DNA from: Gilvimarinus agarilyticus
GTDB lineage: Bacteria > Pseudomonadota > Gammaproteobacteria > Pseudomonadales > Cellvibrionaceae
Length of the DNA: 57,000 bases
Direction: 5' to 3'
Assembly: GCF_000832015.1 (NCBI RefSeq)
Contig: NZ_JXCJ01000001.1
Span: forward strand, 227,392 to 284,391
Shown here: positions 1 through 57,000 of the stretch, one piece after another
How positions within the stretch are numbered: position 1 is the stretch's first letter
How the letters are laid out: each line of letters begins with the position of its first letter
Program-made: the position numbers and the translations under genes
The notes under the pieces: model-generated
Databases searched by the model: none
Seen by the model: the letters and a program-made list of their open reading frames with translations, nothing else
What the model was told of the DNA's origin: nothing

Positions 1-368
1 CCAGCCGCCACTCAACCGTAAATGGCAGATTATTGTCTGTTATCGCGTGCCCCCTACAAGTATCTGGTTGGTTTTACCTACCTTTTACCACTGACTGCTC
101 CGGCTAGGCTCGCTTGTGCCAGAACCCGCCATACGATGTGTCGCCAGCACTGACCGACAATAACCGCTGGCGCCGTATCGTCCCGGCCGGTGCGCACGTG
201 CTGTAAAAGTCGTTGGCGCGACCAAGATCAGCTAAGACGGACTATAGCAGCGTTAAGCTGCTGGTTATTTGCCATTGCGAAGCCTTACATTTCACTTATA
301 CTATGACAAAACACAATAAAAGCTAGATCTACTAGACCTGACATTACTTAAAATAAGCTGCCCTCTGC
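1..368. other. non-coding upstream region
   Basis: No convincing reading frame is seen in these first 368 bases on either strand. The part nearest the AraC gene is AT-rich and is the likely promoter of that gene, but I cannot assign -35 and -10 boxes with confidence. The segment may contain the unseen tail of a neighbour to the left. Confidence 0.5.
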
Positions 369-1523
369 ATGGATACTCATATCTTTAATATTCACGACGT
401 CGTGCTGTTAATGACGATGATCGAGTGCGTACTGCTTGCACTGTTTCAATGGGCGCTGCCTGTTACCACTAAACGTCTGGCGAGTGCGCTACTTATTAGC
501 TTTTTACTAATCACCGGGATTCAGTCGCTCTGTATTCTGGTGTTATGGAACGATGCCGTCCATATAGGCACTTTTTTTGATCTGCATATTGTCCCTTACT
601 TACTGACCTTTGCCGTGCTCACCAAAGGGCCCGCACTGTTCTTTTATGTTTTGTCGCTAACTCAGCACTCCTTTGTCCTTAAGCGTAAATACCTAACGCA
701 TCTGGCACCTGTCGCAGCCGCCTGGCTGTGTCTGGCGGCTTTTTCGATCGATAGCGATGATCTCCGCTGGCGCAGCGCCACTGCCACCGCGACCTCGCAG
801 CAAATCGTTAACTACCTATGGCACGCCACTAAGCTGGTGCCCTTTATTTATGGTTTGGCGGCGATCTACGTCATCAGCCACTACTATAGCAAGCTCAAAG
901 AGCAGTACTCCTCAATTCCTACCAGTGAGCCTAGCTGGCTGTCGGTGCTGACCATCGGTTTCTCGCTAAGCTGGGCTTTCTCAATTTTTGTGCATATCGG
1001 CGCACAGTTTGTATCGACCGAGGCCTCAGACTGGCTTGGCATATCAGAGAACTACCTGATTTTTATCTTAATCAACGGCCTGTTCACCTACAGCCTGGCC
1101 TACGCCCACAATGTGCAAACCACTAAGGCCGAGGAAGTCACCAAAGCCCCTGTGGCAGACCGCCCCGATGAGGACGCCATCCAGAAGGTTAAAGCCGGCA
1201 TGGAGGAGCAACAACTGTTCTTAGAGCACAACCTCAATATTGAAGAGTTCTCGGCCCGAATTGATCTGCCCATACGAGATGTATCCGGCGTCATCAATAA
1301 GCACTTTGGCACCAACTTCTTCGAGTTTATGAACTCCTACCGGGTAGACGAGGCCAAGCGCTTGCTCGCCGACCCAGCCTCGAAAGACAAAACCATCTTA
1401 GACATTCTGCTACAGGCGGGCTTTAACAGTAAGTCGGCTTTTCACCGTTTTTTTAAGCGCTTGGTGGGAATGTCACCATCGGAGTTTCGTAAACAGGCGA
1501 TACAATCCGGCAAAGCCGCTTAA
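369..1523 (+). CDS. membrane-anchored AraC-family regulator (paralogue 1)
   Basis: This is a transcription regulator of 384 residues. The first roughly 240 residues form several hydrophobic segments (about 7-27, 35-57, 70-95, 105-125, 150-170, 190-215 and 225-245), so the protein should sit in the inner membrane. The C-terminal 100 residues are an AraC-type double helix-turn-helix; FFEFMNSYRVDEAKRLL and the following ILLQAGFNSKSAFHRFF stretch are typical of that domain. It is similar in length and layout to the AraC gene at 1963-3105, towards which it converges. Both flank the halogenase/TonB receptor operon, so I infer that one or both control it in response to an envelope signal. The ligand is unknown. 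The start is the first ATG of the frame. Confidence 0.85.
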   Translation: MDTHIFNIHDVVLLMTMIECVLLALFQWALPVTTKRLASALLISFLLITGIQSLCILVLWNDAVHIGTFFDLHIVPYLLTFAVLTKGPALFFYVLSLTQHSFVLKRKYLTHLAPVAAAWLCLAAFSIDSDDLRWRSATATATSQQIVNYLWHATKLVPFIYGLAAIYVISHYYSKLKEQYSSIPTSEPSWLSVLTIGFSLSWAFSIFVHIGAQFVSTEASDWLGISENYLIFILINGLFTYSLAYAHNVQTTKAEEVTKAPVADRPDEDAIQKVKAGMEEQQLFLEHNLNIEEFSARIDLPIRDVSGVINKHFGTNFFEFMNSYRVDEAKRLLADPASKDKTILDILLQAGFNSKSAFHRFFKRLVGMSPSEFRKQAIQSGKAA

Positions 1524-1962
1524 CTGTCTAAGTTTAAAGCTACTCTAGATTAGTAAAGGGTGGGCGAACTAGCGCGCAGAGGGGGTAAAAAGGCCCCCTC
1601 AAAGAGGGGGCAATCACATGAAGGAGAGTTGGAAATATTCACATATTGCCAAGCTCACACCGACAGCCACCTGACCTGCCGCCGGCCGAACACGAGTAAA
1701 AACCGGAGTTACCGGCTGCCCTTTCACTCGTATGAGTATAGATTGACACTCCTTTACAGCCATTTCGTCCCACCTTTAAAAATCCCTCAAGATGGGAACC
1801 TCAACCCGCCGGTGAATCGCCCGAAGCCCAGTACTGGCAAGACCAGAACCACTTTCTCCACGAGAAGTGGGATACTCAAAATCGGCCTGATTACCTACTG
1901 CGCCCCCTTAACCGGGGCGGTTCAGACAGCGCAGCGAAAAACATAGCCACAGTACGGGAAGG
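1524..1962. other. intergenic region between converging AraC genes
   Basis: This 439-base gap contains a G/C-rich hairpin at 1593-1611 (listed separately) and a second, weaker one near 1902-1920. It also contains an open frame at 1742-1990 on the plus strand without a start codon. No gene is supported here. Confidence 0.4.
1593..1611 (-). terminator. intrinsic terminator, leftward
   Basis: The arms GCCCCCTC and GAGGGGGC pair perfectly over 8 bp with a 3-base loop. Read on the minus strand the stem is followed by CCTTTTT, so it can end leftward transcription coming from the AraC/halogenase operon. It lies about 350 bases past the AraC stop codon, which is unusually far. Confidence 0.5.
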
Positions 1963-3105
1963 TTACTTAGCCGGGGGCGCCGCGCGCTGAGCACGGCGAC
2001 GAAAATCGCTCGGAGAGGTGCCCACTAAACGGTTAAAAAAGCGGTGAAAAGAGGACTTATTATTAAAGCCAGACGCTAAGAGCACATCCAGAATGGTCAT
2101 ATCATTGGCTTTGGGGTCGGATAACAGGCGCTTGGCCTCTTCAATACGGTGCTGATTAATAAACTCAAAGAAGCGCGTGCCCAAGTGGCGGTTAATCGCG
2201 TGTGACACGGTGCGCACCGGCAAGCCTATTTTCTCAGAAAACTGATCAATATTAATACTCGGCTGTAAATGCAAACGCTGAGTTTGAATCCCCTGCTCGA
2301 TCACCTGAAGTACTTCATCGGATACGGCATCCTCTTCTTCAGGGTGCGCCTCTGACTGCAACCGAATGAACCTCCCCGTATAGATAAGGCTAATAAAGAT
2401 GAGGCCGTTCATCAATAAAAAGCGAATGAAATTGTGAGATGTACCTACCGTATCGGCAAACACTCCTCCCACCAAATCAGCGCTAACCACCACCACAATC
2501 GACCAGGCCCAGCTAATCAAAAAACACACGCTAAGCACCGCCATCCAGGTAATCTCGGAGCCCGGCAACTGCGACATATGTTGTTTCGCGCGATGCATAT
2601 AAAAGTACAGCGTTGAAATCGACCACATAGCATAGATCACCGAGATCATGCTGGAGGAATACCACAAAAAACTCGCCAGAGTACTGATACTCGAGCCACC
2701 TAAACGCTGCTGTAAATCAGAGCTCACCAACCCCGTCGCGATCACTACGACGACTGCCATCACCGCTGGTACCGCGTGTAGCAAGTGAATTGGGCGCAGC
2801 GGCACACTGCTGTACAGGAGAGAGCGAACATAAAAGTAAAACAGCGGGCCACGCACAAAATGACTCAAACAAAAGGTCAGCGGCAGAAAGTGCTCCCGAA
2901 CTAACGTCGGCATGGGGAAATACGGATTCCACATGATTAGATTAGTAATCATATCGAGCATTACCACAATCAAGAATGCCACCAGCAAATAGCTGGCGCG
3001 CTTTCCAGTACCGGGCTGGGCGTAGCGGTAAGAAGCAATTAAAATCGCTTCAAAAATAGTGATAATCAAAAATATATCGTGGACGTTAAATATACGTGCA
3101 TCCAT
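1963..3105 (-). CDS. membrane-anchored AraC-family regulator (paralogue 2)
   Basis: This 380-residue protein has the same layout as the AraC protein at 369-1523: an N-terminal part with about seven hydrophobic segments and a C-terminal AraC double helix-turn-helix (FFEFINQHRIEEAKRLL, then ILDVLLASGFNNKSSFHRFF). It follows the cupin gene by 16 bases and is the last gene of the leftward run that begins with the TonB receptor, so it is probably co-transcribed and may feed back on the receptor promoter. Its start codon has no strong ribosome-binding site. The specific inducer cannot be read from the sequence. Confidence 0.85.
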   Translation of the reverse strand: MDARIFNVHDIFLIITIFEAILIASYRYAQPGTGKRASYLLVAFLIVVMLDMITNLIMWNPYFPMPTLVREHFLPLTFCLSHFVRGPLFYFYVRSLLYSSVPLRPIHLLHAVPAVMAVVVVIATGLVSSDLQQRLGGSSISTLASFLWYSSSMISVIYAMWSISTLYFYMHRAKQHMSQLPGSEITWMAVLSVCFLISWAWSIVVVVSADLVGGVFADTVGTSHNFIRFLLMNGLIFISLIYTGRFIRLQSEAHPEEEDAVSDEVLQVIEQGIQTQRLHLQPSINIDQFSEKIGLPVRTVSHAINRHLGTRFFEFINQHRIEEAKRLLSDPKANDMTILDVLLASGFNNKSSFHRFFNRLVGTSPSDFRRRAQRAAPPAK

Positions 3106-3121
3106 AGGGATGGGCTCATTA

Positions 3122-3931
3122 TTATTCGTTAAAAGTAGGAGTAGCTCCTTGCCACCAAAAATTTACTAAAATATTTACGTCGCTTATTGACTCAACGTTA
3201 TGCCACCAGCATTTCGGCATATATAAAGCATCGCCTGCATCCAGTTCGGCAACCTGCGCTGTCTCTATTGCTTTTCGGAATTTCGGGTATTGAGTAAAAT
3301 CTGGTCTTTGCAGGTTCACCACACTAATAGGCCTACCGCCAGGCGTATCCTGCCTATGAGTGATGTATAGGTTCTCTTCTTGCTCTGGCGGAAAAAGTGT
3401 AAAACGGCGGCGCCCCACTGCAACACAAGCAACATTCTCAAAATTGTCATTATGGGTAGCCACATTGACAGAATTACCGACCCAAATATTCGGCTGTATC
3501 TGGACAGGAAGCTCGCCTATAACACACTCACGCTCTAAACCCGGCAGGTACTCTGATATTTTTTTCGAACCTATGTAAAATGCGGGGGGGTTATCCCGCC
3601 CTTCAAGCTCACGCAGAATTTTTAGAGCATCAGACAAATAGCCTTTCATATGCTCAAAGTTAAAGCGATCCATAGTGTCGCGATAAAATAACCGACCTTG
3701 CTCCTGTGGGGCAGCAATCATTGCATCGAATACCAACCCCGAGTCGAATTGCGATAGGTATTCCGCCAAGCGAGCAAAAGAGTGCTTTCCGGCCTCAACC
3801 AAGGGCCAATGCTCTACCATTTTTTTGATTATGAAGGGCTTTTCATGCAGGAGCAATGCAGCCCTTTCAGCTTCTGACAAGGAGCACCAATTATCCACCG
3901 AAGCAACACGAGCTAACTGAGTACCTGACAC
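3122..3931 (-). CDS. cupin-like (JmjC-type) protein of the halogenase locus
   Basis: This 269-residue protein has the Cupin_8/JmjC-like pattern: a metal-binding H-x-D at H160 and D162 (in ATHNDNFENVA) and a distal histidine at H244 (PKCWWHNVES). These three residues would bind Fe(II) in a 2-oxoglutarate-dependent oxygenase. Proteins of this type recur in TonB receptor/SapC/tryptophan halogenase clusters, but their substrate is not established. It is a paralogue of the protein at 7816-8823, with the shared motif RRRFTLFPPEQ and the same metal residues, but lacks that protein's C-terminal extension of about 60 residues. It lies 20 bases after the DUF6445-like gene, consistent with one transcript. 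Confidence 0.8.
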   Translation of the reverse strand: MSGTQLARVASVDNWCSLSEAERAALLLHEKPFIIKKMVEHWPLVEAGKHSFARLAEYLSQFDSGLVFDAMIAAPQEQGRLFYRDTMDRFNFEHMKGYLSDALKILRELEGRDNPPAFYIGSKKISEYLPGLERECVIGELPVQIQPNIWVGNSVNVATHNDNFENVACVAVGRRRFTLFPPEQEENLYITHRQDTPGGRPISVVNLQRPDFTQYPKFRKAIETAQVAELDAGDALYMPKCWWHNVESISDVNILVNFWWQGATPTFNE

Positions 3932-3951
3932 AGACCTGACCTATAAAACTA

Positions 3952-4635
3952 TTACTGGAAATTAATAAATATATTTGCCGTCAACCTACCGCTGGTAGGA
4001 TCAGAGTTAATGTCCGCACTTGGGTTTATCAACCCTGAATGCAGCAGGTTACCCGGGTACAGCAACATTCGACCTTGTTTATAGGGTATCGAATGAATCA
4101 ACTCAAAATGATCGTTAGTCTCCTTTACATACTTACTCTCTGGCACACCAAACTGATCCATATGGCGTTTCGCTGCTTCAACAAATAACGGGTAGCGGGA
4201 GGCATTAATACGCTCAAAGCCAGTGGGGATATGCCTAAAAAATCCTGTTCCGCCGTGCTCCCCATCCGATAAATAATGCAACACGGCATAATAATGATCG
4301 AGCTTAGTATCAAAATGGGGCACACGCTGCAGCTTAGATAAATACCGCTCCGGGGTACTTACCAGCGAATACAACCCATAGTGGCCAGACTCGCTTATAC
4401 CCGGCGAAAAACCATACACATTACGCATGATCGGCTCTAACGTCTCAAGTACGCTTTTGATATACAACGGCGGAAGTGGCGCCCTCACACCGGGGTAACC
4501 ACCGGCGGGAGCGGCAGCGAAGGCTTTTTCCTCGGGGGCAACCTGCTTCAGCTCATCAGCGGACCAAAAAAAGTCATCAAATACAATCACCGGTGTTTTT
4601 TCTCGCCCAACATAGGTGACCGAGTAATCGCTCAT
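3952..4635 (-). CDS. DUF6445-like putative Fe(II) oxygenase
   Basis: This is a protein of 227 residues. H107-x-D109 (VPHFDTK), H199 (LLHSG) and R217 (SGRLTANIF) are placed as in 2-oxoglutarate/Fe(II) oxygenases of the prolyl-hydroxylase type, and YAVLHYLSDGEHGGTGFF resembles the core strands of that fold. I recall the family as DUF6445, which is often found beside tryptophan halogenases; that assignment is from memory. It lies 28 bases after the halogenase at 4664-6148 and so probably acts in the same pathway. Its substrate is unknown. Confidence 0.7.
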   Translation of the reverse strand: MSDYSVTYVGREKTPVIVFDDFFWSADELKQVAPEEKAFAAAPAGGYPGVRAPLPPLYIKSVLETLEPIMRNVYGFSPGISESGHYGLYSLVSTPERYLSKLQRVPHFDTKLDHYYAVLHYLSDGEHGGTGFFRHIPTGFERINASRYPLFVEAAKRHMDQFGVPESKYVKETNDHFELIHSIPYKQGRMLLYPGNLLHSGLINPSADINSDPTSGRLTANIFINFQ

Positions 4636-4663
4636 ACGCTACACCACTGACACAACAGCACTA

Positions 4664-6148
4664 TTAACCCTTGGTTTTACAATAAAAATCGAGAAATTTC
4701 TGATGCGATGGCAGCTTATCGACATTGGCTCGCATCCCCTTTCTTAACGACGATAAAAAATCCTCTAGCTCTTTATCACTCATGACATCGGCGATTGGAT
4801 GATACGACGCCGGCATAATCCCCTGCCCCATCATAACCTGCATCCAGGATTCCTCACCAAACAGCTCATTATCCACCTTAAATACCTTGCCCGAATCGCG
4901 AAACAACGAAATTTTTTGCTTTAATGCGGCGGGGACGTCCATGTTTTTGCAGTAACGCCAAAAAGCGGTATCTTCCCGCTCAGTGACCTTGTAATGCAAG
5001 ATAATGAAATCTCTCGTTCTCTCGACCTCGATTTTATTCTGAGCATTAAACTCATCAACATCCGACTGCTGCACACCATTTGACGGAAATAGTTGCATAA
5101 ACCGAATTAAGCTTCGCTGAATCATATGGATACTGGTGGACTCTAGCGGTTCTAAGAACCCACTCGCCAAACCCAGAGCCAAGCAGTTTTTATTCCAGTG
5201 TTTACGGCGCGTACCTGTGCGAAAACGAATGGGTTTTATGTCATTTAGCGTACTACCGGCAATATTACTGCGTAGCAACTCTGCCGCTGCATCGTCCTCT
5301 AAATACTTACTGCTATAGACCAGGCCATTCCCAACCCTAGTCTGAAGAGGAATGCGCCATTGCCAACCTGCATCATGAGCGATAGAGCGGGTATAGGGGA
5401 TAGGCTCGTCAAGCGATTCGGTTTGTACCGCCATAGCGCGATCACAGGGCAGCCAATGCGACCAGTCTTCGAAACCGGTATTTAAGGCACCCTCAATGAG
5501 TAACGCCCTAAACCCTGTGCAATCAATAAAGAAGTCGCCGGTAACCTGCTCGCCCGAGGCAAGGCTTAAGGATGCAATGTCGCCGGTTTCCGAATTTAAA
5601 TTTACCTGAGTGATCTTACCCTCTTGCCGGCTTGCACCCCAGCCTTCACTCAGTCTTCGCAAGTAGGCCGCATACCGCCCGGCGTCCATATGATATGCGT
5701 AATTCATCCCACCTTTGGGTAAAACGGCAAACTTATCTTCACGAGCGGCCAATATCTCGGCGCAGTAGTCGCCATAGGGATAATCAATACCACGGTTTTT
5801 TCCGGCCAACCAAAAATGAATAAAACTACAAGCCCAACAATCCTTACCCGCGTAGCCGAAAGAGTGTAAGTACTCGTGGTCTTTTTTTCGCCAGTTTTGA
5901 AATGATATCCCAAGCTTAAAGGTGCCGTTGACCTCAGCCATAAACTCGCGCTCATCAATGCCCAGGATATTATGAAAAGTCAATAAAGGAGGAATCGTGG
6001 CCTCGCCCACCCCCACAGTGGGTATTTCATCAGATTCAATTAATACAGTCTCGATGGTTTTCCCCATAGTTTTGGAAAGCAATGCAGCGGCCATCCAACC
6101 GGCCGTTCCACCACCTGCGATGACGACTTTTTTAACATTATTTTTCAT
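4664..6148 (-). CDS. flavin-dependent tryptophan halogenase family protein (canonical motifs)
   Basis: This 494-residue protein is a flavin-dependent halogenase. An FADH2-binding GGGTAGWMA sits at residues 12-20, the family motif WxWxIP at 262-267 (GWQWRIPL), a lysine equivalent to PrnA K79 at K78 (GTFKLG), and the PrnA E346-S347 pair at E336-S337 (EPLESTS). All residues needed for HOCl/HOBr formation and halogen transfer are therefore present. Family members in TonB receptor clusters, such as the BrvH/Xanthomonas type, halogenate free indole in vitro, but their natural substrates are uncertain. A flavin reductase is required as partner and none is seen in the window. The gene follows the second halogenase-like gene with an 86-base gap and precedes the DUF6445-like gene. 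Confidence 0.88.
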   Translation of the reverse strand: MKNNVKKVVIAGGGTAGWMAAALLSKTMGKTIETVLIESDEIPTVGVGEATIPPLLTFHNILGIDEREFMAEVNGTFKLGISFQNWRKKDHEYLHSFGYAGKDCWACSFIHFWLAGKNRGIDYPYGDYCAEILAAREDKFAVLPKGGMNYAYHMDAGRYAAYLRRLSEGWGASRQEGKITQVNLNSETGDIASLSLASGEQVTGDFFIDCTGFRALLIEGALNTGFEDWSHWLPCDRAMAVQTESLDEPIPYTRSIAHDAGWQWRIPLQTRVGNGLVYSSKYLEDDAAAELLRSNIAGSTLNDIKPIRFRTGTRRKHWNKNCLALGLASGFLEPLESTSIHMIQRSLIRFMQLFPSNGVQQSDVDEFNAQNKIEVERTRDFIILHYKVTEREDTAFWRYCKNMDVPAALKQKISLFRDSGKVFKVDNELFGEESWMQVMMGQGIMPASYHPIADVMSDKELEDFLSSLRKGMRANVDKLPSHQKFLDFYCKTKG

Positions 6149-6234
6149 GGCATCCTCTGAATAACCGTTCTGCCAGTTTTGTCGAGCGCATTAAAATTCG
6201 CAACAATACTGAGCAGCCACTCAATGTTTGCAAG

Positions 6235-7782
6235 CTAGCTCTCGGATATCTTTTCCAATAACGCTCTATTTGGCTGCAAACCACGAATTAGCTTGTTAAT
6301 TTTATTTTGATTTTCTTGAAATAACGTTAGCGCTTTGGCACTTTGCTCGGGAGAGCTCCTACGCGAGTCAAGATCGACACACAAGTCAGGTCGCATACCA
6401 TAAAGGATGTACTGAAAACTTGCCGAGGGAAACAACTCTGACCTGGCCAGGTCATCCCCAAGCCAAGGCGGCCGCTCGCCCCAAAGCGTTAAAAGATCGT
6501 TTAGCGAGTCTGGTATCGTTTCCTGGCTACGCTGATCGAGCCAATAGTCACTGTCGTCCCGCTTGCTTAGTGCGTAGTGCAGCTTCAAAAAGTCAACGAC
6601 TCGCTCCCAGTGCCGAGTGAATTTCGTGTTAAAGCGACGGGCTACAATCCCCATAGAGTGTCGGGTGCTTGGCAGCTCTTCGGCCAGCATTTGTGCCGAT
6701 CGCTCGACCAACACCAGCGCAGTAGCCTCCAAAGGCTCGATAAACCCTGCGGACAAGCCAATAGCTACACAGTTTTTATACCAAAATGTTTCTCGGTATC
6801 CTGGCTTAAACTTTATATGCCGAAGCGCAAGCTGCTCTGCACCAGCCGCACCTAAGCCAGGCTTAAGGTACGAGCGCAACGTATTTTCTGCTACAACCTC
6901 ACTCGCGTGGGCACTGGAATACACATAACCTACACCTCGACGGTTTGGCAACGCAATATCCCACACCCACCCCGATGTCTGCGCCGTACCTACAGTGCAA
7001 GAGGCAATGCCATCATCCGTGTTCTGGTAGTGTGCCTGAGTAGCAATCGCACTATCGTTAATCAGCACATGACTGAGATCCCGACTAGGAATGCCACAGT
7101 GTTCACCTAATAACAACGACTTAAAACCACTGCAATCGACAAATAAGTCGCCGTTAATACTATGCTCTGTATCTAACCTTAACTCACGAATATAACCGTC
7201 TTCATCATTATTAACACAGATAACGTTGGCGTACTGGTGTTCGACACCTAACACTTTCACACAATGTTCTCGTAAAATTTCAGAAAATTTTACAGAGTCG
7301 AGGTGGTACCCGTAATTAAGAACATACGCGTAATCGGGTGTCGTCAATTGCTTGGGTGCAAGTCCCAGCTCACAAACGGCCTGCTGTGCACAGACCGCAT
7401 TAGCAAAACTTGTTTGCTCTTTGAATTGGTTCCAGTATGACGCAAGGTTAATGGCGCCGTACTCGCTTGGAAGCGTAAAAGGATGAAAGTAGCTTTCACC
7501 CGCCCCATACGTCCAGCCAGTAAACTTTGAACCCTGCTTAAAACTCACGTTACAGGCCCGAATAAAATCGCCTTCTTTAATCCCTATTTTTTTTAGCGTA
7601 TCACGCATAGAGGGCCAGGTTCCCTCACCAACGCCGATGGGGGCCATATTGGGCGACTCCACAACAACTATGTTGATACCATTCTCGCTATCAACATTGT
7701 GCTCTGCGGCCAGAAGCCCGGCCGTTAGCCAACCTGCTGTACCACCACCAAGAATCACAATTTTTTTTATGGAGTCGGTCAT
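6235..7782 (-). CDS. flavin-dependent halogenase-like protein with altered motifs
   Basis: This 515-residue protein is a paralogue of the halogenase next to it. The FAD motif GGGTAGWLT (12-20) and the catalytic lysine (K82, in SFKQGSKF) are kept. The diagnostic WxWxIP motif reads WVWDIA (272-277), with alanine for proline, and the active-site EPLES reads EPLEA (E352-A353), with alanine for the serine that follows the catalytic glutamate in PrnA. The alterations may change halide handling or make the protein a monooxygenase-like or regulatory partner; that is inference. It starts 33 bases after the cupin gene and is followed by the canonical halogenase, so the two are probably made together. 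Confidence 0.85.
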   Translation of the reverse strand: MTDSIKKIVILGGGTAGWLTAGLLAAEHNVDSENGINIVVVESPNMAPIGVGEGTWPSMRDTLKKIGIKEGDFIRACNVSFKQGSKFTGWTYGAGESYFHPFTLPSEYGAINLASYWNQFKEQTSFANAVCAQQAVCELGLAPKQLTTPDYAYVLNYGYHLDSVKFSEILREHCVKVLGVEHQYANVICVNNDEDGYIRELRLDTEHSINGDLFVDCSGFKSLLLGEHCGIPSRDLSHVLINDSAIATQAHYQNTDDGIASCTVGTAQTSGWVWDIALPNRRGVGYVYSSAHASEVVAENTLRSYLKPGLGAAGAEQLALRHIKFKPGYRETFWYKNCVAIGLSAGFIEPLEATALVLVERSAQMLAEELPSTRHSMGIVARRFNTKFTRHWERVVDFLKLHYALSKRDDSDYWLDQRSQETIPDSLNDLLTLWGERPPWLGDDLARSELFPSASFQYILYGMRPDLCVDLDSRRSSPEQSAKALTLFQENQNKINKLIRGLQPNRALLEKISES

Positions 7783-7815
7783 GTTATTTCTATTGCCGGG
7801 GTTATTATTAAATAA

Positions 7816-8823
7816 CTAACGATTGAGCTTTTTGGAAAAGTTTAGCCACCCAAGTCTTGCAGCGCGCTCATTTTTGGGGTCAAGTACGCCCCTCACGCCG
7901 TCGGGGATATGATCCTGCGCTTTAGCTTCTTCGCCAAAAACATAATAATCAAACATAGCCCGCCACGCCTTCCGCTGCGACTCTGGAAGGCCTCGCAGGG
8001 CTAATATAGCATGCTCTAGTGCTAAATCTGGCGACCCTTTGTACTCCGGAACTTTACGCCACCAATAATTAACAAGCATATTTACCTTATCGACACCTTT
8101 GACATGATGCCACCAAAGCGACGGTATATATATCGCATCGCCAGGCTCTAGTACGCACTCTAGCGATTGGTTCAATGCTTCTGAAAAACCAGGAAACCTT
8201 TGCAAATCCGGACAATCAAAATCGACCAGGCTAATAGGTCGGCCAGACGGTGTTTGATCCACCGGGCCCAAATACAGATTTTTAATTTGCTCGGGCGGAA
8301 ACAACGTAAATCTTCGCTTACCACTCACACAGCAGGCTATGTTATCGGGGCTGTCATTATGAGCCGCGATTGTAGTTTCATTTCCCAACCAGAAATTGAC
8401 TGTTGGCTTTACCACCCCAAGATCAATGTCATTGCTTGACCTAAAACCTGGCAACCAGTGGTCCACCAAGCTCGAGCCTATATATAAAGCTCTCTCTTGC
8501 CCTATGGCCAGCTGCTTTAATATTTTCTCAAGTTGCGCCACTCCCCGGTCAAAGGTATACCCGGAAAAGTCTGCGTTATAACCAATCTTAGGCTCATCGG
8601 GATCACGCCCTGAGTAGACCGTTAGGGGCAGGTGCGCATCAAACTGCTTTAAGTAGCTGAACAGCTCCTCTGCGGAGCCACGTGCCGCCTTAACCGCTGG
8701 CCACTCACTGACTAAGCCTTTGAGCTTAACCGGCGAATCGGACGCAAAAACTTCTTGCAAGTCCACTAGCGAAAACTCGCCGGTGCAATCAATACTCGTT
8801 ATTGCCTTTGGCTTATCGATCAC
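7816..8823 (-). CDS. cupin-like (JmjC-type) protein with C-terminal extension
   Basis: This is a 335-residue Cupin_8-type protein. H155-x-D157 (IAAHNDSPDN) and H239 (SLWWHH) form a probable Fe(II) site, and KRRFTLFPPEQ and GRPISLVDFD are shared with its paralogue at 3122-3931. The last 65 residues form a charged helical tail absent from that paralogue. It sits five bases after the SapC-like gene, so translation is likely coupled. In related loci such cupins accompany SapC and tryptophan halogenases. It may oxidise the imported substrate, but nothing in the sequence names it. Confidence 0.8.
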   Translation of the reverse strand: MIDKPKAITSIDCTGEFSLVDLQEVFASDSPVKLKGLVSEWPAVKAARGSAEELFSYLKQFDAHLPLTVYSGRDPDEPKIGYNADFSGYTFDRGVAQLEKILKQLAIGQERALYIGSSLVDHWLPGFRSSNDIDLGVVKPTVNFWLGNETTIAAHNDSPDNIACCVSGKRRFTLFPPEQIKNLYLGPVDQTPSGRPISLVDFDCPDLQRFPGFSEALNQSLECVLEPGDAIYIPSLWWHHVKGVDKVNMLVNYWWRKVPEYKGSPDLALEHAILALRGLPESQRKAWRAMFDYYVFGEEAKAQDHIPDGVRGVLDPKNERAARLGWLNFSKKLNR

Positions 8824-8828
8824 GACAG

Positions 8829-9557
8829 TTAGGAGGCCAAACTTGCTTTCGTTGTCAGCTTTGACTTTCGGTTAATAAGCTTTCGAATATTGGCCACCGA
8901 GGCGATTGCCATATATAAGGGCTCAAGAAAATCTTGCTCAAAAAATGTATGAAAATCCGTTGCGTCCAGTAATTTTAGCTTGTCTTCATTGACGGCGTAA
9001 AATCCCATCAACTGACCTTGGGTGCCATTCTCCAGGGTAATATCAACCGTTACCGGCTCCAATAAATTCAACTCGCTAACGGCTGCCATAAATTTATCAT
9101 TGTGCTCAACCCAGACATGAATGGCCTCAAGCATGCCAGATACTCGCTCAAGATACTCGGTTGGCGCACCATGCTCTTCGAACAAAGCCACACCATCAGA
9201 GTCACTTACTTTAGGGTGATCGAGGTCAATATTTACCAAACGCTTTTTTTCTTCTCCATATAGGCCAATCGAGAACGGAATCCGCTGCATCATTAACGGG
9301 ATGTAAGCGGCGTCCCATTGCTCACTTTCGCCAAGAAATAGATTTTCACCTTGCTCTAAACCAAACAATGCGGCCGGTATAAATTTTTCACTATTGGCGT
9401 CTTTATGAAATAGGATTGGATAATCAGCTTGAACGCTGCGAAACTCTGCGGGATAGGTGGGTGACCACATGACATTATCACCCAAGGCACTTGAATAGCG
9501 AGCTTTGACTTTTAAGTGCTTATGCTTATCGGCAGTCAACAATACAGTGTTGGCCAT
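8829..9557 (-). CDS. SapC family protein
   Basis: This 242-residue soluble protein matches the SapC pattern: an N-terminal WSPTYPAEFRSVQADYPILF segment, ENLFLGESEQWDAAYIPLMM, and RIPFSIG further on. The name comes from a Campylobacter S-layer gene, but in proteobacterial TonB receptor clusters its role is unknown. It has no signal peptide or membrane segment. It is the first gene after the receptor, separated from it by 200 bases that contain a strong stem-loop, and is followed after five bases by the cupin gene. Confidence 0.82.
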   Translation of the reverse strand: MANTVLLTADKHKHLKVKARYSSALGDNVMWSPTYPAEFRSVQADYPILFHKDANSEKFIPAALFGLEQGENLFLGESEQWDAAYIPLMMQRIPFSIGLYGEEKKRLVNIDLDHPKVSDSDGVALFEEHGAPTEYLERVSGMLEAIHVWVEHNDKFMAAVSELNLLEPVTVDITLENGTQGQLMGFYAVNEDKLKLLDATDFHTFFEQDFLEPLYMAIASVANIRKLINRKSKLTTKASLAS

Positions 9558-9678
9558 AATGCCACTCCTTCATTATCATTTTATTTAAGCGATTTGGTAA
9601 TAATTTTGGCAAAAAACTCCCAACGCCAAATAACCATTACCAAATAGCTTCACTATACATCAATACCTCATATTAAAG

Positions 9679-9704
9679 AAAAGCCGCTAACAAGTTAGCG
9701 GCTT
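9679..9704 (-). terminator. stem-loop between TonB receptor and SapC gene
   Basis: AAAGCCGCTAAC and its complement TTAGCGGCTTT pair around a 3-4 base loop. On the minus strand the stem runs into TTTTCTTT. It fits a partial intrinsic terminator that would let the receptor gene be expressed far more strongly than the enzyme genes behind it. Confidence 0.6.
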
Positions 9705-9758
9705 TCCCTGCGCCAGAGATGCCTCGCCCAGTGGCTTAGCATCCCTATCAAGCACTAT

Positions 9759-12700
9759 TTAGAAGGTATAACGTGCACCAATATTGTAGCGTGCATAACC
9801 TTCATAATAGCCAAGCACCTGGTCTGTAGAGCGACCATAGTTACGTCCGGCTTCTTCAGTGATATTTAACCCCTCAGCAAAAATCGACAGGTTATCGGTT
9901 AGCTCGTAGCTAATATTCATATCAATTTGACTGTATTCGTCAACATAGATCGGGTTGTTACCCGTACCTGATACCCCTGAAGCCAAAAACGAATCACGCC
10001 AATTGTATGCCACACGAGCCTGGAAACCGTGCTTCTCGTAGAAGGCGATAAAGTTAGCCGTATCACTAACACCGGTGATCGAGAACTGTGGATCATTCAA
10101 CACCATGTTGTCGAAGGCGGTATCGGCATCAACCATTGTGTAGTTGGCAATCACGCCAAAACCGGTATCCCAGAAGTTGTGTTGAACGGCCAGCTCCCAG
10201 CCGTCGATGCTAACTACACGATCAGAGTTAGCCGTTTCAGTGACATCCACGGGCGTATTCATATCTTCACCCGGAATACCCACGATCACGATATTGCCAC
10301 TGGCATCCAGGTAGGCGGTATCAGGGTCGGCATAATTATCGTAGATATACTCGCGAATCAGCACGGCATCACGCCCGACAGCGGCAACCGCCTCGTCGTA
10401 ACGCGGGCCCATGGCAGGGTGTGGCGTGTTATCCAGCAGGCCGTTCTCTTCAACAACACGAGACCCAATAAAGTTTTCAACCTCTTTCTCGAAGTAACCT
10501 ACCGACACATAGCTGGCGTCGCCGTAGTACCACTCGACCGACAAATCGATGTTATCCGCCTTGTAAGGCTCAAGCCCTGGGGCACCCCGACTTGCCTCAG
10601 CGGCATCTATACGAGGGTTATCCGCATAACTTGTACCACCGCGCATATCCAACCAATTAGGGCGGGCGATGCTCTGACCATAAGAGGCGCGCAAAATTAC
10701 GTCCTCTACCACTTCTAATCTGGCGTCAATCGATGGCAGCAAGAAGTCGTATTCTCCCGTATCGATTATGCCCGAAGGCTCACCCACCATTGGCATAGAG
10801 AATTCGTTCGCCGATACCCAGCGAATAGGGCCGTAATCTTGAGCGGTAGCGGGAGTTTCAATCTCGGTGGATTCATAGCGCAAACCGGCATTTAAACCAA
10901 AAGGCATGCTGGCGATTTCGCTATCAAAGTTAATTTGTACGTATGCGGCGTCGGAGTTTTCTTTAACGCCGTTGTACTGATCAGGCGCTTTAGCACAGTA
11001 CCAGGTAGAACCATCGGCACAATCGCCAGTACCGGCACCATCGTCATAGTTTGCCGCGGCAAAGTCACGCACATCGTAAAAGTCAAAAGAGAAACGTTGG
11101 TTTAACGGCATATTGTTGCTACCACCCAAAAAGGCGATATCTTCGGCGGAGGTTTCGCCGTAAGAGCCGTTAAAGCGATCGAGAATAGTCTCTGGGGTAA
11201 ACCATTCGGCGGGCATATCACCCGCCTCGCCCAAACCGCCCCAGGTTTCACGCTGTACGTTTGAGAAAGCTGATTGATAATCGCTCTCGGTACGTGCCAC
11301 CCCAAACTTTAAACGTAGTGAGTCGTTAAACTCCCACTCACCGTCGATTTGAATCTGGTCGATATCGTGCTTCATCTGACTGTTACGGAAGTAACTACCC
11401 GATACTTGCAAGTCTTCTGGACGAAGAGCGGTGCCACCGGCGCCATCCAGCACATCCAGAACCAACACCGGCATCTCGCCGGCCACGTTAACGGTCGAGC
11501 GATCACGCACATAAGCCGATACCGCAATACCTACGCTATTACCGAACTCATTACCCGGGCTGGCCTCTGCGGTTGAGCTATGAACATCCAGGCTCAAAGT
11601 CAGTGGATCAATGGGGTTCCACTCGATATTAAAGCCAATAGAGTCATTTTCATAAGATACTGCCTGCTCGCCCACGCCCATTGGCAAATCGCCATCGGTC
11701 ATGTCTTCTGAGTACAGTAACGGGGTTTGCACACCGGGAGATTCCGCGTCGCTAAAGATGGTGCTTTGACCACCAAAGTTAAACCAACCACCGATGTCGT
11801 TATAAGTCGAGCTAATGTCGTTTTCGCTATAGGTGTAATCCAGAGTGGCCGTCAGGTTATCTGTAGGCGCAAACTGTAAAGTCAGCTGGCCGTTAATACG
11901 CTCGCGCTCAAACTCGGTAAACACGTAGCCCATTTGCTGTGGCGTCGAGTAAATATCATCGGGTGACGGCTGGTTTTGGTGGTTGCCGTTCAGGAAGTCA
12001 ATACCGCCCCAGTCATGATCCACCCCTGCTTGACCACCCCAGTCCTGCACTACCGTACCGGGAAATGAGCGCCAGCCCGTACCGATTTGCGCTGCCGCCG
12101 AGCCACCTTTACGCTCTTGATAGCTACCGGTAACAGCCACACCAAACATGCCATCGTTAAACGAGTTGGAGTAAATACCAGAGATTTCCGGCGTCAGCTC
12201 TGAGTCAGTGGATGACTCATCCCACACGCCTTTAACGCCAATAGAGGCGCGAGTATCGTTTTCCAGTGGACGTGGCGTCACGATGTTGATGGTGGCACCC
12301 ATACCGCCGGGAGCAACATCGGCGCGAGAGGTTTTATACACCTCTACTGCGGACACGCCCTCTGAGGCGATATTGCCAAAATCAAACGAGCGAGAGCCAG
12401 AGGCTGAAGTCGCATCGATAGTGGCACCCGGCATTTGGCGGCCATTGAGGGTCACCAGGTTAAAATCTGGCCCCAAGCCACGCACTGTGACTTTAGAGCC
12501 TTCGCCATCGCGACGATCAATCGAGACACCGGTAATCCGCTGCAGCGATTCCGCCAGGTTAGTATCGGGGAACTTACCAATATCTTCGGCCGAGATCGCA
12601 TCGACAACACCACTGGCGTCGCGTTTAAGATCCATGGAGCGCTCAAGACTGGCGCGAATACCGGTGACAATCACCTCTTCGAGCATTTCGTCGTCATTTT

Positions 12701-12791
12701 GAGCGTGGGCAATATTTGCCATCCCGGCGAGCGTGCATGACGCAACCGCAGTGGCGATAAGATTTCTTCTAAACTTGTGTTTGGTCATCAT
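9759..12791 (-). CDS. TonB-dependent outer-membrane receptor
   Basis: This 1010-residue outer-membrane transporter is of the Xanthomonas/Caulobacter type. It has a signal peptide ending near AHAQ, a TonB box-like EEVIVTG, a plug domain (IGKFPDTNLAESLQRITGVS, then VTVRGLGPDFNLVTLNGRQ) and a long beta-barrel ending in YTF, the usual terminal aromatic residue. Energised by TonB/ExbBD, it would import the substrate worked on by the downstream enzymes. I place the start at the ATG ending at 12791, because GAGGA lies 8 bases before it; an in-frame ATG seven codons earlier lacks such a site. The transported molecule is unknown. Halogenase-linked receptors of this kind are thought to import plant- or algae-derived or saccharidic compounds. 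Confidence 0.9.
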   Translation of the reverse strand: MMTKHKFRRNLIATAVASCTLAGMANIAHAQNDDEMLEEVIVTGIRASLERSMDLKRDASGVVDAISAEDIGKFPDTNLAESLQRITGVSIDRRDGEGSKVTVRGLGPDFNLVTLNGRQMPGATIDATSASGSRSFDFGNIASEGVSAVEVYKTSRADVAPGGMGATINIVTPRPLENDTRASIGVKGVWDESSTDSELTPEISGIYSNSFNDGMFGVAVTGSYQERKGGSAAAQIGTGWRSFPGTVVQDWGGQAGVDHDWGGIDFLNGNHQNQPSPDDIYSTPQQMGYVFTEFERERINGQLTLQFAPTDNLTATLDYTYSENDISSTYNDIGGWFNFGGQSTIFSDAESPGVQTPLLYSEDMTDGDLPMGVGEQAVSYENDSIGFNIEWNPIDPLTLSLDVHSSTAEASPGNEFGNSVGIAVSAYVRDRSTVNVAGEMPVLVLDVLDGAGGTALRPEDLQVSGSYFRNSQMKHDIDQIQIDGEWEFNDSLRLKFGVARTESDYQSAFSNVQRETWGGLGEAGDMPAEWFTPETILDRFNGSYGETSAEDIAFLGGSNNMPLNQRFSFDFYDVRDFAAANYDDGAGTGDCADGSTWYCAKAPDQYNGVKENSDAAYVQINFDSEIASMPFGLNAGLRYESTEIETPATAQDYGPIRWVSANEFSMPMVGEPSGIIDTGEYDFLLPSIDARLEVVEDVILRASYGQSIARPNWLDMRGGTSYADNPRIDAAEASRGAPGLEPYKADNIDLSVEWYYGDASYVSVGYFEKEVENFIGSRVVEENGLLDNTPHPAMGPRYDEAVAAVGRDAVLIREYIYDNYADPDTAYLDASGNIVIVGIPGEDMNTPVDVTETANSDRVVSIDGWELAVQHNFWDTGFGVIANYTMVDADTAFDNMVLNDPQFSITGVSDTANFIAFYEKHGFQARVAYNWRDSFLASGVSGTGNNPIYVDEYSQIDMNISYELTDNLSIFAEGLNITEEAGRNYGRSTDQVLGYYEGYARYNIGARYTF

Positions 12792-12862
12792 GAAGCTGAT
12801 CCTCAAATACATTTATTTTTATAGCGAGCCAACTGTTGTTAGCCTATCCCCAGCCAATATCG

Positions 12863-12881
12863 CGCTTTTGTCGCAAAAGCG
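12863..12881. promoter_or_regulatory. palindrome upstream of TonB receptor
   Basis: CGCTTTTG and CAAAAGCG form a perfect 8-bp inverted repeat around TCG. It lies about 70 bases upstream of the receptor start, between the triple half-site cluster and the gene, and may be an operator. Confidence 0.4.
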
Positions 12882-12883
12882 TC

Positions 12884-12947
12884 GTCCCACTTTGACAGGT
12901 AGCGATAACATGGCGTGTCTCACTTTGCTAAACCCAAAGCGGGACAC
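12884..12947. promoter_or_regulatory. triple half-site operator cluster of the TonB receptor
   Basis: Three related 11-mers occur: GTCCCACTTTG (12884-12894), GTCTCACTTTG (12917-12927) and, inverted, CAAAGCGGGAC (12935-12945). The last two extend to a 13-base imperfect dyad (GTGTC..., ...GACAC) with a 7-base spacer, and the first is a direct repeat of the second. Their position about 95-155 bases upstream of the receptor start suits an activator such as the two AraC proteins of the locus; the pairing of site and protein is inference. Confidence 0.5.
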
Positions 12948-13227
12948 AATATTTCCTTTATTTTCAGCCAGTTATCTTGTACTACAATTAAAGTGAGCCG
13001 GAGAAAAATAATACATGGGACGCGGGTTAAACGGTGTAAAGTTAAGTTCGAGATAGTGTTTTTGGCGGTAAATAGCCGGCATCTGGATGATTAGACAATG
13101 TGCGCGATGCATGGGTAATAAGCAATATTTTTTCTGTTTTGCGAGCCAGTACACAGGTCAACACACCTATGCGACCAAACAAACACGCCGACAGCCGACG
13201 CCGGAGAAACCCGGCGCCAACGTAAGC

Positions 13228-13479
13228 CTAAGCCCTCTTTACCAAACCAACAATAAAAAGGAGCAGCACCGCACCAATGGTTGCGGTAATAATCGCACCA
13301 ATTAAGCCGCCGGCCGAAATGCCCAGCAGTGAAAATACAAAGCCGCCAATAACGGCTCCGACGATCCCAACGATAATATTGCCCAGCAGACCAAAGCCGC
13401 CGCCTTTCATCAGTAGCCCAGCCAACCAGCCGGCCACTGCGCCAATCAAGAGAAAAATAATCAAACCCGTGATGTCCAT
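13228..13479 (-). CDS. GlsB/YeaQ/YmgE family small membrane protein
   Basis: This 83-residue protein consists of three hydrophobic, glycine-rich segments with the typical GAVAGWLAGLLMKGGGFGLLGNI and GGFVFSLLGI patterns of the transglycosylase-associated (GlsB/YeaQ/YmgE) family. It is probably an inner-membrane protein linked to stress responses; its biochemical role is not known. It stands alone, downstream of the receptor promoter region and divergent from the DUF3300 gene. Confidence 0.85.
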   Translation of the reverse strand: MDITGLIIFLLIGAVAGWLAGLLMKGGGFGLLGNIIVGIVGAVIGGFVFSLLGISAGGLIGAIITATIGAVLLLFIVGLVKRA

Positions 13480-13739
13480 AGCATTACCCTTTTATTTGTA
13501 GGATGTATAACGAGGCTGTACTAACAACACGCAACCCCAGTTGATATATAGCACAGCCATATACCGAACCTATGTCTGGGTTAAATCGATTACCTATTAT
13601 GCTCGTGACCGTTATTCCCTCTGGGGATTGTTCAGCCTTTTATTATGTCCAAGCATTGCCAGGCCATTCAGGCGGTATTAAGTTAGCCGCGTTACACTGT
13701 GACTCTAGCCTGCACCTAATAGGCACCCGGAGGCCCACG

Positions 13740-15032
13740 ATGATGTCCATAAAGCACCTTTTACAGCGCTCAGCCGCCACAGCACTGCTGTTATTCGCCA
13801 CACTCGCAAGCGCTGCCGAGCCGGTGAGCGACGAGAAGCTGCAGCAGCTGCTCGCCCCCATCGCCCTCTACCCCGACACCGTGCTCACCCACGTTTTAAT
13901 TGCCTCCACTTACCCGCTTGAAATTGTGCAGGCCGACCGCTGGGCCAGACAGCACGACGACTTAAGCAGCGAAGAGGCGGTTAATCGCGCTCAAAATGAG
14001 CCCTGGGATCCCAGTGTAAAAGCGCTGCTGGCCTTTCCGGACCTGCTCGCACGGCTAAGTGAAGACTTACTTTGGTCACAGGAGCTGGGGGAAGCATTTT
14101 TAGCCGATGAAGAGCGCACACTCGAGGCGGTACAGGCGCTGCGCCAACAGGCGTGGGACAACGGCAGCCTGCAGCAAATGGAGCACCAAACTGTGGTGCG
14201 CGAAGAGAAGCAAATTGTAATTCAACCGGTACAGCGCGAGGTAGTATACGTGCCGTATTACGATACCCGCACCGTGTATGGCGCCTGGCGCTGGTCCGCT
14301 TACCCACCGGTTTATTGGCCGCAACCACCGCGCTACCGCAGCGGTTTTTACTGGGGTGTATCTGCCCCGGTGGGCGATTGGTTTTATTTTAGCGGCTTTT
14401 ACTGGCCCAGCCGTACGGTGGTGATTAACGTTAATCGCCCTTACTATTACGGCTCACACCGCCACTATGGTTACCACCGGGAGTACACCCAACACTGGCG
14501 ACACGACCACAACCATCGCCGCAATGTGCATTACCGCCAACCGTGGGCCGGCGCTCGTGACACCCACCCGCAGCGCGGGCGCAATATAAGCGACCGCCAG
14601 CGCGAGCAGGTGACGCGCCAATTGCGACACCACTCTAGCCGGTTGAATGCGCTTGGCGGCACCAGTGCCACTCGCTCGCCCAATACCGTAAAACGCACTG
14701 CGGCGCCCCAGGCCCAGCCGCAAACCAGCGTTAGGCGCCACACTACCCAGACAAGCCGCCCCGCGGCCCGGGCGGCGGGAGACAATAGCCGCGCAGAAGC
14801 CAATCGCACAGCCACAAGCCGTGCAACGCCGCGCACCCAGTATCAGCAGCCACGGACGAGCCCGTCCACCATTCAGCGACAACCCGGCAACAGCCGCCCG
14901 GCATACAGCGGCTCGCCCCGTAACACCATCGAGCGGCGCGCCACCCCCAGCAGCGGTGGCAGCCGCGCCGCGCCACAACGGCAGGCGCCAAGCACAACGG
15001 GGGGCAATCGGGGAGGAAGGATCAGGGACTAG
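13740..15032 (+). CDS. DUF3300 domain secreted protein
   Basis: This 430-residue exported protein has a signal peptide (MMSIKHLLQRSAAT..., cleavage near ASAAEP). A DUF3300 domain follows at about 30-240 (LLAPIALYPDTVLTHVLIAS, YPLEIVQADRW, NEPWDPSVKALLAFP), then an aromatic, Tyr/His-rich stretch and a disordered Arg/Ser/Pro/Gln-rich tail of about 150 residues. The start at 13740 is chosen because GGAGG lies six bases upstream; the frame is open 56 codons further but begins without such a site. The function of the family is unknown. It converges on spoT with an 11-base gap. Confidence 0.85.
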   Translation: MMSIKHLLQRSAATALLLFATLASAAEPVSDEKLQQLLAPIALYPDTVLTHVLIASTYPLEIVQADRWARQHDDLSSEEAVNRAQNEPWDPSVKALLAFPDLLARLSEDLLWSQELGEAFLADEERTLEAVQALRQQAWDNGSLQQMEHQTVVREEKQIVIQPVQREVVYVPYYDTRTVYGAWRWSAYPPVYWPQPPRYRSGFYWGVSAPVGDWFYFSGFYWPSRTVVINVNRPYYYGSHRHYGYHREYTQHWRHDHNHRRNVHYRQPWAGARDTHPQRGRNISDRQREQVTRQLRHHSSRLNALGGTSATRSPNTVKRTAAPQAQPQTSVRRHTTQTSRPAARAAGDNSRAEANRTATSRATPRTQYQQPRTSPSTIQRQPGNSRPAYSGSPRNTIERRATPSSGGSRAAPQRQAPSTTGGNRGGRIRD

Positions 15033-15043
15033 TACGCACCGCG

Positions 15044-17158
15044 CTAGTTTTTACTGCGCTGAATCCGGATGACAAAACTAAGGTTGCGGATACGGCGCAT
15101 GATATTGGCCAAATGAATCCGGTTTTGCACGCCGATGCATAAACTAATCACGCTGTTGTGCGCGTCTCGTTCATTGACGTGAATATTTTCGATATTACCG
15201 CCCTGCTCGGTAATACGCGTCGCCAAGGTGGCGATAATCCCACGCTCGGACTCAACCTCCACCCTAATATCCACCAAGAACTCGCCTGACACCGTAGGCG
15301 CCCAGTTCACGTGGCTGATTTTCTCGGGGTTGTGGCGAATCTCGGCCAGGTTATGGCATGTCTCCTGATGAATCACCAGACCTTTACCCGAGCTAATATG
15401 ACCGATAATCGGGTCACCGGGTATCGGTCGGCAGCAGCGGGCAAAGGTAATCAACACGCCGTCAGAGCTATCGATGGTGAGCGGCGAATAGATGCTACCG
15501 CCGCGCGGGGTAATATCGGCATCGGGCTGTAATAGCTTGGTCACCGCGTAGGCGATACGATTACCAAGGCCAATATCCTCATAAAGCGCATCGAGCGAAG
15601 CCAGGCCGGTAGAGCTAAGCAGTTTTTCAGTTTGCTCGTCGGTCAACTCATCAACGTTTAAATCGATATCCGCCAGTGCCCGGGCCAGCATACGCTTACC
15701 TAAGGTAACCGAGTGGTGATGGCGCTGATGCTTAAGGTAATGGCGAATGGCACTGCGCGCTTTACCGGAGATAGCAAAGTTTAACCAGGTTGGGTTGGGC
15801 TGAGCCCCTGAGGCAGTAATAATGGTGACTTTTTGCCCGCTTTGCAGCGGCTGAGACAGCGGCGCCAGGCGGCCGTTAATACGGCACGCGACGCAGGAGT
15901 TGCCAATATCCGTGTGTACCGCGTAGGCAAAATCCACCGCCGTGGCGCCGTGTGGCAACTCGACAATCTTGCCTTTGGGGGTAAACACGTAGACTTCGTC
16001 GGGGAATAAATCGATTTTTACATTCTCGATAAACTCCAACGAGTCACCGGCGCGGCGCTGCATCTCCAGCAGGCCTTGCACCCACTGCCGGGCGCGGTTG
16101 TGGCTACCACTCAAGGCTTCATCGCTATTCGATTTGTACAAAAAGTGCGCCGCGATGCCGGTATTGGCCATCTCGTCCATCTCTTTGGTACGAATTTGCA
16201 CCTCGATGGGCACGCCGTGCATCCCCACCAACACCGTATGCAGCGACTGATAGCCGTTGGCCTTGGGGATGGCGATATAATCTTTAAACTCTCCGGCCAC
16301 AGGCTTATATTGGTTGTGAATCACCCCCAGCGCCCGGTAACAGGCGTCTACGCTATCGACAATAATGCGAAACGCGTAAACGTCCATAATCTCTTTAAAA
16401 AACTTTTTCTTCTGCCGCATTTTTTGATAAATGCTGTACAGGTGCTTTTCGCGGCCAATCACCACGGCGTTGACCTTTTCGCGGCCTAAGCGCTTCTCAA
16501 GCGCCGCCTGAATTTGCTCGACCAGCTCTTTGCGGTTGCCGCGGGCCGTTTTTAGCGCCGCCTGCATGCGCGTAGCACGCAGTGGATACATGGCGTAAAA
16601 CCCGCGGTCTTCAAACTCCAGGCGCAAGTCGTTCATGCCCAGGCGATGGGCAATGGGGGCGTAAATCTCGAGGGTCTCTTTGGCGATGCGGCGCTTTTTG
16701 TGGGGAGGCATCGCCCCAAGGGTACGCATGTTATGCAGGCGGTCGGCCAGTTTGACCAAAATAACCCGCAGGTCATCGGCCATGGCCAGTGCCATTTTCT
16801 GGAAGTTTTCGGCTTGTTTTTCAGCCTGAGATTCAAATTCGATCTGGGTGAGCTTACTGACACCGTCCACCAGCTCGGCAACAGCGTCGCCAAATTGCTT
16901 GGCGATGGCTTTTTTGGCAATGCCGGTATCTTCGATCACATCGTGCAGCATAGCGGCCATCAAGCTCTGATGGTCCATATGCATGCCGCTTAGGATATCC
17001 GCTACCGCAAGCGGGTGAGTAATATAGGCCTCACCCGAGCGGCGCATCTGGCCGTCGTGCGCCTGCTCGGCGTAATAGTAGGCGCGCTTGACCTGGTCAA
17101 TTTGCGAGGGTTCCAAATAAGACGAAAGCCGATGGCTCAGTGCCTCAATGGTTAACAA
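15044..17158 (-). CDS. spoT: bifunctional (p)ppGpp synthetase/hydrolase SpoT
   Basis: This 704-residue stringent-response enzyme makes and degrades (p)ppGpp. An HD hydrolase domain (H72-D73 in LHDVIEDT) comes first, followed by the RelA/SpoT synthetase domain at about 230-350 (YAFRIIVDSVDACYRALGVIH), a TGS domain near 380-440 (VYVFTPKGKIVELPHGATAVDFAYAVH, shown here by its start), and a C-terminal ACT domain. Keeping the HD residues argues for SpoT rather than RelA. It follows rpoZ after 39 bases, the order seen in Pseudomonas, and is probably co-transcribed with it. Confidence 0.97.
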   Translation of the reverse strand: MLTIEALSHRLSSYLEPSQIDQVKRAYYYAEQAHDGQMRRSGEAYITHPLAVADILSGMHMDHQSLMAAMLHDVIEDTGIAKKAIAKQFGDAVAELVDGVSKLTQIEFESQAEKQAENFQKMALAMADDLRVILVKLADRLHNMRTLGAMPPHKKRRIAKETLEIYAPIAHRLGMNDLRLEFEDRGFYAMYPLRATRMQAALKTARGNRKELVEQIQAALEKRLGREKVNAVVIGREKHLYSIYQKMRQKKKFFKEIMDVYAFRIIVDSVDACYRALGVIHNQYKPVAGEFKDYIAIPKANGYQSLHTVLVGMHGVPIEVQIRTKEMDEMANTGIAAHFLYKSNSDEALSGSHNRARQWVQGLLEMQRRAGDSLEFIENVKIDLFPDEVYVFTPKGKIVELPHGATAVDFAYAVHTDIGNSCVACRINGRLAPLSQPLQSGQKVTIITASGAQPNPTWLNFAISGKARSAIRHYLKHQRHHHSVTLGKRMLARALADIDLNVDELTDEQTEKLLSSTGLASLDALYEDIGLGNRIAYAVTKLLQPDADITPRGGSIYSPLTIDSSDGVLITFARCCRPIPGDPIIGHISSGKGLVIHQETCHNLAEIRHNPEKISHVNWAPTVSGEFLVDIRVEVESERGIIATLATRITEQGGNIENIHVNERDAHNSVISLCIGVQNRIHLANIMRRIRNLSFVIRIQRSKN

Positions 17159-17197
17159 CGCTATCCTCCCAAATTTGCGGGATAACCCGCGTAATAC

Positions 17198-17458
17198 TTA
17201 AATGTGCGATTCGAAATTGTGGTGCTCTTCAACCCGTGGGGCCGGTGCTGGCTCATCACGCTCCAGCAGGATGCTGGCATCAATAAAACCTTCTTCGATC
17301 TCGCGCAGCGCGATGACGGTAGGCTTGTCGTTTTCTTCAGCAACATGAGGCTCTTTGCCGCCCACGGCCAATTGGCGTGCGCGCTTGCTGCTTACCATCA
17401 CCAGCTCAAAGCGGTTGTCTACGTGATCCAAGCAATCTTCAACAGTAATACGTGCCAT
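17198..17458 (-). CDS. rpoZ: RNA polymerase omega subunit
   Basis: This 86-residue protein begins [20 protein letters not shown] and continues with SSKRARQL, the omega-subunit signature. It helps assemble the beta-prime subunit and is where ppGpp site 1 forms with it. The gene lies between gmk and spoT on the same strand; the 190-base gap to gmk can hold its own promoter. Confidence 0.97.
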
Positions 17459-17648
17459 AAGTTTTCCGTCGATTTCTGTCAGTCTAAAATTTCTGTCAAC
17501 CTACCTAAAAGTAGGCGGGGCAGCCGGTGCACCCAACAGGGGGTATTATGCGGTACAAACGCGCCAAGAGCCAGAGTCGGCGCTAGGCGGGGGCGATATT
17601 GTACACAAAATATCCAGCGTGGGAAGCGCTAAAACCCAAACCCGCCCA

Positions 17649-18269
<621 letters not shown>

Positions 18270-18361
18270 TCATATCCAGATTGTAACCGACGCCTACGCG
18301 TAAAAACGTTATTATGGCACAAGCCCAACGGCGCCGAACACCGCCACTTAAGGAGGTCAAC

Positions 18362-18571
18362 ATGAGCCAAACCCTAACCCTTGACGAATGTGCCGCACAG
18401 CTAGGTACCAGCCGTAACTTTGTCGACACCATGGTCGCAAAAGGTCGACTGCACCCCAACGCGAACGGCAAGGTCCCGGCGAACGAGCTAGAAGCGTTTT
18501 CTGAACTGCTCAACAAGCTACGCGGCGGCGGCATTGCCGCCATGGTGGATGCCGTCGATAACGACTTATAA
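18362..18571 (+). CDS. small excisionase-type helix-turn-helix protein
   Basis: This 69-residue protein begins MSQTLTLDECAAQLGTSRNF, followed by VDTMVAKGRLHPNANGK, a MerR/excisionase-like winged helix-turn-helix. The start is set by a strong AAGGAGG six bases upstream. No toxin, integrase or phage gene is adjacent, so it may be a solitary DNA-binding protein or the orphan antitoxin-like remnant of a pair. It is the first gene of the accessory block next to gmk. Confidence 0.65.
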   Translation: MSQTLTLDECAAQLGTSRNFVDTMVAKGRLHPNANGKVPANELEAFSELLNKLRGGGIAAMVDAVDNDL

Positions 18572-18824
18572 CCACTGCACGGTAAAGAGTTAACCTTAAC
18601 TATTTTTTGCCAACCGCTACTGCCAGAGCCTCTGAGCATCGGTTATTATGGCGCTTTAGGATTTAGCGCCGCAAAGTTAAGCGCCGCCCACTGATTTTTA
18701 CTGTTTAATTTCGCAACAACAATAATGATCCCCACCGCGAGCTAGGCGCCCCAACACTCTGGGCGGGCCCAATAACATCTGGCAAAAAGTACGGGGAATC
18801 ACGCGAAGCAAAAGGAGATGATCC

Positions 18825-19727
18825 ATGGGGATTATTGTTTTTGTTATTTTTGTTGTCTGCGCTTGTTACGTGCAACTGCGCGGCAGAGTGCGCCACGAAA
18901 AGCTCACCCGCCGGCTTACCGATCACTCCAATCTAATGGCGCCGCTCAACTGCCTGTTTTATGCGTTCTCCAGAGAAAAAAGCACGCCCTATCTGGATGT
19001 CAGCCACTTTCCCGAGCTGCAAAGCCTGCAAGACAACTGGCAAACCATTCGCGACGAAGCGCTGGCGCTAAACAGCGAGGCGCACATAAAAGCCTCGGAC
19101 GATCTGGATGACTTAGGCTTTAACTCATTTTTTCGCACCGGCTGGAAGCGATTTTACTTAAGCTGGTATGGCGACCCGGTTAAATCCGCCGCACGCCTGT
19201 GCCCTAAAACCATAGAGTTGCTGCAAGCCCAGCCCTCCGTCAAGGGCGCCATGTTTGCCATGCTGCCACCGGGCGCCACCTTGGTAAAACACCGCGACCC
19301 GTATGCCGGCTCACTGCGTTACCACTTGGGGCTGGTGACCCCTAACGATGACAGGTGCTTTATTAACGTGGATGGTGAAAATTACAGTTGGCGCGATGGC
19401 GAAGCCGTTATGTTTGATGAGACCTACATCCACTACGCCGAAAACACCACAGACCAAAACCGTATCGTGCTTTTTTTAGATATTAAACGCCCGGTAACCT
19501 TTGCCCCCATTGACTGGATCAACCGGGGCTTTTCACGTGTGGTTATGTCGGCTTCGGCCACCAAAAACATGCCCGGCGATAAAGTCGGCTTTTTAAATCG
19601 TATTTTCGGCTCTGTGTATCAGGTGCGCATTTTAGGCAAAAAGCTAAAAGCCTATAACCGGCGCTTGTACTACGCGCTGGAATACACCTTGTATGCGTTA
19701 TTGGTGTACTGGTTATTTTTTGCCTAA
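18825..19727 (+). CDS. aspartyl/asparaginyl beta-hydroxylase family, LpxO-like
   Basis: This 300-residue protein has one N-terminal membrane segment (2-18) and another hydrophobic stretch at the very C-terminus. Between them is an Asp/Asn beta-hydroxylase domain with Fe(II) ligands H156-x-D158 (KHRDPYAG) and H203 (YIHYAEN), and R213 for 2-oxoglutarate. The layout is that of LpxO, which hydroxylates secondary fatty acids of lipid A at the inner membrane. A clear AAAGGAGATG site precedes the ATG. It converges with the SMP-30-like gene. Confidence 0.8.
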   Translation: MGIIVFVIFVVCACYVQLRGRVRHEKLTRRLTDHSNLMAPLNCLFYAFSREKSTPYLDVSHFPELQSLQDNWQTIRDEALALNSEAHIKASDDLDDLGFNSFFRTGWKRFYLSWYGDPVKSAARLCPKTIELLQAQPSVKGAMFAMLPPGATLVKHRDPYAGSLRYHLGLVTPNDDRCFINVDGENYSWRDGEAVMFDETYIHYAENTTDQNRIVLFLDIKRPVTFAPIDWINRGFSRVVMSASATKNMPGDKVGFLNRIFGSVYQVRILGKKLKAYNRRLYYALEYTLYALLVYWLFFA

Positions 19728-19748
19728 GTGTATATAAATACACAGCTA

Positions 19749-20678
19749 TCACTGACGATGCATTTTTTCCCAATCGCTGCCCGGCACATCATTCACAAAC
19801 GACTCAATCGTGCCGCGCTTTTGCATGGTAACAAACGCACGCTTGCCATCATGGCCGCCAAACGCAATGTTAGTCGGGTGCTGACCGGTTAAGGGGATGG
19901 TGCGCAGCAACTCACCGCTGGGTGATAAAACAGCTACCTCGCCTGCACCGTAGCGGGCGATATAAAGATTGCCAGCCACGTCCACACTCATGCCGTCCAT
20001 ACCAAAATCGGCAAAGCTGTAAAACAGCTGTTTATTGGTCACATCCCCCTCGGGGCTTACGTCATAACGCCATACATTGCGCTGTACACTTTCGTTTACG
20101 TATAACACTCGGCCATCGGGGCTCAGCTCAATACCGTTGGTGGTGCCCATCCCGGCCTCCAGTAATTGTGCTGTCCCATCGGTACCGATGCGCCAAAGCT
20201 GACCGGTGCTATCGGCCCAGTTGGGGTCGCTGGCGTAAATCACACCACTGTCGGCCAGCACAATATCGTTGGGCTGGTTCATGCTGGCATCGTGGGCAAA
20301 AACACTCACGCTATTATCGATAGCGCTAACTTTTAAAATATTGTGGTTAACGTAATCGGCAATAAACATATCACCGGCGGCGTTAAAGCGAATGGCATTA
20401 CCAATGCTATCGCCGTTAAGACTTATAAAAACCTCGGCACTATTTTTTTCAGACATAACACCGATGGTGCCCTGGCGCTCAAGGTTTACCGCGTAGATGT
20501 TACCGGCACTATCGACGGCTGGCCCCTCTACCCCGCTGGTAAAGCTATGTTCTGGCAACCAGTCTTCGGTACCTGTAGCCGGTGGTGTAGCGGTGCAGGC
20601 CGTTTGCGTTTGCGTCACCAGCACCAGCACCAGCACCAGCACCAGCGCCAACAGTTTAAGCGTTGTTATTTTATTCAT
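19749..20678 (-). CDS. SMP-30/gluconolactonase-like exported beta-propeller
   Basis: This 309-residue protein folds as a six-bladed propeller judging by repeated GNIYAV, GDMFIADYVNHNIL, GVIYASDPNW, GRVLYVNESVQRNVWRYD and GNLYIARYGAGEVAVLSPSG blades. It starts with a signal peptide of unusual makeup, (LV)-repeats encoded by a hexanucleotide repeat, and ends near TQTACTA, where the cysteine could be a poor lipobox. Family members hydrolyse lactones such as gluconolactone in the periplasm. It lies 63 bases downstream of the GH20 gene on the same strand and may handle a sugar product of it. Confidence 0.8.
   Translation of the reverse strand: MNKITTLKLLALVLVLVLVLVTQTQTACTATPPATGTEDWLPEHSFTSGVEGPAVDSAGNIYAVNLERQGTIGVMSEKNSAEVFISLNGDSIGNAIRFNAAGDMFIADYVNHNILKVSAIDNSVSVFAHDASMNQPNDIVLADSGVIYASDPNWADSTGQLWRIGTDGTAQLLEAGMGTTNGIELSPDGRVLYVNESVQRNVWRYDVSPEGDVTNKQLFYSFADFGMDGMSVDVAGNLYIARYGAGEVAVLSPSGELLRTIPLTGQHPTNIAFGGHDGKRAFVTMQKRGTIESFVNDVPGSDWEKMHRQ
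20616..20645. repeat. (CACCAG)5 tandem repeat in a signal peptide
   Basis: Five exact copies of the hexamer CACCAG encode the alternating Leu-Val core of the signal peptide of the SMP-30-like protein. Slippage would change the hydrophobic length by two residues without shifting the frame. Confidence 0.9.
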
Positions 20679-20741
20679 GTTAACCCTTTTACCTTATACA
20701 CGCGCCAATCGGCCGCGCATTCTTATAAACCACTTTCTGCG

Positions 20742-23159
20742 CTAATGCGCCAACCAACCCATAACGACGCGCGCCGGCGCGACAATCATTTCATCCTGAA
20801 TCTGCATCGCTTGCTGTAATTCACGGTAGGCTCGGGAGCGCTCGTCATCGCCCAGCGGTTTCCCCTCTGCTAGTGCCGTTAGTATTGTTAAACCCCACTC
20901 ACTCACTTGCTGTAATGTTTGCGTTACACCTAATAAATTCGCCGGGTCGTTTTTTTCTAGCAGCTTACGCAAAGCCTTAGCATCCTTCTGCCAACTGCTC
21001 AGCTGTGCTTGTGCGGCCACCAGCGCGGCGGTGTTATCTGTATCACTCAGCCAGCGCTTGGCATCGGTGGAAAATTTTTGTGTAGCGCGGCTTTCGGCCG
21101 GTAAAACATCCACAAGGTTTTTGAGTGAGTCGCGGCGTGAATAAGTACCGTGAGTCGATTTCTCGTGGTGACGGTGATAATACTGGGCCGGCTCTAGTGC
21201 ACGGCTTATGTTTAGCACCAGCGCCTGCTGGGGTTCGGGCACTACGGCTGCCAAACCGTCCCGCCACTGGGCAAAGTGTTGCAAACCGACCACCTCCGCC
21301 GACCACCCGGAGACTTTATCTAAACGCTGGTACATAAAATCCGCATCGCGTAAATCTTTACTCGACCACAAGCGCTCGGCCACCACAAAACCGCGCGGCC
21401 AAAGGCGCACATCAATGTTGTGTTCGTCCACCATCTCGGCCCACAAAGCGGCTTCTCCGCCTAGCAACAAATCGTGGTTCTCTGGGCTGATAATATCTTT
21501 GGCAATCGCTGTGGGCAGCTCACTTCCATCGCGTTCACTACTGGCAATTAACTCGCCGGTTAAGGTGTAGGGCGCGTTGGCTGCCAACACCGGTCCCGTT
21601 AGCGCATCGCCATCAATGGTTAAGTTCGCTCGCAACGGTCCCATCCAACTATCCAGCGCAAAACTCAATCGCTCGTCTTGCCACTGCAAATCTCGCACGC
21701 TGGCGCGCGACTTACCGTTAAAGTCGACAAACCCGCGCAGTGAGTCGCCGCTACTAATCACACTGACAGTACCGGCCACCGCGCTGCCGCGTTTGCGCGG
21801 CATGGTAAAGCGCCAACTGCGCCAGGGCTCTCCAGGGTGCGCTTGGGTATCAATATCGAGCGGTTGCGGCTCAAGCTGTACCCGGTAATGGTACGCCGAA
21901 CTTTGCGGCTGATCGAGGTAAAAGCCCGTGGATAAAAGCGCAGGGAAGCCGGCATTAATGGCGCGCCCCAAGGCATCGGGGCCCTGCCAACTTTGCACCA
22001 AGGTACCCGCGGGTAGATCTTTGTGCAGCACTTCGTCCCAGCCGATCATGGCGCGATCAAGCCCTGTTAAAATGCTCGCCAAGCGGCCATTAAAATAAGC
22101 GTGCAAGGCGTGTTCATCCGCGAGGTTTTGCTCGGCCATAAATGCCTGAATTTTCGCGTTGTTTTGCCAGTGCTCCGGGTCGACTTCGTCGCCACCGATA
22201 TGTACATAGCCAAACGGGAACAGCTCGGTTACCTCTTGCAATATGGCTTTGGCAAAGGTGTAGACGTCTTCATTGGCGGGGTTAAGCAGCGGCTTGTGCA
22301 CGCCCCAGCGATCTTCCGGCAGGTAAGGTCCAGGGGCGGACATTAACTCGGGGTAGGCTACCGCAATGGCGCTGGCATGACCCGGCATATCAACCTCGGG
22401 CAGCACGTAAATACCACGGGCCTTGGCGTAAGCAATAACCTCTTTAATTTGCTGCCGGGTATAAAACTCACCATCAGAGGCAAGCTCGGTCAACTTGGGA
22501 TAAGCGCGCGATTCAAAACGCCAGCCCTGATCGTCGGTAAGGTGCCAGTGCAACACATTTAATTTGGCCGCGGCCATGCCATCGATTTGGCGCTTAATGG
22601 TAGCGACAGATATAAAGTGGCGTACGGAATCCAGCAATAAGCCGCGCCAGGCAAACCGGGGCGCATCATCGATAACAACATAAGGCAAGCTAACCGAACC
22701 AGCGGCGCCCGTTAACTGTGCCAATGTAGCAAGCCCGCGCAACACCCCGACATCTGTACGTGCCGCCAGAGTAATACCGGCTCCGTTTACGGTTAACCGG
22801 TAGGCCTCATCGGCGGTATCTAACTCGGTATTTGGAGCTGTTATGGGAGCGGTATTTTCAGCCGCTAACGATTGCAGCCTAATCAGTATCGGCCTCGCCT
22901 CTGGTGCAACACCTGGGCGCTGCGCCAAAGTGGTGTTTAATCGTTGTAGCGCAGCTTTTACCCGGGGCGTTGCCCTATCAGCTACCGCAAATTGCAGCGG
23001 CGCACTAATCTTTAAGTGGCCCTCGGCATGCTCAATGGTTTGCGGGTAAGGCATTAACGGCAAAAAGTCAGGGCTATTGTCGGCCTGCGCCACTGGAGCG
23101 GCGTGTAGCAAAATCATGGCGGCCACCATTAAACCGCGCGGCAAGATTTTTAAAAGCAT
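20742..23159 (-). CDS. GH20 beta-N-acetylhexosaminidase with barrel insertion
   Basis: This 805-residue exported enzyme removes terminal N-acetylglucosamine/galactosamine. A signal peptide (residues 1-26) and a GH20b domain (about 30-160) precede the catalytic barrel, with the acid/assist pair D324-E325 in HIGGDEVDPEHW and further sites at NVLHWHLTDDQGW and LPEVDMPGH. The barrel is interrupted at roughly 425-560 by a beta-rich stretch before it resumes at LLGGEAALWAEMVDEHN. Its start overlaps the end of the PLP-enzyme gene by ten bases, so they are co-translated. The neighbours suggest breakdown of peptidoglycan or chitin fragments. Confidence 0.92.
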   Translation of the reverse strand: MLLKILPRGLMVAAMILLHAAPVAQADNSPDFLPLMPYPQTIEHAEGHLKISAPLQFAVADRATPRVKAALQRLNTTLAQRPGVAPEARPILIRLQSLAAENTAPITAPNTELDTADEAYRLTVNGAGITLAARTDVGVLRGLATLAQLTGAAGSVSLPYVVIDDAPRFAWRGLLLDSVRHFISVATIKRQIDGMAAAKLNVLHWHLTDDQGWRFESRAYPKLTELASDGEFYTRQQIKEVIAYAKARGIYVLPEVDMPGHASAIAVAYPELMSAPGPYLPEDRWGVHKPLLNPANEDVYTFAKAILQEVTELFPFGYVHIGGDEVDPEHWQNNAKIQAFMAEQNLADEHALHAYFNGRLASILTGLDRAMIGWDEVLHKDLPAGTLVQSWQGPDALGRAINAGFPALLSTGFYLDQPQSSAYHYRVQLEPQPLDIDTQAHPGEPWRSWRFTMPRKRGSAVAGTVSVISSGDSLRGFVDFNGKSRASVRDLQWQDERLSFALDSWMGPLRANLTIDGDALTGPVLAANAPYTLTGELIASSERDGSELPTAIAKDIISPENHDLLLGGEAALWAEMVDEHNIDVRLWPRGFVVAERLWSSKDLRDADFMYQRLDKVSGWSAEVVGLQHFAQWRDGLAAVVPEPQQALVLNISRALEPAQYYHRHHEKSTHGTYSRRDSLKNLVDVLPAESRATQKFSTDAKRWLSDTDNTAALVAAQAQLSSWQKDAKALRKLLEKNDPANLLGVTQTLQQVSEWGLTILTALAEGKPLGDDERSRAYRELQQAMQIQDEMIVAPARVVMGWLAH

Positions 23160-24397
23160 GTGTCTACCTGCTCCAGTAAGTTGTATTGATCATCAATCAC
23201 GTTCAGCTTGCGCCATTTGTCGAAGGTTAAGCACGGGTGTGAGGTCGATAGTGCAATAATGTCACCCACCTGAAGATCCGCTTTAGGGTCAAAACGCATA
23301 GCGCTGTGCTGATCCATAATATGGAACACTTCCCAGTCGGGGTCGGCAGCTACCGGCGTTTGCTGCCCCGGCCGGTAGTGCAAACTCGGCTGCGGTAGGC
23401 CGGCATCAAACGCGGCGTCGCGCTTGCCCACGGTTAAAATGGCCAGGCCCGGCTCAGGTATCGACTGCACATACACCCAAATCTCTAAGGCCGATTGCAA
23501 ATCACCACTCACCGCGCAACTATCGCCCAAGCGCTCGCGCACTTTTTGCTGGGCTTCCATATAAATGCCCTGATCGTGAATCAAGTAGCAGCCAGGGCGA
23601 ATCACAGGCACAAACAGGTTCGTGTCTACCTCGGCAAAAACCTCGCACACGATGTCATACCAGGCCGAACCGGCGCCGGTTAAAATGGCTTTATCACAGT
23701 CAAACTGGCCGCGCTGCATAAGCTGCTCGGCCATGTTGCGCACCTTAAGTAAATGCTCGCGAATTTTGTTAGGCGCATCGGCGCCGCCAATAACGCCCTC
23801 ATAGGTTTCAATGCCCACTAGCGCCAAATTTGGCTCGCGCGCAATAGCGGCGCTTACGGCATCTACTTGCTCCTGAGTGCGGCAGCCGCAACGGCCACCG
23901 CTAACGCCAATCTCAATCAGTACCTTTAACGTCACGTTATGTTCGGCAAAAAAGCGCCCCAGCTGAGCCACATTGGCAACCGAATCAACCAGGCAATAAA
24001 ACTCAAACGAGGGGTTGGCCAGCATTGAGGCCACCAGCGCCATATTGCCACGGCCAACCAATTGATTGGCCATTAGCACCCGGCTAATACCGGCGCGATA
24101 CGCCGCGGCGGCTTGATGCGCTGTTGCCAGCGTAAGCCCCCAGGCGCCGGCGTCGCGCTGGCGCTGAAAAAACGCCGGCGTCATTGTTGTTTTGCCGTGG
24201 GGGGCTAGCTGCACGCCGCGCGATGCGGCAAATTGCCGCATCCACTGGATATTGTTGTCCAACCGCGACTGATAGATAATCGCGGCAGGCAAACTAATCG
24301 CTTCGCTCAGCAGGTTAACCGCACGATCGCTGGCGAGATTAACGGACGCGCCTTTTTCGAGACCAAAGGCGGATTGGACAGCAGGATTGTCACTCAT
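23150..24397 (-). CDS. D-serine deaminase/D-threonine aldolase-like PLP enzyme
   Basis: This 415-residue enzyme has the alanine-racemase-type barrel. The PLP lysine is K69 (APHGKTTMTP), and H387 and C389 (SHPCLTFDKW) would bind the zinc ion used by D-serine dehydratase (DSD1) and D-threonine aldolase relatives. It probably deaminates or cleaves a D-amino acid. It is divergent from the rpiR-type gene and overlaps the GH20 gene. With the D-aminoacylase and RidA across the promoter it completes a path from N-acyl-D-amino acids to keto acids: deacylation, PLP-dependent elimination, then enamine/imine hydrolysis. Confidence 0.85.
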   Translation of the reverse strand: MSDNPAVQSAFGLEKGASVNLASDRAVNLLSEAISLPAAIIYQSRLDNNIQWMRQFAASRGVQLAPHGKTTMTPAFFQRQRDAGAWGLTLATAHQAAAAYRAGISRVLMANQLVGRGNMALVASMLANPSFEFYCLVDSVANVAQLGRFFAEHNVTLKVLIEIGVSGGRCGCRTQEQVDAVSAAIAREPNLALVGIETYEGVIGGADAPNKIREHLLKVRNMAEQLMQRGQFDCDKAILTGAGSAWYDIVCEVFAEVDTNLFVPVIRPGCYLIHDQGIYMEAQQKVRERLGDSCAVSGDLQSALEIWVYVQSIPEPGLAILTVGKRDAAFDAGLPQPSLHYRPGQQTPVAADPDWEVFHIMDQHSAMRFDPKADLQVGDIIALSTSHPCLTFDKWRKLNVIDDQYNLLEQVDTCF

Positions 24398-24699
24398 GAA
24401 AGGCCTATTTATTACTCAAGATCGCAATACATTGTCGCGGGATAAGAGGCTTAAAACACCCTCAGCACCTTATTACTTTAGTCGCTCTGAAAGGCGCCGC
24501 TCCAGTGTTTTACGTTTTGACGTCAGCCGCAATGATAATAAATATCCTTATTTTTAGTCAATCTTTGATACTTACAATCACTGCAGTTATACTTGCTTTG
24601 GCGTATTCTCATATCTAGGGCTAGTCCCTGGCACTGGCGCGCTTAATTGGCGCCCGCATGCCCCAAAGCAGCAATAAAAGATATGAAAGGATACCCAAC
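24398..24699. other. divergent promoter region of the D-amino-acid cluster
   Basis: These 302 bases separate the leftward PLP-enzyme/GH20 genes from the rightward regulator. The only element I can place is the sigma-70 promoter at 24565-24593. No clear palindrome for the regulator stands out. Confidence 0.5.
24565..24593 (+). promoter_or_regulatory. sigma-70 promoter of the RpiR-type gene
   Basis: TTGATA (24565-24570) and TATACT (24588-24593) are separated by exactly 17 bases, a good -35/-10 pair about 107 bases before the chosen start codon. Confidence 0.6.
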
Positions 24700-25566
24700 G
24701 TGACCCATGAACCCGATATTGTCTCGCGTATTAGCACTATGTTTGGCCAGCTGCGTGGCGCCGAGCAAAAAATAGCCCGAGTGGTACTGGACGATATGAC
24801 CTTTGCCGCGCACGCCAACATAAGCGAGCTGGCAGAGCGCGCTGGCGTTAGTGAGGCGACGATTACGCGTTTTGCCCGCGCGGTTGATTGCACCAATGTG
24901 CGCGATTTAAAGCTACGCTTGGCGCAGTCGCTGGCGGTAGGCCAACGCTTTTATACCGACGCCAAAATTGAGCCCAGCGCCACTCACGGCGTATACGAAG
25001 CCGTGAAAAACTCGCTGGAGCACAACGCCGGATTAATGACAGAGGGGGTTATACGCGGCGCCATCGAGCTGATATCGCCCGCCAGGCAAGTGTTGATTTT
25101 TGGTGTGGGCGGCGGCTCTACCATCATGGCGCAAGAGTTTCAGTACCGCCTGTTTCGATTAGGCTTTAGTGCAGCCGCCTACTCGGACCCAATGCTAATG
25201 CGCATGGCGGCGGCATCGGTAGACAGTAATGATGTGGTGATTTGCCTATCGGTGGGCGGTTACAGCCCCGATGTGCAAGACGCGATGGAAATCGCGCAAG
25301 AGTACGGCGCACGCGCGCTGGGTATTACCACCAAAAATTCACCGCTGGGTCGCGGCGTCGACCAGCTGGTTCCCATCGAGACGATGGAAACCGACTTTAT
25401 TTTTAAACCCAGTGCTTCGCGCTACGTGATGCTGGCGGCCATCGATGTTTTGGCAACCGAGCTCGCCACCCGCCACAAACGCAAAAGCCGGGAAACGCTC
25501 AGGCGTATTAAACACACTCTGGATAACCACAAGCAGGGTCAGGATCGCTTACCGCTAGGAGACTGA
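24700..25566 (+). CDS. RpiR/MurR family transcription regulator
   Basis: This 288-residue regulator has an N-terminal RpiR helix-turn-helix (ISELAERAGVSEATITRFAR) and a C-terminal SIS sugar-phosphate-binding domain at about 120-250 (VLIFGVGGGSTIMAQEFQYRL, shown by its core GVGGGS). I prefer the GTG at 24700, nine bases after GAAAGG, over an upstream ATG at 24658 that has no ribosome-binding site. RpiR proteins with SIS domains respond to amino-sugar or sugar phosphates such as N-acetylmuramic acid 6-phosphate. It is the likely regulator of the flanking D-amino-acid and hexosaminidase genes. Confidence 0.88.
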   Translation: MTHEPDIVSRISTMFGQLRGAEQKIARVVLDDMTFAAHANISELAERAGVSEATITRFARAVDCTNVRDLKLRLAQSLAVGQRFYTDAKIEPSATHGVYEAVKNSLEHNAGLMTEGVIRGAIELISPARQVLIFGVGGGSTIMAQEFQYRLFRLGFSAAAYSDPMLMRMAAASVDSNDVVICLSVGGYSPDVQDAMEIAQEYGARALGITTKNSPLGRGVDQLVPIETMETDFIFKPSASRYVMLAAIDVLATELATRHKRKSRETLRRIKHTLDNHKQGQDRLPLGD

Positions 25567-25630
25567 CCCCGCCGCCGGCGCCCCGAGTGTATCAACCAGA
25601 AGTAACCCAGGGACGGAATGTGAGTTTACT

Positions 25631-27112
25631 ATGACACTTGATACCGTTATTCGCGGCGCCCACATTGTTGACGGCAGCGGCGGCCCTATTTACACCGCCG
25701 ATGTCGGCATCCTTAATGGTCGCATCCACGACATTGCCATCAACCTTAAAAGCGACGCCCACGAGGTTATCGACGCGGCCGGCCTGCACCTGGCACCGGG
25801 CTTTATCGATGTGCACACCCACGATGACATCAACGTTATCGACGCCCCGACCATGCCCACCAAAATCAGCCAGGGCGTTACCACGGTTATTGTCGGCAAC
25901 TGCGGCATCAGTGCCAGCCCGGTGCGCTTAAACCGAGCCCCGCCCGACCCGCTCAACTTACTTGGCCAGCAAGCCGACTTTTGTTACCCAAACTTTAGCG
26001 ACTACGCCAGCGCCGTCACGCGTGCCCAACCCAGTATCAACGTGGGTGCGCTGGTGGGCCACACCGCCATTCGCAACAACCACATGAGTGAGCTTAACCG
26101 CAGCGCCACCGCGCAAGAGTTAACCGCCATGTGCGCCGATTTGCGTCAGGCTATGGCCGACGGCGCGCTGGGCATGAGCTCGGGGCTCGCCTACGCCAGC
26201 GCTAAACAATCGGATATCGCCGAGGTGAAAGCCATGGTGGCCGAGCTGGGCCGCGCCGGCGGTATTTACACCACTCATTTGCGCACCGAGTTTGACGGCA
26301 TTCTCGAGGCCATGGACGAAGCCTTTATTACATCCGAGCACGGCAAAGTACCGCTGGTCATCTCGCACTTAAAATGCGCCGGCAAAGGCAACTGGGGCCG
26401 CAGCGAGCAACTGCTTAATACACTCGAGTACGCCGCCAAAAAACAAACCGTCGCCTGTGATTGCTACCCCTACGCCGCCAGCTCCAGCACCCTCGATTTA
26501 GCCCAGGTAACCAGCGATACGCGCATTTTTATTACCTGGTCAGAGCCTGAGCCGGAACAGGCCGGGCGCGACTTACACGAAATTGCCGAGCACTGGCAGT
26601 GCGATTTACTAAGCGCGGCCAGACGCCTGCAACCGGCCGGCGCGGTTTATTACTGCATGGACGAGCAAGACGTGCGCAACATCCTGCGTTACAAGCGCAC
26701 CATGATCGGCTCGGACGGCTTACCCAAAGACCCGCACCCGCACCCGCGTTTATGGGGCACCTTCCCCCGGGTACTGGGCCACTACAGCCGCGACACAGGT
26801 TTACTACCATTAAACGAGGCGGTACACAAAATGAGCGGCTTAAGCGCAACACAATTTCAGCTTAACGAGCGCGGTGAAATTAAACCGGGCAACTGGGCCG
26901 ACCTAGTGTTATTTGATTATCAAAACGTGCGCGATTTGGCCACCTTTGAAAACCCCAAACAAGCCGCCAGTGGTATCGAGCGGGTATGGGTCAACGGGGT
27001 ACTAAGTTATCAGCCCGGGCAAACCGTACCCGGTCGCGCCGGACAATTTTTATTCCGTCAGCCACAGGTTGCTGACACATTTATAGCAGAGGAGAAACTT
27101 TGTGAGCATTAA
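25631..27112 (+). CDS. N-acyl-D-amino-acid deacylase (D-aminoacylase)
   Basis: This 493-residue amidohydrolase removes the acyl group of N-acyl-D-amino acids. The metal motif H62-x-H64 (GFIDVHTHDDI), C91 (VGNCGISASP, matching the zinc cysteine of Alcaligenes D-aminoacylase) and later HLRTEFDGILEAMDE and ISHLKCAGKGNWG are typical. Its end overlaps the RidA gene by 11 bases. It follows the regulator gene and precedes RidA and a sodium symporter, so the substrate is probably imported and then deacylated in the cytoplasm. Confidence 0.93.
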   Translation: MTLDTVIRGAHIVDGSGGPIYTADVGILNGRIHDIAINLKSDAHEVIDAAGLHLAPGFIDVHTHDDINVIDAPTMPTKISQGVTTVIVGNCGISASPVRLNRAPPDPLNLLGQQADFCYPNFSDYASAVTRAQPSINVGALVGHTAIRNNHMSELNRSATAQELTAMCADLRQAMADGALGMSSGLAYASAKQSDIAEVKAMVAELGRAGGIYTTHLRTEFDGILEAMDEAFITSEHGKVPLVISHLKCAGKGNWGRSEQLLNTLEYAAKKQTVACDCYPYAASSSTLDLAQVTSDTRIFITWSEPEPEQAGRDLHEIAEHWQCDLLSAARRLQPAGAVYYCMDEQDVRNILRYKRTMIGSDGLPKDPHPHPRLWGTFPRVLGHYSRDTGLLPLNEAVHKMSGLSATQFQLNERGEIKPGNWADLVLFDYQNVRDLATFENPKQAASGIERVWVNGVLSYQPGQTVPGRAGQFLFRQPQVADTFIAEEKLCEH

Positions 27113-27491
27113 ACGTTATGGCGCTGAGGGCAGCACCGGTACCGGCGGGCAACACCTGCCCTTTTCTCACGCCGCTGGCGCCGATGGCTGGCTGTATGTC
27201 TCGGGGCAAACCCCGATGCTGGACGGCGAAGTGGTCGAGGGCAGCGTGGTGGAACAATCACAACTGGCCATCGACAATTGCCTAAAGATTATGCGCAACG
27301 CCGGGTACGACCGCGAACACGTGGTGCACCTGACGGTAATCTTAACCGACGCCCGTTATTTTCAATCGTTTAATAAAGTCTTTAAAGAAAACTTTGGCGA
27401 CCATCCGCCCGCGCGCATTTGCTCGGTGTGCGACCTGGTCGTCGACTGTAAAGTAGAAGTGGGCGTTATCTGCTACAAAAAACCAGAATAA
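27102..27491 (+). CDS. RidA family enamine/imine deaminase
   Basis: This 129-residue protein of the YjgF/RidA family hydrolyses the reactive 2-aminoacrylate-type imines released by PLP enzymes. The key arginine is in PPARICSVCDL, which precedes the usual VDCKVEVGVIC strand. It starts at a GTG preceded by GAGGAG and overlaps the D-aminoacylase stop. Its presence supports an elimination reaction by the nearby DSD1-like enzyme. Confidence 0.9.
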   Translation: MSIKRYGAEGSTGTGGQHLPFSHAAGADGWLYVSGQTPMLDGEVVEGSVVEQSQLAIDNCLKIMRNAGYDREHVVHLTVILTDARYFQSFNKVFKENFGDHPPARICSVCDLVVDCKVEVGVICYKKPE

Positions 27492-27503
27492 CATTGCCAC
27501 CTT

Positions 27504-27536
27504 AATAGGTCGGGCGCGATTTAGCGCCGACCTATT
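27504..27536. terminator. long stem-loop between RidA and symporter genes
   Basis: AATAGGTCGG plus CGC pairs with GCGCCGACCTATT over 13 bp with one bulged G and a loop GATTTA. There is no T-run, so it is more likely an mRNA processing or stabilising hairpin, or a Rho-independent terminator of low efficiency, than a full stop. Confidence 0.5.
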
Positions 27537-27582
27537 GCCACTAATAAATGATTAATCAGCGCACCCTTATGAATAAAACGCT

Positions 27583-29028
27583 ATGAATACCACTCTATTT
27601 CTTACCGCTTTAGCCGTTTACATTCTCGCCCTTATCGCCCTGAGTATTTTTGTTTCACGACGCAATAAAAGTGGCGAGGACTTTTTACTGGCCGGACGCG
27701 GCCTGCCTATTTTTCTGACTATTGGCACCACCGTTGCCACCATGGTGGGCACCGGGTCATCCATGGGCGCCGTGGGGTTTGGCTACGCCAACGGCTGGGG
27801 CGGAACCCTTTACGGCATTGGCGGGGCGATTGGTATTTTATTGCTGGGGCTGTGGTTTGCACCGGTACGCGCGCTGCGCTTTATGACCATGAGTGAAGAG
27901 ATTTGTTACTACGTGGGCGCCAACAAGCTGGTTAAAAATATCGTTGCTGTGCTTATTTTTATCGCGAGTATCGGCTGGCTGGGCGCGCATATTTTGGGTG
28001 GCGGCCTATACCTTGCCTGGATTGCGGATATCGATTTGCAGTGGGCCAAAATTATTATCGCCGTGAGCTTTGCCATTTACGTCATTATCGGCGGCTATAA
28101 TGCGGTGGTCTGGACCGACACCTTACAGGCCATTATTTTATTCGTTGGCTTTATTTTAATGGCGCTGTTCGCCGTTGATCAGGTGGGCGGCTGGGACGCC
28201 CTAATGAGCGCGCAACCCGACGCCAACGTCTCGTTTTTAGCGCTAGAATCCATTGGCATGGTGCACGGTATTTCTCTTATCGCAGTAATCGCTGTGGGCG
28301 TGCTGGCCACACCGTCGTTTCGCCAACGCATTTACTCGGCGCACAACGTAAGCTCGGTGCGTAAATCGTTCTACACCTCCGGCACTTTGTATTTAGCCTT
28401 CTCGTGTGTGCCGGCCATTATCGGTATGGGCGCCTACGCCCTAAACCCCGAGCTGGATAACCGCAACTTTGCCTTCCCTTATTTAGCAGCCGAAGTATTA
28501 CCACTGCCCATTGGGGTACTGGTGTTAATCGCCGGCTTGTCGGCCACCATGTCCAGCGCCAGCTCCGACGCCATCGCCGGGGTATCCATTTTACTGCGCG
28601 ATATTTTTAGCCTGGTGACCGGCCGTATGCCCGCGCGCGATAAAGTGGTTGGCTACTCGCGCCTGTCGCTGGTGGTGATCATCTTTATTGCCTTGAGTTT
28701 TGCGCTACTGTCCGACGATATTATCGGCTACATCACCACCATGATCGCCACCGTTATGGCCGGCTTATTCGTTTGCGGCTTACTGGGGCGTTTTTGGCCG
28801 CGCTTTAACTGGGCCGGCGCACTGGCGGCGTTGCTGGCCGCCTCTGTCACTTCGCTGATCGTCGCCAATTTTTATCGCGACTTTTGGGGAAACCCGGTGA
28901 TTCCCGCCGTTATGGCCTCGCTGCTGGCGGGCGTGATTGTTACCTTGCTAACCCCCGCCGATGCCCTCAACCGCGAGCAGGCACTGGCACAGCTCGAGCA
29001 TGAACGCGAACAAATGGAGTCGGTTTGA
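27583..29028 (+). CDS. sodium:solute symporter (SSS) family transporter
   Basis: This 481-residue inner-membrane protein has about 13 hydrophobic segments. The family signature region GTTVATMVGTGSSMGAVGFG lies near residue 50, and a conserved LIAGLSATMSSASSDAIAG lies near 310-330. It would import a solute with sodium ions. Following the D-aminoacylase and RidA genes, it is likely the uptake system for the N-acyl-D-amino acid or D-amino acid; the substrate is inferred from context alone. Confidence 0.9.
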   Translation: MNTTLFLTALAVYILALIALSIFVSRRNKSGEDFLLAGRGLPIFLTIGTTVATMVGTGSSMGAVGFGYANGWGGTLYGIGGAIGILLLGLWFAPVRALRFMTMSEEICYYVGANKLVKNIVAVLIFIASIGWLGAHILGGGLYLAWIADIDLQWAKIIIAVSFAIYVIIGGYNAVVWTDTLQAIILFVGFILMALFAVDQVGGWDALMSAQPDANVSFLALESIGMVHGISLIAVIAVGVLATPSFRQRIYSAHNVSSVRKSFYTSGTLYLAFSCVPAIIGMGAYALNPELDNRNFAFPYLAAEVLPLPIGVLVLIAGLSATMSSASSDAIAGVSILLRDIFSLVTGRMPARDKVVGYSRLSLVVIIFIALSFALLSDDIIGYITTMIATVMAGLFVCGLLGRFWPRFNWAGALAALLAASVTSLIVANFYRDFWGNPVIPAVMASLLAGVIVTLLTPADALNREQALAQLEHEREQMESV

Positions 29029-29092
29029 GCCGGCACCGCCGCAGCGGTTAGACTAGGGCCTGTTAACGCACACGAGTAAACGAGGAGCCCAC

Positions 29093-29518
29093 ATGAAACC
29101 CGTCGTCGCCATTAAACGGGCATACGACAGCCCCAGCCAGCAAGACGGCATCCGCATTCTGGTGGATCGCCTCTGGCCCCGGGGCCGCCAGCGCGACGAG
29201 CTGGAGATCGACGACTGGTATCAGGACGCCGCCCCCTCGAGCGGCCTGCGCCAGTGCTGGCACCGCGACGAACTTACCCCCGAGGCCTTTGGCCACGCCT
29301 ACCGCCACGAGCTGCACAGCAACCCCCAGTGCCTTACCCCGCTGCTGCGCCACACCCGAAACGGCACTCTCACGCTACTCACAGCCAGCCGCGACCCGGC
29401 CAAGTCGCACCTGCCCATACTGCGCCAATGTCTGGTGGAAGCCATCGATGAGGAAGACCAACAGTTTCAAAGCGAGGCCAGCTCGCCTACCTGTTACCGT
29501 GGCGCAACAAAGCCATAG
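29093..29518 (+). CDS. DUF488 family protein
   Basis: This 141-residue protein has the family signature ILVDRLWPRGRQRDEL near residue 25 and a basic N-terminus. DUF488 proteins are small, widespread and of unknown biochemical role. A GAGGAG site lies before the ATG. It stands alone after the symporter gene. Confidence 0.85.
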   Translation: MKPVVAIKRAYDSPSQQDGIRILVDRLWPRGRQRDELEIDDWYQDAAPSSGLRQCWHRDELTPEAFGHAYRHELHSNPQCLTPLLRHTRNGTLTLLTASRDPAKSHLPILRQCLVEAIDEEDQQFQSEASSPTCYRGATKP

Positions 29519-29755
29519 CCCCGGCCCTACCGTTTTATTACTCAATTGCGCCAAAGTGTCCTCGGCCCCAGAACAAAGGGCAAGCTCCTGACGCAAATAC
29601 GTCACGTAAAGCCAAGGCTTGCGTCTATTACCCGACATTGATGCCATTCAGCCTGGGCTCACCGACACCCCAGCCAGTCACCCAGTAATTTTTTGTAGAG
29701 AAAACCAAAAAAACTAACTCTGTCGTGCTTTATAAACATAGAAAACCAAGAAAAA

Positions 29756-29780
29756 TATACATATCAGTACAATATGTATA
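29756..29780. promoter_or_regulatory. palindromic operator candidate upstream of Fic gene
   Basis: TATACATAT (29756-29764) and ATATGTATA (29772-29780) form a perfect 9-bp inverted repeat with a 7-base spacer in an AT-rich stretch. A related half-site (TATATACACAT) follows at about 29793. It lies about 65 bases before the Fic start and could be bound by that protein's own winged-helix domain. Confidence 0.5.
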
Positions 29781-29844
29781 GAATTTACAAAAATATATAC
29801 ACATTGTGCCGCCATTGCTCAATCTAACGCCGAAGGTCTCATCG

Positions 29845-30924
29845 ATGGAGTTTCATCCACCTTTACTCCCCTTGCCCAATATCACTGAGCTGGAGACCCG
29901 GGCAGTACTAAAAAAAACCGCCGAAGCGCACCGGTTTCTGGCAGAGCTAAAAGGCGTAGCGGCCACCATTCCCAACGAAGCTATCTTGATTAATACACTG
30001 AGTTTGCAAGAGGCTAAAGACAGCTCTGAGATTGAGAACATCATCACCACTCACGATGAGCTCTACAAGGCGAGCGTGTTTGAAGAAAACCTACTCAACC
30101 CGGCAGCTAAAGAGGTGCAAGACTACGCGGTCGCCCTCAGGCAAGGATTTCAGGTGGTGCGCCACCAAAAATTGATTCGGCTGTCAGATATTCAGACCAT
30201 TCAGCAAACCCTGGGAAAAAACAAAGCGGGGTTTCGTCGCCTGCCGGATACCGAACTTAAAAGCTCCAAAACCGGCGAGGTCATCTACACCCCACCGCAG
30301 CACGCCGAAGACATCGACCGGTTAATGAATAATTTGGTGGCGTATATCAACGACGACGGACTCTGCGATGCCGACCCGCTGGTTAAAATGGCGATTATTC
30401 ACCACCAATTTGAAAGTATTCATCCCTTTTACGATGGCAACGGCCGGACCGGCCGTATTCTGAACATGCTTTATCTGGTAGCAAAAGACTTGCTTAACCT
30501 GCCTGTGCTGTACTTAAGCCGGTTTCTTATCCATCACAAGGCCGACTATTATCGCCATCTCCAGGCAGTGCGAGAAACCGGCCACTGGGAGCCCTGGCTA
30601 CTGGATATGCTCGAGGGTGTTTCCGGTACAGCGCAAAGTACCATCGAGCTGATTACCGAAATCAAAAAGCTGATGAAGGCCTACAAGCATCGCCTACGTG
30701 AGGAGCTGCCCAAAATTTACCGACAGGAGTTGTTAAACAATGTGTTTAGCCACCCCTACACCAAGATCGAGTTTGTGGTGGAGGAGCTATCCGTTTCCCG
30801 AATCACCGCGACCAAGTACCTTGAGCAGCTTGTAGAGCACCAATTTTTGGAAAAACAAAAAATTGGCCGCGCTAACTACTACATCAACAGTCCTCTGTGC
30901 CGCCTACTAACCACGCACAGCTGA
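29845..30924 (+). CDS. class II Fic protein (AMP-transferase) with winged helix
   Basis: This 359-residue protein transfers AMP to hydroxyl side chains of target proteins. The Fic motif HPFYDGNGRTGR is at 193-204 with catalytic H193. An N-terminal inhibitory motif of the (S/T)xxxE(G/N) type occurs at S60-E64-N65, which classifies it as class II, self-inhibited. The C-terminal 70 residues (IEFVVEELSVSRITATKYLE) form a winged helix, so it may bind its own promoter. I prefer the ATG at 29845, preceded by AAGG, to a GTG at 29806 with no such site. It is a single gene without an antitoxin partner. Confidence 0.9.
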   Translation: MEFHPPLLPLPNITELETRAVLKKTAEAHRFLAELKGVAATIPNEAILINTLSLQEAKDSSEIENIITTHDELYKASVFEENLLNPAAKEVQDYAVALRQGFQVVRHQKLIRLSDIQTIQQTLGKNKAGFRRLPDTELKSSKTGEVIYTPPQHAEDIDRLMNNLVAYINDDGLCDADPLVKMAIIHHQFESIHPFYDGNGRTGRILNMLYLVAKDLLNLPVLYLSRFLIHHKADYYRHLQAVRETGHWEPWLLDMLEGVSGTAQSTIELITEIKKLMKAYKHRLREELPKIYRQELLNNVFSHPYTKIEFVVEELSVSRITATKYLEQLVEHQFLEKQKIGRANYYINSPLCRLLTTHS

Positions 30925-31015
30925 CTTAAACCACCTGCAGACGACGACTGGTTCGTGCCGCTATTAATACAACCCGTAACATCAATTTTAAAACCACTTA
31001 ATGAACCAATAAGTT

Positions 31016-31441
31016 ATGAGCAAAAAGAAACTTAACAAAGGCTCCTCCGGCCAAAACCGTGCCGCCAGCGAGAACTACATAGATAAGTACCGCCAAAAAG
31101 AGGGCGTGCAAGAAACCGCCACCGGCCTTCTTTACCGTGAGCTGGAAGCAGGCGACGGCATGACCCCCACCGAAGCCGACACGGTCGAGGTCAACCAGCG
31201 CATTCAGTTAGTGGGTGGTAAAATTATTGGCGATACCTATAAAGAAGGAATCCCCGACGAGTTCACCATGAAAGAGGCCATACCCGGTATTCGCGAGGGC
31301 CTGCAACTGATGCAAGAGGGCGCCCGCTACGAGTTTGTCGTGCCGCCCGAACTGGCGTGGGGCAAAAAAGGCGTAGGTAATAAAATCGGGCCCAATGCGG
31401 TACTGATATTTGATTTGCGGTTATTGAAGGTGGTTTTTTAA
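31016..31441 (+). CDS. FKBP-type peptidyl-prolyl isomerase
   Basis: This 141-residue cytoplasmic protein has a basic N-terminus without signal peptide and an FKBP domain: GLLYRELEAGDGMTPTEADT followed by VEVNQ and, later, IPGIREGLQLMQEGARYEFVVPPELAWG. It would catalyse proline cis-trans isomerisation in protein folding. It converges with the LysR gene. Confidence 0.9.
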   Translation: MSKKKLNKGSSGQNRAASENYIDKYRQKEGVQETATGLLYRELEAGDGMTPTEADTVEVNQRIQLVGGKIIGDTYKEGIPDEFTMKEAIPGIREGLQLMQEGARYEFVVPPELAWGKKGVGNKIGPNAVLIFDLRLLKVVF

Positions 31442-31481
31442 GTTGTGACTCAAGAGGGGCGACGACGGCCCATAGAGATAC

Positions 31482-32375
31482 TCACGACTCCCAATAGGGC
31501 TTCTCCCCAAACACTCCGGCAAAATAATCGATAAAGGCGCGCACTTTGGGGGCCAGCTGGCGCGAACTGGGGTAGACCGCCCAGAGTGAGGTGTTGGACA
31601 CCAACGGGTAGTCTTTTAGGATGTGCACCAGCTCGCCGCTGCGCAATTGTTGGTAGGCACTCCAGCTGGAATTGATGGTGATGCCAATGCCCTGTACACA
31701 GGCGTCGCGCACGGCTTCGCCGTTGTCGGTGCGCAACTTGCCTTTAATTTTGAGCGCAATTGGCCCCTTTGGCCCGGTAAAACGCCAGGTGTCTAATCCT
31801 GCGAGTGTCAGACACTGGTGCTGTGCCAACTCGTGCGGCGTTTGCGGTATGCCAAACTCCTTTAGGTAGGCAGGCGCGGCGCAGAGTATTCGATTATCCG
31901 ACGCCAGCCTGCGGGCGATAAGGCTGGAGCTTTTCAACTCGGCGTTGCGGATGGCAATATCGAAACCGCCTTCAACCAAATCCACAATCGCGTCGGAGAA
32001 TCGGCAGTCGATCGTTAGGTTGGGGTAGGCTTGCATAAAACCTTTCATTTGCGGCATTAAGTGCATACGCCCGAATGAGGCCGGCGCGGTGATGCGCAAG
32101 GTGCCGCTGGGGTCGTGATTGCCTCGGCCTATGGCGGCCTCGGCGGCATCGACGCTGGCGAGCACATCTTCGGCGTGAGGTAAAAACGCTTCGCCATCTT
32201 CGGTGAGTGATACATGCCGGGTGGTGCGGTGCACTAACCGCGTTGCCAAACTCTTCTCTAGTTTGTTGATATAAGCACTGGCCACCGCCGGCGACAGATT
32301 TTGCTCTTCGCCAGCCTGACTTATGTTGTGTGTGCTCGCCACGCGAACGAACAGGCGTAAATGCTCAATATTCAT
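31482..32375 (-). CDS. LysR family regulator
   Basis: This 297-residue regulator has an N-terminal helix-turn-helix (LRLFVRVASTHNISQAGEEQ, then LSPAVASAYINKLEKSLATR) and a substrate-binding domain from about residue 90. It is divergent from the LLM oxidoreductase gene across 122 bases, the usual LysR arrangement, so it probably regulates that gene and the following ADH-like and SDR genes. The effector is unknown. Confidence 0.9.
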   Translation of the reverse strand: MNIEHLRLFVRVASTHNISQAGEEQNLSPAVASAYINKLEKSLATRLVHRTTRHVSLTEDGEAFLPHAEDVLASVDAAEAAIGRGNHDPSGTLRITAPASFGRMHLMPQMKGFMQAYPNLTIDCRFSDAIVDLVEGGFDIAIRNAELKSSSLIARRLASDNRILCAAPAYLKEFGIPQTPHELAQHQCLTLAGLDTWRFTGPKGPIALKIKGKLRTDNGEAVRDACVQGIGITINSSWSAYQQLRSGELVHILKDYPLVSNTSLWAVYPSSRQLAPKVRAFIDYFAGVFGEKPYWES

Positions 32376-32497
32376 AGAATTATCAACAAAATCTAAAAAG
32401 TGATTGTATAAAATACGGCATTATCAATAATTACAACAGGAAATATACTGGCCTCCATCGATAAACGCAAAGCTTTGCGAGCCGAAGGAGCCAAGCT

Positions 32498-33481
32498 GTG
32501 AATACGTTCAGCCCCATCGCCAACTCATTTCAGGCGCTAAACGCGGCCTATGCCCGCGTGTTTCGATCCTCGCGTTTAACCTTAGGTTTAGTAGCGCCGT
32601 TGGAGCACTACCCGGACAACCCGGTACCGGCGATGCAGGCGCATATCGAGCGTACCCGGCTGGCCGAGCAACTGGGCTTTGCCGCGCTTTGGCTGCGCGA
32701 TGTGCCCTTTAATGTGCCCTCGTTTGGCGATGCCGGTCAGATCTATGACCCCTTTGTGTACCTGGGTTTTCTCGCCGCACAAACCTCTGACATCGCTTTG
32801 GGGGTATCCAGTATTGTACTGCCGCTGCGCCATCCCGCCCATGTGGCAAAAGCGGCGGCCAGTGTGGATCAGTTAAGCGGTGGCCGCCTGCTGTTGGGTG
32901 TGGCCTCGGGCGACCGGCCGCAAGAATATCCAGCAATGAATTTACCCTTCGCCGACCGCGGAGCGCGCTTTCGCGATGCTTTGCACTACATACAGAGCGC
33001 CTGGCAAAACCCCGCACACGTAAATAACCGCTACGGCCAACTGAGCCCGGAGCTGGAATTACTACCCAAGCCCGCCGCGCACGAGGTGCCATTGCTAATT
33101 ACCGGCGCCAGCCAGCAGGCGCCCGAATGGATTGCGCAAAACGGCCACGGCTGGATGCTTTATCCGCGCGCCACTGACCAGCAAAAAAACATCATTGACG
33201 TGTGGCGGTCACGGGTAGATGCGACCGGCGGACCTGCCAAGCCGGTGATGCAACCGCTGTATATCGACTTGGCTGAAAACCCGGACGCAAAACCTCAGAC
33301 GATGCACTTGGGCATGCACGTGGGCAGCCACCATTTAGCGGAGCACCTGCATGCACTGCAAGACATCGGTATTAATCATGTCGCGCTTAATCTGCGCTTC
33401 AACCGCACCCCTATTGAAGCGACGCTAGAGGTTTTGGCCCGCGATGTATTGCCCGAATTCCCCAGCGTGCCATCGACATAA
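32498..33481 (+). CDS. LLM class (luciferase-like) oxidoreductase
   Basis: This 327-residue protein has the luciferase-like (LLM) barrel of flavin-dependent monooxygenases and F420 enzymes. LAEQLGFAALWLRDVPF, YLGFLAAQTSDIALGVSSIV and LSGGRLLLGVASGDRPQEYP are characteristic. It would use reduced flavin on an unidentified small molecule. It is the first gene rightward of the LysR gene and is followed by two NAD(P)-dependent oxidoreductases. Confidence 0.85.
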   Translation: MNTFSPIANSFQALNAAYARVFRSSRLTLGLVAPLEHYPDNPVPAMQAHIERTRLAEQLGFAALWLRDVPFNVPSFGDAGQIYDPFVYLGFLAAQTSDIALGVSSIVLPLRHPAHVAKAAASVDQLSGGRLLLGVASGDRPQEYPAMNLPFADRGARFRDALHYIQSAWQNPAHVNNRYGQLSPELELLPKPAAHEVPLLITGASQQAPEWIAQNGHGWMLYPRATDQQKNIIDVWRSRVDATGGPAKPVMQPLYIDLAENPDAKPQTMHLGMHVGSHHLAEHLHALQDIGINHVALNLRFNRTPIEATLEVLARDVLPEFPSVPST

Positions 33482-33549
33482 ACGGCGCAAGCCGGCACGC
33501 AACCTCTGTACACACCATGTCATTTATTAATCAATTGTAGGAGAGCACC

Positions 33550-34539
33550 ATGCAAGCAATGACCTTAACCCAGTACGGCAGCAGTGAGCATTTTACCTTG
33601 AGCGAGATCGCCAAGCCCGACGTTAAGCCCGGCCATGTTTTGGTGAGTATCGCCGCCACCAGTGTTAACCCCGTGGACTACAAAATTCGCACCGCCGGGG
33701 ACGACTTACCCTTTGCCCCGGCTCTTCCCGCCGTGCTGGGAATGGACTTTGCCGGTACCGTTGAAGCTGTCGGGGAAGGTGTGACCAATTTTGCCGTAGG
33801 GGACGAAGTTTACGGCTGCGCCGGTGGTCTGGCGGACTTACCCGGCACTCTGACCGAATACATCGTCGCCGATGCACGCCTGATGGCGCACAAGCCCAAA
33901 ACTCTAAGCATGACCGAGGCTGCCGCTTTACCCTTGGTGAGCATCACCGCCTTTGAAGGGCTTGCTCGCGCCGGAGTCAGTGCCGGGCAAAAAGTATTGG
34001 TACACGGTGGCTCGGGTGGTGTCGGGCACATTGCCACTCAGCTGGCCAAGCAGTTAGGGGCCAAGGTCTACGCTACCGGTGGCGGCGATAAGCAGTTGCA
34101 GCTGATTGAATCCTTCGGCGCGATAGGCATTAACTACAAAACCCATACGGTGGATGAGTATGTCGAGCAGCACACCGCAGGAAAAGGCTTTGATGTTATT
34201 TACGACACTGTCGGCGATGCCAACCTGCTCAACTCGTTTCAGGCGATTGCGCTCAATGGCCAGATCGCGACCACCTCAACCATGTCGGAAGTCGACCTGA
34301 CTCTGGCCCATATTAAAGGCGCCAGCATGCACATTGTGTTTATGTTATTGCCGATGCTGCACAACGTCGGGCGCGAGCGCCACGGTGAAATTTTAACGCG
34401 GGTAGCGCGCATTGTGGATGCCGGTGAGCTTAAGCCGGTACTAACCGAGCAGCAATTTACCCTGGCCGAAACCGCCGCCGCGCACGATTACGCCGAAAGT
34501 GGGCAAGGCATGGGGAAAGTGGTTATTACCATTTCGTAG
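33550..34539 (+). CDS. NADP-dependent quinone oxidoreductase-like (MDR family)
   Basis: This 329-residue medium-chain dehydrogenase/reductase has a GroES-like N-terminal part (TSVNPVDYKIR, LGMDFAGTVEAVGEGV) and a Rossmann domain with VHGGSGGVGHIATQLAKQLG at about 155-175. No zinc ligands typical of alcohol dehydrogenases are evident, so a quinone or enone reductase is likelier. A good AGGAG precedes the start. It lies between the LLM and SDR genes. Confidence 0.88.
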   Translation: MQAMTLTQYGSSEHFTLSEIAKPDVKPGHVLVSIAATSVNPVDYKIRTAGDDLPFAPALPAVLGMDFAGTVEAVGEGVTNFAVGDEVYGCAGGLADLPGTLTEYIVADARLMAHKPKTLSMTEAAALPLVSITAFEGLARAGVSAGQKVLVHGGSGGVGHIATQLAKQLGAKVYATGGGDKQLQLIESFGAIGINYKTHTVDEYVEQHTAGKGFDVIYDTVGDANLLNSFQAIALNGQIATTSTMSEVDLTLAHIKGASMHIVFMLLPMLHNVGRERHGEILTRVARIVDAGELKPVLTEQQFTLAETAAAHDYAESGQGMGKVVITIS

Positions 34540-34563
34540 TGACCCGTACATACGGAGAGCAGC

Positions 34564-35364
34564 ATGAGCAAAGCGATTCTGATAACCGGAGCGACCGACG
34601 GCATTGGTTTGTTAACCGCGCAAAAGTTAGCGGCACTTGGTCACTCGCTGCTAATTCACGGGCGCAATGAGGCCAAGTTAAACGCCGCCGCAAACACCTT
34701 GCGCGAGTGTGGTGCGGTATCCATTCGCACCTACCGGGCAGACTTTTCCGATCTGGCCGAGGTAGCGGCCATGGCGCAACACATTACAAGCCAGAGCATA
34801 GCGCTGGATGTGATTATCAATAACGCCGGCGTTTACAAAATCGCCCAACCGCTTAATGCCAGCGGCCAGGATATTCGCTTTGTGGTAAACACCCTCGCCC
34901 CCTACCTATTAACCACCTGCCTGTTGCCACTAATGTCAGCCAACGCTCGGGTCATCAATTTATCATCCGCCGCACAGGCGTCGGTAGATTTACACGCGTT
35001 GACAGCCAAGACGGCGTTGAACGACGATTTTGCAGCCTACGCACAAAGCAAGCTGGCGCTCACCATGTGGTCGCGCCAGCTTGGTCTAGAGCTTAAGAAC
35101 AAGGGGCCGGCGATTATTGCGGTTAACCCAGGCTCTTTTCTCGCCAGCAAAATGGTGAAAGAAGGCTTTGGTGTCGTTGGGAATAATTTAAATATAGGCG
35201 CCGATATTTTGCTAAAGGCCACTTTAAGCCCAGACTTTGCGCAGGCGTCCGGGCTTTACTTTGATAACGACACAGGCCGGTTTTCATCGCCTCATGCCGA
35301 CGCGCTGGACGAGAAAAAGTGCCAAGCACTGATTCGCACAATACAGCAAATGCTTCATTCTTAG
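34564..35364 (+). CDS. short-chain dehydrogenase/reductase
   Basis: This 266-residue SDR has the cofactor motif TGATDGIG (8-15), NNAG (86-89) and the catalytic S134/S135, Y159 and K163 (YAQSK). It starts 25 bases after the MDR gene with GGAG ahead of the ATG and is probably the third gene of the LysR-linked unit. The substrate is unknown. Confidence 0.9.
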   Translation: MSKAILITGATDGIGLLTAQKLAALGHSLLIHGRNEAKLNAAANTLRECGAVSIRTYRADFSDLAEVAAMAQHITSQSIALDVIINNAGVYKIAQPLNASGQDIRFVVNTLAPYLLTTCLLPLMSANARVINLSSAAQASVDLHALTAKTALNDDFAAYAQSKLALTMWSRQLGLELKNKGPAIIAVNPGSFLASKMVKEGFGVVGNNLNIGADILLKATLSPDFAQASGLYFDNDTGRFSSPHADALDEKKCQALIRTIQQMLHS

Positions 35365-35416
35365 CAGGCGCTCGCCTCCCTCTTTTACACACTAAAGCCG
35401 TTAACCAACCCTTTAT

Positions 35417-35442
35417 AGTGCACGGGCCTGTGTCCGTGCACT
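35417..35442. promoter_or_regulatory. 9-bp inverted repeat, possible enhancer site
   Basis: AGTGCACGG (35417-35425) and CCGTGCACT (35434-35442) pair perfectly with an 8-base spacer. It lies 114-139 bases upstream of the predicted sigma-54 start site, where activator enhancer sites usually sit. The spacing does not match the 17-bp NtrC site, so another activator is possible; it could instead be a weak terminator of the SDR gene. Confidence 0.4.
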
Positions 35443-35529
35443 GCATTAGCACCAACACAAACGCCGCAGGCGTAAAGCGACGCTCATTAACTAAAAGCAG
35501 ATCAATCGCTTAGGCGCATTTATGATTAT

Positions 35530-35545
35530 TGGCACAAGCACTGCA
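35530..35545 (+). promoter_or_regulatory. sigma-54 (RpoN) promoter of the guanidine operon
   Basis: TGGCACAAGCACTGCA matches the -24/-12 consensus TGGCACG-N4-TTGCA at all but two positions and has the required GG-N10-GC spacing. Transcription would start near 35556, nine bases before the riboswitch. RpoN dependence would tie the operon to nitrogen status or to a dedicated activator. Confidence 0.6.
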
Positions 35546-35564
35546 TAAACTAAAGCAACTCACT

Positions 35565-35615
35565 TCCGGGACGACCCGGAGCGGTAGTACCGCTTTTTTG
35601 TCTGGACGACCAGAC
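35565..35615 (+). promoter_or_regulatory. guanidine-II (mini-ykkC) riboswitch
   Basis: Two perfect 6-bp hairpins with identical ACGA loops are present: TCCGGG-ACGA-CCCGGA (35565-35580) and GTCTGG-ACGA-CCAGAC (35600-35615), joined by 19 bases. Two such hairpins with ACGR loops define the mini-ykkC motif, known to bind guanidine through a loop-loop contact. The linker folds into AGCGGT-AGT-ACCGCT followed by six T residues, resembling a small terminator. Directly after the second hairpin, ACGACA (35614-35619) can pair with TGTCGT (35643-35648), covering the GTG start and enclosing the GGAGG ribosome-binding site. Folding of the second hairpin competes with two of these bases, a plausible translational switch. 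Confidence 0.88.
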
Positions 35616-35646
35616 GACATTTTGAATTATTATTCAGGAGGTTGTC

Positions 35647-36693
35647 GTGGCATCCAGTAACACACCCAGCTCCCATACAGCGTTTACCGAGCTGCCTAAG
35701 GTCGATATTAGTGGCTTGCGCTCTAGCGACTTGCAAGATCGCTTAACGGTTGCCGAACAGCTAGGCAAAGCAGCTCGCGAAGTAGGCTTCTTATACATTA
35801 CCGGTCACGGTATCGATCCCGCCTTAAGCGAAAACCTAAAAGCACGCACACGCGACTTTTTTGCTCAGCCACTAGCGCAGAAAATGCGCTACTACATTGG
35901 TCAATCGGTTAATCACAGCGGTTATGTCCCCGAAGGAGAAGAGCAATTTGGCGACGGCAACATCGACCACAAAGAAACCTACGACGTTAATTTTGATTAC
36001 CTCCCGGAGGCCGGGCGCAGACCCATGCTGGGGCCCACCCAGTGGCCCGATGACGACGCCTTTAAGCGCGATGTAAAAGCCTATTACGACGCGGCCCTTA
36101 ACGTTAGCCAAAGCTTGTTTCGGGGTTTTGCCCTAGCCCTTGGCCTGCCTGAAGACACACTGACAAAGTTAGTGACAACGCCACCCAGCCAGTTGCGCTT
36201 AATCCACTACCCGTTTAACGCCAGCGCACCACAAGATCGGCCCGGCATTGGCGCCCATACCGATTACGAATGCTTTACCATTTTATTGCCCACCGCACCG
36301 GGGCTAGAGGTACTTAACGGCGCCGGTGAGTGGATTGACGTACCTCTGGTGGATAATGCCTTTGTCATTAACATTGGCGATATGCTGGAAGTACTCAGCA
36401 ATGGCGAATTTGTCGCCACCTCACACCGGGTACGCAAAGTACAAGAAGAGCGTTACTCGTTTCCGCTGTTTTGCGCGTGTGATTACGACACCGTTATATC
36501 CCCGCTGCTCGCTGCCAAAGAGGCTGACGACCAAAACCGCTATGCCGCTATTAACTGTGGCGAGCACCTTTACGCGCAAACTATTCAAACTTTTCAGTAC
36601 TTAAAAACCAAACTCGACCAGGGCGAAATACAAATGCCCGAGGGCTCCAAGGGTCTATCCAGTTTTGGCTACCACAGCGAAGCACAAGGATAA
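35647..36693 (+). CDS. 2-oxoglutarate/Fe(II) oxygenase, isopenicillin N synthase family, guanidine-controlled
   Basis: This 348-residue soluble oxygenase has the family's double-stranded helix with Fe(II) ligands H204-x-D206 (IGAHTDYECFT) and H260 (TSHRV), and R269-x-S271 (ERYSFPLF) for the 2-oxoglutarate carboxylate. The N-terminal domain carries LPKVDISGL and GFLYITGHGI. Bacterial ethylene-forming enzyme, which releases guanidine from arginine, and plant homoarginine hydroxylases belong to the same superfamily. The gene starts at a GTG behind CAGGAGG and is the first gene after the riboswitch. I infer hydroxylation of guanidine or a guanidino compound; the exact substrate cannot be read from the sequence. 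Confidence 0.85.
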   Translation: MASSNTPSSHTAFTELPKVDISGLRSSDLQDRLTVAEQLGKAAREVGFLYITGHGIDPALSENLKARTRDFFAQPLAQKMRYYIGQSVNHSGYVPEGEEQFGDGNIDHKETYDVNFDYLPEAGRRPMLGPTQWPDDDAFKRDVKAYYDAALNVSQSLFRGFALALGLPEDTLTKLVTTPPSQLRLIHYPFNASAPQDRPGIGAHTDYECFTILLPTAPGLEVLNGAGEWIDVPLVDNAFVINIGDMLEVLSNGEFVATSHRVRKVQEERYSFPLFCACDYDTVISPLLAAKEADDQNRYAAINCGEHLYAQTIQTFQYLKTKLDQGEIQMPEGSKGLSSFGYHSEAQG

Positions 36694-36697
36694 CCCC

Positions 36698-37672
36698 ATG
36701 CACCTACTTGAGCTCATTAAACACCATGCCACACAAGCCCAAAACGGCGTACCCGACTGGATGCTGGGCTACTACAAGCGTAGTGCCATTAGCTTTGCCG
36801 ATGGCACTACCGATATAGCCACCCACGTGTGCTGGTTGCAAAGCCGCAACTTTACCATCGATTTGCGCCTACCCATTAATAACCAACAGGTTAGCGCCAA
36901 ACCGCTGGAGCAATACACCGAGAATGAGCTGCGCACACTGGGTAATTATGAAGGCTGGGAGGCGCCCTGCGAATGGGACGGCACCGCCTTAAGCTGGCTT
37001 AACGACACCTCACTGCAATACCACAACCGCTGGACCGAACCCGGCATATTACATCGCATTGGCAACTGCATGATCGAGCTGTGCCCCAGCAACGCCTACG
37101 TCGAGGATTGGCGTTTACAACCCTCCGGCCCGGGCCCACTGGTTGGTCTTCGCTTAATCGATGACACCTGCCTTGACAGCAACAGCGTACTGCACCGCGG
37201 CGGTGGTTTAATTGTCTGTGGCGATTATGCCGCACTGGTACTCGGGCGGCCGGACAGCCAAGCTGACGCCGGCCACAGCGCACAACCGGCCAATCAGTTT
37301 CGCGAAGCCTTAGTCGCGGCGCAGGGCAATACCAGCGCCCTCAAACCACTGCTGCAATTTGAAACATCCGTGGCTCACGGTTCGCTGAGTGATGGTTATA
37401 AAATACAACTTACCACCTGCCCCCACCGCAACGGCCAATCGTTACTCCCACTCGACGGCTTCGAGTTCGACGAGATCGGGCAACAAGTACTGCACCGATT
37501 TACCGACGAGCACGGCCGCGCTCGCCTACGGCGTTTTAGTATCGACACGATCGAAGCCGATTGTCATTACTCGCAAGCAACCCCCACAACGCACGATGCA
37601 AAATCTTGGCTCTCGCAGGAAGCGGAAACCCTAACGCGATACACCCAACCGCTGTTCAGTCATTCACTTTAA
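36698..37672 (+). CDS. unrecognised protein of the guanidine operon
   Basis: This 324-residue protein is not assigned to a family with confidence. It has no signal peptide or membrane segment. Its middle shows beta-strand-rich repeats such as GTTDIATHVCWLQSRNFTIDLRLP, quoted here by its ends GTTDIATHVCW and NFTIDLRLP, followed by a WEAPCEWDGTALSWLND stretch and GNCMIELCPSNAYVEDWRLQ. The pattern reminds me loosely of lipocalin-like HRI1 domains. The start at 36698 has AAGGA seven bases upstream and lies four bases after the oxygenase stop, so translation is coupled. It may bind the substrate or product of the oxygenase; function unknown. Confidence 0.7.
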   Translation: MHLLELIKHHATQAQNGVPDWMLGYYKRSAISFADGTTDIATHVCWLQSRNFTIDLRLPINNQQVSAKPLEQYTENELRTLGNYEGWEAPCEWDGTALSWLNDTSLQYHNRWTEPGILHRIGNCMIELCPSNAYVEDWRLQPSGPGPLVGLRLIDDTCLDSNSVLHRGGGLIVCGDYAALVLGRPDSQADAGHSAQPANQFREALVAAQGNTSALKPLLQFETSVAHGSLSDGYKIQLTTCPHRNGQSLLPLDGFEFDEIGQQVLHRFTDEHGRARLRRFSIDTIEADCHYSQATPTTHDAKSWLSQEAETLTRYTQPLFSHSL

Positions 37673-37696
37673 CTTTTTATTGACAGGTAACCGCTT

Positions 37697-38770
37697 ATGA
37701 CTCAGAAAAAATCATTTATCTACTCGATTATTACCGCCGTGCTACTGGTGTTTAGTGTAGCCACACACGCCGCCGAGAAAAAAACCTCATTTAAAGTCGC
37801 CTGGTCTATTTACGCCGGCTGGATGCCCTGGGCCTACGCCAACGACAAAGGCATTGTAAAAAAATGGGCCGACAAATACGGCATCGAGATCGAAGTGGTG
37901 CAGATGAACGACTACATCGAATCCATCAACCAGTTCACCGCCGGCGAGTTTGACGCCTGCGCCATGACCAATATGGATGCCCTGACCATTCCCGCCGCTT
38001 ACGGTGTAGATACCACTGGCCTAATTTTGGGTGATTACTCTAACGGTAACGATGGCCTCGTGATCAAAGAAGGCGACAGTGTCGAAGATATTAAAGGCCA
38101 CAACGTCAACTTGGTCGAGCTGTCCGTATCGCATTACTTTTTGGCCCGCGCGCTGGATATGCACGGCATGTCTGAGCGAGACGTTACCGTGGTAAACACC
38201 TCCGACGCCGACGCGGTTTCTACCTTTATGACAGATGACGTCACCGTAGCCGCCGTGTGGAACCCACAACTGGGTATTATTTTAGATGAAGCGCCTAAAG
38301 CCACCGAGGTGTTTACCTCCAAAGAGATCCCCGGTGAAATCATCGACATGATGGCTGCCAATACCGAGGTTCTGGAAGCCAACCCCGAATTAGGTAAAGC
38401 GCTGGTAGGCGCTTGGTTTGAAACCCTGGCCCTCATGCAGGGTGACAGCGCCGAGGCCATAGCCGCCCGCACTTACATGGCCGAGCAAGCCGGCACCGAC
38501 TTAGCAGGCTACGAGGCACAGCTCGACGACACCATGCTGTTCTACACGCCGGAATCCGCTTACGAATTTGCCAGCAATAAAGACCTGATCGGCTTTATGG
38601 ATAAAGTCCGCCAGTTCTCATTCGATAAAGGCCTACTGGGCGAAGGCAGCCCTAGCCCCGATGTCATCGGCATGCAATTCGGTGACGACTCCGTACTCGG
38701 CGACAAAAGCAATATCAAGCTCCGCTTTGATACCACTTACGTCAAAATGGCCGCCGACGGCGAGCTGTAA
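37697..38770 (+). CDS. ABC-transporter substrate-binding protein, NMT1/TauA type (urea/guanidine-like)
   Basis: This 357-residue periplasmic protein has a signal peptide cleaved after THAA. KVAWSIYAGWMPWAYANDKG, INQFTAGEFDACAMTNMDAL and the ending RFDTTYVKMAADGEL match the group annotated as putative urea ABC-transporter binding proteins, which are often found with ykkC riboswitches and urea/guanidine carboxylases. It lies 24 bases after the preceding gene in the operon. The permease and ATPase genes that normally follow are missing: the next genes belong to an unrelated regulator-nuclease cassette, so the protein is either an orphan or works with a transporter encoded elsewhere. Confidence 0.88.
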   Translation: MTQKKSFIYSIITAVLLVFSVATHAAEKKTSFKVAWSIYAGWMPWAYANDKGIVKKWADKYGIEIEVVQMNDYIESINQFTAGEFDACAMTNMDALTIPAAYGVDTTGLILGDYSNGNDGLVIKEGDSVEDIKGHNVNLVELSVSHYFLARALDMHGMSERDVTVVNTSDADAVSTFMTDDVTVAAVWNPQLGIILDEAPKATEVFTSKEIPGEIIDMMAANTEVLEANPELGKALVGAWFETLALMQGDSAEAIAARTYMAEQAGTDLAGYEAQLDDTMLFYTPESAYEFASNKDLIGFMDKVRQFSFDKGLLGEGSPSPDVIGMQFGDDSVLGDKSNIKLRFDTTYVKMAADGEL

Positions 38771-38842
38771 GCCCTTAAGCCGCCGGGTTCATCGGCGGCT
38801 TAGCTTCTAGCGAACTTTCCAGCTTTAACCCTAACCGAGAGA

Positions 38843-38879
38843 GTGTGACTTATAGTCCGTAGACTTATTGTCTACACAC
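38843..38879. promoter_or_regulatory. tandem C-boxes of the XRE controller
   Basis: Two 11-mers, GACTTATAGTC (38847-38857) and GACTTATTGTC (38862-38872), are separated by CGTA and framed by GTGT and ACAC. They match the GACT-N3-AGTC operators of restriction-modification controller (C) proteins such as C.Esp1396I, including the ATAGTCCGT core. Two dimer sites give activation at low and repression at high regulator levels, hence delayed expression of the downstream gene. They end 29 bases before the regulator start. Confidence 0.75.
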
Positions 38880-38881
38880 AA

Positions 38882-38922
38882 AGATGATCTGATCATAAGG
38901 AGAGACCTATGTCAGATCATCT
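38882..38922 (+). promoter_or_regulatory. perfect 11-bp inverted repeat enclosing the RBS and start codon
   Basis: AGATGATCTGA (38882-38892) and TCAGATCATCT (38912-38922) pair perfectly. The 19-base loop between them holds the AAGGAG ribosome-binding site and ends with the ATG of the XRE gene. In mRNA it would present the start in a hairpin loop; in DNA it could be a further operator. The right arm lies inside codons 2-5. Confidence 0.6.
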
Positions 38923-39136
38923 ACTCGCTGCCATTGGCGGCAAAATAAAAGAAAAGCGCCTGAATAAAAACCTCTCTCAAGAGGCATTAGCATCACGCGC
39001 TGAGCTCGATCGCACCTACATTAGCGGTGTTGAGCGCGGCAAACGCAACGTCAGCCTACTGAACCTTTTTAAAATAGCCCAAGCCCTAGAAATACAAGCC
39101 ACGGAACTGATTGACATTGGTGTAACCAATGATTAA
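38909..39136 (+). CDS. XRE-family controller (C-protein-like)
   Basis: This 75-residue protein is almost entirely an XRE helix-turn-helix (IKEKRLNKNLSQEALASRAE, then LDRTYISGVERGKRNVSL), the size and pattern of restriction-modification controller proteins. The two C-boxes just upstream support autoregulation. It overlaps the following nuclease-helicase gene by eight bases, the coupling known for C protein and endonuclease genes. No methyltransferase is present in the window. This cassette is more AT-rich than its surroundings and looks transferred. Confidence 0.85.
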   Translation: MSDHLLAAIGGKIKEKRLNKNLSQEALASRAELDRTYISGVERGKRNVSLLNLFKIAQALEIQATELIDIGVTND

Positions 39137-41129
39137 TCCAGCCATGTACGCTAGTGACTTTCAGTCATTTCTCCACGAGCCCACTGACTCAATCCTAGGG
39201 AAATTAAGCACGGCCCACACTCAAACTCTGCAAAATATCGCCACCCGAGCCTGGGCGGAAGAAATTGAGGTACTGAAAGAAACACTAAAAACCTTAGAGA
39301 ACAGAGACACTTACATTCTTCTCGAAATGTACATTCCAAGAATAGGCCGACGCGCCGATGTTATTTTAATTGTCAGTGGAGTGATTTTTGTTATTGAGTT
39401 TAAGGTAGGTGCCAAGAAATTTCTCCCAGAGGACCTACGGCAATGTCATGGCTATGCTCTCGATTTAAAAAACTTTCATAAGGGCAGCCACGATAAAAAA
39501 ATTGTCCCGATACTAGTAGCCACACAGGCCAAAGAAAGCGAAATGATTCTTTCGCTGGACTCAGACGGCGTCGCAAGAGTTATCAGTGCACCGCCTTCAC
39601 AGCTGTTAAAAGCCATTCACAGTGTGACCGAATCCGCCAAAAGCCATGACTTCAACATTCAAGACTGGGAGAGCTCGGGCTATCTTCCTACTCCCACTAT
39701 TATTGAAGCCGCGCAAGCACTCTACAGCTCGCATAATGTCGCCGATATAACACGAAGCGAAGCCGATAAAACCTGCATTGTTACCACAAGCAATAAAATC
39801 AATGACATTATTCAATACAGCAAAGACAACAAGAGGAAATCCATTTGTTTTGTGACAGGCGTCCCGGGTGCCGGAAAAACTCTGGTCGGCCTAAATGTAG
39901 CCAGCCAACATTCAAACCCCAATGATTCACTCTACTCCGTATTTCTTAGCGGCAATGGACCCTTGGTATCTGTCCTGCAGGAGGCATTAGCTAGGGATCA
40001 GAAAAAGAGGGTACAAATCACCATTAAGGATGCCCGCCGAAAAACTGAACAAATGATTCAGAATATTCATCGATTTCGTGACGCACACCTCGACGGAAGT
40101 AGACCTCCAGAGCAGGTGGCGATTTTTGACGAGGCACAACGAGTATGGGACAAAAGACAAACCAGCTCGTTTATGCAGCGCAAGCGTAAAAAACCAAAAT
40201 TCTCAATGTCAGAGCCGGAACTTTTAATTGAGTTTATGGATCGCCATAGAGAATGGTCAGTTATCGTGGCACTTATTGGCGGCGGACAAGAGATAAACAC
40301 CGGAGAAATCGGCCTTTCAGGCTGGGTCGAAGCATTGGAAGACAGATTCAAACATTGGGATATTTACTATTCGAGCAAACTGTTCAATGGTAATTACATT
40401 ACTGACGGCCTTGATAGTTCATCATTCTCTAAATCTCAATCAATTAATGACTTGCACTTGGCGACCTCAATGCGCTCATTTAGAGCCGAGCACTTGTCCA
40501 ACGCAATACATCACCTTGTCGACGGTAACGCCTCAACTGCCAAGTCGGAGATAGTTCAACTAATAGACCAATACCCTGTTCGCATAACTCGAGACTTTGA
40601 GAAAGCCAAGCAATGGGTTAGAGATCAACAAAGGGGCAACGAATCGGCTGGCATGCTAGCATCTTCCGGCGCAACCCGCCTGAAATCAGAAGGCATTTAT
40701 GTAAAAAATGAAATCGACCCCAGAAACTGGTTTCTAAACCCATTTGAAGATGTGCGATCTTCTAACTTTCTTGAGGACGTAGCTACCGAATTTCAAGTTC
40801 AAGGGCTAGAGCTTGACTGGTGTTTAGTCGCATGGGATGCGGACTATCGGTTCGTGAACGGCGCTTTTGAGCATTGGCAGTTCAAGGGCACAAAATGGCA
40901 AAAACGCAATAATTCTGACAGCCAACGGTACTTAAAAAATGCCTATAGAGTTCTACTTACAAGAGCGAGGCAAGGTATGGTGATTTACGTTCCCGAGGGC
41001 AATGCACAAGATGGGACTCGATGCCCTTCATACTATGACGGTATTTACGATTACCTGTTGTCGTGCGGTATTGAATCATTATGCTTAAAAGCTAACGACA
41101 AAAGCTACGAAAAAGAAGTCACTCTTTAA
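39129..41129 (+). CDS. PD-(D/E)XK nuclease fused to Schlafen-group-3-type helicase (DUF2075)
   Basis: This 666-residue protein joins two enzymes. The N-terminus has a PD-(D/E)XK-type site: D77, E90 and K92 (RRADVILIV and VIEFKVG). From residue 235 a superfamily 1 helicase follows: Walker A GVPGAGKT (244-251), Walker B AIFDEAQ (331-337), QGLELDW near 555, and motif VI LLTRARQG near the end, as in the SLFN-g3 helicase family (formerly DUF2075). It probably cuts and unwinds nucleic acid in anti-phage defence. The upstream C-protein-type gene controls it. The ATG overlaps that gene; M6 is an alternative start. Confidence 0.85.
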   Translation: MINPAMYASDFQSFLHEPTDSILGKLSTAHTQTLQNIATRAWAEEIEVLKETLKTLENRDTYILLEMYIPRIGRRADVILIVSGVIFVIEFKVGAKKFLPEDLRQCHGYALDLKNFHKGSHDKKIVPILVATQAKESEMILSLDSDGVARVISAPPSQLLKAIHSVTESAKSHDFNIQDWESSGYLPTPTIIEAAQALYSSHNVADITRSEADKTCIVTTSNKINDIIQYSKDNKRKSICFVTGVPGAGKTLVGLNVASQHSNPNDSLYSVFLSGNGPLVSVLQEALARDQKKRVQITIKDARRKTEQMIQNIHRFRDAHLDGSRPPEQVAIFDEAQRVWDKRQTSSFMQRKRKKPKFSMSEPELLIEFMDRHREWSVIVALIGGGQEINTGEIGLSGWVEALEDRFKHWDIYYSSKLFNGNYITDGLDSSSFSKSQSINDLHLATSMRSFRAEHLSNAIHHLVDGNASTAKSEIVQLIDQYPVRITRDFEKAKQWVRDQQRGNESAGMLASSGATRLKSEGIYVKNEIDPRNWFLNPFEDVRSSNFLEDVATEFQVQGLELDWCLVAWDADYRFVNGAFEHWQFKGTKWQKRNNSDSQRYLKNAYRVLLTRARQGMVIYVPEGNAQDGTRCPSYYDGIYDYLLSCGIESLCLKANDKSYEKEVTL

Positions 41130-41219
41130 TTTTACATTCAAGCCGTTAACTGAGGCTAAGTTACTAGATTAGCCCCTCACTCAGCCGAGGGGGCATGCCC
41201 CCCCATAAACGTCGCCCAT

Positions 41220-42086
41220 CTACTCAATATTTTGCACCTGCTCCCGCATTTGCTCGATAAGCACTTTTAACTCTACCGCCGCCTGGGTGGTTTCACTGAC
41301 GACGGATTTACTGGAGAGGGTGTTGGCCTCTCGGTTGAGCTCTTGCATTAAAAAGTCGAGCCGGCGGCCGAGGGAGTTTTTTTGTTTTAAGGTGCGGCGC
41401 ACTTCGGTAATGTGCGTATCCAAACGGTCGAGTTCTTCATCGACGTCGGCCTTTTGCGCCATCAGTACGATTTCTTGCTCTAAGCGATCCGGGTCTAACT
41501 CTACATCCAATGCGGCGATTTTTGTTTGCAGTTTTTCGCGCTGGGCTTGCAGTATGCCAGGCAATTGTTCACGCACGCTAACCACTTCGGCGGCGATGGC
41601 ATCCAGTCGCTGGTTAATGTAGACAGCAAGCTCGGCCCCCTCACGTTCGCGATTGTCGATAAGCTGATCGAGAGCCTCTGAGAATAAGGCGAGCGATTGC
41701 TGGTGCAGCGCGTCGCGGTCTAGCTCGCGTACGATTTGTACGCCGGGCCAACGCAATACCTCAAGTGGGTTTACTGGCGCGCAGTTATCCATTTGCGCAC
41801 CGATACGACGACAGGCATCGGCCACTTGCGCCAGGCGATCGGGGTCTAACCCGATGCTGGTATCGCCGCCTTGCTCGGGCTGTAAGTGAATGGTGGCCTC
41901 TAATTTACCGCGCTGGAGTTTTTTGCGCACGGTCTCGCGCAGGGCGGTTTCGATTTCACGGAACTCTTCGGGTAGGCGCAGGTGCATTTCAAGGTAGCGG
42001 TGGTTAACGCTGCGCACCTCCCACACTAGGGTGTATTCGGGGGATTTAACTTCGGCCCGGGCAAATCCGGTCATACTGCGTGGCAT
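41220..42086 (-). CDS. yicC: YicC family endoribonuclease
   Basis: This 288-residue protein has the YicC signatures: MPRSMTGFARAEV at the N-terminus, WEVRSVNHRYLEMHLRLPEEF nearby, and a C-terminal LGRRLDFLMQELNREANTLSSKS, quoted by its core QELNREANT. YicC proteins are RNA-cleaving enzymes. It is divergent from rph, as in Pseudomonas and Escherichia coli. Confidence 0.95.
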   Translation of the reverse strand: MPRSMTGFARAEVKSPEYTLVWEVRSVNHRYLEMHLRLPEEFREIETALRETVRKKLQRGKLEATIHLQPEQGGDTSIGLDPDRLAQVADACRRIGAQMDNCAPVNPLEVLRWPGVQIVRELDRDALHQQSLALFSEALDQLIDNREREGAELAVYINQRLDAIAAEVVSVREQLPGILQAQREKLQTKIAALDVELDPDRLEQEIVLMAQKADVDEELDRLDTHITEVRRTLKQKNSLGRRLDFLMQELNREANTLSSKSVVSETTQAAVELKVLIEQMREQVQNIE

Positions 42087-42249
42087 GGATGATCCCTTTC
42101 TTGAGTACGACTAATCATGTGCCGCCACCAAACCTTAATAACGCGGGCGGGGCCCTTTGTCCGGCGGCGGTAAAACGTTAACATAAGCGCTGATGTTAAC
42201 ACATGCCATCAGGCAACCGCCTGAGTTTGCTAACCGACAGGACTATTAT

Positions 42250-42969
42250 ATGCAGCGCCCTAGTGGACGACTTCCGCACGAATTACGCCCTATCACCATT
42301 ACCCGCCACTACACTAAGCACGCCGAAGGGTCGGTGCTGGTAGAGTTCGGCGACACCAAGGTGTTGTGCAACGCCAGTGTGGTGCCCGGCGTACCCCCGT
42401 TTTTGCGCGGTCAGGGCCAGGGTTGGCTGACGGCCGAGTACGGTATGCTGCCCCGCTCGACCGGCAGCCGCATGGGGCGCGAGGCGGCCCGCGGTAAGCA
42501 AGGCGGCCGCACGGTTGAGATTCAGCGCCTGATTGGCCGCTCGCTGCGCGCCGCGGTGGATTTAAACCAGCTGGGTGAAAACACCATTCATATCGATTGC
42601 GATGTGATTCAGGCCGACGGCGGCACCCGCACGGCGTCTATCACCGGTGCTTGGGTGGCGTTAGCCGATGCCATTGCCCACCTGGAGGCCAAACAACTGG
42701 TTACCGGCAAGCCAATGCTACGGGCCATTGCCTCAGTGTCTGTAGGAATTTATCAGGGCGAGCCGGTGCTGGATTTGGATTACCCAGAGGATTCAAACGC
42801 CGATACGGACATGAATGTAGTGATTGCCGATGATGGCGGTATGATCGAGATTCAAGGTACCGCAGAGGCCGAGCCATTCACCGAAGAGCAGTTCGCGGCA
42901 ATGCTGAAGCTGGCCAAGCAGGGAATTGCGGAGCTGAACCGCTTACAAAAAGCGGCGCTGGAAGGATAG
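42250..42969 (+). CDS. rph: ribonuclease PH
   Basis: This 239-residue phosphorolytic exoribonuclease trims tRNA 3' ends. It starts [15 protein letters not shown], includes [15 protein letters not shown] and ends with the usual [20 protein letters not shown] take the ATG at 42250, because the frame's longer version adds residues absent from the family. A perfect terminator follows the gene. Confidence 0.96.
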
Positions 42970-42983
42970 GGCGCTATTGGTAC

Positions 42984-43017
42984 AAAAAGGGGAGGCGTTT
43001 ATCGCCTCCCCTTTTTT
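42984..43017. terminator. bidirectional intrinsic terminator between rph and crc
   Basis: The stem pairs AAAAAGGGGAGGCG with CGCCTCCCCTTTTT over 14 bp around loop TTTAT. A T-run follows on both strands, so it can end both rph and the converging crc-like gene. Confidence 0.92.
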
Positions 43018-43052
43018 GTCTGCAGTGTTCACCTAACGCGTCTTAACCACCG

Positions 43053-43823
43053 TTATAGCTCGATATCGTAATCGACAATCACCGGTAGATGGCTAGAGAA
43101 CTGGCCGTTTTTGTAGATCGCACCATACTCGACCCGCTGCCCCAAATTGTTCGAGGCCACTTGTAGATCAGTACGCCAGCCCGGGCCGGTACCAATGGTA
43201 CCGCTGGGCCACCAGCTGTACTCATCCGGGTCGCGAATCGCACGACGAAAGGCATCGACGTAGCCAATTTGGTTAAACAGCTGGCTCAACCATTGACGCT
43301 CGTGGGGTAAAAAGCCCGACTCGCTTTGCAGTACATCGGAGTCGGTAACATCGCGAGGCGTATGCGCCATCTGCCAGTTACCGCAAAAAATGTACTCGCG
43401 GCGCTTGCGGGTGATTTTATCCATGTGTGCCTGTAAGTCGTCAAAGAAGTTTATTTTAACCTCTTGCGACTCGACCTCGGAGCTTGCGCTGGGCGCCAAC
43501 AACGAGCCGATACTCATGTGCTCGTAATCAACCTGCAGGTAGCGCCCTTCCATATCGACACCCGACGAAAAGCCCAACCCAAAAATCAGTGCTTTGGGTT
43601 GTTTACGGGTGTAGATCGCTACACCGTTGTAATGCGGCGTACCGGAATCGAAGAAATAGGCAAAATAGCCCTCGGGATGAAAGATGTCATCATCCAGCTC
43701 GTACTCGAGCGCCCGCAGATCCTGCAGGCAGATGACGTCCGCATCCTGATTGTCCAGCCAATCGTATAGGCCGCGCTGCGCCGCTTGAAAAATACCGTCG
43801 ACGCTCAGACTGATAACTCTCAT
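43053..43823 (-). CDS. crc: Crc-like exonuclease III-fold protein
   Basis: This 256-residue protein has the exonuclease III fold but lost its catalytic set: the Exo III glutamate in LQE is D35 (ICLQDLRA), the GDMN pair is CGNWQ (147-151), and SDH is SSH (243-245). The same losses mark Pseudomonas Crc, which works with Hfq in catabolite repression, and REYIFCGNWQMAH resembles Crc at this point. The location next to pyrE and rph is also that of crc. The start at 43823 has AAAGGGG upstream; the frame extends further. Confidence 0.85.
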   Translation of the reverse strand: MRVISLSVDGIFQAAQRGLYDWLDNQDADVICLQDLRALEYELDDDIFHPEGYFAYFFDSGTPHYNGVAIYTRKQPKALIFGLGFSSGVDMEGRYLQVDYEHMSIGSLLAPSASSEVESQEVKINFFDDLQAHMDKITRKRREYIFCGNWQMAHTPRDVTDSDVLQSESGFLPHERQWLSQLFNQIGYVDAFRRAIRDPDEYSWWPSGTIGTGPGWRTDLQVASNNLGQRVEYGAIYKNGQFSSHLPVIVDYDIEL

Positions 43824-43988
43824 GTTAGCCCCTTTATTGCGGACTGTGTATGATACCCGAGCTTGGAACGATTGTGTTAGTTGCCGCCCGTGCAACCGCC
43901 ATTATGCCGGTGTTTTTTAGCAAAACTTATTGTTGTTGGCTAAATTTTCACCAGCGCAGATTGATTCTGCACAACTCGTCCGCTCGTT

Positions 43989-43994
43989 TATAAT
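43989..43994 (+). promoter_or_regulatory. -10 element upstream of pyrE
   Basis: A perfect TATAAT lies 38 bases before the pyrE start codon. The -35 region (TTCTGC, 18 bases further upstream) is weak. Confidence 0.4.
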
Positions 43995-44032
43995 AGCTTG
44001 TTTTAGCCGCTCCATCATAGGAACCTACCCAT

Positions 44033-44674
44033 ATGCACGATTATCAGCGCGAATTCATCCAGCAGGCCATCGACAATCAGGCGCTTCAATTTGGTGAGTT
44101 TACGCTCAAGTCGGGCCGGGTGAGTCCCTATTTTTTTAATGCCGGGCGGTTTTTTCAAAGCGGCGGCGGGCTGGCCAAAATGGGGCGCTTTTACGCCCAG
44201 GCACTAATCGACAGCGGGGTCGCCTACGATTTAATTTTTGGCCCCGCGTACAAAGGCATTCCACTGGCCAGCGCCACCGCAGTTGCCCTGGCGGAGCATC
44301 ACGGCCAGGATGTACCTTACTGCTTTAACCGCAAAGAAGCCAAAGACCATGGTGAGGGTGGCTCGCTGGTCGGCGCACCGCTCACCGGGCGCACCGTGAT
44401 TGTCGATGACGTGATCACCGCCGGCACGGCGATTCGCGAGGTGATGGACATTATCGCCCAATCCGAGGCGACGCCGGCGGCGGTGGTTATCGGGGTCGAC
44501 CGCCAGGAAAAGGGCCGCTCTGAGCTATCCGCCATTCAGGAGGTCGAGCAAACCTATAACATTCCGGTGGTGAGCATTGTTAATCTGGGTGATATTATCC
44601 ATTACCTAGAGCAGAAAGGCGGTGAGAATAAGCTAGACGCTATTAAGGCGTATCGCGACCAATACGGCGTTTAA
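44033..44674 (+). CDS. pyrE: orotate phosphoribosyltransferase
   Basis: This 213-residue enzyme makes orotidine 5'-phosphate from orotate and PRPP in pyrimidine synthesis. The PRPP-binding motif [16 protein letters not shown] lies near 120-135, and [16 protein letters not shown] and [15 protein letters not shown] are typical. The length is normal. It is divergent from the crc-like gene and is followed after 29 bases by the DUF4124 gene. Confidence 0.97.
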
Positions 44675-44703
44675 CCGCGCCGGGCAGCACCAAGGAGCAC
44701 ACT

Positions 44704-45330
44704 ATGATTGCAACACTCGGCGGCCGAATCAGTACGGCCGTGCTGCTAGCGCTAGCGCTAGCAAGCCCCACGTTAATGGCCGCCGAGGACGACTCGGGCC
44801 CGGACAGTGTGCTGTTCCGCTATAAAAATAGTGAGGGCAACCTGGTGGTGCAACAGAGTATTCCTCCCGATGCCGCCGCCCGCGGCTACGAGATTATTAC
44901 CAGCAACGGGCGCGTGCTTAACACCGTCAAGGCCTCACCTAAAGGCGCCGATGCCGTTAAAGCCGCCGAGCGGATGCGCCGCGAGGCCGAGTTGGCTGAG
45001 TGGGATGCGCGGTTAAAGCGCCGCTTTAGCACGGTAAAAGACATCGAGTCGGCCAAGCAGCGCAGCTTAACTGAGCTGCGTGGCAACCTCAGCATTTTGC
45101 GCGCAAACCTGAGCGGCGTAACCTTACAATTAGAAGAGCAACAACGACGCGCCGGCATTATGGAACGCAATGGTCAGCCCGTTTCGGAGGCTTTGGAAAA
45201 CAATATTGCGGCGCTGGAAGCCGAGCTGGTTGAGATCAACAAACAAATTGCTCTGCGCACTGAGGCGCTGGAAGGGGCGTCGGATAAATACGACCGGGAT
45301 ATCGAACGCTTCAAAGAGATTAACTCTTAG
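44704..45330 (+). CDS. DUF4124 domain exported protein
   Basis: This 208-residue protein has a signal peptide (cleavage near LMAAED). A DUF4124-type beta segment follows (VLFRYKNSEGNLVVQQSIPP and ARGYEIITSNGRVL), then a coiled coil from about 80 to 205 rich in Arg, Glu and Ala. DUF4124 proteins are periplasmic with unknown function. It sits between pyrE and the converging slmA gene. Confidence 0.75.
   Translation: MIATLGGRISTAVLLALALASPTLMAAEDDSGPDSVLFRYKNSEGNLVVQQSIPPDAAARGYEIITSNGRVLNTVKASPKGADAVKAAERMRREAELAEWDARLKRRFSTVKDIESAKQRSLTELRGNLSILRANLSGVTLQLEEQQRRAGIMERNGQPVSEALENNIAALEAELVEINKQIALRTEALEGASDKYDRDIERFKEINS
44745..44762. repeat. (GCTAGC)3 tandem palindromic hexamer
   Basis: Three adjacent copies of GCTAGC encode the hydrophobic core LALALA of the DUF4124 protein's signal peptide. 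Confidence 0.85.
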
Positions 45331-45360
45331 CCAGCAGCGCCGCTGCTGGCCCTCGTTTTA

Positions 45361-45975
45361 TCAAACGGGTGGCGTGCTCGCGCGCATTAACCCCCTGGCA
45401 ATTACCGCCCACTGATCGTCCCAGTACTCGGTGGGCAAGCGGCGAAACTCGCTGCGCACAAATTGCGTAATACGGCCATCGGCCAAACTCATCAGCATAT
45501 TGGCCGCCGCCGATAACGGCAGGTTAGGCCGCAGCCCCTCGCGCAATTCCGCCTCGCGAATAATCTGTTTTAACTGCGTCTCTACCCGCTCAAATAATTG
45601 CGCGATACGGTTGCGCAAGCGCTCCGTCTCGCCGGTTAAGGCATCACCGGTAAGCAAACGGGTAATGCCCGGGTTGCGCTCGGTAAAGGTCAGCAATAAA
45701 TACAGGATTTTTTCCAGCCGGTGCAGCGCTTGAGGCTCTTCGCTTAAAATCAGCTTAATGCGGCTAAAGATGGTTTCTTCGATAAACTCAATCAGCCCCT
45801 CAAACATCTTCGACTTGCTGGGGAAGTGGCGGTACAGCGCCGCCTCGGACACGCCCACCTCGCGCGCCAACGCCGCGGTTGTAATGCGCGCGCCGGGGCT
45901 GGCCTCCAGCATAGCCGCTAATGACTCGAGTATCTGCTGACGCCGGGATACCTTTTGACTGTTCTTGGTGCTCAT
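45361..45975 (-). CDS. slmA: nucleoid occlusion factor SlmA (TetR family)
   Basis: This 204-residue TetR-type DNA-binding protein has [22 protein letters not shown] in the helix-turn-helix (quoted by its core [12 protein letters not shown]) and the SlmA-type [20 protein letters not shown]. Bound to its sites on the chromosome it blocks FtsZ ring formation over the nucleoid. The place near pyrE and argB agrees with gammaproteobacterial slmA. A structured intergenic stretch lies upstream. Confidence 0.92.
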
Positions 45976-46061
45976 AGCGCGACTGCTCTTGTGGTTTACG
46001 CCTGCGTGAGGGCGGCTACAGGTCGGTTTTCGTTGGCCGTGCTTACGGTACTGTAAAAGCT

Positions 46062-46113
46062 ACGGGCACTAGAGTGACTAACCGTAGGTTAGCCCCCAAG
46101 CTCTACTGCCCGT
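46062..46113. terminator. nested inverted repeat between argB and slmA
   Basis: ACGGGCACTAGAG (46062-46074) pairs with CTCTACTGCCCGT (46101-46113), 12 of 13 positions, and encloses a second perfect hairpin CTAACC-GTA-GGTTAG (46078-46092). Read leftward it is followed by CTTTTAC, so it may act as a terminator of the algC-argB transcript. The long structure with an inner stem is unusual for a simple terminator. Confidence 0.5.
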
Positions 46114-46159
46114 GCTGCCTGACTATTCTAGCGGCCCCCGCGGGCCGGTTTCCAGCGTT

Positions 46160-49608
<3,449 letters not shown>

Positions 49609-49658
49609 TGGAGGCGTCCTTTAACCTTTTTATTAATCTATGTCGTCGATACACCGAG

Positions 49659-50852
49659 CTACAAACGCTCGGCCAACCGAGAGATAAGCTCGCGCGCTAA
49701 CTGCGCTTTACTTTGCTGCTCAAAGCGCGTCTCGCCCCGCCGGTCTATTAGGGTCACGGCATTGTCGTCGCTATTAAAGCCTATACCAGGGGCGCTGATA
49801 TCGTTGGCAATAATACAATCGACTTTTTTACGCGCCAATTTGGCCCGAGCATAGTCTAAAACCTGCTCGGACTCTGCGGCAAATGCCACGGTAAAAGGAG
49901 CCTGCCCCTGTGCCGCCACGGCGGCAATGATGTCGGGGTTTTTCACCAGTTCGAGGGTCATGGTATCGGCATCAGACTTTTTAAGCTTTTGCTCCGCTAC
50001 GGTAGCCGGACGAAAATCCGCCACCGCCGCCGCACCGATAAAAAGATCGGCTTTTGGGCTGAATTCAAGGCAAGCCTGGAGCATGTCATCGGCCGACACG
50101 ACATTCACTAGCTCGACCCGCTCGGGCGCTGCCAACTGGCAAGGCCCACTGATAAGTATGGTGCGCGCGCCGGCCTCGGCTGCGGCCGCCGCAAGTGCAT
50201 AGCCCATTTTGCCCGAGCTATAGTTACTTAAATAGCGCACCGGGTCGATGGCTTCGCGAGTGGGGCCGGCGGTGATCACCACAGTTTTACCGGTCAGCGC
50301 TTCGGTGCTAAACAAAAGTTCCAGATGCCCCGCCAGCTCGACAGGCTCAAGCATGCGCCCGGGGCCAAATTCACCGCAGGCCTGTTCACCACTGCCGGGG
50401 CCCAGCACGATAAAGTCACGCTGGCGCAGACGAGTCATATTGGCGACCGTGCTCGGTGCGTCCCACATGGCCTGATTCATGGCCGGGGCAATGGCAATAG
50501 GTGAACGCGTTGCCAAACATATAGTAGAGAGTAGATCATCGCCCATACCGCCACTCAAGCGCGCTAAGAAATCGGCGCTGGCCGGTGCGATGAGCGTTAA
50601 ATCCGCCCATCGCGCCAGCTCAATATGCCCCATGGCGGCCTCGGCCTCAGGGTCCAGCAAAGAGGTGTGCACTGGGTTACCCGATAGCGCCTGCAGCGTC
50701 AGCGGGGTTATAAACTCGCACGCGGCCATGGTCATTACCACCCGTACACTAGCGCCCGTGCGGCGCAGCTCACGTACTAGCTCGGCGGTTTTATAGGCCG
50801 CGATACCGCCGGTCACGCCGAGCAATATACGCTTGTTCTGTAGAGTGGACAT
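49659..50852 (-). CDS. coaBC: bifunctional CoaBC (phosphopantothenoylcysteine decarboxylase/synthase)
   Basis: This 397-residue enzyme carries out two steps of coenzyme A synthesis. The CoaC half has ILLGVTGGIAAYKTAELVRE, IAPAMNQAMW and the substrate cysteine in SGEQACGEFG; the CoaB half has PVRYLSNYSSGKMGYALAAA and KKVDCIIANDIS. I take the ATG ending at 50852, because GGAG stands six bases upstream; the frame is open 56 codons further. It is divergent from radC. Confidence 0.96.
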   Translation of the reverse strand: MSTLQNKRILLGVTGGIAAYKTAELVRELRRTGASVRVVMTMAACEFITPLTLQALSGNPVHTSLLDPEAEAAMGHIELARWADLTLIAPASADFLARLSGGMGDDLLSTICLATRSPIAIAPAMNQAMWDAPSTVANMTRLRQRDFIVLGPGSGEQACGEFGPGRMLEPVELAGHLELLFSTEALTGKTVVITAGPTREAIDPVRYLSNYSSGKMGYALAAAAAEAGARTILISGPCQLAAPERVELVNVVSADDMLQACLEFSPKADLFIGAAAVADFRPATVAEQKLKKSDADTMTLELVKNPDIIAAVAAQGQAPFTVAFAAESEQVLDYARAKLARKKVDCIIANDISAPGIGFNSDDNAVTLIDRRGETRFEQQSKAQLARELISRLAERL

Positions 50853-51024
50853 CCCAAACTCCATCGACCGGTAGGCTGTAGAAGGTATCAGTTTAGCGGG
50901 TCGATGCCGGTAAACTTGACCGCAAACGACAAAGATACCATTCTTGAGGGTAATTTCGTATATCGAGGCGCCAGGAAAGCGCCACCCGGCGCAACGCCGC
51001 AGCCAACGACAGGGAGTCAAAACG

Positions 51025-51699
51025 ATGGCAATTCACCAGTGGCCCGAACAGGAACGCCCACGTGAGAAGCTACTGCAACGTGGCCCTGCGAGCCTTTCCG
51101 ACGCCGAGCTGCTCGCTATTTTTTTACGCACTGGCTGCGCCGGCAAATCAGCGGTCGACCTTGCCCGCGAGTTATTGCAGGAATTTGGCGGCTTGCGACC
51201 ACTGCTGGAGGCACCCCAAGCGGCTTTTTGCCGTGGCCTTGGGCTGGGCTCCGCCAAATATGCCCAACTGCAGGCCGTACTCGAGATGGCCCGCCGCCAC
51301 CTCAGCGAAACCCTCACCACCGGCGACGCCCTGACCAGCCCCGAGCTGGTACGACGCTTTTTAGTGTCGCAGCTGCGCCACAGCCAGCGGGAGGTTTTTG
51401 CCCTGCTGATGCTCGATAACCAGCACCGGCTTATTCGCTACGAGCCTTTATTTTTTGGCACTCTCGACTCCGCCAGCGTTTACCCCCGCGAGGTAGTTAA
51501 GCTGGCGCTGGCCAATAACTGCGCCGCAGTTATATTGGCCCACAACCACCCCTCGGGAGTAGCCGAACCCAGCCAGGCCGACCGGCACATAACCGAGCGC
51601 TTAATTAAAGCCCTGGAATTGGTGGGAGTCAGGGTGTTGGATCATATGATCGTCGGCGATGGCGAGGTCAGCTCGTTTGCCGAACTGGGGCTGCTATAA
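51025..51699 (+). CDS. radC: RadC family JAMM protein
   Basis: This 224-residue protein has the helix-hairpin-helix N-terminus ([18 protein letters not shown]) and the JAMM metalloprotease-type motif [17 protein letters not shown] near residue 170. Despite the name its role in DNA repair is not settled. I take the ATG at 51025, preceded by AGGGAG at eight bases. It lies ahead of rpmB. Confidence 0.95.
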
Positions 51700-52031
51700 C
51701 CTAAGTGGCATCGCCCAATTTACGTCAGATAAGAGACGAATTCGGCCGATTGGTTAAAATTTCGCACTTTTCTGATCAAAAAAGCAACTAGGCGTTGATA
51801 TTGGGGGGCGCTTTTGGTATAAAACGCGGCTCTTTGCGGCCGGGTTGTTCGGCTGACCCTAAATATCGGGATTGTGCCGGTGCCGTCACAGGTAAATGGC
51901 GCATCAAACAACCCGCACAGGCTAGCCGCGATTGGATAAAACAGGCTGCTCAATGAATTCTGCTCTGGGCTGCTGTCGGCCTGTTGAAGGCAAGCAGCTC
52001 GGCGCGATTAATCAGGTTAAGAGGCAAAACA

Positions 52032-52268
52032 ATGTCTAAGGTATGTCAGGTTACCGGCAAGCGTCCCGTAACCGGAAACAATGTTTCTCACGCAAAGAAC
52101 CACACCAAGCGTCGTTTTTTGCCAAACTTGCACTCACACCGTTTCTGGGTTGAAGCAGAAAAGCGCTTCGTGAAACTGCGTGTTTCTGCAAAAGGTATGC
52201 GAGTGATCGACAAGCGTGGTATCGAGTCAGTATTGGCCGAGCTGCGTGCTCGCGGTGAAAAAATCTAA
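52032..52268 (+). CDS. rpmB: 50S ribosomal protein L28
   Basis: This 78-residue protein begins [20 protein letters not shown] and contains [14 protein letters not shown], typical of L28. The start is at 52032, since L28 begins MSKVCQVTG and GAGG lies upstream. It is followed by rpmG after 15 bases. Confidence 0.98.
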
Positions 52269-52283
52269 TTTAGGAGATATATC

Positions 52284-52439
52284 ATGCGCGAGAAGATTCG
52301 TCTGAATTCGTCTGCAGGTACTGGTCACTTTTACACGACCGACAAGAACAAACGCACCATGCCCGAAAAAATGGAGATCAAAAAATACGATCCCGTTGTT
52401 CGCAAGCACGTGATGTACAAAGAAGGCAAAATCAAGTAA
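52284..52439 (+). CDS. rpmG: 50S ribosomal protein L33
   Basis: This 51-residue protein reads [20 protein letters not shown] and ends [13 protein letters not shown], the L33 pattern, without the zinc cysteines. A TAGGAGA site stands ahead of the ATG. It forms the usual rpmB-rpmG pair and ends at a terminator. Confidence 0.98.
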
Positions 52440-52458
52440 TTCGATTTTACCTTTGCAC

Positions 52459-52494
52459 AAAAAAGCCCGGCCAGCGATGGTCGGGCTTTTTTTG
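52459..52494 (+). terminator. intrinsic terminator of rpmB-rpmG
   Basis: AAAAAAGCCCGGCC pairs with GGTCGGGCTTTTTT around AGCGAT, with one G-T pair. The T-run follows on the plus strand. Confidence 0.93.
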
Positions 52495-52513
52495 TACTTA
52501 AAGTCTGAGGTCG

Positions 52514-52562
52514 GACGTCTGTCGTCTGAAGCGGGCACTTTTCCCGTCAGACCCCAGACGTC
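52514..52562. repeat. structured inverted repeat between rpmG and rpiA
   Basis: Outer arms GACGTCTG and CAGACGTC (52514-52521, 52555-52562) enclose inner arms TCTGA/TCAGA and CGGG/CCCG. The neighbouring bases repeat GTCTGA several times. No T-run is present, so it looks like a dispersed palindromic repeat rather than a terminator of the converging rpiA gene. Confidence 0.5.
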
Positions 52563-52575
52563 AATCATCCGGCTA

Positions 52576-53250
52576 TTATTTCGGATATATCGTCTCTACC
52601 CCTTCCGCGCGCCCCAGCAGCAGCACATCGGCACCGCGCTGAGCGAACAAGCCGCTCGCTACCACGCCGGTTATCTGATTAATGGTGGTCTCCAGCGCTT
52701 TCGGGTCAACGATCGACAGCTGGTGCACATCGAGAATGACGTTACCATTGTCGGTGACCACACCCTCGCGGTATACCGGGTTACCGCCAAGCTTAACCAA
52801 CTCGCGGGCCACATAAGAGCGCGCCATAGGAATCACCTCGACCGGCAGCGGAAACTCGCCCAGCACATCCACCCACTTGCTGCCATCGGCAATACAGACA
52901 AACTCTCGGGCTACCGCCGCGACGATTTTCTCCCGTGTTAAAGCCGCGCCGCCACCTTTAATTAGCGCCAGTTGGGCGTTCGACTCGTCGGCGCCGTCGA
53001 CGTAAGCGACCAACTCACTCACGCTGTTTAAATCCAGCACTTCGATGCCCAGCGTCTCAAGCCGCTTAGCCGAGGCATCGGAGCTCGCCACCGCGCCGGC
53101 AAAGTCATCTTTAAGTTCGCCCAGCATGTCGATAAAAAAGTTAGCCGTCGAGCCGGTGCCCACGCCTAAAATGCTATCGGCTTGCAGCTTGGGGGAAATG
53201 TACTCAATGGCCGCGCGGGCCACTGCTTGCTTGAGTTGATCTTGGTTCAT
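52576..53250 (-). CDS. rpiA: ribose-5-phosphate isomerase A
   Basis: This 224-residue enzyme interconverts ribose and ribulose 5-phosphate. The [13 protein letters not shown] phosphate loop at about 29-41, YVDGADESN and [11 protein letters not shown] are typical. It is divergent from ilvA, a pairing also seen in Pseudomonas. Confidence 0.97.
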
Positions 53251-53447
53251 GACAGCCTCGCGAGTGTGTATCGACGGGCGTATTATACGGGCTTTAACTT
53301 GGCTATTTCACGCTAATTCAGCCGTTGCCAGCGCTCGGCGGAGGTAGATTCGCCCACGCCTGGGTGACGGCGGATGTCAGCCACGGTTAAATTGTTTATG
53401 ATGGGCGGCTTTCCACCCACTTGCTGCAACCCAACATAGACTTAGCC

Positions 53448-54962
53448 ATGCCGGACTCTTACATAAAACGCATTCTTAATGCTCGCATTTACGATCTCGC
53501 GGTCGAGACGCCGCTGGAGCAGGCGCGCCTGTTATCACAACGCACCGATAACAACGTGTTGCTCAAGCGCGAAGATCTGCAGCCAGTGTTCTCGTTTAAA
53601 ATTCGCGGCGCCTACAATAAGCTGCTGCAGCTAACCGACGAAGAGCGCAAGCGCGGCGTTATTGCCGCCTCCGCGGGCAACCACGCGCAAGGGCTGGCAC
53701 TGGGCGCGCAACACCTGGGCGTAAAAGCCACGATCGTGATGCCGCGCACGACTCCGGCTATTAAAGTAGATGCCGTACGCGCCCGAGGCGCCAAGGTCGT
53801 GCTGCACGGCGATAATTTTGACGAGGCCTCCAAGCACTCGCAAAAATTGGTTGAAGAAAAAAACCTCACCTATATTCACCCGTTTGACGACGCCGATGTG
53901 ATTGCCGGGCAAGGAACCGTGGCCATGGAGATTTTGCGCCAGTACCCGAAACACATAGACGCGATTTTTGTTCCGGTAGGCGGCGGCGGCCTGGGTGCTG
54001 GGGTCGCGGCTTACGTAAAATACGTGCGCCCAGATGTTAAAGTCTTTGCCGTCGAGTCGGCCGAGTCGGCCTGCCTCGCGGCCGCGCTCGAGAGCGGTCG
54101 CCGGGTAAAACTGCCGCAGGTGGGTATTTTTGCCGACGGCGTGGCCGTGGCACAAATCGGCAAAGAGACCTTTCGCGTTCTAAAAGAAACCATCGACGGC
54201 GTAATTACCGTTAATACCGACGAGATTTGCGCCGGCATTAAAGACATCTTCGAAGACACCCGCTCAATTGCCGAGCCCGCAGGCGGCGTGAGCGTGGCCG
54301 GCCTTAAAAAATACGTCGCAGAGAACAACATCAGCGGGCAAACTCTGGTGGCTATCGACAGCGGTGCCAACATCAACTTTGATCGCCTGCGCTATATCTC
54401 CGAGCGCACCGAAATTGGCGAAAAACGCGAAGCCATTTTGGCAGTGACCATCCCCGAGCGCCCCGGCGCCTACAAAGATTTTTGCCGCGCCCTGGGGCGA
54501 CGCAACATCACCGAGTTTAACTACCGCTTTGCCGACTCCGACCAGGCACGTATTTTTGTCGGTATTCAAGTAGGCACCGACCCAAGCGATCGAGAAGAGT
54601 TAGTGAGTGATCTGCGGGCAAAAGGCTACGATCTTGTGGACATGACCGACAACGAAATGGCCAAGCTGCACATTCGTTACATGGTTGGCGGCCACGCGAT
54701 GCAAGTGTCGGAAGAGATGGTGTTTCGCTTCGAGTTCCCCGAGCGCCCCGGCGCCCTGCTGACCTTTTTAACCGAAGTGGCCGGGCGCTGGAATATCTCG
54801 CTGTTTCACTACCGCAATCACGGCTCTGCTTACGGCCGTGTATTGGTCGGCATGCAAGTGCCCGAGGCCGAGCGCGCGCAAGTGAAAAAGTTTTTGGCCG
54901 AGATTAACTATCCGTTTTGGGATGAGACAGATAACGAAGCGTATCAGTACTTTTTGGCTTGA
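53448..54962 (+). CDS. ilvA: threonine ammonia-lyase, biosynthetic
   Basis: This 504-residue enzyme turns threonine into 2-oxobutanoate for isoleucine synthesis. The PLP lysine is in FSFKIRGAYNK near residue 55, the glycine loop is VGGGGLGAG, and two ACT-like regulatory domains follow (IPERPGAYKDFCRALGRRN and FPERPGALLTFLTEVAG), which carry isoleucine feedback. I chose the ATG at 53448, since the family starts with a short stretch before YIKRILNARIYD. An upstream TTG would add nine residues. No strong ribosome-binding site is visible at either. Confidence 0.95.
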   Translation: MPDSYIKRILNARIYDLAVETPLEQARLLSQRTDNNVLLKREDLQPVFSFKIRGAYNKLLQLTDEERKRGVIAASAGNHAQGLALGAQHLGVKATIVMPRTTPAIKVDAVRARGAKVVLHGDNFDEASKHSQKLVEEKNLTYIHPFDDADVIAGQGTVAMEILRQYPKHIDAIFVPVGGGGLGAGVAAYVKYVRPDVKVFAVESAESACLAAALESGRRVKLPQVGIFADGVAVAQIGKETFRVLKETIDGVITVNTDEICAGIKDIFEDTRSIAEPAGGVSVAGLKKYVAENNISGQTLVAIDSGANINFDRLRYISERTEIGEKREAILAVTIPERPGAYKDFCRALGRRNITEFNYRFADSDQARIFVGIQVGTDPSDREELVSDLRAKGYDLVDMTDNEMAKLHIRYMVGGHAMQVSEEMVFRFEFPERPGALLTFLTEVAGRWNISLFHYRNHGSAYGRVLVGMQVPEAERAQVKKFLAEINYPFWDETDNEAYQYFLA

Positions 54963-54964
54963 TC

Positions 54965-54999
54965 GGGTTACGGGTTACGGGTTACGGGTTACGGGTTAC
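54965..54999. repeat. (GGGTTAC)5 tandem heptamer
   Basis: Five exact, adjacent copies of GGGTTAC begin two bases after the ilvA stop codon. The array lies outside the coding frame. Confidence 0.95.
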
Positions 55000-55009
55000 G
55001 AATAAATTG

Positions 55010-55044
55010 TAGCGCTCCGTCCCCCCCCACACTACGGAGCACTA
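55010..55044. repeat. inverted repeat with C8 loop
   Basis: TAGCGCTCCGT and ACGGAGCACTA pair with one mismatch and enclose eight C residues. It could be the ilvA terminator, although a T-run is missing. Confidence 0.45.
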
Positions 55045-55240
55045 AGCCCCTGCAGTCAACCGAACGTAGGCCTATTTTAGGGGGTAAGCATGGATGCGTG
55101 CGCAAGTATCGTCAGGACAGGGAGAAGTTGAATGCAGTAGGCAGAGAGGCCGGCCTGGGCTGCGCCCTGTCGATACGGCCCGCCAAAATAGGCTGGAGTG
55201 AGAGAATCCGAAGGGCTGAGATGCCGGGGTGCGCTTTTTC

Positions 55241-55271
55241 GTCCCTTTTTCGTCGCATTACAAAAAGGGAC
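55241..55271. repeat. 10-bp perfect inverted repeat
   Basis: GTCCCTTTTT (55241-55250) and AAAAAGGGAC (55262-55271) pair around an 11-base loop. The surrounding sequence resembles small dispersed repeats in related genomes, but I can only infer this from memory. Confidence 0.45.
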
Positions 55272-55374
55272 TCGCCCGCCCGGCGACTGAGGGCAAACAA
55301 GCTGAAGGCTGCTCCATCAGCATATCGTCTGACACCCACCCCCGAAAAACGCGACAGTGATGCGAAACGCCCCG

Positions 55375-55977
55375 TCACCGAATCGCAATATACTCCCGCT
55401 CGGTGGCAATACCGTCGAGCGGCACATCCCAGCTGGCAAGCTCTAGCGCATCCACCTCTTGGCAACTGTGCGCCACCCCCACTAAACGCGGACGCTTAAA
55501 ACCCTTAGCGCGGCGCTTGGCGGCAAAGGTGGTGTCATAAAAGCCACCGCCCATACCCAACCGTCCGCCTGTGCGATCAAACCCCACCAGCGGCAGTAAA
55601 ACGACATCTAAATGACGGTTGTTGAGCGGCGCCCGCACCGGGCCGACGGGCTCGGGAATACCAAAACGGTTCGGCGCAAAACGGGTGCGGAGAGCAAAAG
55701 GGGTAAACCACAGGCGGCGCTTTAGCCACGGGTGGAGCACAGGTAAGTAGCAACGCTTATGATGTTGCCATGCGCGGGCCGCCACCGGGCGCGGGTCTAT
55801 CTCACCGTCACTGGGCCAATACAGAGCAATTCGCTTAGCGCTATTAAACCAGGGCTGTAATTGTAGTTGGCGCAGTAAGCCCGCACTGGCTTTAGCTTGG
55901 GCTGCAGGCGATAGAGCGCGACGGCGTGCACGCAGTAGTCGGCGCAGCTCACGGCGGTTGCCGGTGGTGGCAGACAT
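55375..55977 (-). CDS. ygfA: 5-formyltetrahydrofolate cyclo-ligase
   Basis: This 200-residue enzyme (YgfA/5-FCL) converts 5-formyl- to 5,10-methenyltetrahydrofolate with ATP. RRELRRLLRARRRAL at the start, YWPSDGEIDPRP and the GGRLGMGGGFYDTTF nucleotide loop are typical. I prefer the ATG ending at 55977, where the family's basic N-terminal helix begins; a TTG at 56022 or an ATG at 56016 would add up to 15 residues. It follows 6S RNA, as in most gammaproteobacteria, and is probably read from the same transcript. Confidence 0.94.
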   Translation of the reverse strand: MSATTGNRRELRRLLRARRRALSPAAQAKASAGLLRQLQLQPWFNSAKRIALYWPSDGEIDPRPVAARAWQHHKRCYLPVLHPWLKRRLWFTPFALRTRFAPNRFGIPEPVGPVRAPLNNRHLDVVLLPLVGFDRTGGRLGMGGGFYDTTFAAKRRAKGFKRPRLVGVAHSCQEVDALELASWDVPLDGIATEREYIAIR

Positions 55978-56030
55978 TACGGGAGCGTCAGGTGCAGAAA
56001 AATGGATGCGGGTCATAGGCAAGAAATTAA

Positions 56031-56205
56031 AAACCCCAAGATGCCGCTGTCAAGTTGGCCTTGAACCCTAGAGTTCAAGGGGTGGCGCCTGCGATGTTAT
56101 TAGGCTTTCCGTCGTGCGGACATGCTCACAAACACCGGCGAGGCACTACCTGGTACAGCAGTATCGGCTCAAGGACTTAGTCGACTGGCGCACATCCCAG
56201 GGTGT
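56031..56205 (-). ncRNA. ssrS: 6S RNA
   Basis: The minus strand matches 6S RNA: GTCCTTGAGCCGATACTG near the 5' end, GTGAGCATGTCCG in the middle and CCTTGAACTCTAGGGTTCAAGG near the 3' end (quoted by its halves CCTTGAACTC and GGGTTCAAGG). The ends pair: ACCCTGGGATGT with GGCATCTTGGGGT. 6S RNA mimics an open promoter and sequesters sigma-70 RNA polymerase in stationary phase. The 5' end is placed from the TATAAT box; both ends are uncertain by a few bases. The location between zapA and ygfA is the conserved one. Confidence 0.92.
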
Positions 56206-56211
56206 GTATTT

Positions 56212-56217
56212 ATTATA
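56212..56217 (-). promoter_or_regulatory. -10 box of ssrS
   Basis: A perfect TATAAT on the minus strand lies seven bases before the predicted 6S RNA 5' end. The -35 element is weak. Confidence 0.6.
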
Positions 56218-56266
56218 ACGCACATTAGGGGTACAACCCAAAGACTTCTGCCGCCAGCAATACCTG

Positions 56267-56432
56267 GCAGGCTGTTGTAAAACCCCTTGGATGCTCCGCG
56301 TGCAGCCGCTGTGCACTGTCTCGACGGACAGGGTGGCTCTCTTTGCTAGAGACAAGCGCGGCAGATGTGCGCTTCAGACCTCGCCCTACGGGGCTTCCAG
56401 GCTGGGTACGTAAGGGGTTTTCAACAGCCTGC
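56267..56432. mobile_element. MITE-like element with about 21-bp terminal inverted repeats
   Basis: The left end (56267-56288) begins GCAGGCTGTTG and continues TAAAACCCCTT; the right end (56412-56432) is AAGGGGTTTT followed by CAACAGCCTGC. Apart from one extra T in the left copy they are perfect inverted repeats. The 166-bp unit encodes no protein and starts at the last base of the zapA stop codon, between zapA and ssrS. No clear target duplication is visible. It may be mobilised by a transposase elsewhere and may supply a terminator for zapA. Confidence 0.7.
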
Positions 56433-56734
56433 TAGTGTTTATCAGAGAGCTGATCCAGCTGCGCTTCGATTTTATCTTGCATACGATCGAGAGCCGCCTG
56501 ATTAACCCCCGTGCTATCGCTTGCCTGCTGCGCCAACAGCAGCTCGTGGCTAAGGTTAAGCGCCGCCATCACGGCGATTCGCTCGAGGCCAACCACCCCG
56601 CCGGCGCTTTTAATCATACGCATGCGCTCATCCAGTACCTGGGCCGATTGCACCAGCGCCACACGCTCTTCGGCCGGGCAGGCCACTTGATAGTCTTTAT
56701 CGAGAATTTTTACACTGACGGTTTCGTTACTCAC
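56432..56734 (-). CDS. zapA: cell division protein ZapA
   Basis: This 100-residue protein has the ZapA domain: VKILDKDYQVACPAEERVAL, then LDERMRMIKSAGGVVGLERI and AALNLSHELL, with a C-terminal coiled coil. It bundles FtsZ filaments at mid-cell. The stop codon abuts the inverted-repeat element, and the TIGR02449 gene lies 50 bases upstream. Confidence 0.95.
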   Translation of the reverse strand: MSNETVSVKILDKDYQVACPAEERVALVQSAQVLDERMRMIKSAGGVVGLERIAVMAALNLSHELLLAQQASDSTGVNQAALDRMQDKIEAQLDQLSDKH

Positions 56735-56784
56735 CGGAATTACCTCTCACTGCGATCACCGTGACGCACTAGTAGCGCGACCCG

Positions 56785-56991
56785 CTACTGCGCCTCCAGG
56801 CTTTTTAGCCGGGTGATCATGGCTTCGACGCGGGTGCGCGCCAGCTCGTTTTTCTCTACCAGACGCACGCGCTCTTGCTGCCACTCGCTTTCGCGCGTTT
56901 TGAGGGCAGTGTTTTCCTGCTGCAGGCGACTGCACTGGCGAAGCAGTTCATCCAGCTTAGCTTCCAGGGTAAATAATAGATCTTCAGACAT
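56785..56991 (-). CDS. TIGR02449 family coiled-coil protein (ZapB-like)
   Basis: This 68-residue protein is a single coiled coil (LEAKLDELLRQCSRLQQENT, then KTRESEWQQERVRLVEKNEL). It belongs to the TIGR02449 group found next to zapA in Pseudomonas relatives and resembles ZapB in size and character. A division role is likely but not shown. It is complete, ending nine bases before the window edge. Confidence 0.85.
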   Translation of the reverse strand: MSEDLLFTLEAKLDELLRQCSRLQQENTALKTRESEWQQERVRLVEKNELARTRVEAMITRLKSLEAQ

Positions 56992-57000
56992 AGCGGCAGG

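Follow-up and report, generated by a model that had tools for sequence, protein, structure and literature searches.

A probable riboswitch-controlled methylguanidine demethylation unit in Gilvimarinus agarilyticus

Introduction

Demethylation of methylguanidine has been described for Vreelandella boliviensis, in which the hydroxylase MgdH and the N-(hydroxymethyl)guanidine lyase MgdL perform this task as an enzyme pair (Sinn et al., October 2025; PMC12508155). According to the published description, the catalytic residues of this MgdL are D49 and R51, and the guanidine-II RNA of the same organism binds guanidine as well as methylguanidine (PMC12508155). A related chemistry occurs in the plant 2-ODD-C23 enzymes, whose hydroxylated product is reported there to decay spontaneously (PMC12508155). 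Two accounts of how guanidine-II riboswitches control translation are relevant here: for Gloeobacter, a stem located between hairpin P2 and the ribosome-binding site, and incompatible with the folded riboswitch, has been put forward (PMC5486947), and the E. coli model, as described, places the anti-Shine-Dalgarno sequence in the linker (PMC9094411, PMC9300104).

Here we analyze a gene unit within a 57,000-nucleotide stretch of the Gilvimarinus agarilyticus genome (the window; all coordinates refer to it). An initial annotation had suggested that the unit encodes a new oxidative route for guanidine or guanidino compounds. Our results agree with the oxidation of a guanidino compound, but the route is not new, having been described as MgdH/MgdL in V. 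boliviensis (PMC12508155). Since the enzyme pair was thus already known from another bacterium in 2025, the novelty of the locus lies mainly in its arrangement and control.

Results and Discussion

Gene content and predicted function

Positions 35530–38770 of the forward strand contain, in this order, a sigma-54-type element, a guanidine-II riboswitch, and genes for an oxygenase, a 324-amino acid protein, and a TIGR03427 binding protein. The three ORFs are separated by gaps of 4 nt (first/second) and 24 nt (second/third), which agrees with the operon originally annotated. On the basis of the gene pair, the motifs of its products and the genomic context, the unit is very probably a riboswitch-controlled module for methylguanidine demethylation.

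The first gene (mgdH, 35647–36693, GTG start) encodes a 348-amino acid 2-oxoglutarate/Fe(II) oxygenase, as initially recognized, with DIOX_N and 2OG-FeII_Oxy domains (PF14226, PF03171); it is a probable methylguanidine hydroxylase. The iron ligands of the HxD...H motif and the 2-oxoglutarate-binding arginine (H204, D206, H260, R269) are invariant in all 10 aligned oxygenases. The second gene (mgdL, 36698–37672) encodes a probable N-(hydroxymethyl)guanidine lyase of 324 amino acids. It had been flagged as an unknown protein, and a search of Pfam and NCBIfam at E 0.01 indeed returned zero matches. Likewise, a sequence comparison with the PDB gave no match at E 1, an AlphaFold model based on 4 sequences was of low quality (pLDDT 63, pTM 0.66), Foldseek returned no usable match (first TM 0.13), and none of 30 pattern-matching stretches in viral contigs was confirmed as a relative. 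The protein contains a D-x-R motif whose residues D55 and R57 are invariant in two alignments of 12 and 9 sequences (A3 and A4, respectively), and which we infer to correspond to the catalytic D49 and R51 of V. boliviensis MgdL. The third gene (37697–38770) encodes a 357-amino acid protein that matches TIGR03427 ('putative urea ABC transporter substrate-binding protein') at 511.7 bits, against a cut-off of 333.9, in line with the urea/guanidine-type binding protein first proposed; its ligand is probably guanidine or methylguanidine. Such a binding protein is the third gene in nine further mgdHL loci (at least 60% identity to a binding protein of the G. agarilyticus genome). Genes for a permease and an ATPase are absent from the unit.

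Alternatively, the substrate of the oxygenase might be a different guanidino compound (dimethylguanidine, agmatine, arginine and homoarginine are examples), with the lyase acting on the corresponding hemiaminal. Among PDB entries, the top match to the oxygenase is 9ovh, deposited as an ethylene/succinate-forming enzyme (180.6 bits), and guanidine-II is missing at more distant MgdL-like genes, so that mgdHL-like pairs may have other substrates elsewhere. For the window, however, the gene pair, the riboswitch and the carboxylase context all agree with the tested methylguanidine system, and V. boliviensis MgdL is described as specific for N-(hydroxymethyl)guanidine (PMC12508155). We thus regard another substrate as very unlikely here and retain methylguanidine.

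Sigma-54-like element

Sigma-54 promoters follow the consensus TGGCACG-N4-TTGCW, with GG and GC ten bases apart. The sequence TGGCACA-AGCA-CTGCA at 35530–35545, located 18 nt 5′ of P1, retains this spacing and 10 of the 12 consensus letters, which lends support to the nitrogen-type promoter of the initial annotation. When the 150 nt upstream of P1 were shuffled, 1.3% of 300 shuffles reached this score; the bare pattern is not rare, occurring twice in the window against 1.6 times expected by chance. Elements with at least 8 of 12 letters precede P1 in 16 of 25 leaders (see below), and nine leaders are without one. The distance between element and P1 is 18–20 nt in the window and its four genus relatives (L030–L033).

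Riboswitch identity and distribution

At the Rfam gathering score of 32 bits, guanidine-II (RF01068) is not reported in the leader. With permissive settings, RF01068 matches 35563–35614 with 24.6 bits (E 0.0047), as the top of four matches in the region 35365–35700. Two hairpins with ACGR loops, a feature of guanidine-II, precede mgdH. As the score is below the cut-off, the leader is assigned to guanidine-II by its structure and conservation rather than by Rfam. Double GGACGRCC hairpins lie immediately 5′ of mgdH in 26 of the 33 loci that contain homologs of both enzymes, and this conservation disfavors a chance origin of the weak match and argues that the initial class assignment was right. 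The pairing of mgdH with mgdL is retained in all 26 loci. That such oxygenases would never occur near ykkC-class riboswitches, named initially as an observation that would speak against the proposal, is therefore itself contradicted. Two other leaders that were scored also remain below the cut-off (L014, 24.1 bits; L072, 30.8 bits); the Rfam threshold thus misses some mgdH leaders.

In seven of the 33 loci, guanidine-II was not found directly 5′ of mgdH, either by cmscan (L036, L073, L074) or by pattern (L088, L089, L090), or, in L087, because the element sits before cgdA instead. Four stretches (L037, L091, and the short L020 and L021) contain an mgdL-like gene and no oxygenase homolog. The statistics below refer to 25 leaders that were selected for carrying the hairpins, so that this number is not a rate of occurrence; L086 has the leader but postdates the set, L029 and L015 are identical DNA, of which only L015 was counted, and a Nitrospira locus (L016, 36% identity over 52 amino acids) was left out.

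Leader architecture and switching

Within the RF01068 match, the P1 core hairpin (CCGGG-ACGA-CCCGG, 35566–35579) is common to most leaders, and the core of P2 (GTCTGG-ACGA-CCAGAC, 35600–35615), CTGGACGRCCAG, is present in 24 of 25, the exception being L072. Between them, a linker hairpin is predicted at 35580–35594, followed by a T run (35594–35599). Such a hairpin is predicted in all 20 leaders with linkers of 16–33 nt, is missing in four of the 25, and is unclear in L052. Downstream of P2, ACGACA (35614–35619) can pair with TGTCGT (35643–35648) to form a helix, P3, which encloses the Shine-Dalgarno sequence (35636–35641), touches the start codon, and can be extended into the 3′ strand of P2. 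Permutation of pairing partners supports both elements: none of 20,000 permutations was as good as the cognate linker arms (13 lineages) or the cognate P3 strands (16 lineages). The P3 signal is absent in L035, L048, L067, L068 and L072, and complementarity is weaker when the test is limited to the 10 nt after CCAG (237 of 20,000 permutations). By sequence comparison, then, the leaders have a common architecture, consisting of a linker hairpin and a Shine-Dalgarno helix reaching into P2, that is maintained by compensating changes.

How the ligand acts on this architecture is less apparent. A simple competition between P2 and P3 was considered and rejected: the compensating changes support the pairing, but the computed energies show no opening upon P2 formation. 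P2 is predicted to be favored by 3.7–10.0 kcal/mol already without ligand, forcing P2 is predicted to open the start codon in two of 25 leaders and the Shine-Dalgarno sequence in five, and formation of P2 lowers the computed openness of the start codon by 0.05 on average. Ligand-driven opening of the Shine-Dalgarno helix is thus left unexplained by these energies. An anti-Shine-Dalgarno sequence in the linker, as in E. coli, was likewise not adopted, the signal for pairing of the linker with the Shine-Dalgarno/start region being weaker, though not absent (permutation p 0.0025; 13 of 1000 shuffles).

Control could also be exerted by transcription termination, with the linker hairpin and T run (35580–35599) forming an intrinsic terminator that is prevented by the ligand. 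This stretch is listed as terminator-like, and a comparable T run, although interrupted, occurs in the four genus relatives. In leaders outside this group, for instance L013, L014, L035 and L069, the hairpin is not accompanied by a T run, the linker stem would fold before P2 is synthesized, and the guanidine-II model in the literature is translational. As the T run is seen mostly in the window and in close relatives of it, this reading is not favored and appears quite unlikely; we assume translational control. A more far-reaching view, which we consider rather unlikely, sees the mgdH leaders as a separate subclass of guanidine-II, marked by P1 and P2 cores that hardly vary, a linker that folds, and a Shine-Dalgarno helix sharing a P2 strand. 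Such leaders would be tuned to methylguanidine as the inducer and subordinate to sigma-54, and the module would open only when nitrogen shortage and the methylated compound coincide.

Metabolic context

The anatomy of the unit, its conservation among loci and the presence of the downstream genes in this genome are observed. A further operon encodes a substrate-binding protein, permease, ATPase, UAAP1, UAAP2 and a carboxylase, and contains both guanidine-I (93.8 bits) and guanidine-II (38.1 bits). NCBIfam names the carboxylase a urea carboxylase; because of the riboswitches and the gene order, it is probably a guanidine carboxylase. Allophanate hydrolase (799.6 bits) and formaldehyde dehydrogenase (732.2 bits) are also encoded, and a full-length carboxylase homolog is present in 21 of 23 genomes having the mgdHL pair.

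In the favored reading, nitrogen shortage would cause RNA polymerase with sigma-54, probably together with NtrC, to transcribe the unit from 35530–35545. Guanidine or methylguanidine would then join the loops of P1 and P2, and the Shine-Dalgarno sequence and start codon held by P3 would presumably be freed for mgdH translation. The binding protein may capture guanidine or methylguanidine in the periplasm and pass it to a permease and ATPase encoded elsewhere, most likely those of the carboxylase operon. MgdH would hydroxylate the methyl group, consuming 2-oxoglutarate and O2, and MgdL would cleave the product to guanidine and formaldehyde. Guanidine could be converted to ammonia by guanidine carboxylase, carboxyguanidine hydrolase and allophanate hydrolase, and formaldehyde could be oxidized by the glutathione-dependent dehydrogenase.

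The same reactions might primarily serve to remove methylguanidine as a harmful compound, with nitrogen gain being secondary. A guanidine-II riboswitch of this genome precedes a SugE-type SMR exporter, and in a unit on an Acinetobacter plasmid an SMR gene immediately follows mgdL, both of which favor detoxification. It is opposed by the unit's binding protein, the sigma-54-like element and the encoded path to ammonia, and we give detoxification a small probability compared with nitrogen acquisition.

Comparison with known systems

The pair mgdHL occurs in several gammaproteobacterial genera and also on an Acinetobacter plasmid, and in many cases it has its own riboswitch. This indicates that a pathway known from a single halophile is an accessory to guanidine use with a patchy distribution. 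It is likely subject to two layers of control, one through the sigma factor for nitrogen genes and one through an RNA that senses a metabolite, and its leaders offer natural material for testing the discrimination between guanidine and methylguanidine.

The oxygenase shares its superfamily with ethylene-forming enzyme and the plant 2-ODD-C23 (homo)arginine hydroxylases, in which guanidine is likewise released after hydroxylation beside a guanidino nitrogen (PMC12508155). These enzymes differ in using amino acid substrates; the window oxygenase was compared with them by PDB search. The leader resembles the guanidine-II (mini-ykkC) RNAs of E. coli sugE and Gloeobacter in its two ACGR-loop hairpins adjoining the ribosome-binding site; unlike these RNAs as published, it has a linker hairpin, a P3 helix sharing a P2 strand, and an Rfam score below gathering.

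The closest counterpart is V. boliviensis. A published primer stretch from this organism, searched as a pattern, was absent from nine genomes, and the likeness refers to the published description: an oxygenase gene followed by a gene without family, the D-x-R motif, guanidine-II and the carboxylase pathway (PMC12508155). From these shared features we infer that the window pair belongs to the MgdH/MgdL system, and by analogy its proteins and RNA would act as their V. boliviensis counterparts do. In V. boliviensis, mgdH-mgdL is described as lying inside the guanidine carboxylase operon between gca and atzF, with guanidine-II before gca (PMC12508155), whereas the window has a separate mgdHL unit with guanidine-II directly 5′ of mgdH, its own binding protein and a sigma-54-like element. 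The separate mgdH-mgdL-binding protein unit with its own riboswitch, the sigma-54-like elements of 16 of 25 leaders and the leader architecture that they appear to share thus extend what the available text of PMC12508155 describes.

A Probable Riboswitch-Led mgdHL Unit

The unit proposed in the initial annotation, a guanidine-II-type leader followed by an oxygenase, a family-less protein and a binding protein, is indeed present at 35530-38770 (+) of the window, itself C1:227392-284391 in a two-contig genome of 4.19 Mb. The first of its three plus-strand genes, mgdH (35647-36693), encodes a 2-oxoglutarate/Fe(II) oxygenase of 348 aa in which H204, D206, H260, and R269 are present and invariant in 10/10 aligned sequences. 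The second, mgdL (36698-37672), encodes a 324-aa protein that matched no family in Pfam and NCBIfam profile searches; its D55 and R57 are invariant in both a 12-sequence and a 9-sequence alignment. In Vreelandella boliviensis, the second activity of the pathway is reported to be lost on changing D49 or R51 (PMC12508155, published in October 2025). The third gene (37697-38770) encodes a TIGR03427 substrate-binding protein (SBP) of 357 aa. Downstream, at 38909-41129, an HTH regulator gene precedes a Schlafen-group-3 helicase gene (PF09848); its scores with two PADLOC models, 75.7 bits for Control_protein and 914.9 bits for PDC-S41, make it a candidate anti-phage defence pair. A 6S RNA lies at 56029-56206 (-) (109.1 bits).

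Leader and Expression Platform

The window leader contains two ACGA hairpins typical of guanidine-II, and scores 24.6 bits with the Rfam model, under the cut-off of 32. Two ACGR hairpins (P1 and P2) lie directly 5' of mgdH in 26 of the 33 loci with homologues of both enzymes, the remaining seven being L036, L073, L074, L087, L088, L089, and L090; in L087, a guanidine-II element sits before cgdA in the same operon. The P2 core CTGGACGRCCAG recurs in 24/25 compared leaders. A hairpin was predicted in the linker between P1 and P2 in all 20 leaders with linkers of 16–33 nt and in none of L049-L051 (10 nt) and L072 (8 nt), with L052 (58 nt) ambiguous, and own linker halves pair better than halves swapped among 13 lineages (0/20000 permutations). 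Where relatives have guanidine-II elements before gca (L049:13277 region (-), L050:12729, L051:12814, L035 (-)), both the P1/P2 stems and the linker are distinct from those of the mgdH leaders.

The P2 3' strand and flank are complementary to the Shine-Dalgarno/start region, and in the window the resulting helix spans 35614-35648. Mean duplex energy with this region was -9.55 kcal/mol for 16 lineage representatives versus -6.95 (sd 0.56) for permuted pairs (p 1e-4, the lowest value obtainable with 20000 permutations; 0/20000 on rerun), and the real pairing was reached in 0/1000 shuffles of the flank. The linker gave a weaker signal (p 0.0025), P1 and the P2 5' strand gave none in the permutation test, and the P2-flank signal was absent from lineages L035, L048, L067, L068, and L072. 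For a different guanidine-II RNA, a mutually exclusive stem from P2 to the ribosome-binding site has been proposed (Huang et al., 2017; PMC5486947); in the E. coli model, it is the linker that carries the anti-Shine-Dalgarno (PMC9094411, PMC9300104). The predictions have P2 stable in the absence of ligand; when it was forced to form, the start codon opened in 2/25 leaders and the Shine-Dalgarno in 5/25, predictions that speak against a simple ligand switch. The Shine-Dalgarno helix is supported and its switching step is not.

A sigma-54-like element at 35530-35545 matches 10/12 letters of the consensus. Such elements reach at least 8/12 in 16/25 leaders and are lacking at this level in the other nine; the mean score over the 25 was matched by 0/300 shuffle sets. 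In the window and its genus relatives L030-L033 the element lies 18-20 nt upstream of P1, a position that, with the usual spacing, would place the transcript start just upstream of P1. We infer that the unit is under NtrC control.

Guanidine Use and Distribution

Elsewhere in the genome, an operon is ordered SBP-permease-ATPase-UAAP1-UAAP2-carboxylase, in which cgdA, cgdB, and gca take their names from the analogous V. boliviensis operon; in NCBIfam the putative gca product matches a 'urea carboxylase' (1834 bits). Upstream of the operon lies a guanidine-I riboswitch (93.8 bits), and a guanidine-II riboswitch (38.1 bits) separates cgdB from gca. The genome also encodes allophanate hydrolase and, 2.8 kb left of the window, a glutathione-dependent formaldehyde dehydrogenase (G000:C1:223481-224584 (-); TIGR02818, 732.2 bits), a likely outlet for formaldehyde. 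With these genes, both products of the proposed reaction therefore have an encoded outlet. A SugE-type exporter gene is likewise preceded by guanidine-II. The window SBP shares 60-61% identity with its gca-operon counterpart and 44-51% with two further binding proteins (L010 and L011; 454.3 and 381.4 bits), bringing the genome's TIGR03427 proteins to four.

The MgdL probe matched 5/369 genomes of the class (own plus four weak), 8/97 of relatives, 13/390 of the order, 8/44 of one further family and 10/398 of the phylum, in overlapping draws whose counts are not additive. Matches include Stutzerimonas azotifigens, Pseudomonas sp. GV071, Marinimicrobium alkaliphilum, 5/8 searched genomes of the window's genus and three plasmid records (two Novosphingobium, one Acinetobacter). 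On the Acinetobacter plasmid (L072, NZ_CP015595.1), typed mobilizable, the order is permease-ATPase-[guanidine-II]-mgdH-mgdL-SMR; SBP and atzF are encoded on the opposite strand. Distant MgdL-like genes (25-30% identity; L036, L037, L088-L091, L020, L021) have no guanidine-II leader, and some adjoin ABC genes or oxygenases; they possibly encode lyases acting on other hemiaminals. At L090:3254-8442, such a gene has as neighbours two MgdH homologues in tandem and two genes for TIGR03427-like binding proteins.

Full-length homologues of the own-genome carboxylase (at least 54% identity) occur in 21/23 genomes with the mgdHL pair, counting G609, where it is in two pieces, and G790, where the closest copy is likewise split; at this cut-off G806 and G830 have none. 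Two of three genus members without the pair have a homologue, and gca-operon genes share the fetched stretch with mgdHL in L013, L035, L049, L050, L051, L086, and L087. Given this co-occurrence, mgdHL appears to supplement guanidine utilization.

Comparison with Known Systems

Our search of the open literature found nothing joining a guanidine riboswitch with sigma-54, or guanidine carboxylase with NtrC, and a single paper that links MgdH to methylguanidine; the main text of PMC12508155 does not describe a separate riboswitch-led mgdHL unit with its own binding protein. The enzymes and the riboswitch class are already known. Gene pair, motif, riboswitch, and context together suggest that the window pair corresponds to MgdH and MgdL of V. 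boliviensis, methylguanidine hydroxylase and N-(hydroxymethyl)guanidine lyase.
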